Below are positions 1 through 53,697 of a stretch of 53,697 bases of DNA, piece after piece. Each line of letters begins with the position of its first letter. The stretch's first letter is position 1. Source of the DNA: Bacteroides sp. (lineage in GTDB: Bacteria > Bacteroidota > Bacteroidia > Bacteroidales > Bacteroidaceae). The stretch is from positions 1-53,697 of the forward strand of contig JAGOOC010000017.1 of assembly GCA_017992695.1 (NCBI GenBank), in the 5' to 3' direction. Both the position numbers and the translations under genes were made by a program. The notes under the pieces are model-generated. The model did no database searches and was not told the origin of the DNA. It worked only from the letters and a program-made list of their open reading frames with translations.

Positions 1-67
1 AAAGTAGGTGAAATCTTTTGAATCACCAAGCAAATGGACGAAAGACGTGTTGTTTTTCTTCTCTTGA

Positions 68-208
68 TTTTAACATTGTTAATCGTTTTCTTCTTCGTAC
101 ACTCTTGTGGTGCAAGAGTGCGTACTTTTGGTGCGTTAACTACGTACTTCTTGATGCCAAAAGTAGGTAGTTAACACACCTTTAAAATGGTACTTTTGCA
201 AACGAGGA
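68..208 (+). promoter_or_regulatory. Promoter/hairpin element A, similar to the element at 53455-53600
   Basis: It begins with TTTTAACATTGTTAA (68-82), identical to 53455-53469. Motifs CGTACTT recur at 121 and 143 (22 bp apart). TACTTTTG, a match to the Bacteroidetes -7 box TAnnTTTG, occurs at 123-130 and 191-198. Two mutually exclusive hairpins are visible: 130-147 pairs with 163-180 (16 of 18 positions), and 123-131 pairs perfectly with 157-165. The order of blocks (TTTTAACATTG, GCAAGAGTnCGTACTTTTG, CCAAAAGT, TTAAAAT, CAAACnAGGAA) is the same as in the right-hand element. It could be a promoter plus leader for the AraC gene 390 nt downstream, but no transcript can be inferred with certainty. 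Confidence 0.5.
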
Positions 209-597
209 AATACAATCGTGTTGATCCTTTAAATAGTGCTTTCATAATATTGAAAATCACGTTTTTAAGTGATCTTAATTTCTGTTTCTTTATTCGCCCT
301 TTGCTCTTTTTTGTCTTTTTCGTTTGCTTTGTTTTTCTTACGCTTTGGGGCGATACTTGTGTGTTTGACAACTTCATCTGTTTTGTTTTTTTTTTGTAAA
401 TCAAGTCTTTCGCTTTCGCGCTTGCAAATTCGATACTTTTGTTGTATATTTCCACTCTTTTTCCGTTGTATAAGTCTCATACATCCTTGTTTGTTGTTTT
501 AGTCACTTCGAATAAAGCAACTATCAGGCTGATACGGGAACTTCTTTAGAAAAAGTTTTCAATAAAACTCAAACAGACTCTAAATTAATGACCAATT
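209..597. other. AT-rich, pyrimidine-rich intergenic stretch without a convincing gene
   Basis: The + strand is rich in T runs. The short reading frames here, including a lysine-rich frame on the minus strand (171-455), look like by-products of this composition and carry no recognisable domain. If the -7 box at 191-198 is used, this stretch would be a leader of nearly 400 nt for the gene at 598. Confidence 0.4.
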
Positions 598-1452
598 ATG
601 GATGATAAAACAATTAGGACGATCCAAATATCAAAAGAAGTCTCCTTCTGGGCCAATATAGCTAATGACAAATTAGATAAATTTAAATATCCGACTCGCG
701 TCGGTGCAGGCGTTTTTATCGTAATCTTTAACGGATATTGTAACCTATCTGTAGATTTGTCTAACTATTCGGTTAATAAGAGTAGCGTTGTCACATTGCT
801 TGCTAACAGCATTATTCAGATAACTGACTATAGTAATGATTTTGATGCATACTATATTGTATTTCCCTCAGAATTTGTTCGGAATATTAATCTTATTCAA
901 TCAGCATTACCTTTTCTTACTGAGATAAAAAATAATCCGATACTAGAACTAGAAGAAACAAGTAAAACATTGATGTTGGAATTTTGCGTAGTGTTTCGCA
1001 AAATATATGAAAAACAAAAAGAGAAACCCATCCCAGAGATAATTGAGAGTCTACTTATGAGTATGCTGTGGGGGATAGCAACAGCATATAAAGCCAGGAG
1101 TATAATAAAAGATAAAGAAGTCTATACTTCGCACAAAGTCGAACTTTACCGAAAACTTTTACCTTTGATTATCGAAAACTATAAAACAGACCGTGCTATA
1201 TCATTCTATGCCGACAAACTTTGCGTTTCTCCCAAATATTTGAGTGCCATTATTAAAGATGTTTCGGGCAAGAAAATGAGTGAATTGATTAGCGAAGTTG
1301 TAATACTTGATATCAAATCGCAACTAAAAAATACGGATGAAACAATATCACAAATTTCAGATTCTTTGAATTTCCCTAATCCCTCTTTCTTTTGCAAATA
1401 TTTCAAAAAACATACAGGTATGACACCCAAAGATTATCGATATAGCGATTAA
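598..1452 (+). CDS. AraC-family transcriptional regulator
   Basis: A 284-residue protein with a C-terminal AraC/XylS double helix-turn-helix domain at about residues 188-284 (DKLCVSPKYLSAIIKDVSG for the first helix pair, then the NPSFFCKYFKKHTGMTPKDYR signature). The N-terminal 150 residues resemble the cupin-like sensor part of this family, but no ligand can be read from sequence. The ATG at 598 is the first in frame. The gene runs toward the efflux operon and ends 21 bp from it, so the two are convergent. Inference: it controls the TolC-HlyD-MFS operon, as is common for AraC proteins beside such pumps. Composition is AT-rich like the pump genes. Confidence 0.9.
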   Translation: MDDKTIRTIQISKEVSFWANIANDKLDKFKYPTRVGAGVFIVIFNGYCNLSVDLSNYSVNKSSVVTLLANSIIQITDYSNDFDAYYIVFPSEFVRNINLIQSALPFLTEIKNNPILELEETSKTLMLEFCVVFRKIYEKQKEKPIPEIIESLLMSMLWGIATAYKARSIIKDKEVYTSHKVELYRKLLPLIIENYKTDRAISFYADKLCVSPKYLSAIIKDVSGKKMSELISEVVILDIKSQLKNTDETISQISDSLNFPNPSFFCKYFKKHTGMTPKDYRYSD

Positions 1453-1473
1453 AAAATATCTTTTGGGAGAATC

Positions 1474-3102
1474 TTATTCTTTTTTTTGCTTATACGGTAT
1501 GATAAGAACTATTACTATGCAGCCTGCTCCGAAAAAAATCGTCCATCCGGCTATTTCTTTCAATGAGGATAACATCGCTTGCACTTGTACGCGTCCCTTT
1601 GCCGATCGTGTCGCCAGTATTTGAGCATTTTCATAACTTTTGCCTTGCATCATAGCCCCCATTTGGGTCTGAGAAAATATATTGGCAGCTTCAGGATTCA
1701 TCATATCTACATTTTCGGATAGGCTTGTTATATAATATTGTTGTTTTTTATTCATTACATTGGAGTATATGGCAGAACCAACAACAGGACCAATCACAGA
1801 ACGGAAAGCCAACATTAAAAATATCCAAGAAGTAACAAAGACCATATTAAGTTTCCGCATGCCCCATATACCTGCCATAGCATAGAAAATGATCATTCCC
1901 ACAGAACGTAGTATTATCGGAAATATTAGGTTGTTGTATAGACCCATGCTTTGATACTGAAAATACATATATACTGCCGATAGGGTAATACACAAAAAAC
2001 TGAATGCGAAAATATACTTGAAATGCATATTCCATTTTGACATTAAGCAGGCAATAATTGCACCTATTACATAACCCACCAGGCTGTAATTGTTTAAGAT
2101 GGCATTCTGCCAATTGTCAAGACTCATTGATATACTGGTAAAAGTACTAACCAGCATGGAACTAGAGTTCAATATCATACCCAAGAGAAATACGAGTAAT
2201 GCAATAATCGCATTTTTGGATGCCAATATTTTGAAATCCATATATGGATGTTTCTTTGTGTTTATTTGTAACAAAAGGAATATGCCGGTAGATAATAAAA
2301 ATATTATAAATGCCACTCGGATATAAAGACTATCGAACCAATCAAATGTTTTTCCATAGATAAGAATAAAACAAAAGGATAGGAGCACTAGCGAGGCAGT
2401 AACGAAATCGGCAAATTTGGTAAATGATAATTTAGAGGTTATTAACCGCTTTTGATATATCATGGTAGTTTCCACAATGATAAGAGATGTCAGTACCAGT
2501 CCTATCATGAAATAATACACATACTGCCATTCGTATTCGTATGCAAGCCATGCAGTGAAAAAAGATCCTAATTGTCCTATTGTCAGGAAGAAAAGATACA
2601 GAAAAGGTAATCCTTGAGCCTTAACTCTGTCCATTTTGTCTTCAACATCAGGAGAAACGGGTATAGGACTTGGTTTGATGGCTGAAAGCATATCTTTTCC
2701 TGAAATGTAGCCCAATAAACTAAATAATGTATTGAATATTAATATCATTCGCACGAATCCTGTAAAAAAGCTACAGAAAATAAGCAAAGGGATTGACGTC
2801 GTTTTTGCGCAAAAAAAACTGAATAAAGCCAATAAAGAAAGACCAATTAGATATTCAGCCTTGGGGCGTTGTATCTCTAGATACCGAATAGTCAATGGGG
2901 TAAAAACAGCCATTCCTACTGCTGTAGCAAAACTCGAAAACTGTATGTGTTCTGTCATAATACCCAGCCCACTTACCATGTCTCCAATATTACTTGTATA
3001 GGCACCGTTAATAAATAGTATGGGGAAAAACATCAGGAAAAAGATGAATATTCCTAATGGTTTTGAGACCCATTTGTGAAAAGGGGAATTTGATTTTCTC
3101 AT
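1474..3102 (-). CDS. MFS multidrug efflux transporter, EmrB/DHA2-like
   Basis: A 542-residue integral membrane protein with about 14 hydrophobic segments, the length and topology of the DHA2 (EmrB/QacA-like) branch of the major facilitator superfamily. It is the last gene of a leftward operon: its ATG overlaps the stop of the HlyD gene by 4 bp (ATGA), which indicates translational coupling. Together with the adaptor and the TolC channel it would make a tripartite pump exporting a drug, bile component or other small molecule across both membranes. The substrate is unknown. The C-terminal part contains a soluble stretch with Met-Met-rich sequence (around residues 445-500) before the last membrane helix. 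Confidence 0.9.
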   Translation of the reverse strand: MRKSNSPFHKWVSKPLGIFIFFLMFFPILFINGAYTSNIGDMVSGLGIMTEHIQFSSFATAVGMAVFTPLTIRYLEIQRPKAEYLIGLSLLALFSFFCAKTTSIPLLIFCSFFTGFVRMILIFNTLFSLLGYISGKDMLSAIKPSPIPVSPDVEDKMDRVKAQGLPFLYLFFLTIGQLGSFFTAWLAYEYEWQYVYYFMIGLVLTSLIIVETTMIYQKRLITSKLSFTKFADFVTASLVLLSFCFILIYGKTFDWFDSLYIRVAFIIFLLSTGIFLLLQINTKKHPYMDFKILASKNAIIALLVFLLGMILNSSSMLVSTFTSISMSLDNWQNAILNNYSLVGYVIGAIIACLMSKWNMHFKYIFAFSFLCITLSAVYMYFQYQSMGLYNNLIFPIILRSVGMIIFYAMAGIWGMRKLNMVFVTSWIFLMLAFRSVIGPVVGSAIYSNVMNKKQQYYITSLSENVDMMNPEAANIFSQTQMGAMMQGKSYENAQILATRSAKGRVQVQAMLSSLKEIAGWTIFFGAGCIVIVLIIPYKQKKE

Positions 3103-4178
3103 TTTTTTATTTTCACTTTTACCTTTACCATCATTCCAGCAGCTAATGCCTTGTTTTCTTCGTCCGATAATTCTTCAAAATCGATCCGAATAGGAATACG
3201 TTGTTGTATCTTTATAAAGTTACCTGTCGAATTGTCTGTGGGCACGAGAGAGTATTTTGAACCTGTAGCACCCGATATCACAGATACTTTGCCTTTAAAT
3301 ACTTTTTCAGGAAAAGCGTCAACCTTTATTTCCACTTCCTCTCCGATATGTATATTGCTTATTTGTGTCTCTTTAAAATTTGCAATAATCCATTTTTTTG
3401 TATTGGGTATGATATAGGTCATATTCTGCCCAGCATTCACTAGTTGTCCTTCTTCCAAGGTTCTCCGACCTAGATAACCGTCACATGGAGCTACAATTAC
3501 CGTATAAGACAAATTAAGTTTTGCCATATCTACAGCCGCAGATGCTCTAAGTATGTTTGCTTCTGAGTTCCCTTTTCGTTTTGAAACTTCGTTGAAGGAT
3601 GACTGAGCACTTATCTGTTGTTGTCTCTGAGCGCTCAACCGAGCTTTAGTCGCATCCAAATCGGTTTTGATCTGCTCTACTTGTATCGGCGTGGTTGCGT
3701 TTCGCTCCAAGAGGTTTTGATATCGCTTGTAGTCTGTCTCCAGCTTTCTCAATCGAGCCTCTGTTTCAGCAATGTTTGAATCATATACAACCACGTTGCT
3801 AAGTGATGTATGGATACTGACATCCAATACTTCAGAGCCTACAGTGGCATCTTTTAAGAAAGCTTCAGCCTCTTTTAGCCTGATTCTATATTCGCTGTCA
3901 TCAATGACAAGTAGCGTATCTCCCTTTTGCACAGATTGGTGTTCGGTGAAGTATACATTTCTTATATAACCGGGAACTTTGACATTGATTGGCGACAAAT
4001 ATTGCTCGATCTGGGCATCATTCGTTGTTTCATTCTGTTTAAAATCAATAAATAGATCAATGGAGTAATATAATCCTATTCCTATAATAACAAGTCCGAC
4101 AGCACTGAGAATCCAGCGTCCAGTTTTCAGGCTTCTCAATTTTTTATATTCTTTTTTATGACTTTCTGATACTGACAT
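3099..4178 (-). CDS. HlyD/EmrA-family periplasmic adaptor protein
   Basis: A 359-residue membrane-fusion protein. One transmembrane helix lies at about residues 22-46. The beta-barrel/lipoyl-type segment follows (INVKVPGYIRNVYF...VQKGDTLLVIDDSEY, about 67-95), then a long coiled-coil hairpin (about 97-215) and the second lipoyl half with a C-terminal beta domain (VAPCDGYLGRRTLEEGQLV). This is the classic EmrA architecture. It lies 21 bp downstream of the TolC-type gene and overlaps the MFS gene by 4 bp, so all three are one operon. It would bridge the inner-membrane transporter to the outer-membrane channel. Confidence 0.93.
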   Translation of the reverse strand: MSVSESHKKEYKKLRSLKTGRWILSAVGLVIIGIGLYYSIDLFIDFKQNETTNDAQIEQYLSPINVKVPGYIRNVYFTEHQSVQKGDTLLVIDDSEYRIRLKEAEAFLKDATVGSEVLDVSIHTSLSNVVVYDSNIAETEARLRKLETDYKRYQNLLERNATTPIQVEQIKTDLDATKARLSAQRQQQISAQSSFNEVSKRKGNSEANILRASAAVDMAKLNLSYTVIVAPCDGYLGRRTLEEGQLVNAGQNMTYIIPNTKKWIIANFKETQISNIHIGEEVEIKVDAFPEKVFKGKVSVISGATGSKYSLVPTDNSTGNFIKIQQRIPIRIDFEELSDEENKALAAGMMVKVKVKIKK

Positions 4179-4199
4179 ATGTTTTAATTTTTTGGTTGT

Positions 4200-5564
4200 T
4201 TATTTGTTAGAAAGTTGATCCAATTTTCCTGTTAATTTAAGCAGACTTAGTTCTGTTACCCTGCAATTATAACTCGCATTGATGAAGTTATGCTGAGCTT
4301 CGGTCAACCTCATTTCATCCTGTAACAGTTCAGTCATAGACACTATTCCTTCTTTATACCTGCTTGCGGTTACACTATATACATCTTGAGCCAATGAGAG
4401 ATTCTCTTTTTGTTTATTAAAGTTACGGTAATTATTCGTCCAGTCATTCATCGCATTCTTATATTGAGTTTCCATTTTTTGCTCCGTATCTTTTATCTGG
4501 TATTGAACTTTTATGTAATCGATATCTACCTTTTTTCTGTTCAGCCGCTTGTCAAATCCATCGAAAATAGGAACTCTGAGCGACACGCCCCAGTAAAATG
4601 AATTGTGCCACTTGTTTAAGCTATTAGATTTATTGGAATGAAAATAGTTCTCAAAATGATCTGTATAATTGGTATAGCCCAATTGTCCGACAAGTGAAAG
4701 AGTCGGTATGTATTCTTGATTTATTGCTCTATTCTGTTTATCAATAATGTCTCTTTGAAAGTACAACATTTTAAATTCGTTTAAATTTCTTGATACCCCA
4801 ATCAGTTTAGGGGTGTTCACATAATCTATACTGACTGGTGTTAAAGAAAACTCAGCTTCCATCGGTAGGTCCAACATAAATTTCAATAAATTCAATTGCT
4901 GTTGGTACATAGCTTCGGAATTAGCTTTCTGAATTGCCTGATTTTCAAGATTTATATTGACGCGTTTTAGATCGACATCCATAGCCATGCCATTGTCATA
5001 AAATGCATTTGTTATTTCAACCAATGCGCTGAGACGTTTAATGTTCTCATCGATTAACTTAACCTGTTCCACCATTGTTTGTGCCAGAAAATATATTTTG
5101 CTGATCTCCACTGTTATATCTTCTTTTGCTTTTTCGTATGAAAACTGCTTGAGCTCTTTCATCTTTTTAGCTATCGATATACTGCTATAGAGCGTCTGAT
5201 TATATAATGGCATTGCTATTTGTGCTCCTGCCGAGGTGTTATATCTCAACCCTTTCGATACCATGTAAGGCATCTCTATGCCCAACATGGCTCCCATACC
5301 AGAACCGTCACTAACCGACGTACCAACAACTACGTTATTCATGAAGTTACCGAATCCATTTATCACCGGTAACAATTTAGCTCGACTTTTGGATTGTTCC
5401 AGCTGAGCTTTACGGATATCTTCGCCTTGCCCCTTGAGTGAAAGATTGTTTTTTACACCTATCTCTATACATTCTTGTAGTGTAAGGATATTGCTTTGGG
5501 CAAATGCCTTATTGGTGAAAAATACAGTCAAGAGTAAAAGGCTTGTTTTTAATTTATTTACCAT
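4200..5564 (-). CDS. TolC-family outer-membrane efflux protein
   Basis: A 454-residue protein with an N-terminal signal peptide ending at about residue 23 (KAFAQ). It has two long coiled-coil repeats typical of outer-membrane efflux factors, including LTLQECIEIGVKNN near the N-terminus and YKEGIVSMTELLQDEMRLTEAQ near the C-terminus, a signature of TolC repeats. It is the first gene of the leftward efflux operon. The nearest good -7 box (5835-5842) would give a leader of about 260 nt. Function inferred: trimeric outer-membrane channel for the MFS/HlyD pump. Confidence 0.92.
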   Translation of the reverse strand: MVNKLKTSLLLLTVFFTNKAFAQSNILTLQECIEIGVKNNLSLKGQGEDIRKAQLEQSKSRAKLLPVINGFGNFMNNVVVGTSVSDGSGMGAMLGIEMPYMVSKGLRYNTSAGAQIAMPLYNQTLYSSISIAKKMKELKQFSYEKAKEDITVEISKIYFLAQTMVEQVKLIDENIKRLSALVEITNAFYDNGMAMDVDLKRVNINLENQAIQKANSEAMYQQQLNLLKFMLDLPMEAEFSLTPVSIDYVNTPKLIGVSRNLNEFKMLYFQRDIIDKQNRAINQEYIPTLSLVGQLGYTNYTDHFENYFHSNKSNSLNKWHNSFYWGVSLRVPIFDGFDKRLNRKKVDIDYIKVQYQIKDTEQKMETQYKNAMNDWTNNYRNFNKQKENLSLAQDVYSVTASRYKEGIVSMTELLQDEMRLTEAQHNFINASYNCRVTELSLLKLTGKLDQLSNK

Positions 5565-6143
5565 CTTAATTTATAGTGTTTAGCTTTTATCTGAATTATT
5601 GAATTCCCATTATAGATAAGAAACTGCTGAATTGTGTCTGTTATACACAGGAACACATAGCAAGCCACTTAATTGAAACTACTTGATGTATGAGATGAAT
5701 GTAACAACATTGAAGTGATTGCTTCGCTACATATAATTGGATAAATATTCAGCATCAATAATACCTTTTTTGTTATTTTATTTTACATTGTGGGGTCTCT
5801 ATATCCGCTATAATGGTTTCATTTATTTATGAGACAAAAGTAGTTGTAGCAAATACGAGATAAGTTATCTAAATTGAATGTATTATGGTCTATATTGGAG
5901 CATTTGCTGTTTGTCATCGGTGATGTTCAATTAACATCTTTTGAATTCTACGTAAAGTAACAAAGAGAACGATAGGAAAACTTGCTTTCTTAAGCTGACT
6001 TTATGTGCATTTTACATATCCTTGATCTTTCAAAATCAATTGGATATGACCGTATCGAAAGACTCGCTTTAAGAGACTCGGTTATATTTCAAAATACAAA
6101 GTAACTGATCAATTAGTTTTGCCCACCTCATACAACGGCTGTT
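5565..6143. other. AT-rich intergenic region upstream of the efflux operon
   Basis: No coding frame is convincing here. On the minus strand TACTTTTG at 5842-5835 fits the Bacteroidetes -7 box and could start the efflux operon. Just upstream of it lies a perfect palindrome, AGATAAGTTATCT (5858-5870), a possible operator. The rest is low-complexity AT-rich sequence. Confidence 0.4.
5835..5842 (-). promoter_or_regulatory. Candidate -7 promoter box for the efflux operon
   Basis: The minus strand reads TACTTTTG, matching TAnnTTTG. It lies about 270 bp from the TolC-type start. A 13-nt palindrome sits 15 bp further upstream, where an activator or repressor could bind. No clear -33 TTTG was found at the usual spacing, so this is tentative. 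Confidence 0.35.
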
Positions 6144-6521
6144 GTGCATAGACATAGTGGTTATCTATATTTAATTTCATCTTATCCAACAGTTATTCCA
6201 ACTCGCTCTTTGGGAGCTATGATGAATCATTGCTACAACGATGATTATTATAGCATAACTACATTGATAGCCGATGATTCTCTCTCGTTGCCTGATAAGA
6301 AAGGAGGAATGAAAAGCTGGCAAGTACCGGACGTCTTGGCAGAAAGTGTTGAGGGAAAGTTATGTAAATTGAATCAAGAAGTTTTTTTCACATCCATTCC
6401 TATAAGCTTTTACAAACTAGCGCTTTCTCGTTATATGGGAAGTGTTTTTACTGAACAAGAATTTTATACTTTTAATCGTTATTGCCGACACAATGGGCTG
6501 CTTTTTTATTCGAAACGATAA
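6144..6521 (+). CDS. Unrecognised small protein, possibly a gene remnant
   Basis: An open frame of 125 codons between the efflux operon and the NlpC/P60 gene. I do not recognise it. It has no signal peptide or membrane helix. The second half is more protein-like (KGGMKSWQVPDVLAESVEGK; then SRYMGSVFTEQEFYTFNRYC with many aromatics). A later ATG at 6222 or 6225 may be the true start. No promoter box or ribosome-binding site stands out. It lies in a 1.25-kb AT-rich stretch with nothing else, so a decayed or transferred gene is as likely as a working one. Confidence 0.3.
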   Translation: MHRHSGYLYLISSYPTVIPTRSLGAMMNHCYNDDYYSITTLIADDSLSLPDKKGGMKSWQVPDVLAESVEGKLCKLNQEVFFTSIPISFYKLALSRYMGSVFTEQEFYTFNRYCRHNGLLFYSKR

Positions 6522-6820
6522 AAAAAAAATTGGTTGATCCGACAAATGGATAAGTCTTTGAATTAGACACTATTCAAATAATTGTGTCTGGGTTTCCGTT
6601 ATGTGCTACCTTGGAGAAACTTTTTATCTGTTTTTAGGCAAAAATAATATACATGGTGCGAACTGTGATTGCTAATTTTATACCCATCTTGTACCGACTA
6701 TACATAGCCCTTATTCATAAACTAAATCTTTTCATCAATTAAAATTGCCGAAAATAAATCTCAAAAACAGAAACTATTTATATCTTTGCTTTTCCACAAA
6801 ACTTCCAAATCTTTTATTTC
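6522..6820. other. AT-rich intergenic region before the NlpC/P60 gene
   Basis: No gene is seen. It ends with a -7 box at 6781-6788. The change from AT-rich to more balanced composition falls here. Confidence 0.4.
6781..6788 (+). promoter_or_regulatory. Candidate -7 promoter box for the murein-peptide gene pair
   Basis: TATCTTTG matches TAnnTTTG and lies 32 bp before the ATG at 6821, giving a short leader. A -33 element is not evident. Confidence 0.5.
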
Positions 6821-7819
6821 ATGAAGAAGTATATTTTCCTCCTTGCGCTGTGGTTTGTGTCTGCATCTATTTTTGCTCAAACGACAGATGGCTCAAAACA
6901 ATCGTTAACTGCCGGTACGACCACTGATAAGCCATACGGGGTAGTAGATCTGTCGGTCTGTAACCTTCGGAGGCAAGCCGACTTCTCGTCGGAAATGACT
7001 ACCCAGGCGTTGCTAGGTATGCCGGTCAAGCTCTTGCAAACCCAATCGTGGTTCGAGATTCAAACCCCCGACGACTATACGGGGTGGGTGCACCGCACGG
7101 CCATTCACCCCATGACCAAAGCCGAATACGACCAATGGAACAAGGCCGAGAAGATTGTGGTTACCTCGCATTACGGTTTTACCTATGAGAAGCCACACCT
7201 AAATGCCCAAACGGTATCTGATGTGGTGGCAGGCGACCGACTGAAGTGGGAGGGAACGAAAGGGAAATTCTACAAAGTAACTTACCCCGGTGGGAGGGAG
7301 GCTTATATACCGACCTCCATCTCCAAGCCCGAGCACGCATGGCGCAAAGAACTAAAACAGGATGCAGGCAGTATCATTCGTACCGCTTATTCGCTGATGG
7401 GTATTCCTTATTTATGGGCCGGCACTTCATCGAAAGGAGTCGATTGCAGTGGCTTCGTGCGCACTGTCTTATTTATGCACGACATCATCATTCCGCGTGA
7501 TGCCTCGCAACAGGCTCGCGTAGGCGAACGGATGGCTATTACTCCCGATTGCAGCAACCTGCAGCCCGGCGACCTCCTCTTCTTTGGACGGAAGGCGACC
7601 TCGGATAAGCCAGAACGAGTGGTTCATGTGGGTATCTACGTGGGCAATCAGCAGTTTATTCATTCGCAAGGCGATGTACACGTGAGTAGTTTTAATCTCA
7701 ACGACAAGGAGTATGATGCCTTTAACTTGGGGCGTCTCCTCTTTGCCGGGCGCGTGCTTCCTTTTATTAACAAGCAGGCAGGGCTAAATACCACTGCGAC
7801 AAACTCTTACTATAAATGA
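6821..7819 (+). CDS. Secreted NlpC/P60 gamma-D-glutamyl endopeptidase, YkfC-like
   Basis: A 332-residue protein with a signal peptide (residues 1-20, ending IFAQ), two bacterial SH3-like domains (about 40-100 and 110-170) and a C-terminal NlpC/P60 cysteine peptidase domain (about 180-315). The catalytic Cys209 is in GVDCSGF, His269 in VVHVGIYVG and the third polar residue is probably His281 in FIHSQG. This is the layout of YkfC-type enzymes, which cut murein peptides between D-Glu and the diamino acid and release L-Ala-D-Glu. The next gene, 19 bp downstream, is a dipeptide epimerase that uses exactly this product, which strongly supports the assignment. Site of action: periplasm or cell surface. 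Confidence 0.88.
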   Translation: MKKYIFLLALWFVSASIFAQTTDGSKQSLTAGTTTDKPYGVVDLSVCNLRRQADFSSEMTTQALLGMPVKLLQTQSWFEIQTPDDYTGWVHRTAIHPMTKAEYDQWNKAEKIVVTSHYGFTYEKPHLNAQTVSDVVAGDRLKWEGTKGKFYKVTYPGGREAYIPTSISKPEHAWRKELKQDAGSIIRTAYSLMGIPYLWAGTSSKGVDCSGFVRTVLFMHDIIIPRDASQQARVGERMAITPDCSNLQPGDLLFFGRKATSDKPERVVHVGIYVGNQQFIHSQGDVHVSSFNLNDKEYDAFNLGRLLFAGRVLPFINKQAGLNTTATNSYYK

Positions 7820-7838
7820 TCTAATAAGTTAACCTATT

Positions 7839-8990
7839 ATGCAAAACCGCAGAGACTTTCTTAAAACAGCCGCCTTGGCTGCTATCGGATCAGGGCTTAC
7901 CATTCGCCAAGCACTGGCAGCCGAAACTGTTCCTGCCGCTTTCTCCATCAACCGATTGGGGAGAGGCGGAAAGATGAAACTGAAATTCTTTCCCTATGAA
8001 TTGAAACTGAAGCATGTGTTTACCGTGGCTTCGTTTTCGCGCTCGACTACCCCTGATGTGCAGGTAGAGATTGAATACGAAGGAGTAACCGGATATGGAG
8101 AGGCTTCTATGCCTCCCTACCTGGGACAAACAGTGGATACGGTGATGGCCTTTTTGAAGAAAGTAAACTTGGAGCAGTTTGACGATCCTTTTCAGCTAGA
8201 CGACATTCTGACTTATGTAGATGGTATCAGCCTGGGCGATACGGCTGCAAAAGCTGCGGTAGACATTGCGCTGCACGACTTGGTGGGCAAGCTACTGGGT
8301 GCTCCTTGGTATAAGATATGGGGGCTGAATAAAGAGAAAGCTCCCTCTACCACCTTTACAATTGGTATAGATACGCCCGAGGTGATGCGCGAGAAGACGT
8401 TGGAAGTAGCCGGGCAATTCAACATCTTAAAGGTGAAGCTGGGGCGCGAGAATGACAAGGAGATGATTGAAACGATACGTTCGGTGAGTAGCCTGCCGAT
8501 AGCCATTGATGCCAATCAAGGATGGAAGGATAAGCACCACGCACTCGATATGATTCACTGGCTGAAAGACCAAGGCATTGTGATGATTGAGCAACCGATG
8601 CCGAAAGAGCAACTGGACGATATCGCTTGGGTTACCCAGCAAAGTCCGCTTCCGGTATTTGCCGACGAGTCTTTGCAGCGCTTGTGTGATGTAGCTGCAC
8701 TGCGAGGAGCATTCACAGGAATCAACATCAAACTGATGAAATGTACGGGGATGCGCGAAGCTTGGAAGATGCTGACATTGGCGCAAGGGCTGGGTATGCG
8801 TGTGATGATAGGGTGCATGACAGAGACTTCGTGTGCCTGCTCGGCAGCCGCACAGCTCTCTCCGGCTGTTGACTTTGCCGACCTGGATGGTAACCTGCTG
8901 ATCTCGAACGATAGATTCAAGGGAATGGAGGTGGTCAACGGGAAGATAACGCTTAATGACCTACCGGGTATTGGCGTGCGTGTAGTGTAG
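7839..8990 (+). CDS. L-Ala-D/L-Glu dipeptide epimerase with an export-like N-terminus
   Basis: A 383-residue enolase-superfamily enzyme of the muconate-lactonizing subgroup. The acid/base lysines are Lys200 (KVK, 198-200) and Lys298 (NIKLMK). The metal ligands are Asp224 (IDANQGW), Glu251 (MIEQP) and Asp276 (ADES). A family-typical DLDG lies at 348-351. It would convert L-Ala-D-Glu into L-Ala-L-Glu, which peptidases can then use. The first 27 residues carry a twin-arginine-like motif (RRDFLK, 4-9) followed by a hydrophobic Ala-rich stretch ending QALA, so it looks exported, unlike the cytosolic YkfB of Bacillus. It sits 19 bp after the YkfC-like endopeptidase in one operon. Confidence 0.9.
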   Translation: MQNRRDFLKTAALAAIGSGLTIRQALAAETVPAAFSINRLGRGGKMKLKFFPYELKLKHVFTVASFSRSTTPDVQVEIEYEGVTGYGEASMPPYLGQTVDTVMAFLKKVNLEQFDDPFQLDDILTYVDGISLGDTAAKAAVDIALHDLVGKLLGAPWYKIWGLNKEKAPSTTFTIGIDTPEVMREKTLEVAGQFNILKVKLGRENDKEMIETIRSVSSLPIAIDANQGWKDKHHALDMIHWLKDQGIVMIEQPMPKEQLDDIAWVTQQSPLPVFADESLQRLCDVAALRGAFTGINIKLMKCTGMREAWKMLTLAQGLGMRVMIGCMTETSCACSAAAQLSPAVDFADLDGNLLISNDRFKGMEVVNGKITLNDLPGIGVRVV

Positions 8991-9165
8991 AATGTCAATT
9001 TGTCAGCCTCTGTCGTTAATCGCTGTTAACCAGTGGGTACACCTTGTTAAAAGAGGACAAAAAAGAATGACAAGAAGAATAAGTGATTGATATTTGTCGT
9101 TATTTTAACGTCGATAATGTTAAATGAAAATAGAATATTAACAAATTTACAAAGAATAAAAAGAT

Positions 9166-10686
9166 ATGAAACAAACAACAAAGAAATTTCTTGGAGTAGG
9201 AGCTATCGTTTTGCTTAGTGCAGGTGTTGCTGGTCTTACTACCTATGGCTTGACGCGATCAGATAGCCGTGATTTATCTTACAATGAAGTGTTTGAGCAA
9301 AATTCGAATGTACGTCTTGCTGCGTATGACGCAACTAAATCTCAACCAATCGATTTTACACAAGCTGCAGAAAGCTCGTTGCACGCAGTGGTACATATTA
9401 AATCGACTCAATTGGCTAAAAGTCAAGCTCAGCAGGGAGGTGAAATGGACATCTTCGAATACTTCTTCGGAGGACGTGGAGGCGGACAACGCCAGCAGGC
9501 TCAAGCACAACCGCGCGTTGGTTTCGGATCGGGGGTAATTATATCGAAAGATGGATACATTGTGACCAACAATCACGTGATTGATGGGGCCGATGAGATT
9601 AGTGTGAAACTGAACGATAATCGCGAGTTTAAAGGTCGCATCATTGGTACCGATCCAAGTACAGACCTTGCATTGATTAAAGTTGAAGAGAATGATCTTC
9701 CGACCATTCCGGTTGGCGATTCGGATGCGTTGAAAGTAGGCGAATGGGTGTTGGCAGTAGGTAACCCGTTTAACCTTACCTCAACAGTAACCGCTGGTAT
9801 TGTAAGTGCAAAAGCTCGTTCGTTGGGCGCAAGCGGAGGTATTGAGTCGTTCATCCAAACCGATGCGGCCATTAACCAAGGTAACAGTGGTGGTGCGTTG
9901 GTCAGTGCTAGAGGAGAATTGGTCGGCATCAATGCCATGCTTTCTTCTCCCACGGGCGCATACGCTGGCTATGGCTTTGCTATCCCTACAAGTATCATGA
10001 CTAAGGTTGTGGCTGACTTGAAACAATTTGGAACTGTACAACGTGCTTTATTAGGCATTAAAGGTAGCTCGCTTGCCAATGATCGCTATATGGGCGAAGA
10101 GGTGAGCAAAGAGTTGCAGAAGAAAGCCAAAGAGCTAGGCGTTGTTGATGGCGTGTTGATTGCCGAAGTAGTTGAAGGTGGTTCTGCAGCCGGTGCCGAT
10201 GTCAAAGTTGACGACGTTATTGTGGGTATCGATGGTAAAAAAGTGCGTACCTTTGCCGATTTGCAAGAGGCTTTGGCTACTCATCGTCCGGGCGATAAGG
10301 TAACAGTGAAATTGATTCGTGATAAGAAAGAGAAAAGTGTAACCATTACGTTGAAGAACGAGCAAGGCACTACGAAGATTGTAAAAGAGGCAGGAATGGA
10401 TATTCTTGGTGCTGCCTTCAAGGAAATGTCACCTGAAGTGAAGAAACAGCTCAACCTAGGCTATGGCATCGAGGTCGCCGGGGTAAGTGGCGGTAAAATG
10501 GGCGAAGCCGGTATTCGCAAAGGATTTATTATTCTGAAAGTGAATAACCAACCGATGCGTAAGGTGAGCGACCTAGAGGAAGTAATGAAGGCAGCTGTGA
10601 AGTCTCCAGACCAGGTACTATTCCTTACCGGTATGTTCCCGTCGGGCAAACGTGCCAATTATGCGATTGATTTGAGCCAGGAATAA
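9166..10686 (+). CDS. degQ: HtrA/DegQ-family periplasmic serine protease
   Basis: A 506-residue Do-type protease. An N-terminal hydrophobic segment (about 8-29) exports or anchors it. The trypsin-like domain spans about 65-280 with catalytic His137 (TNNHVIDGA), Asp167 (STDLALIKV) and Ser241 (QGNSGGAL). Two PDZ domains follow (about 290-395 and 405-500). A glycine/glutamine-rich loop (about 90-115) precedes the catalytic domain, as in DegP/DegQ. Role: degradation and refolding of misfolded envelope proteins. It is followed by a clear terminator and then rpoD. Whether it is closer to DegP or DegQ cannot be settled by reading, so the symbol is tentative. Confidence 0.93.
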   Translation: MKQTTKKFLGVGAIVLLSAGVAGLTTYGLTRSDSRDLSYNEVFEQNSNVRLAAYDATKSQPIDFTQAAESSLHAVVHIKSTQLAKSQAQQGGEMDIFEYFFGGRGGGQRQQAQAQPRVGFGSGVIISKDGYIVTNNHVIDGADEISVKLNDNREFKGRIIGTDPSTDLALIKVEENDLPTIPVGDSDALKVGEWVLAVGNPFNLTSTVTAGIVSAKARSLGASGGIESFIQTDAAINQGNSGGALVSARGELVGINAMLSSPTGAYAGYGFAIPTSIMTKVVADLKQFGTVQRALLGIKGSSLANDRYMGEEVSKELQKKAKELGVVDGVLIAEVVEGGSAAGADVKVDDVIVGIDGKKVRTFADLQEALATHRPGDKVTVKLIRDKKEKSVTITLKNEQGTTKIVKEAGMDILGAAFKEMSPEVKKQLNLGYGIEVAGVSGGKMGEAGIRKGFIILKVNNQPMRKVSDLEEVMKAAVKSPDQVLFLTGMFPSGKRANYAIDLSQE

Positions 10687-10721
10687 CACATGAACTCCTA
10701 AATCGAATAAAGGAAAGTGAA

Positions 10722-10756
10722 AAAGAGTGCTGATCGTCAACTAGTCGGCACTCTTT
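10722..10756 (+). terminator. Intrinsic terminator after the HtrA gene
   Basis: AAAGAGTGC (10722-10730) pairs with GCACTCTTT (10748-10756), followed by ATTGTTC. It separates the protease gene from rpoD. Confidence 0.75.
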
Positions 10757-10823
10757 ATTGTTCTATCACTATAACTAAGAGAGAAAGTTATGACAAGATG
10801 GTTCATTAATGGATAGTTTTTTG

Positions 10824-10831
10824 TAACTTTG
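10824..10831 (+). promoter_or_regulatory. -7 promoter box for rpoD
   Basis: TAACTTTG matches TAnnTTTG and lies 23 bp before the rpoD ATG, giving a very short leader. Confidence 0.6.
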
Positions 10832-10854
10832 CACTCCAAATCTGTTTTATAAGA

Positions 10855-11715
10855 ATGAGACAACTAAAGATTACCAAAAGTATCACTAACAGAGAGAGTG
10901 CATCTCTTGACAAGTATCTACAGGAAATCGGTCGTGAAGACCTCATTACTGTGGAGGAAGAGGTAGAACTCGCTCAACGCATTCGCAAAGGTGACCGTGT
11001 AGCACTAGAAAAATTGACACGTGCCAATTTACGCTTCGTCGTATCTGTAGCCAAACAGTACCAAAATCAAGGTTTGAGTCTGCCCGACTTAATTAATGAG
11101 GGCAACTTAGGGCTGATAAAGGCTGCCGAGAAGTTTGATGAGACACGTGGATTTAAATTCATCAGTTATGCTGTATGGTGGATTCGCCAGTCTATTTTGC
11201 AAGCACTTGCAGAACAGTCGCGTATTGTGCGTCTTCCGCTGAATCAAGTAGGTTCGCTAAACAAAATAAGCAAAGCCTTTTCTAAATTCGAGCAGGAAAA
11301 TGAACGACGCCCATCGCCAGAAGAGTTGGCTGACGAATTAGATATTCCAGTTGAAAAAATCACTGATACACTGAAAGTATCCGGCCGTCATATTTCGGTA
11401 GATGCTCCTTTTGTGGAAGGAGAAGACAATAGCTTGCTAGATGTGTTGGTCAATGACGATTCGCCAATGGCCGATCGCGCGCTGGTTAATGAATCTCTTG
11501 CGAAGGAAATTGATAGAGCTCTTTCTACGTTAACCGATAGAGAAAAAGAGATCATACAGATGTTTTTCGGTATCGGACAACAAGAAATGACATTAGAAGA
11601 AATCGGCGATAAGTTTGGTCTCACACGTGAGCGCGTTCGTCAGATTAAAGAAAAAGCAATCAGAAGATTAAGACAAAGTAATCGTAGCAAATTGCTCAAA
11701 TCGTACTTGGGATAA
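10855..11715 (+). CDS. rpoD: RNA polymerase primary sigma factor, sigma-70 family
   Basis: A 286-residue primary sigma factor of Bacteroidetes type. It begins almost directly with region 1.2 ([20 protein letters not shown], 18-37) and lacks the long acidic region 1.1 and non-conserved region of proteobacterial RpoD. Region 2 contains [22 protein letters not shown] and [15 protein letters not shown]. Region 3 lies at about 140-210. Region 4 ([28 protein letters not shown], about 245-272 in all) binds the -35 equivalent. This factor recognises the TTTG/TAnnTTTG promoters found across the window. It is transcribed alone, between two terminators. Confidence 0.97.
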
Positions 11716-11744
11716 GACGATATTCAGTTTTCGAAAAAGAATGG

Positions 11745-11812
11745 AATCCATGTAAATGACATCCTTTAGCTTTAGGACTAAAAAGATGTACTTACATGGA
11801 TTTTCTTTATTC
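11745..11812 (+). terminator. Strong intrinsic terminator after rpoD
   Basis: The stem AATCCATGTAA...ACATC (11745-11763) pairs with GATGTACTTACATGGATT (11785-11802) with one small internal mismatch, followed by a T-rich tract. The stem is long and AT-rich. Confidence 0.8.
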
Positions 11813-11823
11813 ATTTTTTTTGT

Positions 11824-11831
11824 TACCTTTG
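11824..11831 (+). promoter_or_regulatory. -7 promoter box for the small exported protein gene
   Basis: TACCTTTG matches TAnnTTTG and lies 25 bp before the ATG at 11857. Confidence 0.55.
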
Positions 11832-11856
11832 TCGCAACATATTAACTTATTAACTG

Positions 11857-12261
11857 ATGAAATACGTAAAAATACTAGCCGCAGTTGCACTCATTTTCAC
11901 TATGTGCTCTGCTTTCTCATTCAAAAAAAGTGCTTCTAATAAGCCGGTTTATGCCTTTGGTATTTCGGCTTCTTTTACCGATACAGTGGTTTACTACACC
12001 GACATTCAGTTGCTCGACAGCATACGTCTGGATAAACATGGTTTTTTGCCACATCGTGATTTGTACTCTTATCAATTGAAAAACTACTTGGAGCTTGAAA
12101 TGAGTAAACCCAATCGCACCTGCATGATTTACTTTTCAGAAAACAAAAGCAAGCTCGAAAAAGAAGCGTCGAAAATGATGAGTAAGTATAAAAAGAATAA
12201 AACGAATGTTTTAGACAAAATAAACAGTGAAAAGTTCCGTTTCACAAAACCCGAAGAGTAG
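11857..12261 (+). CDS. Small exported protein of unknown function
   Basis: A 134-residue protein with an N-terminal signal sequence (about residues 1-20, MKYVKILAAVALIFTMCSAF). The mature part is mixed alpha/beta and ends in a lysine-rich helix (KSKLEKEASKMMSKYKKNK). I do not recognise a named family. It has its own promoter box and is followed 52 bp later by a clostripain-like lipoprotein gene on the same strand, so they may be co-transcribed. It is probably periplasmic. The reading frame is well formed and is supported by the -7 box 25 bp upstream. Confidence 0.75.
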   Translation: MKYVKILAAVALIFTMCSAFSFKKSASNKPVYAFGISASFTDTVVYYTDIQLLDSIRLDKHGFLPHRDLYSYQLKNYLELEMSKPNRTCMIYFSENKSKLEKEASKMMSKYKKNKTNVLDKINSEKFRFTKPEE

Positions 12262-12313
12262 GTTAAGCGTTCCACTCTTTTATGCTTTGTTCTACCCTTT
12301 TATGCTTGCGCTT

Positions 12314-13528
12314 ATGAAATTCAAAACGACTGCGCTTTGTCTGTGCCTGATGAATTTATTCTGGGCATGCGGACCAACTGCCGAGCTTCCCGAACCTCCT
12401 AATCCCAATCCTGCACCCGAGTTGGCAAATCGTACTGTGCTTGCCTATGTGCTAGCCGACAATTCGCTAACCTCTTTTTCGTTAACCGATTTGGATGAAA
12501 TGCTCGAGGGGATAAAAACGGTTGATACGAAGCAGAATAACTTGATTGTGTACATGGACCGTAGGGATGGCGGCACTTCCCAACTGATTCGGATTTGTCG
12601 AAACTCGAACGGGGAGATTATCAAAGACACGATTCAAACGTATGAAGCTTCGCGCAACTCGGTAGGAATAAATGAAATGGAACAGGTGTTTACCTATACC
12701 GTTGATCATTTCCCGGCCCAAGGTTATGGTCTTGTTTTGTGGTCGCATGGAGATGGCTGGATTCCTTATTCGAATACCAAGACGCGTTGGATTGGACAAG
12801 ATGAAAACAAAGGAACCATGGATAAGCGGTTGAATATTGACGAGCTACACACCGTTTTAAAATCAATACCTCGGCTCGATTTTCTGCTCTTTGATGCTTG
12901 CTACATGCAGTCGATCGAGGTCGCTTATGAGTTGCGCGATTGTGCCGACTACTTTATCGGTTCTCCTACCGAGATTCCCGGTCCGGGTGCTCCTTATCAG
13001 ATGGTAGTTCCTGCCCTGTTTGCTGTTTCTGCTCCTGAAACACATACTCTTTCAAGTTCTATCGCTTCGGCTTACTTCGATTACTATAAGAATAAATACA
13101 CAGGAGCTTTCCCCTCCGATGACAATTGGGTAGGTGGAGTTTCCATGTCTGTCATTCAAAGCAATAAATTGGATGCACTGGCAAGTGCCACTCGTGAGTT
13201 ATCAATTTATTCTCAACCCGGCATTAATCGAATGGAAATTTTGTGCTATGATCCACTTCGAGAACGCAACTATTACGATATGGATCAAGTTATGAAGGCA
13301 ACTGTAGGCGACACTCCCGCTTATCAGAACTGGAAACGTTTCTATGATGCTGCCGTGATTTACAAAGAAACAACTCTTTTGAACTACAATACATACGCTA
13401 CGGGTAGCGGAAAGATGGTTTCAATGGATGGTTTTACCGGTGTTTCTACCTATATATGGGGCAGTAACAGCAGCTATCAGAGCTATTACGAGAAGCTTTT
13501 GTGGTATCAGGATATGCAAAAGAAGTAA
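12314..13528 (+). CDS. Clostripain-like (peptidase C11) lipoprotein
   Basis: With the start at 12314 this is a 404-residue lipoprotein: a hydrophobic signal ends at Cys19 (LFWACG), followed by a proline-rich linker. The C11 catalytic dyad is visible: His145 in LWSHGDGW and Cys196 in FDACYMQS, each in the family's usual context. Clostripain enzymes cut after Arg (or Lys) and are often self-activating. Bacteroides relatives are secreted or surface proteins. An upstream in-frame GTG/ATG series reaches back into the preceding gene (12227), but the signal peptide fits only the ATG at 12302 or 12314. A 22-bp repeat array begins 22 bp after its stop. Confidence 0.85.
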   Translation: MKFKTTALCLCLMNLFWACGPTAELPEPPNPNPAPELANRTVLAYVLADNSLTSFSLTDLDEMLEGIKTVDTKQNNLIVYMDRRDGGTSQLIRICRNSNGEIIKDTIQTYEASRNSVGINEMEQVFTYTVDHFPAQGYGLVLWSHGDGWIPYSNTKTRWIGQDENKGTMDKRLNIDELHTVLKSIPRLDFLLFDACYMQSIEVAYELRDCADYFIGSPTEIPGPGAPYQMVVPALFAVSAPETHTLSSSIASAYFDYYKNKYTGAFPSDDNWVGGVSMSVIQSNKLDALASATRELSIYSQPGINRMEILCYDPLRERNYYDMDQVMKATVGDTPAYQNWKRFYDAAVIYKETTLLNYNTYATGSGKMVSMDGFTGVSTYIWGSNSSYQSYYEKLLWYQDMQKK

Positions 13529-13550
13529 GCTCTACCCTAGGTAAACAGAC

Positions 13551-13682
13551 ATTACGTCTTTTTGCAACATGCTTTATGTCTTTTTGGAACATGTTTTTCG
13601 TCTTTTGGAAACACACTTTACGACTTTTTCAAAAATACGTAAAGTGTTTGCTGTAAATAAGTTACATATTTTCACAAATTGA
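13551..13682 (+). repeat. Degenerate tandem array, 22-bp period (locus 1)
   Basis: At least four units follow at exactly 22 bp: their ACGTCTTTTT-like cores have the key G at 13556, 13578, 13600 and 13622. The core reads ACGTCTTTTTG, ATGTCTTTTTG, TCGTCTTTTGG and ACGACTTTTTC. Up to two weaker units follow, to 13682. ACACTTTACG (13613-13622) pairs perfectly with CGTAAAGTGT (13638-13647) across a 15-nt loop, so the fourth unit faces an inverted fifth one. The units are too divergent and too short for a CRISPR. The hairpin may also end transcription of the clostripain-like gene. Confidence 0.7.
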
Positions 13683-13816
13683 TATTTGAATACAGATAAT
13701 CCTTAACAGCAAGCAAGTCTGTTGTTTAAGCAACTGATTCATCTGCGGTTTTACACTAAGGAATGTTATCTTAGATAAAAAAAGGAAAACTTAGTGCATC
13801 CATAACGTTTTTTGAC

Positions 13817-13824
13817 TACATTTG
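13817..13824 (+). promoter_or_regulatory. -7 promoter box of the ATP synthase operon
   Basis: TACATTTG matches TAnnTTTG. It is the only good box between the repeat array and atpD. A TTTTTTGAC tract precedes it directly. Confidence 0.55.
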
Positions 13825-13853
13825 TAACGTTGATTGATTTTACTATTTGTCCG

Positions 13854-13888
13854 AGAAAGCGAACAAAACTCATTGCTCAACGCTTTCT
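13854..13888 (+). other. Hairpin in the ATP synthase leader
   Basis: AGAAAGCG (13854-13861) pairs with CGCTTTCT (13881-13888) in the untranslated leader. It lacks a following T run, so it is not a terminator. A role in stability or control is possible but unproven. Confidence 0.4.
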
Positions 13889-13950
13889 TATTCATATAAT
13901 AGCTAAAGCCGCAACTAACCCAACTACGAATTTAGAAAATACAACTATAA

Positions 13951-15480
<1,530 letters not shown>

Positions 15481-15497
15481 TTGAAAAACGATTGATC

Positions 15498-15734
15498 ATG
15501 AAACTAAGTATTGTATCGCCCGAAAAAGAGATATTTAACGGTGAAGTAAAGAGCGTAACGCTTCCTGGAACGATGGGTACATTCTCTATTTTGCCTCATC
15601 ACGCACCCATTGTATCGTCACTGAAGGCTGGTAAAGTAAGCTACATCACCGTAGAAGGCGAGGAGCATACACTTGATATTCATAGTGGTTTTGTAGAAAT
15701 GAGCAACGGAGAGGCCTCTGTTTGCGTTTCGTGA
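15498..15734 (+). CDS. atpC: F1Fo ATP synthase subunit epsilon, short form
   Basis: A 78-residue protein starting at the ATG 15498 (an earlier in-frame TTG gives two extra residues). It contains the N-terminal beta-sandwich domain (LSIVSPEKEIFNGEVKSVTLP, then the GTFSILPHHAPIVSSLKAG signature of epsilon) but stops before the two C-terminal helices found in the roughly 135-residue forms. Those helices normally inhibit ATP hydrolysis, so this enzyme must be controlled in another way if at all. It lies 17 bp after atpD. Confidence 0.92.
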   Translation: MKLSIVSPEKEIFNGEVKSVTLPGTMGTFSILPHHAPIVSSLKAGKVSYITVEGEEHTLDIHSGFVEMSNGEASVCVS

Positions 15735-15756
15735 GAAATCGGGAAATAGAAAAAAC

Positions 15757-16157
15757 ATGAGTATAAGCATCACACAACGTAAGTTTCTGATTTACATCAC
15801 GCTGCTGACACTGTTCTTAGGTGTAGTAGGAGGGGTGGTCTTGCAGAATCTCGTGCCCGGACGTTACTTCGAGGCTTACCCGCTGATTCCGGTTTACTTT
15901 TATCTTTATGGCATCGGTTCTGTTTTTTTGCTTGATTTCTGCCGTCGACATGCCCCCAAACGGATGGTGATGCTGTTTATGGGAATGAAGGGGTTGAAGC
16001 TCATTTTATCGATAGCGTTGCTTATCATTTACGCTATGCTCGTTCCACATTCGGCCGTAGTGTTTATGTTGACGTTTATCGTCTTCTACCTGTGCTATTT
16101 GATTTTTGAAAGCTGGTTTTTTTTCGTTTTCGAAAGGAACGAGAAGTTAAAAAAGAA

Positions 16158-16161
<4 letters not shown>
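15757..16161 (+). CDS. Small integral membrane protein of the ATP synthase operon (AtpI position)
   Basis: A 134-residue protein with four predicted membrane helices and a basic C-terminus (RNEKLKKK). It sits where AtpI is found in other operons, just before atpB, with which it overlaps by 4 bp. Sequence similarity to AtpI cannot be judged by eye. By position it may help assemble the c-ring or serve as a Mg or Ca channel, as proposed for AtpI/AtpZ. Co-transcription is supported by the overlap; the function is inference. Confidence 0.75.
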
Positions 16162-17556
<1,395 letters not shown>

Positions 17557-17571
17557 AAAAAGAAAAGGCCT

Positions 17572-18069
17572 ATGTCATTGTTATTACCCGAAAGTGGTCT
17601 GATATTCTGGATGTTCCTTACGTTCGGCATTGTGTTCGGTATACTGGCGAAGTACGGCTTTCCTGTCATCATCAAGATGGTAGAGGGGCGTAAAACGTAC
17701 ATTGATCAGTCATTGGAGGTTGCCAAAGAGGCTAACGCCCAATTGCTGCGACTCAAAGCAGAAGGTGATGCGATTATGGCTGCCGCTAACCGGGAGCAGG
17801 GACGTATTATGAAAGAGGCCATGCAGGAGCGTGGAAAAATTATTCACGAAGCCCGCACCCAGGCAGCGATAGCCGGACAGAAGGAACTGGAGGAGGTGAA
17901 GCTGCAAATTCAGAAAGAAAAGGAAGATGCCATTCGCGACATTCGTCGCCAGGTAGCGATGCTCTCGGTCGATATTGCCGAGAAGGTCATCCGTAAAAAT
18001 CTGAATGAAACGAGTGAGCAGATGGAAATGATTGACCGGATGCTCGAAGAGGTGTTGAATAAGAATTAA
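17572..18069 (+). CDS. atpF: F1Fo ATP synthase subunit b
   Basis: A 165-residue peripheral-stalk subunit: one N-terminal membrane helix (about residues 8-27) and a long charged coiled coil (about 35-160) rich in Glu, Lys, Arg and Ala. It has the usual length for the family and spacing of 15 bp to atpE and 6 bp to atpH. Confidence 0.95.
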
Positions 18070-18075
18070 TAGAAT

Positions 18076-18636
18076 ATGGAAGTAGGAGTCATCTCAATGC
18101 GTTATGCTAAAGCGCTGATTGAATATGCCAAAGACAAAGGGGTGGAAGACCGGATCTACGACGAATGTCAGATGCTGAGTTACTCTTTTCTCTTGGAGCC
18201 TAGTTTGCGCAAAGCACTGGACAGCCCCATTCTTGAACTGAAAGAAAAGTATGCGCTGATTTGTATAGCTGCCGACGGCGATCAGCCTTCGTCTAGGGAG
18301 TTTAACCGATTTATCAGTTTGGTGTTGAGGCAAAAACGCGAGGGATACCTTCAATTCATGTGTTTGATGTATATCGATCTGTATCGCAAGCTTAAGCACA
18401 TCGGTGTGGGCAAACTCACTACTGCTGTGCCGGTAAATAGAGAAACCGAAGAGCGTATTCGAGAAACGGCTGCACACATGCTGCATGTTCGTATGGAGAT
18501 GAGTACAGTCGTTGACCCCTCTATTGAGGGTGGTTTTATCTTCGATATCAACGATTACCGACTCGATGCCAGCATTGCTACGCAATTGAAGCGAGTGAAG
18601 CAACAATTTATTGATAAGAACAAAAGAATTGTATAG
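18076..18636 (+). CDS. atpH: F1Fo ATP synthase subunit delta
   Basis: A 186-residue delta subunit with the N-terminal helical bundle ([17 protein letters not shown]) and the C-terminal signature [24 protein letters not shown], the usual delta/OSCP tail. It joins subunit b to the top of F1. The gap to atpA is only 2 bp, which suggests translational coupling. Confidence 0.95.
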
Positions 18637-18638
18637 TC

Positions 18639-20222
18639 ATGTCAGAAAATATAAAAGTAAGCGAAGTATCCGACATTTTACGTCGGCAGCTTGAGGGAAT
18701 CGATACCCGTATACAGCTGGATGAGATTGGTACGGTGCTGCAAGTCAGTGATGGCGTGGCGCGTATCTACGGCCTGCGAAATGCCGAAGCAAACGAGTTG
18801 CTCGAGTTCGATAATGGCATCAAAGCCATTGTGATGAATCTCGAGGAGGATAATGTGGGTGCCGTATTGCTTGGACCAACCGATCGCATTAAAGAGGGCT
18901 TTGTAGTAAAGCGCACTAAGCGCATTGCCTCTATTCATGTAGGAGAGGGGATGCTTGGCCGAGTAATCGACCCGTTGGGCGAACCGCTCGATGGTAAAGG
19001 AGCCATTGGTGGAAAACTCTACGAGATGCCGCTTGAACGCAAAGCACCGGGAGTTATCTTTCGCCAACCGGTGAATCAACCTTTACAGACAGGTCTCAAA
19101 GCGATAGATGCGATGATTCCCATCGGTCGCGGACAACGCGAGCTTATTATTGGCGACCGCCAAACCGGAAAGACAGCGATTGCCATTGATACCATTATTA
19201 ATCAGCGAGCAAACTTTGAAGCTGGGAACCCGGTTTACTGCATCTACGTGGCCATTGGGCAAAAAGGTTCTACCGTTGCCTCTATTGTCAACACCTTGCG
19301 TCAACACGGTGCTATGGATTATACGGTGGTGGTAGCTGCTACAGCAGGTGATCCTGCTGCTTTGCAGTACTTCTCTCCCTTTGCCGGAGCGGCTATTGGT
19401 GAGTTTTTCCGTGATACCGGCCGTGATGCATTGGTTGTATACGATGACCTCTCTAAACAGGCGGTTTCGTATCGCGAAGTCTCTCTGATTCTCCGCCGTC
19501 CTTCCGGACGTGAAGCTTATCCGGGAGATATCTTTTACCTGCATTCTCGTTTGTTGGAGCGTGCTGCAAAAATAATCAGTCAAGAAGAGGTGGCTCGCGA
19601 GATGAACGACCTACCCGAAAGCATTCGCCACCTGGTTAAAGGAGGGGGGTCGCTTACTGCACTTCCCATCATCGAAACGCAGGCAGGTGACGTATCGGCC
19701 TATATTCCTACAAATGTAATTTCGATTACCGACGGACAGATTTTTCTCGATACCGACCTTTTCAACCAAGGCAATCGTCCGGCAATCAATGTCGGCATTT
19801 CGGTTTCGCGCGTAGGGGGTAATGCACAGATCAAAGCCATGAAGACAGTGGCCGGAACACTTAAAATAGATCAGGCACAGTTTCGAGAGCTTGAGGCTTT
19901 CTCGAAATTTAGTGGCGACATGGACCCCGTTACTGCATTGACTATTAATAAAGGACAAAAAAATGCCCGTTTGCTGATACAGCGTCAGTACAGCCCTGTA
20001 GCAGTAGAGAAACAGATTGCCATTCTTTACTGTGGTACGCACGGTTTGCTTCGCAACGTGCCACTCGATAAGGTTGAAGATTTTGAACGGGCTTTTCATG
20101 AACTACTTGCACTCAACCATCAAAAAGACGTGCTTGACGTGTTGAAAACGGGTGTAATTACCCCCGAAGTAGAGCGTGCAATCAAAGAGACTGCCACGTT
20201 GGTGGCTAAGCAGTTTGCGTAA
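18639..20222 (+). CDS. atpA: F1Fo ATP synthase subunit alpha
   Basis: A 527-residue non-catalytic nucleotide-binding subunit. It has the P-loop GDRQTGKT at 172-179, and the family signatures [14 protein letters not shown] and [20 protein letters not shown]. Full length compared with other alphas (about 505-530). Start at ATG 18639. Confidence 0.97.
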
Positions 20223-20246
20223 TTCATATCTAATTCGTAATTGATT

Positions 20247-21119
20247 ATGGCTTCACTCAAGGAAATAAAAACCAGAATAAATTCGGTGCAAAGTACCCGA
20301 AAAATCACTTCAGCAATGAAGATGGTGGCTTCGGCCAAATTACATAAAGCGCAGGAAGCCATTGAGAATATGTTGCCTTACCAGCAACAGTTAACTAAAA
20401 TTCTGACTAATTTTCTCAGCGCCGATTTGCCCGTCCAATCGCCTTTTGTCGTTGAGCGTGAGTTGAAGCGGGTGGCTGTTGTTGCTTTTTCATCCAACAG
20501 CTCCTTGTGTGGTGCATACAATGCCAATGTTCAGCGTATGCTTCTTCAAACGGTAGCTGAGTATCGTGAGCTGGGGCAGGATAATATTCTCATCTTTCCC
20601 ATAGGGCGTAAAGTGGAAGAGGCATCGAATAAGATGGGATTTGCCTCACAAGGAAGTTTTCAGACGTTGGCCGATAAACCCTCTTACCTGGAAGCAGCCG
20701 CACTGGCCGAGAAGCTCATGGCGATGTATCTCGACAAAGAGATTGATCGGGTCGATCTGGTTTATCATCACTTTAAATCATCGGGTGTGCAGGAGCTTCT
20801 TCGCGTACGTTGCCTGCCTATTGACTTGAAGTCGGTATCTCAGAGTGATGAACGCGAAGAGTTGGTAAGTGACTACATCGTAGAACCATCTGCCGAACTG
20901 CTCATTGCCAACTTGATTCCTACAGTACTTTGTCAGCAGATTTTCACCGCTGCTGTCGACTCTAATGCTTCGGAACATGCTGCCCGGGTGATGGCCATGC
21001 AAATAGCTACTGACAATGCAAATGAGTTGATTCAAGAGTTGACCAAACAGTACAACAAAACGCGCCAACAGACCATTACCAACGAACTGCTTGATATTAT
21101 GGGCGGATCGATGAAATAG
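20247..21119 (+). CDS. atpG: F1Fo ATP synthase subunit gamma
   Basis: A 290-residue rotor shaft subunit. The N-terminal helix starts MASLKEIKTRINSVQSTRKI and the C-terminal helix contains AMQIATDNANELIQELTKQYN followed by NKTRQQTITNELLDI, both gamma signatures. The ATG at 20247 is preferred over an in-frame TTG at 20241. It is the last gene of the operon; no terminator is visible before the helicase gene 35 bp later, so read-through is likely. Confidence 0.96.
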   Translation: MASLKEIKTRINSVQSTRKITSAMKMVASAKLHKAQEAIENMLPYQQQLTKILTNFLSADLPVQSPFVVERELKRVAVVAFSSNSSLCGAYNANVQRMLLQTVAEYRELGQDNILIFPIGRKVEEASNKMGFASQGSFQTLADKPSYLEAAALAEKLMAMYLDKEIDRVDLVYHHFKSSGVQELLRVRCLPIDLKSVSQSDEREELVSDYIVEPSAELLIANLIPTVLCQQIFTAAVDSNASEHAARVMAMQIATDNANELIQELTKQYNKTRQQTITNELLDIMGGSMK

Positions 21120-21154
21120 TCTCTTTGTTTCTCAATATAAAGTAAATCACATTC

Positions 21155-23299
21155 ATGGAAGACAACCACGAGCTGCAATTGGCATGGAAGTTCATCGAAA
21201 GCACAGGCACACATCTGTTTCTAACCGGAAAAGCCGGAACCGGGAAAACGACATTTCTCAGACGCCTCAAAGAGCAATCGCCCAAGCGTATGGTGGTGGT
21301 AGCGCCCACCGGAATTGCAGCGATCAACGCCGGAGGAGTGACGATACACTCCTTCTTTCAATTACCTTTTGCGCCTCATATACCCGATACCACATTCAAC
21401 TCGGCACAGGCGCATTACAAGTTTGGACGCGACAAGCTAAACATCATCCGCAGCATGGACTTGCTGGTGATCGATGAAATCAGTATGGTGCGAGCCGATC
21501 TGCTCGATGCCATTGATGGGGTATTGCGACGTTATCGTAATAGGCATAAACCCTTTGGTGGTGTGCAGCTTCTTATGATAGGCGATTTACAGCAACTGGC
21601 TCCTGTGGTGCGCGACGAGGAGTGGAAGCTCTTGAGCCCCCATTATGCTACCTCTTTCTTTTTTGGTAGCCGCTCACTTCGCGATACAGAATATGTAACC
21701 ATTGAACTCAAAAAGGTTTATCGACAAACCGATGGCAGGTTTCTCAATCTATTGAATAGAATTCGTGAAAAACAGGTCGACACTGCCGTTTTGGATGAGC
21801 TGAACCAGCGTTATCTGCCTGACTTCCGTCCGAGCGAAGAGGAGGGATACATCCGGCTGACCACGCACAATAATCAAGCGCAACGATACAACGAACGCCA
21901 GTTGGAGGCACTGCCCGGACGTTCATTTAGCTTTCGGGCCAGTATTGAAGGTGTCTTCCCCGAGTCGGCTTACGTAGCCGATGAGGTGCTTACGGTTAAA
22001 CGTGGTGCGCAGATTATGTTTATCAAGAACGATACCTCATCTGAAAAGCGGTTCTATAATGGAAAAATTGGACATGTGGTTGAGGTGAGTAAGGATTCCA
22101 TTTCGGTACGTGGCAATGGAGACAAAACAACTTTTCTGCTTGAACGTTCCGAATGGACAAACAGCAAATACACCCTGAACCCCGTAACCAAGGAGATTTC
22201 CGAAGAGGTGGAAGGTACGTTCAAACAATACCCCATTCGTTTGGCATGGGCAATTACTGTACATAAAAGTCAAGGGCTGACTTTCGAACGTGCCATTATT
22301 GATGCCAATGCTTCGTTTGCTCACGGGCAAGTGTACGTAGCGCTCAGTCGCTGTAAAACGCTTGAAGGAATGGTGTTGAGCTCACCATTAAATGCCGAAG
22401 CAATCATTAGCAATGATGAAATTGACGATTTTAGTCGAACCGTCGAAGCACAGACACCCGATGAAGAGCGACTACGTACATTAGAACAGAGCTACTTTTA
22501 CGAACTCTTGTGCGAGCAGTTTAGTTTTAAACGCATCGAACAGCACTTCTCGCAAGTGCTTCGTCTGCTCGACGAACATCTCTATCGGCTGTACCCCAAG
22601 CTACTGGAACGTTACAAGGACACCGATGGCCTCTTTAAAACCAAAATAAGCAAAGTAGCCGATACGTTTCACGCACAATACTCCACATTGATAACCGAAG
22701 CCCCCGATTATGCTCAAAATGCCATGTTGCATCAACGCATCGTCTCGGGTGCTCATTATTTCAATGCGCAGCTGGTAAATGTGTTGCTTCCACTGATGGC
22801 AGACACAAAGATTCAAACAGACAATAAGGAGTTGAAGAAGAAGTTTCTTGAAACCATGCATGGGTTACGAGAATCGGTACATCTAAAACGAGGTACGCTC
22901 TCTTTTACTGAGAAAGAAGGGTTTAGTGTTACCGCTTATTTAAAACACAAAGCTGCCGTTATGCTTTCGTTCGAAGAAGAGAGTACAACGCCGAAAACTA
23001 CAGGCGCACAACGCACCTCGCTGCGTAGCAACAAAGCTGACAGTCAACAGAAAATAGAAGTACCAACCGACGTCTCTCATCCCGAACTTTACAAAGAAAT
23101 TATATCTTGGCGCAACGCTGAGGCTGCCAAAAAAGGACTGCCTGTCTATACGGTCATTCAGCAGAAGGCCATAGTGGGCATTGTGAACCAATTGCCTACT
23201 GATATTGCTTCGCTTCTTGGCATTCCTTATTTCGGTAAAAAAAGTGCCGAGAAGTATGGCAGTCAGCTATTAGAAATGGTGAAGAAATATGCAAAATAA
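21155..23299 (+). CDS. Pif1/Dda-like superfamily 1B helicase with a C-terminal HRDC domain
   Basis: A 714-residue ATPase. Walker A is GKAGTGKT (25-32); Walker B is LLVIDEISMV (about 105-114); later motifs include GGVQLLMIGDLQQLAPV and AITVHKSQGLTFERAII (about 363-379), typical of Pif1/RecD2-like 5'-3' helicases. The last 75 residues (HPELYKEIISWRNAEAAKKG onward) form an HRDC domain, a nucleic-acid binding module usually found in RecQ and RNase D. This pairing is common in Bacteroidetes but little studied. Likely role: DNA unwinding in replication or repair. It lies 35 bp after atpG and ends at a bidirectional terminator. Confidence 0.9.
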   Translation: MEDNHELQLAWKFIESTGTHLFLTGKAGTGKTTFLRRLKEQSPKRMVVVAPTGIAAINAGGVTIHSFFQLPFAPHIPDTTFNSAQAHYKFGRDKLNIIRSMDLLVIDEISMVRADLLDAIDGVLRRYRNRHKPFGGVQLLMIGDLQQLAPVVRDEEWKLLSPHYATSFFFGSRSLRDTEYVTIELKKVYRQTDGRFLNLLNRIREKQVDTAVLDELNQRYLPDFRPSEEEGYIRLTTHNNQAQRYNERQLEALPGRSFSFRASIEGVFPESAYVADEVLTVKRGAQIMFIKNDTSSEKRFYNGKIGHVVEVSKDSISVRGNGDKTTFLLERSEWTNSKYTLNPVTKEISEEVEGTFKQYPIRLAWAITVHKSQGLTFERAIIDANASFAHGQVYVALSRCKTLEGMVLSSPLNAEAIISNDEIDDFSRTVEAQTPDEERLRTLEQSYFYELLCEQFSFKRIEQHFSQVLRLLDEHLYRLYPKLLERYKDTDGLFKTKISKVADTFHAQYSTLITEAPDYAQNAMLHQRIVSGAHYFNAQLVNVLLPLMADTKIQTDNKELKKKFLETMHGLRESVHLKRGTLSFTEKEGFSVTAYLKHKAAVMLSFEEESTTPKTTGAQRTSLRSNKADSQQKIEVPTDVSHPELYKEIISWRNAEAAKKGLPVYTVIQQKAIVGIVNQLPTDIASLLGIPYFGKKSAEKYGSQLLEMVKKYAK

Positions 23300-23324
23300 A
23301 GGGTTGAAGTACCCATTCATGTAA

Positions 23325-23362
23325 AAGCGGGTGTCATATCTATACAAGAATGACACCCGCTT
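23325..23362. terminator. Bidirectional terminator between helicase and small acidic protein
   Basis: AAGCGGGTGTCAT (23325-23337) pairs perfectly with ATGACACCCGCTT (23350-23362). It lies between two converging genes, 25 bp after one stop and 3 bp after the other. Confidence 0.8.
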
Positions 23363-23365
23363 ATC

Positions 23366-23578
23366 CTATTCCTCGATTTCATTTTTAATAATCTCTTCCA
23401 TCTCCTTGATCCGTTTTTCTCTCTCCTCGGGAGTCAGATTCTCAGGATCATCTGCTGTGTCGTGTATCGTTTTTGATACTCCGTCGCTCCAGTTTCCAAA
23501 TTTATTCTTTGCAGGTCGTCCATGGGGTGCTATGTTTTCATCTGCAATAGGTACATTTCTATCAATAACATTATCCAT
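23366..23578 (-). CDS. Small charged protein of unknown function
   Basis: A 70-residue soluble protein with a disordered-looking N-terminal half (GRPAKNKFGNWSDGVSK) and an acidic/basic helix at the C-terminus (LTPEEREKRIKEMEEIIKNE). No domain is recognised. The start ATG at 23578 and the terminator directly after its stop make a real gene likely. The antisense frame at 23331-23609 is Ser-rich and is rejected as its shadow. Confidence 0.65.
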   Translation of the reverse strand: MDNVIDRNVPIADENIAPHGRPAKNKFGNWSDGVSKTIHDTADDPENLTPEEREKRIKEMEEIIKNEIEE

Positions 23579-23827
23579 ACGTAAAGTTTTTAAAAGTGAA
23601 ACAATCTAACTCTCACTAATAGAATGGAATAATAGGCGAAAATGTTCTGTAGATTGTTCTTTTTTTAGGCAAGTACCGGAAAAGAAACAAACTTTTGGTA
23701 TCTTGATGGGTGAAGTTGTTGGCGTGATTTTTATTTTTATTGAGCACGCTTGTAAAGTCGTTTTTTTGTGTACATTTGCAACTCTCTTATGTCTATTGCA
23801 TAAACCTATGGTAAACCTAAAATCAGC
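23579..23827. promoter_or_regulatory. Divergent promoter region; -7 box for the SGNH hydrolase at 23771-23778
   Basis: TACATTTG at 23771-23778 matches TAnnTTTG, with a TTG at 23750-23752, 18 bp upstream, close to the expected -33 distance. The ATG follows 49 bp later. No box for the small minus-strand gene was clear. Confidence 0.55.
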
Positions 23828-24535
23828 ATGAAAATGAATGCATTTACTTGGCAGAGATTAATCGTAATTCTCTGTGTAAGCTCCTTCTTAATTGGAGTTA
23901 ATGCCCAAAACAAAGATTGGGCGAATTTTGGTCGTTACGCAGCAGCCAATGCAGAGCTGCCTAAACCTGCAAAGAGTGAAAAAAGAGTAGTCTTTATGGG
24001 TAATTCCATTACCGAAGGCTGGGTAAGAACACATCCCGATTTCTTTCAAACCAATGGATATGTTGGTCGCGGCATCAGCGGACAAACCTCTTATCAGTTT
24101 TTGGCGCGCTTTCGCGAAGACGTAATTAACTTGTTGCCCAAGTTGGTTGTTATCAATGCAGGTACCAATGATGTGGCCGAGAATACCGGTGCATACAATG
24201 AAGACCGCACGTTTGGAAACATAGTATCAATGGTCGAACTCTCTAAAGCCAACAAGATCAAAGTGATATTGACTTCCGTTCTCCCTGCTGCTGCTTTCGA
24301 TTGGAATCTTTCCATCACCAATGTGCCGCAAAAGATACAGGCATTGAATGCCCGAATCAAAGCATATGCGAAAGCTAATAAAATTCCTTACGTAGATTAT
24401 TATGCTAAAATGGTCACCGGAGCAAACAAAGCACTAAACGAACAATACACCAAAGATGGCGTGCATCCTACTGCCGAAGGGTATGTAGTGATGGAAGGTT
24501 TAATCAAAGAAGCAATTGATAAAACGTTTCGCTAA
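23828..24535 (+). CDS. Secreted SGNH/GDSL-family hydrolase
   Basis: A 235-residue protein with a signal peptide ending at about residue 26 (GVNAQ). The SGNH blocks are visible: catalytic Ser60 in VFMGNSITEG, the Gly block GRGISGQTS (80-88), Asn114 in INAGTNDV, and Asp210/His213 in KDGVHPTAEGY. Such enzymes remove acetyl or other acyl groups from carbohydrates or lipids; in Bacteroides many act on plant or host glycans. The exact substrate is not readable. It is transcribed alone from its own promoter. Confidence 0.88.
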   Translation: MKMNAFTWQRLIVILCVSSFLIGVNAQNKDWANFGRYAAANAELPKPAKSEKRVVFMGNSITEGWVRTHPDFFQTNGYVGRGISGQTSYQFLARFREDVINLLPKLVVINAGTNDVAENTGAYNEDRTFGNIVSMVELSKANKIKVILTSVLPAAAFDWNLSITNVPQKIQALNARIKAYAKANKIPYVDYYAKMVTGANKALNEQYTKDGVHPTAEGYVVMEGLIKEAIDKTFR

Positions 24536-24581
24536 TTGTTAAATAAGGGTGAATTGAACAGGTAAACCGAATGGAACATGC

Positions 24582-24589
24582 TATCTTTG
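24582..24589 (+). promoter_or_regulatory. -7 promoter box of the cobQ operon
   Basis: TATCTTTG matches TAnnTTTG and lies 16 bp before the cobQ ATG. The gap after the previous gene is only 70 bp, too short for a cobalamin riboswitch. Confidence 0.55.
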
Positions 24590-24605
24590 CAATCAAATAG
24601 TAAAG

Positions 24606-26096
24606 ATGAGCATGAATCAATTACACCCCTTGATGCTGGCTGGAACAGGTAGCGATGTTGGTAAGAGTATTATTGCCGCTGCCTTTTGCCGCATTTTTTT
24701 GCAGGACGGCTATCGTCCTGCCCCCTTCAAAGCACAAAACATGGCACTAAACTCCTATGCTACCCCCGAGGGGTTGGAGATCGGACGTGCGCAAGCCGTA
24801 CAGGCCGAAGCAGCAGGCGTTCCGTGCCACACCGATATGAATCCGTTGTTGTTGAAACCATCGTCTGACCAAGTAGCACAAGTTGTACTTCACGGTCGGC
24901 CGATAGGCAATAGCACTGCTTACAGCTACTTCCGCAAGGAGGGGCGCGAGGAGTTGCGGGCCGAAGTAAACGGTGCATTCGATCGGTTGAACGCACGTTA
25001 CAATCCCGTAGTCATGGAAGGTGCGGGCAGTATCTCCGAAATTAACCTGCGAGAGCTTGATCTGGTGAATATGTCCATGGCCATGCATGCCGGGGCGGAT
25101 GTAATTCTGGTAGCCGACATCGACCGTGGCGGTGTGTTCGCCAGTGTATACGGTTCTGTTTTGCTGTTAACACCCCAAGAACGGAAACACGTGAAGGGGA
25201 TTTTAATTAATAAATTTCGTGGCGATCTGCGCCTATTCGAGAGCGGTGTGACGATGATCGAAGAGCTGTGCAGCATTCCCGTGGTGGGCGTAGTGCCCTA
25301 TTACAAAGAAATATACATCGAAGAAGAAGACTCCGTAGCCCTACAAACCAAACAAATGCAGGCAGCTCACGGCAAGATCAATGTGGCCGTGGTGTTGCTG
25401 CGACACTTGAGCAACTTTACCGACTTTAATGCGCTTGAACGCGATCCGCGCGTGCACCTCTTCTACACCAACAATACCGATGAATTGCAGAAAGCGGACA
25501 TCATACTGCTGCCGGGCTCGAAGAGCACGTTGGCCGACCTCTACGAACTGCGGCGCAACGGTGTGGCGGCAGCCGTGCTTCAAGCCCATCGAAACGGGGC
25601 TACCGTGATGGGGATCTGCGGTGGCTATCAGCTTATGGGGCAGGAGGTCTGTGATCCCGATCACGTGGAGGGCGATATAGAACGCTTGCCCGGACTTGGA
25701 CTGTTGCCCGTGAGCACGCAGATGCTGGGCGAGAAGGTAACGCGACAGGTGAAATTCCGTTTTCGTGATTCGACGGTGCTCTGTGAAGGATACGAGATTC
25801 ACATGGGGCAAACTGCGCCCGTGTCAGGTGTCGAACCTTCGCCCCTAAACGACTTAACAGATGGAAGCACCGATGGGTATTTCGTAGACCGAACCTGCAT
25901 GGGAACCTATATTCACGGCATTCTTGACAATGCCTCCTTCATTGATTACCTGCTCGAACCCTTTGCTGCTCGGTTGGAAGAGAGACCCTTCGACTATAAA
26001 GCGTTTAAAGAGGAACAATACGACAAGTTGGCTGCACACGTGCGAGCGCACGTTAATATGCCGCTCATCTACGAAATACTACAAGCACATGATTGA
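24606..26096 (+). CDS. cobQ: Cobyric acid synthase
   Basis: A 496-residue amidotransferase that amidates four side chains of adenosylcobyrinic acid diamide using ATP and glutamine. The N-terminal dethiobiotin-synthetase-like domain has the P-loop GTGSDVGKS (13-21) and DIDRGGVFAS (171-180). The C-terminal class I glutaminase-like domain has nucleophile Cys338 in GICGGYQLMG and a late His in GTYIHG. Full length for CobQ. It opens a rightward operon with cobD and cbiB; its stop overlaps the next start by 8 bp. Confidence 0.95.
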   Translation: MSMNQLHPLMLAGTGSDVGKSIIAAAFCRIFLQDGYRPAPFKAQNMALNSYATPEGLEIGRAQAVQAEAAGVPCHTDMNPLLLKPSSDQVAQVVLHGRPIGNSTAYSYFRKEGREELRAEVNGAFDRLNARYNPVVMEGAGSISEINLRELDLVNMSMAMHAGADVILVADIDRGGVFASVYGSVLLLTPQERKHVKGILINKFRGDLRLFESGVTMIEELCSIPVVGVVPYYKEIYIEEEDSVALQTKQMQAAHGKINVAVVLLRHLSNFTDFNALERDPRVHLFYTNNTDELQKADIILLPGSKSTLADLYELRRNGVAAAVLQAHRNGATVMGICGGYQLMGQEVCDPDHVEGDIERLPGLGLLPVSTQMLGEKVTRQVKFRFRDSTVLCEGYEIHMGQTAPVSGVEPSPLNDLTDGSTDGYFVDRTCMGTYIHGILDNASFIDYLLEPFAARLEERPFDYKAFKEEQYDKLAAHVRAHVNMPLIYEILQAHD

Positions 26097-27105
26097 TGGA
26101 CACGGAGACGATGCCTATAAATTGGGGCATACGATAACAAGCAATTTCAGCTCAAATGTATATCCTAGCGTGGATTTGAGTGGTCTCAAGGCACATCTTT
26201 GTGCACAAATGGATGGCATCAGCAGCTATCCCGAACCGGAGCCCTATACCCTTGAAGCCGGATTGGCTGAACGCCACGGTGTTTCCTCACAGCAAGTTTG
26301 CGTCACAAACGGTGCCACAGAAGCCATTTACCTCATTGCGCAAGCTTTTCGGCGTAGCCAAACGGCTATCCTGATGCCTACGTTCAGTGAGTATGCCGAT
26401 GCTTGTCGCATGCACGGGCATCAAATTTCCTCACTTTATTCACTCCAGGAACCATTGGATGAAAAGATAGAGATGCTTTGGGTGTGCAACCCCAACAACC
26501 CCACGGGTGAGGTGCACTGCAAGGAGATGCTCGAAGTCTATATCCAACAGCATCCGCGTGTTTGCTTTGTGATTGATCAATCTTACGAATATTTTACGAC
26601 AAAACCACTCTTTAGCGTGTTCGAGGCAGCTCAGTTTCCCAACGTACTGCTGCTGCATTCGCTCACGAAACGCTATGCCATTCCCGGTTTACGGTTGGGG
26701 TATATTACTGCCGATGAATCGTTGCTTGCTCACTTGCGTACCCATCGCATGCCGTGGTCGGTCAATCAAATGGCCATTGAAGCAGGACTATACCTGCTCC
26801 GTCACGATGTGCTCACCGGTATTTCGATGGACGATTACCTCAAAGAGACTGCCCGTTTGCGTGATGCACTGCAAGCCTCGGGTTGCATCGAGGTGTGGCC
26901 CACCGATACACATTACATGCTTGCTTGTCTGCGTTTCGGTAAGGCTTCTGCTTTGAAAGCGTATCTTGTTCGCGAGCATGGTCTCTTGATTCGGGATGCT
27001 TCGAACTTCGAAGGGTTGGACGATCGTTTCTTTCGTGTGGCAACGCAAACCAAGCAGGAAAATGATAAACTGATTAAAGCCATCATGCAATGGATGTCGG
27101 AGTGA
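26089..27105 (+). CDS. cobD: L-threonine-O-3-phosphate decarboxylase (PLP-dependent)
   Basis: A 338-residue fold-type I aminotransferase-like enzyme. The ATG at 26089, 8 bp inside the end of cobQ, is preferred over an upstream start deep inside cobQ. The PLP lysine is Lys194 in HSLTKRYAIPGLRLGY, and NPNNPTG (134-140) is a family signature. The enzyme makes (R)-1-amino-2-propanol phosphate, the linker of the nucleotide loop. The product is used by CbiB, encoded next with a 16-bp overlap. The symbol follows Salmonella usage. Confidence 0.92.
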   Translation: MIDGHGDDAYKLGHTITSNFSSNVYPSVDLSGLKAHLCAQMDGISSYPEPEPYTLEAGLAERHGVSSQQVCVTNGATEAIYLIAQAFRRSQTAILMPTFSEYADACRMHGHQISSLYSLQEPLDEKIEMLWVCNPNNPTGEVHCKEMLEVYIQQHPRVCFVIDQSYEYFTTKPLFSVFEAAQFPNVLLLHSLTKRYAIPGLRLGYITADESLLAHLRTHRMPWSVNQMAIEAGLYLLRHDVLTGISMDDYLKETARLRDALQASGCIEVWPTDTHYMLACLRFGKASALKAYLVREHGLLIRDASNFEGLDDRFFRVATQTKQENDKLIKAIMQWMSE

Positions 27106-28094
27106 TTTTACAACAGTTGATGGAGATGCCGTTGTTGGAGATGCCGTTGTTGTTGCCCTTGTTGTTAGCTTTCGGGCTCGATCGCTGGTTGGGCGATCCT
27201 TCTTGGTTACCCCACCCGGTGGTGGGTTTCGGCAAACTTATATCCTTCTTTGAGCATCGACTCAATCGCGGACGATTTCTCCTCTTCAAAGGAGGAGTGA
27301 TGACGATAGGCCTTGTTGTTTCCATCTATTTGCTAACGGTTGCACTGTTTCAACTCATTGGCTGGGTAGCTACATTAACCGGATGGCCTGTACTCGCATC
27401 TGTACTTTCTGTATTTTCCATACTTGTTCAAACGGTGCTTATCTTCTATTGCTTGGCCGGCACTACCTTGGTGCGCGAGGTACGCGATGTTTTTGAAGCT
27501 GTCGACCGCTCGCTGGCAGAAGGGCGTACGCAAGTAGCACGCATTGTGGGGCGCGATACCTCCGAGCTCTCTGCACAAGAGGTGCGTACTGCAGCGCTCG
27601 AAACATTGGCCGAGAACTTGAGTGATGGAGTGATTGCTCCGCTCTTCTGGTACTTGTTGCTGGGCGTGCCCGGCATGTTGGCCTATAAGATGGTGAATAC
27701 GCTCGATTCGATGGTTGGGTATAAAAATCCGCGCTACCTGCTGTTTGGCCGCGTAGCCGCTCGCCTAGATGATGTTGCGAATTACATCCCCGCTCGCCTC
27801 ACTTCCTTGTTAATGATCATCGTTAGCGGTCGCTTTTCATGTTGCCGTTTTGTGCTTCGTTACGGTTCACAGCATGCAAGTCCCAACTCAGGTTACCCCG
27901 AAGCAGCTTTGGCCGGCATCCTGAACTGTCGCTTTGGGGGGCCACATCCGTATTTTGGGAAGGAGGTATGGAAACCATTTATCGGTACAAACGCACGTAG
28001 GTTGACAAGCCAAGATATGAAACAGGCCGTCAGCATCAACCAACGGGCAGAGTGGCTGATGCTGATACTGGTGATTTTATTCAGTCTATGGTGA
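27090..28094 (+). CDS. cbiB: Adenosylcobinamide-phosphate synthase
   Basis: A 334-residue membrane protein that attaches aminopropanol (phosphate) to adenosylcobyric acid. Signatures: DRWLGDPSWLPHPVVGFG near the N-terminus, NLSDGVIAPLFWY, and NTLDSMVGYKNPRY. Several membrane helices. Its start overlaps cobD by 16 bp. An internal duplication (GAGATGCCGTTGTTG twice at 27122-27154) makes the N-terminal MPLLEMPLLLPLLL stretch. It ends 4 bp from the convergent cobC stop, and no terminator fits between them. Confidence 0.92.
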   Translation: MDVGVILQQLMEMPLLEMPLLLPLLLAFGLDRWLGDPSWLPHPVVGFGKLISFFEHRLNRGRFLLFKGGVMTIGLVVSIYLLTVALFQLIGWVATLTGWPVLASVLSVFSILVQTVLIFYCLAGTTLVREVRDVFEAVDRSLAEGRTQVARIVGRDTSELSAQEVRTAALETLAENLSDGVIAPLFWYLLLGVPGMLAYKMVNTLDSMVGYKNPRYLLFGRVAARLDDVANYIPARLTSLLMIIVSGRFSCCRFVLRYGSQHASPNSGYPEAALAGILNCRFGGPHPYFGKEVWKPFIGTNARRLTSQDMKQAVSINQRAEWLMLILVILFSLW

Positions 28095-28098
28095 TTAC

Positions 28099-28644
28099 TC
28101 AGTCAATGGTGATTCGTACCATTCCTCCATACGACGTCAATGCCTCGAATGCTTGTTCGCGCTCAACGACGCCTGCATAAATTTGTGCACAAACCAACAC
28201 GCCACCGTGCGAAAATACAGCTACACGCTCGCAGCTCTGCTGTTTTACTTCATCCAGAAAGGCTGCTACACGCTCATATTGCATCATGAATGATTCGCCA
28301 CCTGTAGTGGCTACGTTGTAATAGTCATTGAACCATTCGTGTATGCGAGGGTCGCGGATGGCATCAAACCGTTGCATCTCCCATTCGCCAAAATGAAGCT
28401 CTTTCAATCTGTCGTCGCGTAAGGCATCGGCATATCCGCAAGCTACTGCGAGGCGTGTGCACCGACTTAGCGGACTGGTATATACTTCATCAAAAACACC
28501 TTCGGCCATGATTTGCTTGCGCAGGTTCTCGGCAACGACAAGGGCCTCTTGTTCAAAACTCTCCTTTAAAGGCACATCGGTCTGTCCGTAGCAGACTCCC
28601 AGCGGCACATCGACTGCTGTATGACGGATAAGTGTTACTTCCAT
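28099..28644 (-). CDS. cobC: Alpha-ribazole phosphatase, histidine phosphatase family
   Basis: A 181-residue phosphatase starting at ATG 28644; the longer frame reaching 28833 lies inside cobS and is rejected. The catalytic His8 is in TLIRHTAVD, and the second His is in VFSHGGVL. It removes the phosphate from alpha-ribazole phosphate or cobalamin phosphate after CobS. The start lies 10 bp inside the cobS end, so it is translated with it. Confidence 0.9.
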   Translation of the reverse strand: MEVTLIRHTAVDVPLGVCYGQTDVPLKESFEQEALVVAENLRKQIMAEGVFDEVYTSPLSRCTRLAVACGYADALRDDRLKELHFGEWEMQRFDAIRDPRIHEWFNDYYNVATTGGESFMMQYERVAAFLDEVKQQSCERVAVFSHGGVLVCAQIYAGVVEREQAFEALTSYGGMVRITID

Positions 28645-29387
28645 AATGTATAGGTTATGACTGTTCCTACATAAAAAGAGAGTTCGCAGAGCAGGAACAA
28701 GGCTCCGCAGCAATCTCCGGTGTATCCTTGCAGCCGTCGTTTCATGAACACAACAAGCAAGGTGAATGTGAATATGGGTAATCCCACCGACAGCCAAGGC
28801 TGCAACGGGAAGAAAAACACGAAGGGTAACCATCCGCAGCAGGTGGCTATAATCGCTTCACCGATCGACATTCGGTTGTAAACGACTCCTGCTTTGCTCT
28901 CTTCTTTTTTGCGAGCATAGGGCAACAAGTTGATGAGCTGTGCCGATACGAACTTCGCCCAAACATCGCCCGTGAGCAACACGGCATAGAGCAGTGTTTG
29001 CGGAAGCGATGTGAGCAGTCCCCACGAGAGCAGAAAGTAAAGAATCAATCCGATGCCTGCGTAACTGCCCATGTGAGAGTCTTTCATGATGGCAAGGGTG
29101 CGCTCGCGGGTAGTGCCACCGCCAAACCCGTCGAAGAAGTCGGCCAGTCCGTCTTCATGCAACGCTCCGGTTATCAGCAGTCGGCTACTCATGGCCAATA
29201 GCACAGCTACATGCAAAGGTAACACCTGCGAGGTAAGCCAAAGCACACCTGCCATAATGCCCCCGGTGAGCCATCCTGTCAAGGGCCAATAGGGAACCAC
29301 GTGCTTGAAACTCTCTGCCGGTACTTCGCGTATTCTCCAGAAGGGCAAGCGGGTGAAAAAGATAAAAGCAGCCAATGCATTATTCAT
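28635..29387 (-). CDS. cobS: Adenosylcobinamide-GDP ribazoletransferase (cobalamin synthase)
   Basis: A 250-residue membrane protein joining adenosylcobinamide-GDP and alpha-ribazole (phosphate). Signatures: FFTRLPFWRI near the N-terminus, the acidic metal site GALHEDGLADFFDGFGGG, and KDSHMGSYAGIGL. About six hydrophobic segments. It lies 27 bp after cobT and overlaps cobC. Confidence 0.94.
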   Translation of the reverse strand: MNNALAAFIFFTRLPFWRIREVPAESFKHVVPYWPLTGWLTGGIMAGVLWLTSQVLPLHVAVLLAMSSRLLITGALHEDGLADFFDGFGGGTTRERTLAIMKDSHMGSYAGIGLILYFLLSWGLLTSLPQTLLYAVLLTGDVWAKFVSAQLINLLPYARKKEESKAGVVYNRMSIGEAIIATCCGWLPFVFFFPLQPWLSVGLPIFTFTLLVVFMKRRLQGYTGDCCGALFLLCELSFYVGTVITYTLWK

Positions 29388-29414
29388 GTTATTGAAGTAG
29401 TTCTTTAAGTGGCG

Positions 29415-30455
29415 TTAGAAGTATTTGGTGATTGCAGCATGCGCAAAGTTATCCATCTCGTTGAGCATGCGCACGGCCGAGTCAACAATGGGATAGGCAC
29501 AGATGGCACCTGTTCCTTCGCCAAGTCGTAACCCTAAGTTCAGCAGGGGTTTAACATTCATGGAGTCAAGTATCAATTTATGCCCGATCTCGTCACCTTG
29601 ATGCCCGAATATGGCGTAACTCAACACCTCCGGATAGAGTTTCGAGGCAGCCAGTATGCAGTTGGTCATGATAAACCCGTCCACCAGTATCACCATTTTC
29701 AGTTCGGCAGCTTGTAGCATGGCCCCTATAGCCATGACCATCTCCAGCCCGCCGAAATAGCGTATGTGGTCTAACGTGCTGCCATCTCCCCGGTAGTTGT
29801 TCAAGGCTTGTTTCAGCACGTTGTATTTATGGCGGACACCTGCATTGTCCAGTCCGCTACCGGCCCCTACGCAGGCTTCGAGCGGAGTCTCGGTAAAACA
29901 GCTCATCCATAGTGAAGAGGAGGAGGTATTGCCGATGCCCATCTCGCCTAAGCTGATCACGTTAGTTCCCTCTGCATGACAACAGCGCACCACTTCGGCT
30001 CCGTGTTCGATGCAACGATGCATCTCCTCTTCCGTCATGGCTGCCTCATGCAGGTAGTTGCGCGATCCTCTCCTTACTTTCTTATGGATGATTCCTTGTT
30101 CGTGAAGCGGCAGGTCGTAATCTACCCCTGCATCGACAATCTTCAAGGTGAAACCATGTTGCCGACAGAGGAAATTGACCCCGGCTCCCCCGTGCAAAAA
30201 GTTGCTCAGTTGTTGCCACGTCACCTCTTTGGGCGAGAAGCTTACGCCCTCGTCTACAATGCCATGATCGGCCGCAAAGATGATGTTTTGCGGATGCGCT
30301 AACGTTGGGCTGAGTGTTTGCTGTATCATGCCGATTTGCAGTGCCAACTCTTCGAGCACCCCCAACGACCCCTTCGGCTTGGTTAAGTTATTGATTTTGT
30401 CTAGTAATGCTTCCTTTATCTCCTCATTGGGTTTTACAATGGTAAATGCTTTCAT
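29415..30455 (-). CDS. cobT: Nicotinate-nucleotide-dimethylbenzimidazole phosphoribosyltransferase
   Basis: A 346-residue enzyme that makes alpha-ribazole phosphate from a lower-ligand base and nicotinate mononucleotide. Signatures: [37 protein letters not shown], and the catalytic Glu313 in LRLGEGTGA. Start ATG 30455. It lies 16 bp after cobU. Confidence 0.96.
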
Positions 30456-30471
30456 GTTGTTCGGTCTGTTT

Positions 30472-30981
30472 TTATTTGATAGGTACCGCTATGCCCGATA
30501 CCATGAGTATGACTTTAGTTGCTTGTTGGGCGATGTATTGGTTCATCCAGCCTTGCATATCGGTGAACTTCCGTTGCACATCGTTGGCAGAGGTTTCTCC
30601 CATCCCTATTTCATTGGTAACAAAAATGAAGGTTGCCTCTTGCGCTACCAAGCGGTCGAAGGCTGCTTTCGCCTCCTCGAGTGCCTGCTGCGTGTTTGCA
30701 TCAAGATCGAAGAAGAAGTTGGTGCACCACAGCGTTACGCAGTCAACCAGCACCACTCGCCCTTCTACGTTGTGGCGGCTCAACTCTTTTTCCTCTTCAA
30801 TGTTGGTCCACTCTGCGCCGCGATCGGCTTGGTGACGCTGTACACGTTGACGAAACTCCTCGTCCCAGATGCGCGAGGTGGCCATGTAAACTGGGTGAGG
30901 CGAGAGGCTGAGTGCCAAACGCTCGGCATAGCTGCTTTTGCCCGAACGTGCTCCTCCGGTGATGAGTATGATTTGTTTCAT
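30472..30981 (-). CDS. cobU: Adenosylcobinamide kinase / adenosylcobinamide-phosphate guanylyltransferase
   Basis: A 169-residue bifunctional enzyme. The P-loop GGARSGKSS is at 9-17. The guanylylated histidine is probably His50 in [11 protein letters not shown]. The start is ATG 30981; a longer frame to 31026 lacks homology and runs through the promoter. It leads the leftward block cobU-cobT-cobS-cobC, which builds the nucleotide loop. The -7 box directly upstream (30986-30993) leaves almost no leader. Confidence 0.94.
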
Positions 30982-30985
30982 TTGA

Positions 30986-30993
30986 CAAAAGTA
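30986..30993 (-). promoter_or_regulatory. -7 promoter box of the cobU operon, 4 bp from the start codon
   Basis: The minus strand reads TACTTTTG then TCAA and the ATG. If used, transcription would begin at or next to the start codon. Confidence 0.45.
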
Positions 30994-31070
30994 CTCTTTT
31001 TTAGTATATAGGCCATAGGGATGCAAATTTGTTTTTGTATCTTAGCTCCCTATTGGCTAACAAACTAAAC

Positions 31071-32663
31071 ATGAAACGAAAAATTACTTTACTTCTACTG
31101 GCTATCCTATTAGCCTACGCGCCCTATGTGAAGGCGCAGCATACTTATCAATCCGTCATTGAACCGTTGAAGAACGAACGCTGGTGGGGAGGTTTGGTTG
31201 CTCTGGGGCATCAGATGCCTTATGCCGATCAACTCAATAGGCAGGATATGGCACGCAACAACCTCAACAATCAAGTTGTGCCGTTGATGATCTCTTCCCA
31301 AGGTCGCTACCTTTGGTCTGACCACCCCTTCCGCTTCGAGGTGAAGGAGGGGCGTTTAATGATTAGCTCTGATTATGAAAAGCTGACACCCATCGTAGCA
31401 GGTACCACTTTGAAGGAGGCCTATCTGGCTGCTTCTGCCAAGCACTTTCCCCCTTCGGGCAATCTCCCCGAGGAGTCTTTCTTCTCGCTACCTCAATACA
31501 ACACTTGGATTGAACTGATGTATAACCAGAATCAAGCCGATATCCTGGAGTATGCCCACCAGGCAGTTGCCCATGGCTTCCCCAAAGGGGTGTTCATGGT
31601 CGATGATAACTGGCAGAAGTACTACGGTAACTTCGACTTTAAACCCGAGAAGTTTCCCGATCCACGGGCGATGACCGATGAACTGCACCGGATGGGCTTC
31701 AAAGTGATGCTGTGGGTGGCTCCCTATGTATCGGCCGACAGTCCGGAGTTTCGGCTGCTGGAACAGAAAGGGTACCTGCTCAAAGCCAAAGGGTCGAACA
31801 AGGCGGCCATGATTCGCTGGTGGAACGGTTACAGTGCCTGCTACGACGTTACCAACCCCGAAGCGATGGCGTACCTCAAACAGCAACTGCGCGAAAACCA
31901 AGCCAAGTATGGCATCGATGGTTTTAAGTTCGACGGTGGCGACGTGAGCTACATGGATGGCGAATACGATTTTTACGAAAAGAGCGCCAACGCCAATCGC
32001 TACATGGAGCAGTGGGCGGCTATCGGGCTCGACTTCCCCTACAACGAGTTGCGCGCTGCGTGGAAACAGGGCGGACAAGCCTTGGTGCAACGCTTGGGCG
32101 ATAAGGATTATTCGTGGCGTGCCACGCAACTGCTTATTCCCGATATGACAGCAGCCGGACTGCTTGGCTACGCCTATACCTGCCCCGATATGGTAGGTGG
32201 CGGACAGTTCAGTGCTTTCTTGAACATCGAGAAGTTTGACGAAGAGCTCATTGTTCGTTCCTGTCAGGTTCACGCAATGATGCCAATGATGCAGTTCTCG
32301 GTAGCTCCGTGGCGTATTTTGAGTAAGGAGAACAGTGCCATCTGTGCCAAGTTTGCCCAACTGCATCAACAAATGGGTAGCTACATTTTGGAACAGGCCA
32401 AACACGCCTCACAAACGGGCGAGCCCATTGTGCGCAACATGGAGTACGCTTATCCCCACCAAGGATTCATTGACTGTAAAGATCAGTTTATGCTGGGCGA
32501 TCGGTACATGGTTGCACCCATGGTTACGCCCGGTACATCGCGCACAGTAGTGCTGCCCAAAGGGAAGTGGAGGGATGATGAAGGGAAAACGTTCAAAGGC
32601 CCCAAAGTGATGACGATCAACGTACCGCTCGACCGCTTGCCTTATTACGAGAAGATGAAGTGA
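31071..32663 (+). CDS. Secreted glycoside hydrolase family 31 enzyme, MYORG-like
   Basis: A 530-residue protein; ATG 31071 gives a clean signal peptide (to about residue 23, VKAQ). The GH31 barrel is recognised by FMVDDNWQKYYGNFDF, MGFKVMLWVAPYV and the nucleophile Asp288 in GIDGFKFDGGD. The pattern FPxGxxxxDDxWQ...YGxFDF...KFP resembles the MYORG/bacterial GH31 alpha-galactosidase branch more than alpha-glucosidases; the precise sugar is inference. It has no sensor or SusC/D neighbours, so it is not part of an evident polysaccharide locus. It ends at a strong hairpin that is also the start of the second 22-bp array. Confidence 0.85.
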   Translation: MKRKITLLLLAILLAYAPYVKAQHTYQSVIEPLKNERWWGGLVALGHQMPYADQLNRQDMARNNLNNQVVPLMISSQGRYLWSDHPFRFEVKEGRLMISSDYEKLTPIVAGTTLKEAYLAASAKHFPPSGNLPEESFFSLPQYNTWIELMYNQNQADILEYAHQAVAHGFPKGVFMVDDNWQKYYGNFDFKPEKFPDPRAMTDELHRMGFKVMLWVAPYVSADSPEFRLLEQKGYLLKAKGSNKAAMIRWWNGYSACYDVTNPEAMAYLKQQLRENQAKYGIDGFKFDGGDVSYMDGEYDFYEKSANANRYMEQWAAIGLDFPYNELRAAWKQGGQALVQRLGDKDYSWRATQLLIPDMTAAGLLGYAYTCPDMVGGGQFSAFLNIEKFDEELIVRSCQVHAMMPMMQFSVAPWRILSKENSAICAKFAQLHQQMGSYILEQAKHASQTGEPIVRNMEYAYPHQGFIDCKDQFMLGDRYMVAPMVTPGTSRTVVLPKGKWRDDEGKTFKGPKVMTINVPLDRLPYYEKMK

Positions 32664-32680
32664 TAGAAAGAGGAGAGTGA

Positions 32681-32727
32681 AAAAAGCTGCTACGTCTTTT
32701 CAAGAAAGTCGTAGCAGCTTTTTTTAT
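32681..32727 (+). terminator. Strong terminator after the GH31 gene
   Basis: GCTGCTACG (32686-32694) pairs perfectly with CGTAGCAGC (32710-32718), extended by an A run before and a T run after. The loop is 15 nt. The A/T runs on both sides make it work in both directions, also for the minus-strand NlpE-like gene. Confidence 0.8.
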
Positions 32728-32839
32728 TTAAGATGTAACAATTTTCCTGCAAAGACAGAACAGCTTTTTTCAAAGACGTAACAACTTTAAAAGAAAGCAG
32801 TTATATCTTTTAAAGCAACACGCCGAAGTGTTTTTACCT
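32686..32839. repeat. Degenerate tandem array, about 22-bp period (locus 2)
   Basis: Repeated units of the type AAGACGTAACAACTTTT: matching G positions lie at 32708, 32732, 32754, 32775 and 32797 (spacings 24, 22, 21, 22). The minus strand reads ACGTCTTT, the same core as the array at 13551. The first unit is inverted against the second, making the terminator hairpin with a 15-nt loop, the same loop length as in locus 1. Weaker similarity continues to 32839. Confidence 0.65.
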
Positions 32840-32844
32840 TCCCT

Positions 32845-33351
32845 TTATTGATAATGTTTTTTTACGCGAATAATCTTCAACCCGTGGTCCTTAATTGATT
32901 TTGGCAAGCTGTCTTTCATCAGCGTCAATGTAGAGTCATTGGTCACTGCGAAGTATACAGGATTGCTTCCATCGGCAGGAGTCAGCTTCATTGTTTTTGC
33001 TACTAACGGCTTCTTCTTTGCATCCTTCATCAGGTGATGAATCATCTGTGGCTTACCTTTTACTGTCGTCTTGTTTGCAGTTGGCTGGTGGTTGGCATCC
33101 AAGTAAGTCATGTCAAGAGTATACACGGTGTCATTCGTACCAGTCATTACATCCAGTGTCAATACATAATTAACAGCCGGGCTGGTTTTGGTTGCAGGAA
33201 GTGTACCTTCAAACACCTCAAGGTTTTCTAACTCGGGCACAATAACTTCCATAGCTAAGCTATCCACTTTAGATACGGCTTCTTTCTTTGTTTTTGATTG
33301 GCAAGAAACCAAAACAGCTGCGATGGCTGCCAATAAAATTACTTTTTTCAT
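32845..33351 (-). CDS. NlpE-like lipoprotein lacking the metal-binding cysteines
   Basis: A 168-residue lipoprotein; the signal ends at Cys17 (AVLVSCQSK). The mature part resembles the N-terminal domain of NlpE: VFEGTLPA...VNYVLTLDV, then STLTLMKDSLPKSIKDHGLKIIRV. E. coli NlpE has a CxxC motif after EGTLP and triggers the Cpx response; here the only cysteine is the lipidated one. Family placement is moderately sure. It lies 122 bp downstream of the TonB-dependent receptor on the same strand and may be co-transcribed. Confidence 0.7.
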   Translation of the reverse strand: MKKVILLAAIAAVLVSCQSKTKKEAVSKVDSLAMEVIVPELENLEVFEGTLPATKTSPAVNYVLTLDVMTGTNDTVYTLDMTYLDANHQPTANKTTVKGKPQMIHHLMKDAKKKPLVAKTMKLTPADGSNPVYFAVTNDSTLTLMKDSLPKSIKDHGLKIIRVKKHYQ

Positions 33352-33473
33352 TTGTAAAGTGCTTTAAGTTAATATAAATAAGTGAGTTGCTACGCTGCTG
33401 TACAAGGCAATACTCCCTTCTGTACTGCCATGTTCGCCTATAACAACAGCGAGCTTGTTTTTGTTCTGAACGA

Positions 33474-35849
33474 TTAATATTCTATTGTAATTCCCAAAGT
33501 AGGCAATAAGGTGCCGCCATTTTGTTCGATGTACTTCATCTTGTAACGCTGCTCGGCCGGCGCGGCAGCAGGGTTCTCCACGATGCCGGTGCTCATGAGA
33601 ATATCCGGTTGCTTGAAGGTGCTCTTTGTTACGTTTTGCAGATCGATGTAGAAGCCCAGCATACAGCGCTTCAGGTAGAATGTTTTGTCTACCCGCACAT
33701 CCAGTTGCCCGAAGGCAGGCAGACGCTCGGTATTGTACCGGGTGTAATCGTAATAAGCGCGTCCTTGTACATCCCATGCGCTTTTCAGTGATGATTTATC
33801 TACGTCATAGGGTGTGTAAGGCGCACCCCCGATAGCACTTGCTTTCATGCCCAAGCTCCAGTGGCGAGCAAAGTTGTAGGTTCCGCTCAGGTTGAAGATG
33901 TAGCGATTGTCCCAAGCCGAGGCGATGTAGGGGCTCTGCTTGTCCTTTCGGTATTCGCTCTTGAACAGCGTAAAGGCCGAGGCCATATTCAGCTTGCGGG
34001 CCACGATCCATTTGACCATCACCTCCATGCCATACGAACGCCCTTGAGCAGTCGAGATGAGCAACTCATTCCCTATTACCCCATAATCATTGCCCTTGCA
34101 AGCAAGCGGAATACCGTCTTCAATCGAGAAGGGCACTTTGTCGTACTGTTTGTAGAACCCTTCTGCCGAAAACTCCAGCGTAGCATTGTGCCAGTTGCCC
34201 CCGATGCTGTATTGGCTCACACGCATGTAGTTTAGTCGCTTGTTCAGCAATTGATCGGTGTTGCCTTTAAAGCCCAGTGCGGTATAAGGGGGCAATTGCG
34301 TGTACTGCCCGGCACTTGCGCTCAGGTAGAGTTGTTCAACAAGGCGATAGGAGAGTGACAGGCGTGGTGAGAGCTGGTCGGACAGCTTGTTCATGCGCGA
34401 CGAATAGTTGTTGGCATCGGCACGCAGCCCGAGCGAGGTAGTGAAACGTTCGTCGGGCGACACATAGCTTATTGTGCCGAACAAGCCCCAACGGATCAGG
34501 TCGAGTGCCGTGTGGTAATCGTAACTGTTGGGTTGATTTTCGATGTACACCTGCTGAAAGGAGGTGTTAGTGTACCGGCTGTAATCGAGATTGACCCCTG
34601 CATTGACTTTCCACGGACCAAAGGTGGTGGTGTTTTCGAACCTCAGCTTGGTCTCTTGTTCCACCGAGCGCAGGCGAAGCATCAAGTTCTCAGGCTTGTT
34701 CTCTTCGTTGTTCTTGTATTTGGTGTTGCGGTTGTTCATAAAGCTGTGGCTGGCCACGAGCGTTTGCACGTGTGCCCCGGCATAGTGACGATAAACCGCC
34801 CCTACAGTAAAGGTTTCCTGCTGTATTTTGGGCAGATAGCTGAGAATGTATTCCGCTTTTTCGCCCTTAAGCTTGGTGTTGAGGCGCATGTTGTCGATGC
34901 CTGCCAGCCCCAACACGGTGAGTTCGTTCTTGGCATCGAAGCGTGTTTTGAGTTTGAACTGCGCATCGGTAAAGGTGGGCAGAAAGGGCAACTTCAGCAA
35001 ATCGAACAAGAATTGCAGGTAAGATTGACGTACCGACACGAGGTAGGAGGTTTTTTTACCCAAATGCCCATTCGAGGCGAGCGACACCTCCGAAGCACCC
35101 AAGGTTGCCTTGAGTGAGTTGCGCTCCATGTCGCCATCGCGCAGTTTGAAGTCGAGTACCGAACTGAGCGAATTGCCCATGTTGGCAGGAAACGCACCCG
35201 TGTAGAAGTTCACTTCGCGGATAAGATCGGCATTAATGATGCCCACCGGTCCGCCCGATGCACCTTGCGTGCTGAAGTGATTGATGTTCGGAATCTCTAC
35301 GCCATCCAAGAAAAAACGATTCTCCGACGGTCCGCCACCACGCACCACCAAGTCGTTGCGATAGCCCGCAGGCGAGAAGCCTACTCCGGGATAGGATTGC
35401 ACAATGCGCGAGATATCGCGATTGGCACCCGGGCTTTTCTCGATCTCCTGCACACCGATGGAGCGCAGCCCCAACGGAGCTTCAACACTTCGCCGGAAAG
35501 GAGAGGCAGTCACCACTACGTCTTCGAGTTCGGTGAGGGTCTCTTGCAGCTCAATGTCTATATTTAAGTTTCGTGTGGAGACTATATACTCGGGGGTAAG
35601 CACCGTTTGGTACCCCACCGCTGAGGCTTGAAGCCGATAGATGCCCACCGGCACGGCGTCGATACTGAAACGCCCTTGTGCATCGGTGGTGGCGCCACGG
35701 CCCATGCCAACGATCAGTACATTAATGAACTCAAGCGGTTGACGACTGTTTTTTTCAATCACCGTGCCTTTGATTTGATGGGTAGGTTGTGCAAGGATCG
35801 TTGCCCATACACAACTCAAAAGGAGAGATAGTCCTAAAACTCGTTTCAT
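33474..35849 (-). CDS. TonB-dependent outer-membrane receptor with carboxypeptidase-like N-terminal domain
   Basis: A 791-residue receptor. Signal peptide to about residue 20 (ILAQ); carboxypeptidase-regulatory-like beta domain at about 25-105 (IKGTVIEKNSRQPLEFINVLI); plug with DVVVTASPFRR and VVRGGGPSENRFFLDGVEIP (about 110-230); then a beta barrel to the C-terminus ending in an aromatic residue (GITIEY). It is shorter than SusC proteins and has no SusD partner, so it is more like receptors for metal complexes, corrinoids or peptides. The substrate is unknown. A -7 box TATATTTG on the minus strand lies at 35889-35882. Confidence 0.92.
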   Translation of the reverse strand: MKRVLGLSLLLSCVWATILAQPTHQIKGTVIEKNSRQPLEFINVLIVGMGRGATTDAQGRFSIDAVPVGIYRLQASAVGYQTVLTPEYIVSTRNLNIDIELQETLTELEDVVVTASPFRRSVEAPLGLRSIGVQEIEKSPGANRDISRIVQSYPGVGFSPAGYRNDLVVRGGGPSENRFFLDGVEIPNINHFSTQGASGGPVGIINADLIREVNFYTGAFPANMGNSLSSVLDFKLRDGDMERNSLKATLGASEVSLASNGHLGKKTSYLVSVRQSYLQFLFDLLKLPFLPTFTDAQFKLKTRFDAKNELTVLGLAGIDNMRLNTKLKGEKAEYILSYLPKIQQETFTVGAVYRHYAGAHVQTLVASHSFMNNRNTKYKNNEENKPENLMLRLRSVEQETKLRFENTTTFGPWKVNAGVNLDYSRYTNTSFQQVYIENQPNSYDYHTALDLIRWGLFGTISYVSPDERFTTSLGLRADANNYSSRMNKLSDQLSPRLSLSYRLVEQLYLSASAGQYTQLPPYTALGFKGNTDQLLNKRLNYMRVSQYSIGGNWHNATLEFSAEGFYKQYDKVPFSIEDGIPLACKGNDYGVIGNELLISTAQGRSYGMEVMVKWIVARKLNMASAFTLFKSEYRKDKQSPYIASAWDNRYIFNLSGTYNFARHWSLGMKASAIGGAPYTPYDVDKSSLKSAWDVQGRAYYDYTRYNTERLPAFGQLDVRVDKTFYLKRCMLGFYIDLQNVTKSTFKQPDILMSTGIVENPAAAPAEQRYKMKYIEQNGGTLLPTLGITIEY

Positions 35850-35881
35850 AGGTATAGTTTGTTTATGCTATTAGTTACGCG

Positions 35882-35889
35882 CAAATATA
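35882..35889 (-). promoter_or_regulatory. -7 promoter box of the TonB-dependent receptor gene
   Basis: The minus strand reads TATATTTG, 32 bp before the ATG at 35849. Confidence 0.5.
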
Positions 35890-36037
35890 CCTAAAAGTAC
35901 TTGAATCTCATTTTTATCTATTATTTTTGTCGATGTAAACCCATAAAGCATACAATGATGAAAACCGTTCGACTGATAACATATAACAATGCCATGCAGG
36001 TTAACATCACTAAAAAACACTAAAACACCCCTTTCGA

Positions 36038-36856
36038 ATGAAAAGAAAAAGTACCATTATCCTTTGCCTACTGCTGTTGGCAACCCCTTTCTATGCCGCT
36101 CGTGTAGACACGTTGTTGGTAAAGAGTTCCTCCATGAATAAAGAGATCAAAGTCGTTGTTATAGCCCCTGACGCTGCTTTGGGCAAGAAGCCCGTGGCAA
36201 GCCCCGTGGTCTATCTGCTACACGGATATAGCGGGAATGCAAAAACATGGATCAACGTAAAGCCCGAACTGCCACAGATAGCCGATGAAAAAGGTCTTAT
36301 CTTTGTGTGCCCCGATGGCAAAAATAGTTGGTACTGGGATAGCCCAATGGATGCCGGATATCGCTACGAAACCTTTGTTTCTAAGGAGCTTATCGCCTAT
36401 ATCGATACCCATTATGCCACCATTGCCGATCGCAAAGCGCGTGCTATAACCGGCCTGAGCATGGGCGGGCACGGTGCACTGTGGAATGCCATACGAAACA
36501 AAGCGGTGTTTGGCGCAGCCGGAAGCACCAGTGGTGGTGTCGATATTCGCCCGTTTCCACAAAACTGGGAGATGGCCAAGCAGTTGGGCGAGTTTGCTGC
36601 CAACAAGAAACGTTGGGACGAGCACACCGTAATTAATCTGGCAAACACCATCGAGAATGGCGATTTAGCTTTGATTATCGATTGTGGCGAGGCCGACTTC
36701 TTTCTCGAAGTGAACAAAAGCTTGCACCAACGTTTGCTTGCGCGCAAGATCGATCACGACTTCATTCTCCGCCCCGGTGCACACAACGGTGCGTATTGGA
36801 ACAATTCAATCGACTATCAAATTCTATTCTTCGATAAATTCTTCAAAAAGAAATAG
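36038..36856 (+). CDS. Secreted alpha/beta-hydrolase esterase (esterase D / EstA type)
   Basis: A 272-residue protein with a signal peptide to about residue 21. Catalytic Ser141 in GLSMGGHGAL, an acidic residue Asp220 (or Asp215) in DCGEADFF and His249 in GAHNGAYW; the oxyanion region is VYLLHGYSGN. This is the family of S-formylglutathione hydrolase, tributyrin esterase and some feruloyl esterases. With a signal peptide an acyl-carbohydrate or feruloyl-type substrate is more likely than formylglutathione. It is followed by a perfect terminator. Confidence 0.87.
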   Translation: MKRKSTIILCLLLLATPFYAARVDTLLVKSSSMNKEIKVVVIAPDAALGKKPVASPVVYLLHGYSGNAKTWINVKPELPQIADEKGLIFVCPDGKNSWYWDSPMDAGYRYETFVSKELIAYIDTHYATIADRKARAITGLSMGGHGALWNAIRNKAVFGAAGSTSGGVDIRPFPQNWEMAKQLGEFAANKKRWDEHTVINLANTIENGDLALIIDCGEADFFLEVNKSLHQRLLARKIDHDFILRPGAHNGAYWNNSIDYQILFFDKFFKKK

Positions 36857-36934
36857 CCCGAAAGCTTGCTTTTCGGTGTTGGATGTGTTATATTTGTAAC
36901 CATAATCCTTCAATAGATTCCGGTAAACCAACGT

Positions 36935-36968
36935 AAAAGGGAGAGGCGCGCAGCCTCTCCCTTTTTTT
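36935..36968 (+). terminator. Perfect intrinsic terminator after the esterase gene
   Basis: AAAAGGGAGAGGC (36935-36947) pairs with GCCTCTCCCTTTT (36953-36965), loop GCGCA, then a T run. Confidence 0.9.
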
Positions 36969-36988
36969 ATTGAAAACGCTGTACAGGG

Positions 36989-37164
36989 GTGGAATGAACG
37001 GTTCTCTCGGGTGAAATGAACCGTGCATTCGGTCGAAATGAACCGTTCTCGGCGATGAAAAGAAGTAATCTCTCGGTCGAAGTGCAATAAGCATTCGACC
37101 AAAGTCGCGGTGCCTCTCGAAAGGAGTCGCGGTGTCTCTTGACGAATGCTTAATAATTGCTTAA
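36989..37164. repeat. Degenerate tandem array, 22-bp period (locus 3)
   Basis: Eight consecutive 22-bp units can be laid out without gaps from 36989. Early units share GAAATGAACCGT and end in CTCGG or TTCGG; later units share AGTCGCGGTG and end in CTCTCGA or CTCTTGA, so the array drifts in sequence along its length while the period stays fixed. TAAGCATTCG (37088-37097) pairs perfectly with CGAATGCTTA (37143-37152). It is GC-richer than loci 1 and 2 and does not share their core. It lies between a terminator and the end of the S41 gene. Confidence 0.75.
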
Positions 37165-37213
37165 GCGTTGGCGGCAAGTTTTAATAATCCGTAAAACTGC
37201 TCTTGACAAAATA

Positions 37214-38587
37214 TCAAAGTGTTGTATTCTCTTTCGTCTTTCGGCTAGGCGTATGAATTACCTCTTTTACCTTCATCGAAGGGGTTTGGGCAACTGCCTT
37301 AGTCGGCTTAATGGTTCCGTCAATCAGTCCGATAACTGTGCCAAGTAGTGCTTCGTTCTTATCACCAAAAGGGAGGAATTTGGAGAGGTCGGTGGTTTCG
37401 TTTACCGTTTGAGCAGTAGTAAAACTGCCACCACGTCCCGATTCTTTTAGGCTGTTAAACACTTCGCAGACCACCGGGTTTAGCGACCATGTACCCTGCG
37501 GATTGTCAAAACGATCGGTAGCTACACCGCTGCAAGAAACGCTGCTACCTACCAATGCCCACCGTTCAAGTGGTAACAATAGGTTGAGCAGAACCCCCGA
37601 AACACCTGCCGTTTCGCCCGAAGAGAGGATGAACCCTTGCGTAATGTTCAAGTTACTACCCGATCCAATCAGTTGAGAATCAAACATCAGCGCGCTATTT
37701 TTGCTCGCTTGTTTGTCATTGTATGTCAAACTACCCAAAGGGCTTCCCAGTAGGCTTTTGGGTGCTACCAACGCACACAGCAGTTGTGCACACGCTAACG
37801 AGCCTCCTCTGTTGTAGCGCATATCGAGAATCAAGTGAGTAACCCCTGCCTCGGCAAATTCGCGCGAGATGGTTCTCAAGCGGTCGTTGTATTGCTCAGG
37901 GTTGGTGGCCGTTCCGGCCGTGAAGTGGCTGTATACAATATAGCCTGCCTTTGTGCCGTTGGCGGTAGTGATCACTTGGTGATGATGCACGGGGTCGTCC
38001 TCTACAACTGCTGCGGCGCCCAGTGTTGCGGTTCCGCTCTTCACCACTATGCCTACTTGCTCTTGCGTTTCGGGGTCAGCTTGCACGGTGTATGCGCCCA
38101 GTTGCAAGCTTAATGCCAAGCCCGTTTCGAATAGCTTTGATTCGTTTTTTGAAGTGATTACCTTGTCGTTTACCTGCATAATCCAGTCTCCACGCTTTAA
38201 TCCGGCAGCCGCGGCAGGCGATTGGGGCAGAACGTAAGTAACCAGAGCGTTATAGGCTGTGTCGTTATCGGCTACCCGATAGAGACTATAATCGAACCCG
38301 TAGGTTGGTAGCGGCTCTTTGTAAAGGGTGTCTATATACGAAGTGTTGTTGTCCTCTTTAGAGACCACCGCTTTGAGAAAAGCATCGGGTGCTATAAAGA
38401 AATTCAGTTCCTTTTCTTTGGGCATGTCCTTGTACCACAGGTAGTTCTCACGCATTACTTCGGCGATCCATTGGTCTACTTCGGTCTCGGCAGCATACTC
38501 TTGCCAGCGATCTACGCCACACGAGGTGAGGCCGGGTAGCGTGGTGATGAACAGGGTAAGAGTGAGTAGTATGTTTCTTGTTTTCAT
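37214..38587 (-). CDS. S41-family (C-terminal processing type) peptidase lipoprotein
   Basis: A 457-residue lipoprotein; lipidated Cys23 in LTSCGVD. An N-terminal cap (about 30-110), a PDZ domain (about 115-185, VLPQSPAAAAGLKRGDWIMQVND) and the S41 core with THLILDMRYNRGG and FILSSGETAGVSG, where a Ser of ILSSGE is the likely nucleophile. It is typical of Bacteroides S41 lipoproteins, which act in the envelope or on the surface. The C-terminus is an unusual Thr/Lys-rich tail. Confidence 0.87.
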   Translation of the reverse strand: MKTRNILLTLTLFITTLPGLTSCGVDRWQEYAAETEVDQWIAEVMRENYLWYKDMPKEKELNFFIAPDAFLKAVVSKEDNNTSYIDTLYKEPLPTYGFDYSLYRVADNDTAYNALVTYVLPQSPAAAAGLKRGDWIMQVNDKVITSKNESKLFETGLALSLQLGAYTVQADPETQEQVGIVVKSGTATLGAAAVVEDDPVHHHQVITTANGTKAGYIVYSHFTAGTATNPEQYNDRLRTISREFAEAGVTHLILDMRYNRGGSLACAQLLCALVAPKSLLGSPLGSLTYNDKQASKNSALMFDSQLIGSGSNLNITQGFILSSGETAGVSGVLLNLLLPLERWALVGSSVSCSGVATDRFDNPQGTWSLNPVVCEVFNSLKESGRGGSFTTAQTVNETTDLSKFLPFGDKNEALLGTVIGLIDGTIKPTKAVAQTPSMKVKEVIHTPSRKTKENTTL

Positions 38588-38634
38588 ATCGTTAACGGCT
38601 TATTGTTATCAGCTTAGCGTTGCACATTCGGTTA

Positions 38635-38642
38635 CAAATGTA
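38635..38642 (-). promoter_or_regulatory. -7 promoter box of the S41 peptidase gene
   Basis: The minus strand reads TACATTTG, 47 bp before the ATG at 38587. A TTG at 38668-38666 lies 23 bp upstream of it, near the expected -33 distance. Confidence 0.5.
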
Positions 38643-38721
38643 AGAAATACTTCTGTTTCCTACCACAATTATGGTATAAAAATGCCTTTAATGTGCGATT
38701 GCTTGTTGCCTGATATATCAC

Positions 38722-38729
38722 TACCTTTG
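38722..38729 (+). promoter_or_regulatory. -7 promoter box of mnmA
   Basis: TACCTTTG with a TTG at 38699-38701, 20 bp upstream, the expected -33 distance. The ATG follows 23 bp later. Confidence 0.6.
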
Positions 38730-38752
38730 CCTCTGTTTCAATAGGTATTAGC

Positions 38753-39817
38753 ATGAATATAGCTGCTTTATTATCCGGAGGTGTCGACAGCTCGGTTGTC
38801 GTACACCTCCTTTGTGAGCAAGGACTTCGTCCTTCTCTTTTTTACATTAAGATAGGTATGGAGGGTGCCGAGTACATGGACTGCTCGGCCGAGGAAGACA
38901 TCGAACTTTCTACCGCCATTGCGCGCAAGTATGGTTTACCGTTCGAGGTAGTCGATCTTCATCGCGAGTATTGGGAGGGCGTAGCTTCCTATGCCATTGA
39001 CAAGATTAAGCAAGGACTCACCCCCAACCCCGATGTGATGTGCAACAAGCTGGTTAAGTTTGGTTGCTTTGAGGAGCGTGTGGGCAAGCATTTTGACTTA
39101 ACGGCTACGGGGCACTATGCCACCACCGTGCGGCGCGATGGTAAAACGTGGTTGGGCACGGCTCGCGATCCGCTCAAGGATCAAACCGACTTTCTGGCAC
39201 AGATAGACCACCTGCAAGTATCCAAACTGATGTTTCCCGTGGGTAACCTGATGAAGCATGAGGTGCGTGACGTGGCCTTGCAAGCCGGCTTGCCCAGTGC
39301 CCGACGCAAAGACAGCCAAGGCATCTGTTTCTTGGGAAAGATCAATTACAACGACTTCGTTCGTCGCTTTCTGGGCGAACGCGAAGGGGCTATCATCGAA
39401 CTCGAGACCGGCAAGCGGATAGGTACCCATCACGGTTATTGGTTTCACACCATCGGTCAGCGCAAAGGGTTGGGACTGAGTGGCGGTCCGTGGTTCGTGA
39501 TTAAGAAAAGTGTGGAAGAGAATATCGTTTACGTGTCTCACGGCTACGATGTAGCTACGCAATATGGGTACGAGTTCAGGATGCCCAACTTTCACTTTAT
39601 CACCGAAAACCCGTGGACAAAGGATAATAAAGAGGTAGCGGTTACCTTCAAGATTCGCCACACGCCCGAGTTTATCAAGGGGCAACTCATTCAAGAGCCC
39701 GATGGCATACGTGTTCGTTCATCCGAAAAACTGCAAGGCATAGCACCGGGGCAGTTCGGAGTAGTGTACGACGAGGGAGCGCAAATCTGTGTGGGTAGTG
39801 GAGAGATTCAAATGTAA
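38753..39817 (+). CDS. mnmA: tRNA-specific 2-thiouridylase
   Basis: A 354-residue PP-loop enzyme that puts sulfur on U34 of glutamate, glutamine and lysine tRNAs. PP-loop SGGVDSS at 8-14; catalytic Cys97 in [12 protein letters not shown] and persulfide Cys192 in QGICFLGK, the usual pair. Full length. Bacteroides often has two MnmA copies; which this is cannot be told here. Its end overlaps the end of the convergent LuxR-type gene by 10 bp. Confidence 0.94.
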
Positions 39818-40473
39818 TATTCGGTCAAGTCTACAATGCCGGCTCTCATGGCATATTTGGTGGCTTCGTGCACATTGTTAACACCCAGTTTGCGGAAGAT
39901 ATTCTTGCGGTGGCTGTTGATGGTGTGAAAGCTGAGCGTTTTCTCGGCAGCAATCTCTTTAGTGGTTTTACCCGATGCGATGGCCTTGAGAATAACCTTC
40001 TCGGTTGCAGTAAGCAGCTGATCCATAGGGGCTGTAGTAGGCAGGGTAGTGGTTGACCCGTTGTTGGAGAGCAGCAAATTGCTAATGTGGTTGCAAACAA
40101 ACCGTTCTTTTCGTGTTGCACATTGCAAGGCAGTTAGTATCTCCTCTTTGGAGCCCTCTTTCATCACCACGCTAAACGCGCGACTGCTAAATAGTACTTG
40201 CCGCAGAAAACTCATGCTCAGCTCATCCGAGAACAACAACCAGTCGGTCTCCTTAAACCGCTGTTGCACCACCATCAGCTCCTCTGCACCGGTAATGTCG
40301 AATAGCGTATAATCCAGAATAATCACTGCCGTGGGGTGCAAGCGCAACGCTGCAATCAACTCCGCCTTGTTGTCTGCCTCGAGTATCAACGATACCTCTT
40401 TCTGTCTGCTCAGCAGAAACATCATTCCTGCTTTGCTGATATCTTGGTTGTCTGCAATGATATATGCTCTCAT
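39808..40473 (-). CDS. Response regulator with LuxR-type HTH
   Basis: A 221-residue protein starting at ATG 40473 (a longer frame to 40524 runs through the promoter). Receiver-like domain at about 1-120 with phospho-acceptor Asp54 in [10 protein letters not shown]; LuxR/NarL HTH at about 150-215 ([22 protein letters not shown]...[16 protein letters not shown]). No histidine kinase is in the window, so it is an orphan here. A -7 box (40502-40509) lies inside the preceding terminator, giving a leader of about 20 nt. Confidence 0.92.
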
Positions 40474-40493
40474 AAATGGTTCGAATAAAAAAA

Positions 40494-40536
40494 CTCCACT
40501 GCAAATGTACACTTTTTCGCGCAATTTGCAGTGGAG
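40494..40536 (-). terminator. Terminator of the DUF4251 gene containing the next gene's -7 box
   Basis: A perfect 13-bp inverted repeat: CTCCACTGCAAAT (40494-40506) and ATTTGCAGTGGAG (40524-40536). Read on the minus strand it is followed by seven T residues, a textbook terminator for the gene ending at 40576. Its 3' arm contains TACATTTG (40509-40502), a match to the -7 box for the LuxR-type regulator. Confidence 0.75.
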
Positions 40537-40575
40537 AATCGTCGAGTTATTAACGATAAAACTACGAGTAGTTAT

Positions 40576-41154
40576 TTACCAAGAGCGTCCTTTGAAAACA
40601 CTCGACTGGTCTAATGGAATCAAATTGCCGTTTAGCGTAAGCGTATTCGAGTTAAAATTAGGGTTCACCGTTACCATGGCCTTGTTTCCGCCGTTGGTTA
40701 ATGAGATGAAAACCTGAGCCGAAATACCAATGCCCTGCACGCTGAAGTTACAGTTTACATTTCCTTTCTTGTCCGTGCTGATCTTCATGTCCGATGCAGT
40801 ACCATCTACGGTTACCCCACCAATGCCGTTAGGTTCCGGGTATGAGGTGTTAAACGCAATCTGTACAGTGGTGCGCTGTTCGTTCATCATGACAAAGTTG
40901 GTTGTAGCTGATACGAAAGCACTCCGTCCGTTGCGAAAGATCACTTGATCGGCTTCGAGTACAAACTTTTTATCCTTCAAGGCCAGTACAGCCTCTTCAT
41001 AAGAAAACGCATTGAGCACACTCTCTTCGGCTTTCATCTTAGCTCGTTTAGCATCTCTTTGTTCTTTACGCGACTGTTTTGATGACTCTTGTGCTACCAT
41101 CAGGGTCGAAGCACTGATCAATACTAAGGTGACTAATGCAATAAACTTCTTCAT
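40576..41154 (-). CDS. DUF4251-family exported protein
   Basis: A 192-residue protein with a signal peptide to about residue 21 (LMVAQ), a short charged helix (KQSRKEQRDAKRAKMKAEE) and a beta-rich domain of the type annotated DUF4251 in Bacteroidetes (KKFVLEADQVIFRNGR, then NGIGGVTVDGTASDMKISTDKKGN and a C-terminal GRSW). Function unknown; probably periplasmic or outer-membrane associated. Confidence 0.82.
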   Translation of the reverse strand: MKKFIALVTLVLISASTLMVAQESSKQSRKEQRDAKRAKMKAEESVLNAFSYEEAVLALKDKKFVLEADQVIFRNGRSAFVSATTNFVMMNEQRTTVQIAFNTSYPEPNGIGGVTVDGTASDMKISTDKKGNVNCNFSVQGIGISAQVFISLTNGGNKAMVTVNPNFNSNTLTLNGNLIPLDQSSVFKGRSW

Positions 41155-41221
41155 AATTCGTATTGGTTTAGATTGAATACTGTTGTTCGTTTATTGAAAA
41201 ACAAGCCTTAGCGCATATTTT

Positions 41222-42649
41222 TCATCTCTTTCGCACGATTTTATACCCTATGGCGGCAACGACAACACTCATTAACGGACTGATGATGTTGAAGAAACAA
41301 TAGGGTAGGTAGGTCAAAGTAGGCACACTCAATATGGTAGCCTGCGTCATGCCGCAGGTGTTCCACGGAATGAGCACGGAGGTTACCGTAACCGCATCTT
41401 CGGTGGTGCGACTCAACAGTCTGCTTTCGTAACCTTTTTTCTCGTAGATATCGCGAAACATGTTACCGGTCAAAATAATGCTGATGTATTGATCGGCCGT
41501 GGCCAGATTGAGAAAAATACCCGAACAAGCCGTACCCGTCACCAAGGTTACTGTACTCTTCATAAAGCGCACAAAAACGGAGGTAATGCTGCCCAGCATA
41601 CCGCTTGCCGTCATTGCACCACCAAAGCACATGGCGCAGAGAATGAGCCAAACCGTATTCATCATTCCCGCCATGCCGCGTGTAGCCACCAACTCGGTTA
41701 GTGCCACACTTTCCGTATGCAGACTGGTGCTGCCGTAGAGGGTCATAACGAGTCCTTTGAAAAGAGAGTCGACTCCTTGCCCCACGCTTCCGGCAATTTC
41801 GTGCAGCAGTTCGGGCTGAAAGATGACTGCACACAGAGCCGCCATCGCAGTCGATAGAAACAGCGTGATGATGGATGGCACTCGTTTGGCTATGAGTACG
41901 CCTGTGGCTACCGGAACCAACAATAGCCACGGAGTGATGTGAAACTTACCGTAGAGCGAAGCTGCAAACCGGGCGATGTGCGTGGTATCACCAATTTCGT
42001 GCGTGAGCCCGGCTATGGTGAATAGAATGAGCGTAATAACAAGCGAAGGCACCGTGGTAATGAGCATGTAACGAATGTGCTTGAACAGTGGCGTGTCGGT
42101 AACCGATGCTGCCAACACAGTTGTATCCGATAACGGTGATACTTTATCGCCGAAATAGGCTCCTGAAATGATGGCTCCGGCTATCCACCCGTCGGCAAAA
42201 CCTTGTGCTTTGCCTATGCCCATGAGCGCAATGCCAATGGTAGCAATGGTGGTCCACGAGCTGCCCGTCATGACAGATACCAGTGCGCAGATGATGCATG
42301 TGGAGGCTAAAAAGAAGCTGGGATGAATGATTTGTACGCCATAATAGATCAGCGTAGGTACTACGCCGCTCACCATCCAAGTGCCACTCAACGCACCGAT
42401 AATGAGCAAGATGATGATAGCAGTAGCTACGCCCGAGATATTGTTGGTAATGGCTAGTTCGTAGTCTTTCCACGGAATGCGATATACGGCCATGCCGATA
42501 AATACGCAAACACCCGTGGTTGTTAGCAGGGCTACTTGACTGCCACCGGCAAGCGCATCGCTACCAAATGTGCTTATGATAGCAAACAGTAGTGCCACCA
42601 AGAAAAGGATAGGTATCAGTGATACGAGTGGTGAAGAAACTTTCTTCAT
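41222..42649 (-). CDS. nhaC: Na+/H+ antiporter, NhaC family
   Basis: A 475-residue membrane protein with about 11-12 helices. NhaC signatures include MTGSSWTTIATIGIALMGIG, AGAIISGAYFGDKVSPLSDTT and LIPWNTCGM. It exchanges sodium (or a related solute) for protons at the inner membrane. A -7 box TACCTTTG lies at 42701-42694 on the minus strand, 45 bp upstream. Confidence 0.92.
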   Translation of the reverse strand: MKKVSSPLVSLIPILFLVALLFAIISTFGSDALAGGSQVALLTTTGVCVFIGMAVYRIPWKDYELAITNNISGVATAIIILLIIGALSGTWMVSGVVPTLIYYGVQIIHPSFFLASTCIICALVSVMTGSSWTTIATIGIALMGIGKAQGFADGWIAGAIISGAYFGDKVSPLSDTTVLAASVTDTPLFKHIRYMLITTVPSLVITLILFTIAGLTHEIGDTTHIARFAASLYGKFHITPWLLLVPVATGVLIAKRVPSIITLFLSTAMAALCAVIFQPELLHEIAGSVGQGVDSLFKGLVMTLYGSTSLHTESVALTELVATRGMAGMMNTVWLILCAMCFGGAMTASGMLGSITSVFVRFMKSTVTLVTGTACSGIFLNLATADQYISIILTGNMFRDIYEKKGYESRLLSRTTEDAVTVTSVLIPWNTCGMTQATILSVPTLTYLPYCFFNIISPLMSVVVAAIGYKIVRKR

Positions 42650-42693
42650 GTTCTTGAATCCAATGTTAAGCGTCGTTGTATAGGTTTAGGCTG

Positions 42694-42701
42694 CAAAGGT
42701 A
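42694..42701 (-). promoter_or_regulatory. -7 promoter box of nhaC
   Basis: The minus strand reads TACCTTTG in the 91-bp gap before nhaC. Confidence 0.5.
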
Positions 42702-42740
42702 ACACAAATCTGATAAAAACTATCTTTTTTCTGCTAGCTC

Positions 42741-43166
42741 TTAGTTGATTGTGCGCCTCTGCCACCAATAGCGAAGGAAGAGCAATCCGGTGAGCATGAG
42801 TGCCAAGGACAGTCCCGTGTAAAAAACGGAGATAAAACGGTCGGGGAGCAACTGCCAGTTGCGCACCGTGAATCCAAGCGTAATCATAAAGCCCATGACA
42901 ACCCATCCTTTGGCGTCGAAGAATGCAAACGGACAGCTTTGATCTGTTTTCTGCTCGATGCGTTGCGTGTGCTTTCCATACAACCTCTTAAAAATGAGGA
43001 AGAAGAACAACAGAAACACCACTGTTGCCTGAACCGCTTTGAGGAGAAAATGCTGTGGATTGTCGAATCCTACCAGCAAGCCAACCCGTAAAATGTTGGC
43101 TCCTGCTATCAGCCAAACTAGGCCGGCAGTGAGAAGTAATGTTTGTCTGTTTACGTTAAATTTCAT
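42741..43166 (-). CDS. Small integral membrane protein of unknown function
   Basis: A 141-residue protein with four predicted membrane helices and a short cytoplasmic-type loop with KRLYGKHTQRIEQKTDQ. No known family is recognised. It lies 24 bp downstream of pbpC on the same strand, so it is probably the last gene of the alpha-2-macroglobulin/pbpC operon. Function cannot be inferred. Confidence 0.75.
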   Translation of the reverse strand: MKFNVNRQTLLLTAGLVWLIAGANILRVGLLVGFDNPQHFLLKAVQATVVFLLFFFLIFKRLYGKHTQRIEQKTDQSCPFAFFDAKGWVVMGFMITLGFTVRNWQLLPDRFISVFYTGLSLALMLTGLLFLRYWWQRRTIN

Positions 43167-43190
43167 CTGTTTTGTATATCAATAGGTGAG

Positions 43191-45551
43191 TTACTCTATA
43201 TAAAAGGTGGTCGAGAGTGTGTTTCCCGCTTCGTCTACTGCCGTGAGGCTATGCTTGCCCCGAGTAGGCAACAACGATACGTTGTGAAAATCGGCTGTTT
43301 GCATCAGGTACGTATCATCGAGATGCCAATATATAGTGGCATGTGGATGGGTGTGCACTAATTCGACGGTAAGCTGTCCGGCTGTTCCATCCAATTGCTT
43401 GGGCATACGAATACGCGCATTGGCCGGTGGGTAGATGAACTGCATCGGTTGGTGGTTATCCTCGCCACAACCTGGTTTAAAAGGAGGAAGCTGACGGTAT
43501 TCGGGGTGTTGCTGTTTGTAATACCATTCTTGTACGGGGGGCAGCGTAAACCAACTTTTCTGCACGGTAGACTCGGTGCGCGCACAGTTTTCGTAAAGGC
43601 GGAAAGCTTCGTCGCTCGATAAGGTTACGGCATGATGGTAAGGGCAAGTCTCCGTTTTTAGCCCTGCAGGGAGAATGAGCATCGTGTCTGTCTCTTCGCA
43701 GAATCGTCCCTTCAGGTGACCCGATAGGCGACACACTTCGGCATCGATGAATACACCTGCAGGTTGTGCAAACCAAGCCGATGGGGGCAAGAGGTTGAAG
43801 ATATCGAACAGTACAGGGCCGGCAGTGCGTGCACCCACCAGTCCGGGTTTTCCTTCGCCTGTAGCGTTGCCTACCCATACACCCACCACATAGCGAGGGG
43901 TGATGCCTACCGCCCAGGCGTCGCGAAAGCCGTAACTGGTACCCGTTTTCCAAGCGATGGGCTGCATAGAGGAGAGCAAGCGCCAATCGATCTCGTCGGG
44001 GCGGTTCACTTCGCGCAAGGTTAAGAGTGTTTGATAAGCTGCACCGCGATCTATGGCTGCATGGCGATTAGTGTTTGCATCACGATCCGAATGTACTTTC
44101 AAGTGATTGCGCTCATCTTCTTCTTCCGTTTGATGCAATACCGTGTGCATTGTTACAGAAGCTTCGGGCAGAAGACTTGCAGCTACTTTTCGGTAGGCTT
44201 CTGTTACCTCCCATAGTGTTGCCTCGGCACCACCCAGAATGAGTGAGAGCCCGTAGTGCGAGGCCGGTTTGGTAAGGGTAGTAAGTCCTAATCTTTTCAA
44301 GTAACTATAAAACTTGGGTACGCCATAATGCTGAAGCATGCTTACCGTGGGGATGTTGAGTGAGCGAGCAATGGCCTGCGAAGCCGGCGCTGCACCTTCG
44401 AACTGCTGGTTAAAGTTTTGCGGTGTAAAACCGTTGATGTTCATCGGTATGTCTGCCACCAGCGTGTTGGGCAGTAACGCTCCCTCGGACAGCATGGCAC
44501 TGTAGAGAAACGGTTTAAGAATGCTCCCTGTGCTTCGGGGCGACCGAATGACATCGACCTGATTGCCGGACAACTGTTTGTTGAGGTGCGTGTTTCCGCA
44601 ATAAACAAGCACTTCACCTTGTGCTACATCTGCCACGACCACCGCCAAGTTGCGGATGTCGCTTCGCATGAACTCCCTGTTCCACCGCTCTACCACCGCC
44701 TCTACTTGCAGTTGTAATTCACGGTCAATGGTCGATTGATGATATGCTCCTTGTTGGGTTTGATAGTACCGATCGACTAAGTGTGGGGCCGTTTGGGGCA
44801 AAGGGCGAGGCTCTTGCGCAAGTGGTTCGGCAAGCGCAAGCTCGTAGGTCGATTGATCGATGGTTCCTTGTTTATATAACTCACCCAGCAACCTATTTCG
44901 TTTGCGAAGTAAGGTTTGTCTTCCTTTGGTTAGGTGAATCATCGCAGGCGCATTGGGCAATACGGCCAACATAGCGGCTTCGGCCCACGAAAGTGCTTCG
45001 GCCGAATGGGCAAAGTAGCGCCATGCGGCCGCATCAAGCCCCACCACATTGCCGCCAAAGGGAGCGTGTGAGACATAAAGCGCCAATATCTTCTCTTTCG
45101 AATGGCTGAACTCGAGCCGAGTAGCCCAAATCATTTCGATGAGTTTCTCGCCGATGTTGCGGTCGGTATTTCCGCGTGCCAGTCGGATGGTTTGCATGGT
45201 GAGGGTGCTTCCACCACTTACTATGCGTTTAGCTTTCAGGTTCTGCTGCGTAGCGCGCCCAATGGCGAGCAGATCGACTCCCCAATGGCTGCGAAAGCGA
45301 TGATCCTCGAAAGCGATGAGACAGGCTTCTACTTTGGGTGGAACGGTACTGCGTGGTGGAAAACGCCACTGCCCATCGATAGCGATGCGTGCGCCCAGCA
45401 AGGCATTGTGCCGATCGGCTACAACAGTAGCGTAGGGCACCCGAAACAGCTCTCGGGGCAGGCAGCAGAGGTACCAAACCAACAGCAACAGCCCGATGGC
45501 TGCTACTGTTTTGCCCCGTTTAGTAGCGGGTACCAAGTCTCGAAACTTCAT
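43191..45551 (-). CDS. pbpC: Penicillin-binding protein 1C
   Basis: A 786-residue bifunctional-type enzyme starting at ATG 45551 (a GTG lies one codon earlier). Membrane anchor at about 15-30; glycosyltransferase domain with catalytic Glu82 in FEDHRF and SGGSTLTMQTIRLARG; transpeptidase domain with SILK (Ser343, Lys346), SLN (397-399) and KTGT (535-538); and the C-terminal PBP1C domain with CPYH and repeated beta structure. It lies 16 bp after the alpha-2-macroglobulin gene. This pair is conserved from E. coli (yfhM-pbpC). Confidence 0.95.
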   Translation of the reverse strand: MKFRDLVPATKRGKTVAAIGLLLLVWYLCCLPRELFRVPYATVVADRHNALLGARIAIDGQWRFPPRSTVPPKVEACLIAFEDHRFRSHWGVDLLAIGRATQQNLKAKRIVSGGSTLTMQTIRLARGNTDRNIGEKLIEMIWATRLEFSHSKEKILALYVSHAPFGGNVVGLDAAAWRYFAHSAEALSWAEAAMLAVLPNAPAMIHLTKGRQTLLRKRNRLLGELYKQGTIDQSTYELALAEPLAQEPRPLPQTAPHLVDRYYQTQQGAYHQSTIDRELQLQVEAVVERWNREFMRSDIRNLAVVVADVAQGEVLVYCGNTHLNKQLSGNQVDVIRSPRSTGSILKPFLYSAMLSEGALLPNTLVADIPMNINGFTPQNFNQQFEGAAPASQAIARSLNIPTVSMLQHYGVPKFYSYLKRLGLTTLTKPASHYGLSLILGGAEATLWEVTEAYRKVAASLLPEASVTMHTVLHQTEEEDERNHLKVHSDRDANTNRHAAIDRGAAYQTLLTLREVNRPDEIDWRLLSSMQPIAWKTGTSYGFRDAWAVGITPRYVVGVWVGNATGEGKPGLVGARTAGPVLFDIFNLLPPSAWFAQPAGVFIDAEVCRLSGHLKGRFCEETDTMLILPAGLKTETCPYHHAVTLSSDEAFRLYENCARTESTVQKSWFTLPPVQEWYYKQQHPEYRQLPPFKPGCGEDNHQPMQFIYPPANARIRMPKQLDGTAGQLTVELVHTHPHATIYWHLDDTYLMQTADFHNVSLLPTRGKHSLTAVDEAGNTLSTTFYIE

Positions 45552-45567
45552 CACTTCATCGTCATTT

Positions 45568-48500
45568 TTATCTGTTCACTTTTATGCGCCCGGCTTTGGT
45601 GCGTGCTTGTGCGTTTACATCGTACATGGCCTCGCACTGTACGGCAGGCAACACGAACTCACCGGCATAGGTGGCTTGCAGGCGAACGGTGAACGTCTTC
45701 GACTCTCCCTCGCGCAAGTCGAAGTAGGTGAGCACACGGTCGTCGCGGATATCTTGGTAGCTGTAATTTAGTGAAGCGGTTTGTCCGGCTAGTCGCTTGT
45801 TGTATATCTCCCATCCCGAAGGAATGATATGCGTCAGTGCTACGTTTGTATAGTCGGTTGTACCGCTTACGTTGGCTACGGTTACCACGGCTTGGAAATC
45901 GGTTCCTTGCTTCAGTTGCTCCACGTTGATGGCGGCTCCGTTAAGGTCGGTGTAGCGCACATCGAGGCGGAGGTTGTTCGACAGAGCAGGGAGGGTATCC
46001 TTCAACAGCTGTGTGCGCACAATTAAGTCTACTTTCAATGCACCGCTTCCTTGTTGCTTCACTGTTACCACGCCGTTTCGAGGCGATGTAGCGATGGAGG
46101 CAGTGTAGATGGGCTTCGCCGATTTCACTACCGGTTGCTGTTTGCCGTTAAGCGTCCAAGTGAAGTGAAGTGTGCCCGACATGGATTCGGCCAGTCGGCC
46201 CATGGCCAATAGCGAGAAGGCGGTAGACTGGGTGCTGAATGCGCTTTCGTTGGCTAAGTTGTTCGACACCCTTTGAGCCTGCGTAAGTGCCTGTTGGTTA
46301 CGCTTCATCAGCAGCAGGGTTTCCAAGATCATTGCTTCGTCGCGCCCACTCGACCCGTAAACGGGATTGTTGGGCGAGTAGGGGGCAACGGTGGTTTGTG
46401 CCTTATACACCAACTCCTCTGCCGGCTTCATTTTGCCGTTTAAGGCGTATGCAGCTGCCAGTCGCCAGCGTGCCTGAGGCGATAGATCGGTCATCTCTTT
46501 CATTCGGTTCATCGCACCCGGCTCGGGCGATGCTGCCAGCGCAAGGGTGTATAGGCGGTAGGCCTGTTGCATAGCTGTCTGTTGGTAGTCGGTGCGCTGT
46601 GCTCCGCTTAGCGGTTTCTTGTTTTGTGCTTCGCTCAGCGGTTTCCAATTTTGTGCCGCCATGCGTTGAAAGCGCTTCCAGCGCTCTAGCACGGAGGCGT
46701 TTACTGCATATCCCTTTTCCTGTGCCAAGGCTAGAAACATACCCGCATAGGAGGTTATCCATTCGTTGGCTGCTGCATTTCCCGGCCAGTATACGAATCC
46801 GCCATTAGGCAGTTGGCGTGCATACAGTTGCCTGATGGCTTCCTGAATACTGGTTTGCGTGGCTTTGGTCTCTGCATCGGTCAGGACTTTGAACCGGGCG
46901 AGGTAGAGCAGGGGCAAGGCCTTAGAGGTGAGTTGCTCAGTGCAAACATGGGGGTAGTCAGTGAGAAAATCCATCCGGCGGCTCAGGTCGACTGATGGCA
47001 GACGCGATGCTTCGAGTCGAATGCTGCTCTCTGCTGCTGTAGCACCTGCCTGCTTGTTCGAGGCTGCACCTATAGCCGAGTTTGCTGTGCTTTGTAGGGC
47101 ATAGGTTAGTTCGGCTTGTTGGCCGCTCTCTATCCACTTGCTCTGACGCAGGGTAATAGCGGGGTTGGGGTTGCGTACTTCTATTTCGATGGTCTCTTTC
47201 GTGGTTTGTCCGCCACCACTCGCTGTAAGGAGGATAGTCTCTTTGCCAGTCTTCGCACCGGTTTTTAGTCGAAAGAAGAGCAGTTGGTCGCCCGTCTTGG
47301 CAAAGCGAACCGTCTGGTGTGGGGCGCCTGCCAGCTGCACCTTGCCCAAGGTTGAGGCTACCGAAACGGTTACCTCTTTCACGTTGTTTTCCATAGCAAA
47401 CACGTTGACAGGTAGCAACACCTCTTCTTGCGTGCTCAGCACACGGGGTAAGGTGGATAGCAACATGAGCGGCGTGCGCACGGGGGTTGTTTTTTCCGCT
47501 TCGCCGTAAGCGCCGTCTTGTCCTGCCACGACCATGGTGCGCACACTGCCTACATACATGGGTAGGGTGATGCGGTGCGTTTGGCTCTTTCCCTTGCCCA
47601 AGGCAAAGGGGCCGAAGAATTTCACTATCGGCTTGAAGCGGTTGGCTTTGGCATCCGATGGTTTCAGTGCCTCGTCGCCACCGGTGCTGAATAGTGCACT
47701 GTAACTGCCGCTAAAGGCACCCAATACACTATCAAACATGTCCCACGTGCGTATGCCAAGGGCTTCGCGTGCGTAGAAATCGTTCCACGGGTCGGGTGTT
47801 TTGTAGTTGGTCAAGTCGAGCAACCCATCGTCTACAATCGCCAGGGTGTACGTCATCGGTTTGCCGCTCTTTTCACTTACGCTCACGGTGAATGGTGTCT
47901 CGGGGCGTAGCACGGAGGGCATACTGATTTGCGGTTCGAGCACCGTTTGGCGGTTACTCACAAATACAGGCATCACGCCATACATGCGGATGGGTAGGTC
48001 GTTTACCGTTTGCGCATGAGGTTGCAACAGGCTCACGTGCAGGTATACATTGGGCGCCATCTCGGGCGTTACCTTAAACTGATACTTGGTATCGCCTTTG
48101 GGCGACACGTCGATCCATTCGCGATGCATCACTTCCGATCCATTCTCTAGAACGATCAAGGCGCGTCCTCCGGCTGCAGCAGGGATGATGGCGGTTGCCG
48201 TTTCGCCCGGCTCGTATCTCTCTTTATCGATGGAGAAGGAGAGCATCGTGATGCCGCTGGGGTCTGTCTTGTTCGAGCGTCCGCGCCAGTCGGGCCAGTC
48301 TACATAGATGGTTCCTCCGGTGGCGTGTCCACTCTCTCGGTCTTTGACGTAGACTAAGTAGCGCCCCCAGTCGGGGTAGTTTACACGAAAGCGAATTTGT
48401 GCCTTTCCGCCTTGCGTGCTCAGCTGCCCGGTGGCTACGGGGGTGTAGGCACTGCTGTTGATGTAGGTTTCAAATGACTCGTTGGCATTGCTCCACCACC

Positions 48501-51246
48501 AGTTCCAGCTGATGCGATAGATTTTATACTCCAAGTTGGCACGGTCTACGGCAAGCCCCTCGGCATTTACGGTGACTACGTCAAAGGTTTGGTCTTTGTC
48601 CGTCTCTAGGTATCGCCCTTTCGGTTCTTTCAGGTTGATACCTACGTAGGCAGCAAAAGGAGAGTAGGGCACGGTCAGCGTGCTGATGCTTGCATCGCCT
48701 CCGGGTTCAAACACTCGGCTGGTGATGTTGGCGCGTAGCATGCCCGGTGCATTGCCGGCTTCGGGCAGTTTGAGTGAGAATGATGCGTTGCCGCTAGCAT
48801 CGAGTGTGCCGGTAAACAGCTCCGCTTTGCCTGCGGTGAAGCTGGTGGCAGGATTGTTGAAACGGTACTGCGGATAGCGTTCGAACTGCGTTTCTGCTTT
48901 CGTGAGCAACAGCTCCACGGTTGCTTTGAGGTTGGAGGCCGTGGCTCCTGTGAGCCAATGGGCCGAAAGGGTAGTGGGTAGTTTCTTCTCGGCAGCCTTA
49001 ATAATGGCAACAGGCAGGCGCAGGTTTACCTTCAACCGATTGGGCTTCACGGTCTCTATGCGTAGCGGTTTATGGAAAGCGGTTCCTCCTACCTTTATAT
49101 AGGCATTCCACACTCCGGTGGGGTCGTCGGGTTGTGTGGATACGTGGAAGGTGTAAAGCCCATTGAGCCCTGTGGTGGATAGCTGTTTGGTGTAAAACTG
49201 TCCTCTTGGATTGTAGAGTTCCAATGCTACAGGATGCTTGTCGGGTATTCTCTTCGTTCGATCTTCGAGCATGAACGAGATGTGGAGGGTATCGCCCGGT
49301 CGCCACACGCCTCGTTCGCCGTAAACGAAGCCCTTCAAGCCTTTCTGGATATCCTTGCCGCCTACGTCGAAACGGCTTACCGATAACTCCTCGCCATCGA
49401 TTACCTTTACATAAGCCTTTTGTTTAGCGGCTTCGGCTACAATGATAAAGGGAACGCCCTTTGGCTCTAGTGTGGCAAACCCGTCGCCATCGCTCTCTGC
49501 TTGGGCAATGGGTTGCAACTGGAAGTTATAGGCGGTGACTGTGGCGTGTTTCACCGGCTGCGTGTCGATCAGGTTATTGACCGCTACCCACAGCTTGTTT
49601 AGCGAGTTTCGCTTGACCGTCATCCCCAGATTGGAGGCGAGTACATTGCAGGCAGCCGAGCGATCTGAGTTCATGTAATAGGAGGGGTGGCACGGATTAT
49701 CGCGCTCTTCCCATTTATACTGACTCCAATCGGGTTGCTCACCACCGGTGTAGTAATAGTAGGCCTGCGGGGTGTCCCAGTCTGCCTCGTTTTCGGGGGT
49801 GAGTGTCTGCTCGGCCACCTTTGTCAGGCCTCCCGAAGCGAAGGCTTTCTCTCCCGTATCATCACTGCCGAAGGTCTGCTGTGCGGTAATCCCGTCGCCA
49901 CACCGATAGGCCGAATAGGCCTGTTTGAACGAAAGCACCACGCGATAAATGGCACCCGGCTCCTGTTTGATCACTCCAGCCAGATCGATGGAGTAATCTT
50001 CCCATCGACGCGCCTCTTTGGTTGGATCATCGGTCAGCACCAAGCGTTTCTTGTACACCAATCGGCCCGAGCGTCGCAGCTCATTGCCCGATTCGAGCGA
50101 GTTGGTTTGCATAAACATCAGCACGTTGCTTTCGAAGATGCGGATAACGCTCAAATCTACGGCATACAAGCCCACCGCGCGAAAGGGGATGATCAGATTC
50201 TTGGAATCGGGGATAATGGCTCCCGGCTTTTTCATCTCCACCTGCGGCTTCAGGTTTAGTTCGCCAAATGCGATGGAGTGCGAGTTGCCCAGCGGCTTCT
50301 CTTCAAAATTCTTGATGCCCTGATGAATGTTCAGCGTTACCTTGCCAAGTAGGGTGGGTTCGAAGTAGATGTTAACCTTATTGTTCTTCACTTCGAAGAT
50401 AGCTGCCGAAAGTTCGGGCAGTTCAATCAGCCCTTTGAGGTCTTGCAGCAACGAGATGGGATCTGAGAATACCACCTCTATTCCGTTCTCGGGCTGATCG
50501 ATTCGTTCGGCCGATAGAAAACGGAAACTTCCTTTGGCCGGAATCGTTACCCGTTCGCTTACTTTGTGGTTAATGCCTGCTGGGGCTCCATCGGCGGTGA
50601 GAATGAGCTCGAAATCCTCCTTTTCTCGTTTGACCTGCTCAATGGTGAAGTCGAACGTGGTGGCATCTCTTGTGGCGTTCACTGTTACTTTGGCGGCTTT
50701 GCTCACGGTTAGCATTTGTTCTACCTGTTCGCGGTTTGTCTTGTCGCTGAAACGTATTTCACCTTTAACAAGAGCTTCGTGGGGCATTCCGGCTATAATT
50801 TCTATCGGTTGCAACCGCAAGGCAAAGTTGTTTTCTTGTACGCGAAACGAGAAGTTAAACTCCTTGAGCTCTTTTTCTACTTGCACGAAGTTGCCCAAAT
50901 GGAAGGTTGCTTCGTATAACTCTCCGGGTTGCAAGGCCCCTTCTTCGGGCATAAACTCGATGGTGCTGCTGTTCACCCAATAGGCTTTTCCTTTTACCGA
51001 GGGCGAAAATCGAAACGGGTTCTCCTTGATCTCTTGTTTCAGATCGACCATCGACTGCTCTTGTGTCAGCTCAATTCGTATGGGCGAAGAGGCCGATATC
51101 ATTCCGCCAGTATAAGCGTTTACGTAGGGGGCAAATGCCACTGATGGAATAATCTCTTTGGGGCTACGCGCACACGAGAGCATACTCATGGTGATGACTA
51201 AAAAGCTGAGAAGTAATGCGGTGGTTGATTTGCGGACCTGTTTCAT
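45568..51246 (-). CDS. Alpha-2-macroglobulin family lipoprotein with thioester motif
   Basis: A 1892-residue lipoprotein; ATG 51246 gives a signal ending at Cys25 (SMLSCARSP), while the longer frame to 51291 would run through the repeated leader. It contains macroglobulin-like MG domains, the bait region, and the thioester CTEQ at 1435-1438 (codon for Cys at 46944-46942) in YPHVCTEQLTSKALP, followed by the all-helical thioester domain and a C-terminal receptor-like domain. Bacterial A2M traps attacking proteases by covalent linkage. It precedes pbpC by 16 bp: protease trapping and wall repair are thought to work together. Confidence 0.94.
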   Translation of the reverse strand: MKQVRKSTTALLLSFLVITMSMLSCARSPKEIIPSVAFAPYVNAYTGGMISASSPIRIELTQEQSMVDLKQEIKENPFRFSPSVKGKAYWVNSSTIEFMPEEGALQPGELYEATFHLGNFVQVEKELKEFNFSFRVQENNFALRLQPIEIIAGMPHEALVKGEIRFSDKTNREQVEQMLTVSKAAKVTVNATRDATTFDFTIEQVKREKEDFELILTADGAPAGINHKVSERVTIPAKGSFRFLSAERIDQPENGIEVVFSDPISLLQDLKGLIELPELSAAIFEVKNNKVNIYFEPTLLGKVTLNIHQGIKNFEEKPLGNSHSIAFGELNLKPQVEMKKPGAIIPDSKNLIIPFRAVGLYAVDLSVIRIFESNVLMFMQTNSLESGNELRRSGRLVYKKRLVLTDDPTKEARRWEDYSIDLAGVIKQEPGAIYRVVLSFKQAYSAYRCGDGITAQQTFGSDDTGEKAFASGGLTKVAEQTLTPENEADWDTPQAYYYYTGGEQPDWSQYKWEERDNPCHPSYYMNSDRSAACNVLASNLGMTVKRNSLNKLWVAVNNLIDTQPVKHATVTAYNFQLQPIAQAESDGDGFATLEPKGVPFIIVAEAAKQKAYVKVIDGEELSVSRFDVGGKDIQKGLKGFVYGERGVWRPGDTLHISFMLEDRTKRIPDKHPVALELYNPRGQFYTKQLSTTGLNGLYTFHVSTQPDDPTGVWNAYIKVGGTAFHKPLRIETVKPNRLKVNLRLPVAIIKAAEKKLPTTLSAHWLTGATASNLKATVELLLTKAETQFERYPQYRFNNPATSFTAGKAELFTGTLDASGNASFSLKLPEAGNAPGMLRANITSRVFEPGGDASISTLTVPYSPFAAYVGINLKEPKGRYLETDKDQTFDVVTVNAEGLAVDRANLEYKIYRISWNWWWSNANESFETYINSSAYTPVATGQLSTQGGKAQIRFRVNYPDWGRYLVYVKDRESGHATGGTIYVDWPDWRGRSNKTDPSGITMLSFSIDKERYEPGETATAIIPAAAGGRALIVLENGSEVMHREWIDVSPKGDTKYQFKVTPEMAPNVYLHVSLLQPHAQTVNDLPIRMYGVMPVFVSNRQTVLEPQISMPSVLRPETPFTVSVSEKSGKPMTYTLAIVDDGLLDLTNYKTPDPWNDFYAREALGIRTWDMFDSVLGAFSGSYSALFSTGGDEALKPSDAKANRFKPIVKFFGPFALGKGKSQTHRITLPMYVGSVRTMVVAGQDGAYGEAEKTTPVRTPLMLLSTLPRVLSTQEEVLLPVNVFAMENNVKEVTVSVASTLGKVQLAGAPHQTVRFAKTGDQLLFFRLKTGAKTGKETILLTASGGGQTTKETIEIEVRNPNPAITLRQSKWIESGQQAELTYALQSTANSAIGAASNKQAGATAAESSIRLEASRLPSVDLSRRMDFLTDYPHVCTEQLTSKALPLLYLARFKVLTDAETKATQTSIQEAIRQLYARQLPNGGFVYWPGNAAANEWITSYAGMFLALAQEKGYAVNASVLERWKRFQRMAAQNWKPLSEAQNKKPLSGAQRTDYQQTAMQQAYRLYTLALAASPEPGAMNRMKEMTDLSPQARWRLAAAYALNGKMKPAEELVYKAQTTVAPYSPNNPVYGSSGRDEAMILETLLLMKRNQQALTQAQRVSNNLANESAFSTQSTAFSLLAMGRLAESMSGTLHFTWTLNGKQQPVVKSAKPIYTASIATSPRNGVVTVKQQGSGALKVDLIVRTQLLKDTLPALSNNLRLDVRYTDLNGAAINVEQLKQGTDFQAVVTVANVSGTTDYTNVALTHIIPSGWEIYNKRLAGQTASLNYSYQDIRDDRVLTYFDLREGESKTFTVRLQATYAGEFVLPAVQCEAMYDVNAQARTKAGRIKVNR

Positions 51247-51282
51247 GATAAAAAGGTTTTTCTGTACTACAATCAAAGAGCG

Positions 51283-51316
51283 GTTGATCACTTGATACAG
51301 TTGATCACTTGATACA
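51283..51316 (-). repeat. Perfect 17-bp tandem repeat at the alpha-2-macroglobulin promoter
   Basis: GTTGATCACTTGATACA occurs twice in a row (51283-51299 and 51300-51316). It begins at the -7 box and covers the expected transcription start and leader. Each copy includes the palindrome TGATCA. Confidence 0.8.
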
Positions 51317-51322
51317 AAGGTA
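51315..51322 (-). promoter_or_regulatory. -7 promoter box of the alpha-2-macroglobulin/pbpC operon
   Basis: The minus strand reads TACCTTTG, 68 bp before the ATG at 51246. This supports the shorter start, since the start at 51291 would leave about 17 nt of leader and no signal peptide. Confidence 0.55.
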
Positions 51323-51485
51323 GTATTTTCTCTTGATAAAATGAAAATAAAGAACTAAATTAAGCGTGTTGATATAGACCCATTTACAAAACGGCATCAG
51401 CTTAACAGAGGCAACGGGATAGTACTGACGCTCTGTCTGCAACAGGCTCTTTCAGCACGTATCCCGCTTCCCTACTAGTTTTAAT

Positions 51486-51521
51486 TTATCAGTGACAGGT
51501 CGATTGGCCGATCGCTGATAA
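51486..51521 (-). terminator. Hairpin after the acyltransferase gene
   Basis: TTATCAGTGA (51486-51495) pairs with TCGCTGATAA (51512-51521) with one wobble, 5 bp after the stop on the minus strand. The following tract is AATTAAAAC, without a clean T run, so termination is uncertain. A second weaker hairpin (CGGGATA...TATCCCG) lies at about 51416-51466. Confidence 0.45.
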
Positions 51522-51526
51522 GATTG

Positions 51527-52696
51527 CTATGATGTTGTTTTTTTAACGGATGTCTTTAAAAAACGCTTGGCCAGATAGGCTCGCACCGGCACATCATACA
51601 GTTTTAAGGACAGGTAAGCAATCACTATACAACCTGCGTACACGCACAACGTAACTTGCCAAGTCTCACCGAAAGTAAACAACTGATTTTTAATCAACCA
51701 CGCATAGAACAAATACATCACCGGATAATGGATGACATAGAGCGGATAAGAGATATCTCCCAATAATTTACACAGTTTAGTTGACGTTTTATCTGTTGTT
51801 GTTCCCGAAGCTCCAATCCAGAGCAGGAGAGGGAAGGCTACGATCACACAAAATGCCTCGTAAATGCCGTTGGTACAAAAGGGTTCTGTTCCTTCAAAAT
51901 ACGGCATGGCAAACAAGGTAATCAAGGCTGCCGAACAGATCCAGAATGCGCCTCTTATCTTCATCGGTTTGAAGTTGCGCGACAAGAGCATACCCATCGA
52001 GAAGGGAAAAAGCATGCGCAAAGTTCCTCCTAAAACGTTCACGCTGTCCAGTGTCCAACCCACGCCTATGCTTCCATAGCCCGAGACGTTGAAGATAGCG
52101 AACGATGTCAATCCTATTCCTAATAATACGACGAGTACCGTGAGTGCCTTCGTTGACAAACGGCGAATGAATAAGGCATAAAGGATGTTACCGATATACT
52201 CAAAGAACAACGACCAATAAGGACCGTTCAATGGGAACATTTCGCCATTTCCACGAACTTCATAACCCGCACCCGGCAGGGCAGGAATGAAAAAGATAGT
52301 GCAAAGCATCGAGAGCATGATCATGGATAGGGCGATAGGCGTTCCATCCCATTGCTCCGAGCCTTGCATGCAGAAGGCAACAACGCCCAGAACGGCACCC
52401 ATGATGACCATCGGATGAAGACGGATCACCCGTCGCTTAAAGAACTCTTTCAGGGTAAGGCTCTTACCCCAGCGGTCGTCATAAGCATAACCAATAACGA
52501 AACCCGAAAGAAGAAAGAAGAAATCGACGGCCAAATAGCCATGATTGAACGTTTCAATAGCCGTATTACCGGCAAAAGCGTAGCCTTCGAATACATGATA
52601 CCATAAAACCATAAGAGCAGCCACTCCACGAAGTCCATCCAAAAGATCATAATGTGGCTTGGTGTCTGCAAAAGCTGCTGAACTAATTTTAGACAT
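51527..52696 (-). CDS. Acyltransferase family 3 membrane protein
   Basis: A 389-residue protein with about ten membrane helices. Signatures: LLDGLRGVAALMVLWYHVF with the conserved His, GYLAVDFFFLLSGFVIGY, RVIRLHPM, and the C-terminal SYPLYVIHYPVMYLFYAW. Such proteins move acyl (often acetyl) groups to surface sugars, such as lipopolysaccharide or exopolysaccharide. The target is not known. It has a -7 box 35 bp upstream. Confidence 0.9.
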   Translation of the reverse strand: MSKISSAAFADTKPHYDLLDGLRGVAALMVLWYHVFEGYAFAGNTAIETFNHGYLAVDFFFLLSGFVIGYAYDDRWGKSLTLKEFFKRRVIRLHPMVIMGAVLGVVAFCMQGSEQWDGTPIALSMIMLSMLCTIFFIPALPGAGYEVRGNGEMFPLNGPYWSLFFEYIGNILYALFIRRLSTKALTVLVVLLGIGLTSFAIFNVSGYGSIGVGWTLDSVNVLGGTLRMLFPFSMGMLLSRNFKPMKIRGAFWICSAALITLFAMPYFEGTEPFCTNGIYEAFCVIVAFPLLLWIGASGTTTDKTSTKLCKLLGDISYPLYVIHYPVMYLFYAWLIKNQLFTFGETWQVTLCVYAGCIVIAYLSLKLYDVPVRAYLAKRFLKTSVKKTTS

Positions 52697-52730
52697 TTGT
52701 TTGTTTTACTTAGTGAATATTTTTAATAGA

Positions 52731-52738
52731 CAAAGATA
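52731..52738 (-). promoter_or_regulatory. -7 promoter box of the acyltransferase gene
   Basis: The minus strand reads TATCTTTG, 34 bp before the ATG at 52696. Confidence 0.55.
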
Positions 52739-52791
52739 CGGCATGCGAAACGAAGTTCTTTTGCTCCAAAGCAAAAAGGGTTAATAATGCT

Positions 52792-53355
52792 CTATTTTTT
52801 AGCACGTACCCGGCTGAGTGTATAAATGGAGATGCCCAAGAAAGTGGCCACATACTTCAATTTAACTCGATTGATCAATCCGGGGTGGTTTTGATTAAAC
52901 CGTTCGTATCGTTCCTTTGGCGAAAGTTGCAGTCTATCTACAAAAAGATGGCTGAGTTCCTTGTTTACATTCTGGTGCAGAATTCTCCCCCAATTGGCTA
53001 TGTCGATGTATGTTTCGTATAGTCTATTCAACTTATCGATAGGAATGACGTATATTTTGCAATCCGAAAGTGTTTCAACACTCTCTATAGAGGGTTGTTT
53101 GTAATATAGCGAATCCATGCCGAAGGTTATATCACCCTCTTGACTAAACCAAGTAGTAGTATCTTGTCCGTTGTGATGAAATACGGAGTGCGTAACTCCT
53201 TCTTCAATAAAATAAACCAGACGGTCTGTTACACCCGATTGCACGATATGGGTGTGTTTGGGATAATGCCTTAACTCCATTTCTGCCTGCAATGCTTGAA
53301 GCGCTTCGTCAGAAACCGGATAGACTTCTCTGATTTTTTGAATGATGTTTTTCAT
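52792..53355 (-). CDS. Crp/Fnr-family transcriptional regulator
   Basis: A 187-residue protein. ATG 53355 is chosen because the -7 box at 53389-53382 lies just upstream and the region beyond has no family similarity. Cyclic-nucleotide-binding-type beta roll at about 25-120 (YPKHTHIVQSGVTDRLVYFIEEG, EGDITFGMDSL); the C-terminal winged helix is short (LKYVATFLGISIYTLSRVRAKK), as in many Bacteroides Crp homologues. The E. coli cAMP-contact Arg is not evident, so the ligand is unknown. It is divergent from the element at the right end. Confidence 0.88.
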   Translation of the reverse strand: MKNIIQKIREVYPVSDEALQALQAEMELRHYPKHTHIVQSGVTDRLVYFIEEGVTHSVFHHNGQDTTTWFSQEGDITFGMDSLYYKQPSIESVETLSDCKIYVIPIDKLNRLYETYIDIANWGRILHQNVNKELSHLFVDRLQLSPKERYERFNQNHPGLINRVKLKYVATFLGISIYTLSRVRAKK

Positions 53356-53381
53356 GCAAGAAGAATTTATGATTCTACTTG

Positions 53382-53389
53382 CAAAGATA
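53382..53389 (-). promoter_or_regulatory. -7 promoter box of the Crp-type regulator
   Basis: The minus strand reads TATCTTTG, 26 bp before the ATG at 53355. Confidence 0.55.
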
Positions 53390-53454
53390 CATGATAATAT
53401 TCGAAGTCTCATACGTCGATGTAACAATACGGGAACTATTCTTGCCGACACTTG

Positions 53455-53600
53455 TTTTAACATTGTTAACTGCATTTTCCTCTTCCCCTCTTATTGTGTG
53501 CAAGAGTACGTACTTTTGGGACTAAAAAGTACGTACTCTTACATTCCAAAAGTGCCTATTTAACTAACTCTTAAAATAGCTCTTTTACAAACAAGGAATT
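53455..53600 (+). promoter_or_regulatory. Promoter/hairpin element B, similar to element A at 68-208
   Basis: Same block order as element A. It contains a perfect 16-bp stem, AAGAGTACGTACTTTT (53502-53517) with AAAAGTACGTACTCTT (53525-53540), loop of 7 nt. CGTACT motifs are 23 bp apart (53509, 53532), and a -7-like TACTTTTG lies at 53511-53518. It faces right, toward a gene outside the window. No coding frame continues from it to 53697. Confidence 0.5.
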
Positions 53601-53697
53601 GCGCAAGTACGGCTAATCAATTCATTGATTGTACATCGTTTATATTCAGTTTCTTAATCGCTATATTCCCTCCTTTCTCTTTGCGCATTCTCTCCAT

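Follow-up and report, generated by a model that had tools for sequence, protein, structure and literature searches.

A 22-bp Tandem Array in Bacteroides Belongs to a Dispersed Intergenic Element with a Predicted sRNA-Like Gene and a Conserved Tail

The window analyzed here is the whole 53,697-nucleotide stretch of Bacteroides sp. contig JAGOOC010000017.1 (assembly GCA_017992695.1). The initial annotation described an array of 22-bp units at 36989 to 37164, behind a complete terminator; that observation was sound, and the structure is larger than first described. As judged by comparison of its copies, the array is the second module of a dispersed intergenic element of ∼350 bp that occurs several times. 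The order of the predicted parts is well supported: a promoter, an sRNA-like gene, and its terminator make up module 1, the 22-bp array is module 2, and a 31-bp tail is module 3. Three points had been overlooked: the terminator is part of the sRNA-like gene, a conserved tail closes the array, and the whole composite is dispersed. Our main reading, to which we give a probability of roughly 0.4, is that the array of this composite element consists of helically phased putative sites for a DNA-binding protein and that its units are gained and lost locally. In the window, the element has the following parts:

36864 to 36896, plus strand: Bacteroides-type promoter, with a TTG box at its left and TATATTTG at 36889 to 36896, directly 3' of the esterase stop codon.
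36902 to 36970, plus strand: sRNA-like gene of ∼65 to 70 nt (start inferred), with an intrinsic terminator (stem 36935 to 36965, T run to 36968).
36975 to 37164, no strand assigned: 22-bp array of about eight units with a gradient, from the lag profile, shuffles, and unit listing.
37180 to 37210, plus strand: conserved tail of 31 bp, consensus GTTAATAATnCATAAATCTGCTCTTGACAAA, with 3 mismatches in this copy.

Within 36989 to 37164, identity at a lag of 22 was 0.565; lags 44 and 66 gave 0.46 and 0.49, and the remaining lags from 5 to 69 gave 0.144 to 0.351 (the highest at lag 62). None of 2000 dinucleotide-preserving shuffles reached 0.565 (maximum over lags 10 to 60, at most 0.425), so the reported array is real by the comparison with chance that the initial annotation had itself singled out. 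The interval fits eight 22-bp units exactly, the eighth being weak, and the local identity threshold was passed by a lag-22 segment at 36952 to 37151. The described gradient is likewise visible in the listed units, which change from GAAATGAACCGT-type at the left to AGTCGCGGTG-type at the right. We call the units of this array class A; the near-palindrome AATGMACSGTKCATT is present in the left ones.

The complete terminator said to lie just before the array is present and was found by a terminator scan. Since the promoter and the sRNA-like gene separate the array from the esterase, the array is probably not part of the esterase message, as had been proposed. The promoter, which from the consensus is probably of the sigmaABfr type, was conserved in alignment A2 and in the logo of 80 element copies. 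In the same copies, all 13 pairs of the terminator stem showed changes on both sides, and the whole structure had 201 cells with two-sided changes against 52.8 in shuffles, in an alignment that was fitted to the same structure. Rfam release 15 returned no family at gathering score for the window (two weak matches, with E values of 0.87 and 3.2, were far below it), and a tRNA/tmRNA search of the window found none. At 11 element loci, no Rfam family was found near the elements; the only matches were a tRNA and sub-threshold miRNA-like matches in L131, where a strong hairpin-like stretch (L131:200-279) matched miRNA families below threshold.

Copies of the element were located with a covariance model of the promoter and sRNA-like gene, R1, built from 15 sequences that include all seven copies of the window's own genome. 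The window copy, itself one of the 15, matched at 36864 to 36969 with 90.6 bits. In its own genome, model R1 found seven strong copies (E ≤ 1.7e-15; the next match was at 0.02, with the best 150 of 1415 candidates scored). An array and a tail lay 3' of all seven, the arrays having lag-22 identities of 0.53 to 0.83 and at most 0.44 at eight control lags. In an alignment of nine loci at the esterase site, the promoter, ∼65 nt ending in the terminator, and, on the far side of the array, a motif around CTGCTCTTGACA were conserved. With up to one mismatch, the 12-mer CTGCTCTTGACA occurred 11 times in an 800-kb sample of the genome, 7 times adjoining class-A arrays and 4 times elsewhere; its five exact occurrences in the genome were at five of those seven places. 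Three class-A arrays (L046, L061, and L063) had no adjoining sRNA-like gene. Conservation of the tail was restricted to ∼33 to 40 positions in 76 copies, and, by eye, both ends of the element bear CTTGAC in direct orientation.

Model R1 matched 39 of 75 Bacteroides genomes at E 1e-6, with 1 to 27 copies each; these copy numbers are lower bounds because only the top candidates were scored. In a sample of the order, 2 of 149 genomes matched, both of the same genus. The assignment to Bacteroides draws on a congener, G001, that has the flank of B. faecis L017. The 80 copies examined came from 16 genomes: G000 7/7, G021 2/2, G102 1/1, G149 4/4, G017 13/18, and G055 13/27, and, picked among the better-scoring matches listed, G157 10/27, G110 5/7, G155 5/9, G014 5/7, G073 3/7, G063 3/4, G076 5/24, G061 2/2, G095 1/2, and G128 1/1. 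L135 (E 0.02, with neither array nor tail) was excluded from all element counts. The tail, allowing up to 7 mismatches of 30, was present in 76 of the 80 copies (38/40 in the first set and 38/40 in the second) and was missing from L150, L156, L212, and L241. The best lag was 22 in 60 copies (35/40 and 25/40 in the two sets), 21 in 10, 44 in 3, another value in 7, and 23 in none. All ten lag-21 copies belonged to the second set, and G157, in which 9 of 10 copies had a best lag of 21, supplied nine of them.

At the esterase site, array and tail were present in 10 of 26 readable congener loci. One locus (L114) had an array without a tail, and 15 had neither, including L105 with a decayed array; 3 of 30 loci (L120, L124, and L126) lacked the anchor. 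Behind the esterase in B. faecis (L017) and in congeners (L100 to L104, L106, and L108), eight aligned loci in all carried arrays whose units were unlike those of the window array and whose period was identical. Among 26 named loci at this site, a clear lag-22 signal was seen in L017 and in L033, from a Prevotella MAG. The tail-less array of L114 is made of 22-bp GTGCCA/TGGCAC units, and a similar unit occurs in L085:13553-13640. In L112 and L118, a long inverted repeat of CAATATATGTAATGCCCC type lies 3' of the esterase, where others carry the array. We also considered carriage by phages or plasmids and rejected it: BLAST of L166:1480-1900 found no match in the phage and plasmid collections, and window positions 36864 to 37220 had none in the plasmid collection.

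Arrays of this period also occur apart from the element, and the window holds two more:

13515 to 13691, no strand assigned: second strong 22-bp array, located directly beyond the end of an ORF and built of unrelated units; identity at lag 22 reaches 0.742 over 66 bp.
32730 to 32818, no strand assigned: weak 22-bp array that follows a terminator-like hairpin and is flanked by convergent ORFs; lag-22 identity 0.53.

Both are unrelated to the array at 36989 to 37164, whose units the initial annotation had described as unrelated to those of its first two loci. Model R1 had no match at the array at 13515 to 13691, which showed dyad symmetry (p 0.002). The 800-kb sample of the genome comprised the window and 40 stretches, 20 of them from contigs chosen for BLAST matches. 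At a threshold of 0.62, with low-complexity segments left out here and in the congener and control scans, lag 22 led with 17 segments, followed by lag 44 with 9; no other lag from 10 to 60 had more than 4. At the same threshold, 100-kb blocks of five congeners gave nine segments at lag 22 (2, 2, 2, 0, and 3), three at lag 21, and two at lag 23, and 323 kb of named Bacteroidales loci gave nine at lag 22 versus one each at 21 and 23. The 22-bp period is common to arrays that differ in both sequence and locus and come from several genera. In 100 kb of E. coli MG1655, no segment appeared at lags 21 to 23 at 0.62 (one at lag 18) and one appeared at lag 21 at 0.56; in 120 kb of G032, from another family of the order, lag 21 gave one segment at 0.62 and three at 0.56, and lag 22 gave none. 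The listed lag-21 segment of G032 looks coding by eye.

Class-A units gave 14 BLAST matches, at ∼10 loci, in the genome of the window, and 40 relatives had no match. A further unit, class B (GTTTC-N8-GAAAC plus AAAA), gave 29 matches at ∼20 places of the genome. By simple ORF calls, the arrays lie between genes (overlap with an ORF of ≥120 aa was seen for 1 of 19, versus 89% of random places), and convergent ORFs flank 7 of 16 classifiable arrays versus 20% expected, which is suggestive only. Three four-unit class-B arrays of ∼88 bp (L178, L179, and L180, at C13:19216, C31:7052, and C10:12495) of the same genome are 89 to 90% alike and have no evident common flanks, as though the array were itself mobile; that of L178 lies 3' of an ORF that by eye resembles a helix-turn-helix protein. 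A Mediterranea MAG carries a 23-bp array of ACCCGTTGGTTGGGGGTCAATCG type (L010:207-412), with the period of the BrickBuilt repeats discussed below. At 46598 to 46656, the window also has 2.2 copies of a 27-bp tandem repeat, outside the 22-bp set.

Folded in 22 columns, 21 of 26 arrays without an sRNA-like gene (hand-picked from the lag matches) showed dyad symmetry at p < 0.05. Of the sRNA-linked arrays, 70 of the 80 entered this test, 10 being excluded for weak lag identity; the signal there was moderate, with 24 significant and 46 not, and a further sRNA-linked array, in L017, gave p 0.8. In 45 class-A units, pairing exceeded expectation at positions 4/12 (p 0.0016) and 1/15 (p 0.038), with one pair slightly below expectation, and in 40 class-B units, pairing at the four inner position pairs was not significantly over chance (p 0.07 to 0.98), unlike the covarying stem of the terminator. 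Eight of 12 array folds were well below their own shuffles (z −4 to −8.4), and four were weak or absent; the z values were −4.3 for the minus strand of the window array, −1.4 and −1.7 for its plus strand, −0.2 for L166, and 0.0 for L227. One array, L079:17615-17702, folds to a ∼26-bp stem, as might result from template switching during the copying of units. Hairpins would predict both the class-A pairing excess and the strong folds. Given the dyad symmetry, the lack of a significant pairing excess in class B, and the absence or weakness of 4 of the 12 folds, we favor, with modest confidence, the view that the units are putative binding sites of a dimeric protein on duplex DNA rather than hairpins.

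Across 66 homologous arrays (terminator-to-tail gaps of tailed copies, excluding G157), mean identity fell from 0.445 between neighboring units to 0.382, 0.337, 0.301, and 0.275 at two to five unit steps, against a baseline of 0.255, as local duplication predicts. The lengths of these gaps cluster near 188, 209, 230, and 251. At the esterase site they were 191, 201, 201, 213, 213, 212, 212, and 212, and the window has 211; among paralogues and orthologues (one genome per species), array lengths differ in steps of ∼21 to 22 bp and also of 11 bp. Within the range of 9 to 26, gene-to-tail distances of the tailed copies were best described by a period of 10.4 to 10.5 bp, better than by 11. When genomes were resampled without G157, the period was 10.1 to 10.6, and 10.5 was not above 11 in 0.3 to 0.4% of resamples. 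The phasing statistic R was 0.72 at 10.5 and, close to it, 0.70 at 22; phasing was weaker (0.55) when distances were anchored at the T run. A distance period of ∼10.5 bp fits selection for helical phase, which mixed 21- and 22-bp units could partly imitate. From the constant period of changing sequences, the initial annotation had argued either for selection on spacing or for copying with a fixed 22-bp step. The former fits, since the period stays constant while unit sequences change; the latter is unsupported, given the 21-bp lag of G157, on which we rejected it, the 23-bp arrays, and the fit of distances to 10.4 to 10.5 bp. The sRNA-like gene persists in L105, L150, and L156 although array and tail have decayed or disappeared there, and hence it can be retained without an intact array.

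A literature search, open access in the main, found no description of these arrays. The closest known kinds are BrickBuilt and BIME/REP arrays; the period sets the element apart from the former and the transposase of the RAYT model from the latter. According to the available sections of its report, BrickBuilt of Porphyromonas gingivalis is a MITE/minisatellite with a 23-nt unit and 19 copies in ATCC 33277; it has leaders of up to 285 nt, tails of up to 318 nt, small inverted-repeat ends, flanks with promoter activity, and lengths that vary between strains by repeat number, and BLASTn gave no match outside P. gingivalis (PMC4596501). Like BrickBuilt as described there, the arrays are gapless, imperfect, intergenic short tandem repeats whose leader differs from their tail (PMC4596501). 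In architecture, as distinct from sequence, the layout of conserved leader, repeats, and different conserved tail is shared, with the tail in 76 of 80 copies. However, the Bacteroides element has 22- or 21-bp species-specific units (best lag 23 in 0 of 80 copies), and its leader is an sRNA-like gene with a terminator, a kind of leader that those sections of the BrickBuilt report do not describe (PMC4596501). REP/BIME arrays, in the available part of their description, are intergenic rows of palindromic units with one motif at many loci, as class A (∼10 loci) and class B (∼20) are, and carry a GTAG or CGTC tag at one palindrome end (PMC3733652). Palindromic intergenic units are indeed what we found (dyads in 21 of the 26 arrays lacking the gene, ORF overlap in 1 of 19), but the Bacteroides arrays keep a strict two-turn period. 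The RAYT model of REP/BIME involves a RAYT-type Y1 transposase in the genome. In G000 (99.82% complete), PF01797 (Y1 transposase) had 0 matches, with 5 of 14 controls positive, and we rejected RAYT/REPIN on this ground. A CRISPR array was also rejected: the units are gapless, 22 bp long, and drift along the array, with no unique spacers.

For module 1, the multicopy FopS sRNAs were the nearest comparison. As far as the available text describes them, they are ∼65 to 70 nt long, with 14 copies in B. thetaiotaomicron and 12 to 15 in B. caccae, B. uniformis, and B. xylanisolvens; they have a canonical promoter, an unstructured 5' part, and a terminator hairpin, are mostly intergenic, carry an R1 seed, and bind RbpB (PMC11697453). 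The sRNA-like gene resembles them in its canonical promoter, length (start inferred), and terminator hairpin. In contrast to 12 to 15 copies, our model found at least 2 in G021 and at least 1 in G102, two genomes in which the esterase site of B. faecis is also present and which we take to belong to the B. thetaiotaomicron group (best 150 of 4878 and of 4787 candidates scored). On these disagreeing copy numbers, we provisionally rejected FopS identity, and a distant relation may exist.

In our main reading, a protein-row mechanism that we infer from these patterns, the array would be a row of dyad-symmetric putative sites spaced two helical turns apart. This spacing would place copies of one dimeric DNA-binding protein on a single face of the helix. 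Their binding would be cooperative and next to the sRNA terminator, and the tail would lie in phase at the other end of the array. Units would be gained and lost through local duplication and deletion, which would produce the gradient; their motif would drift with the protein or be replaced species by species while the spacing is held. A neutral or selfish BrickBuilt-like minisatellite, whose array would lengthen and shorten by replication slippage and hairpin template switching, with no function of its own and a shared period of historical origin, is a somewhat unlikely alternative with the following evidence in its favor: similarity decays with unit distance, units invert in register to give long inverted repeats (∼26 bp in L079; also L155), 88-bp class-B arrays (∼90% alike) sit at three loci without evident common flanks, and arrays are lost or decayed in L105, L150, and L156. 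What it accommodates poorly is the 22-bp period common to unrelated arrays at unrelated loci in several genera, which one ancestor does not readily explain, and the helical phasing of lengths.

The arrays might instead act as RNA, with read-through or antisense transcripts forming rows of hairpins that stabilize, terminate, or sponge. We regard this as improbable: the strong signal in 8 of 12 folds, including a z of −4.3 for the window's minus strand, together with the start of some arrays just behind gene or terminator ends, are offset by the weak plus-strand fold in the window, the near-zero values of L166 and L227, the lack of significant covariation in class B, and the strong-looking terminator that precedes the window array. 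Slightly more improbable is an outward promoter in the tail, with the array as its upstream control region. The tail contains TTGACA, followed 19 nt on by a weak TAnnTTTG peak (mean, 2.62 of 6), and in the window TTGACA-16-TATTCT matches a sigma-70-type promoter at 10 of 12 positions, where 0.7 such sites are expected by chance; at the peak's spacing, 7 of 76 tails match 5 or more of the 6 positions, but the other 69 fall short, and the 23 bp preceding TTGAC hold much of the conserved sequence.

Going beyond the phased protein sites of our main reading, we offer as an unlikely but specific conjecture that the element represents a new class of Bacteroides control element, in which an sRNA gene and an end motif would be held in helical register by two-turn protein sites that are rewritten in each species together with their DNA-binding protein, and in which the free-standing rows would be sites of sister proteins. 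A further outcome of the analysis is an sRNA-like family that occurs in many copies, has a covarying terminator, and matched no Rfam release 15 family at gathering score in the window and none near the elements at 11 loci. Sequences turn over while a 21- to 22-bp step is kept, both at the same loci and among unrelated arrays, which amounts to a natural experiment on DNA spacing. If they are the protein sites we propose, these arrays would offer a direct route to a DNA-organizing protein or regulator of major gut bacteria.
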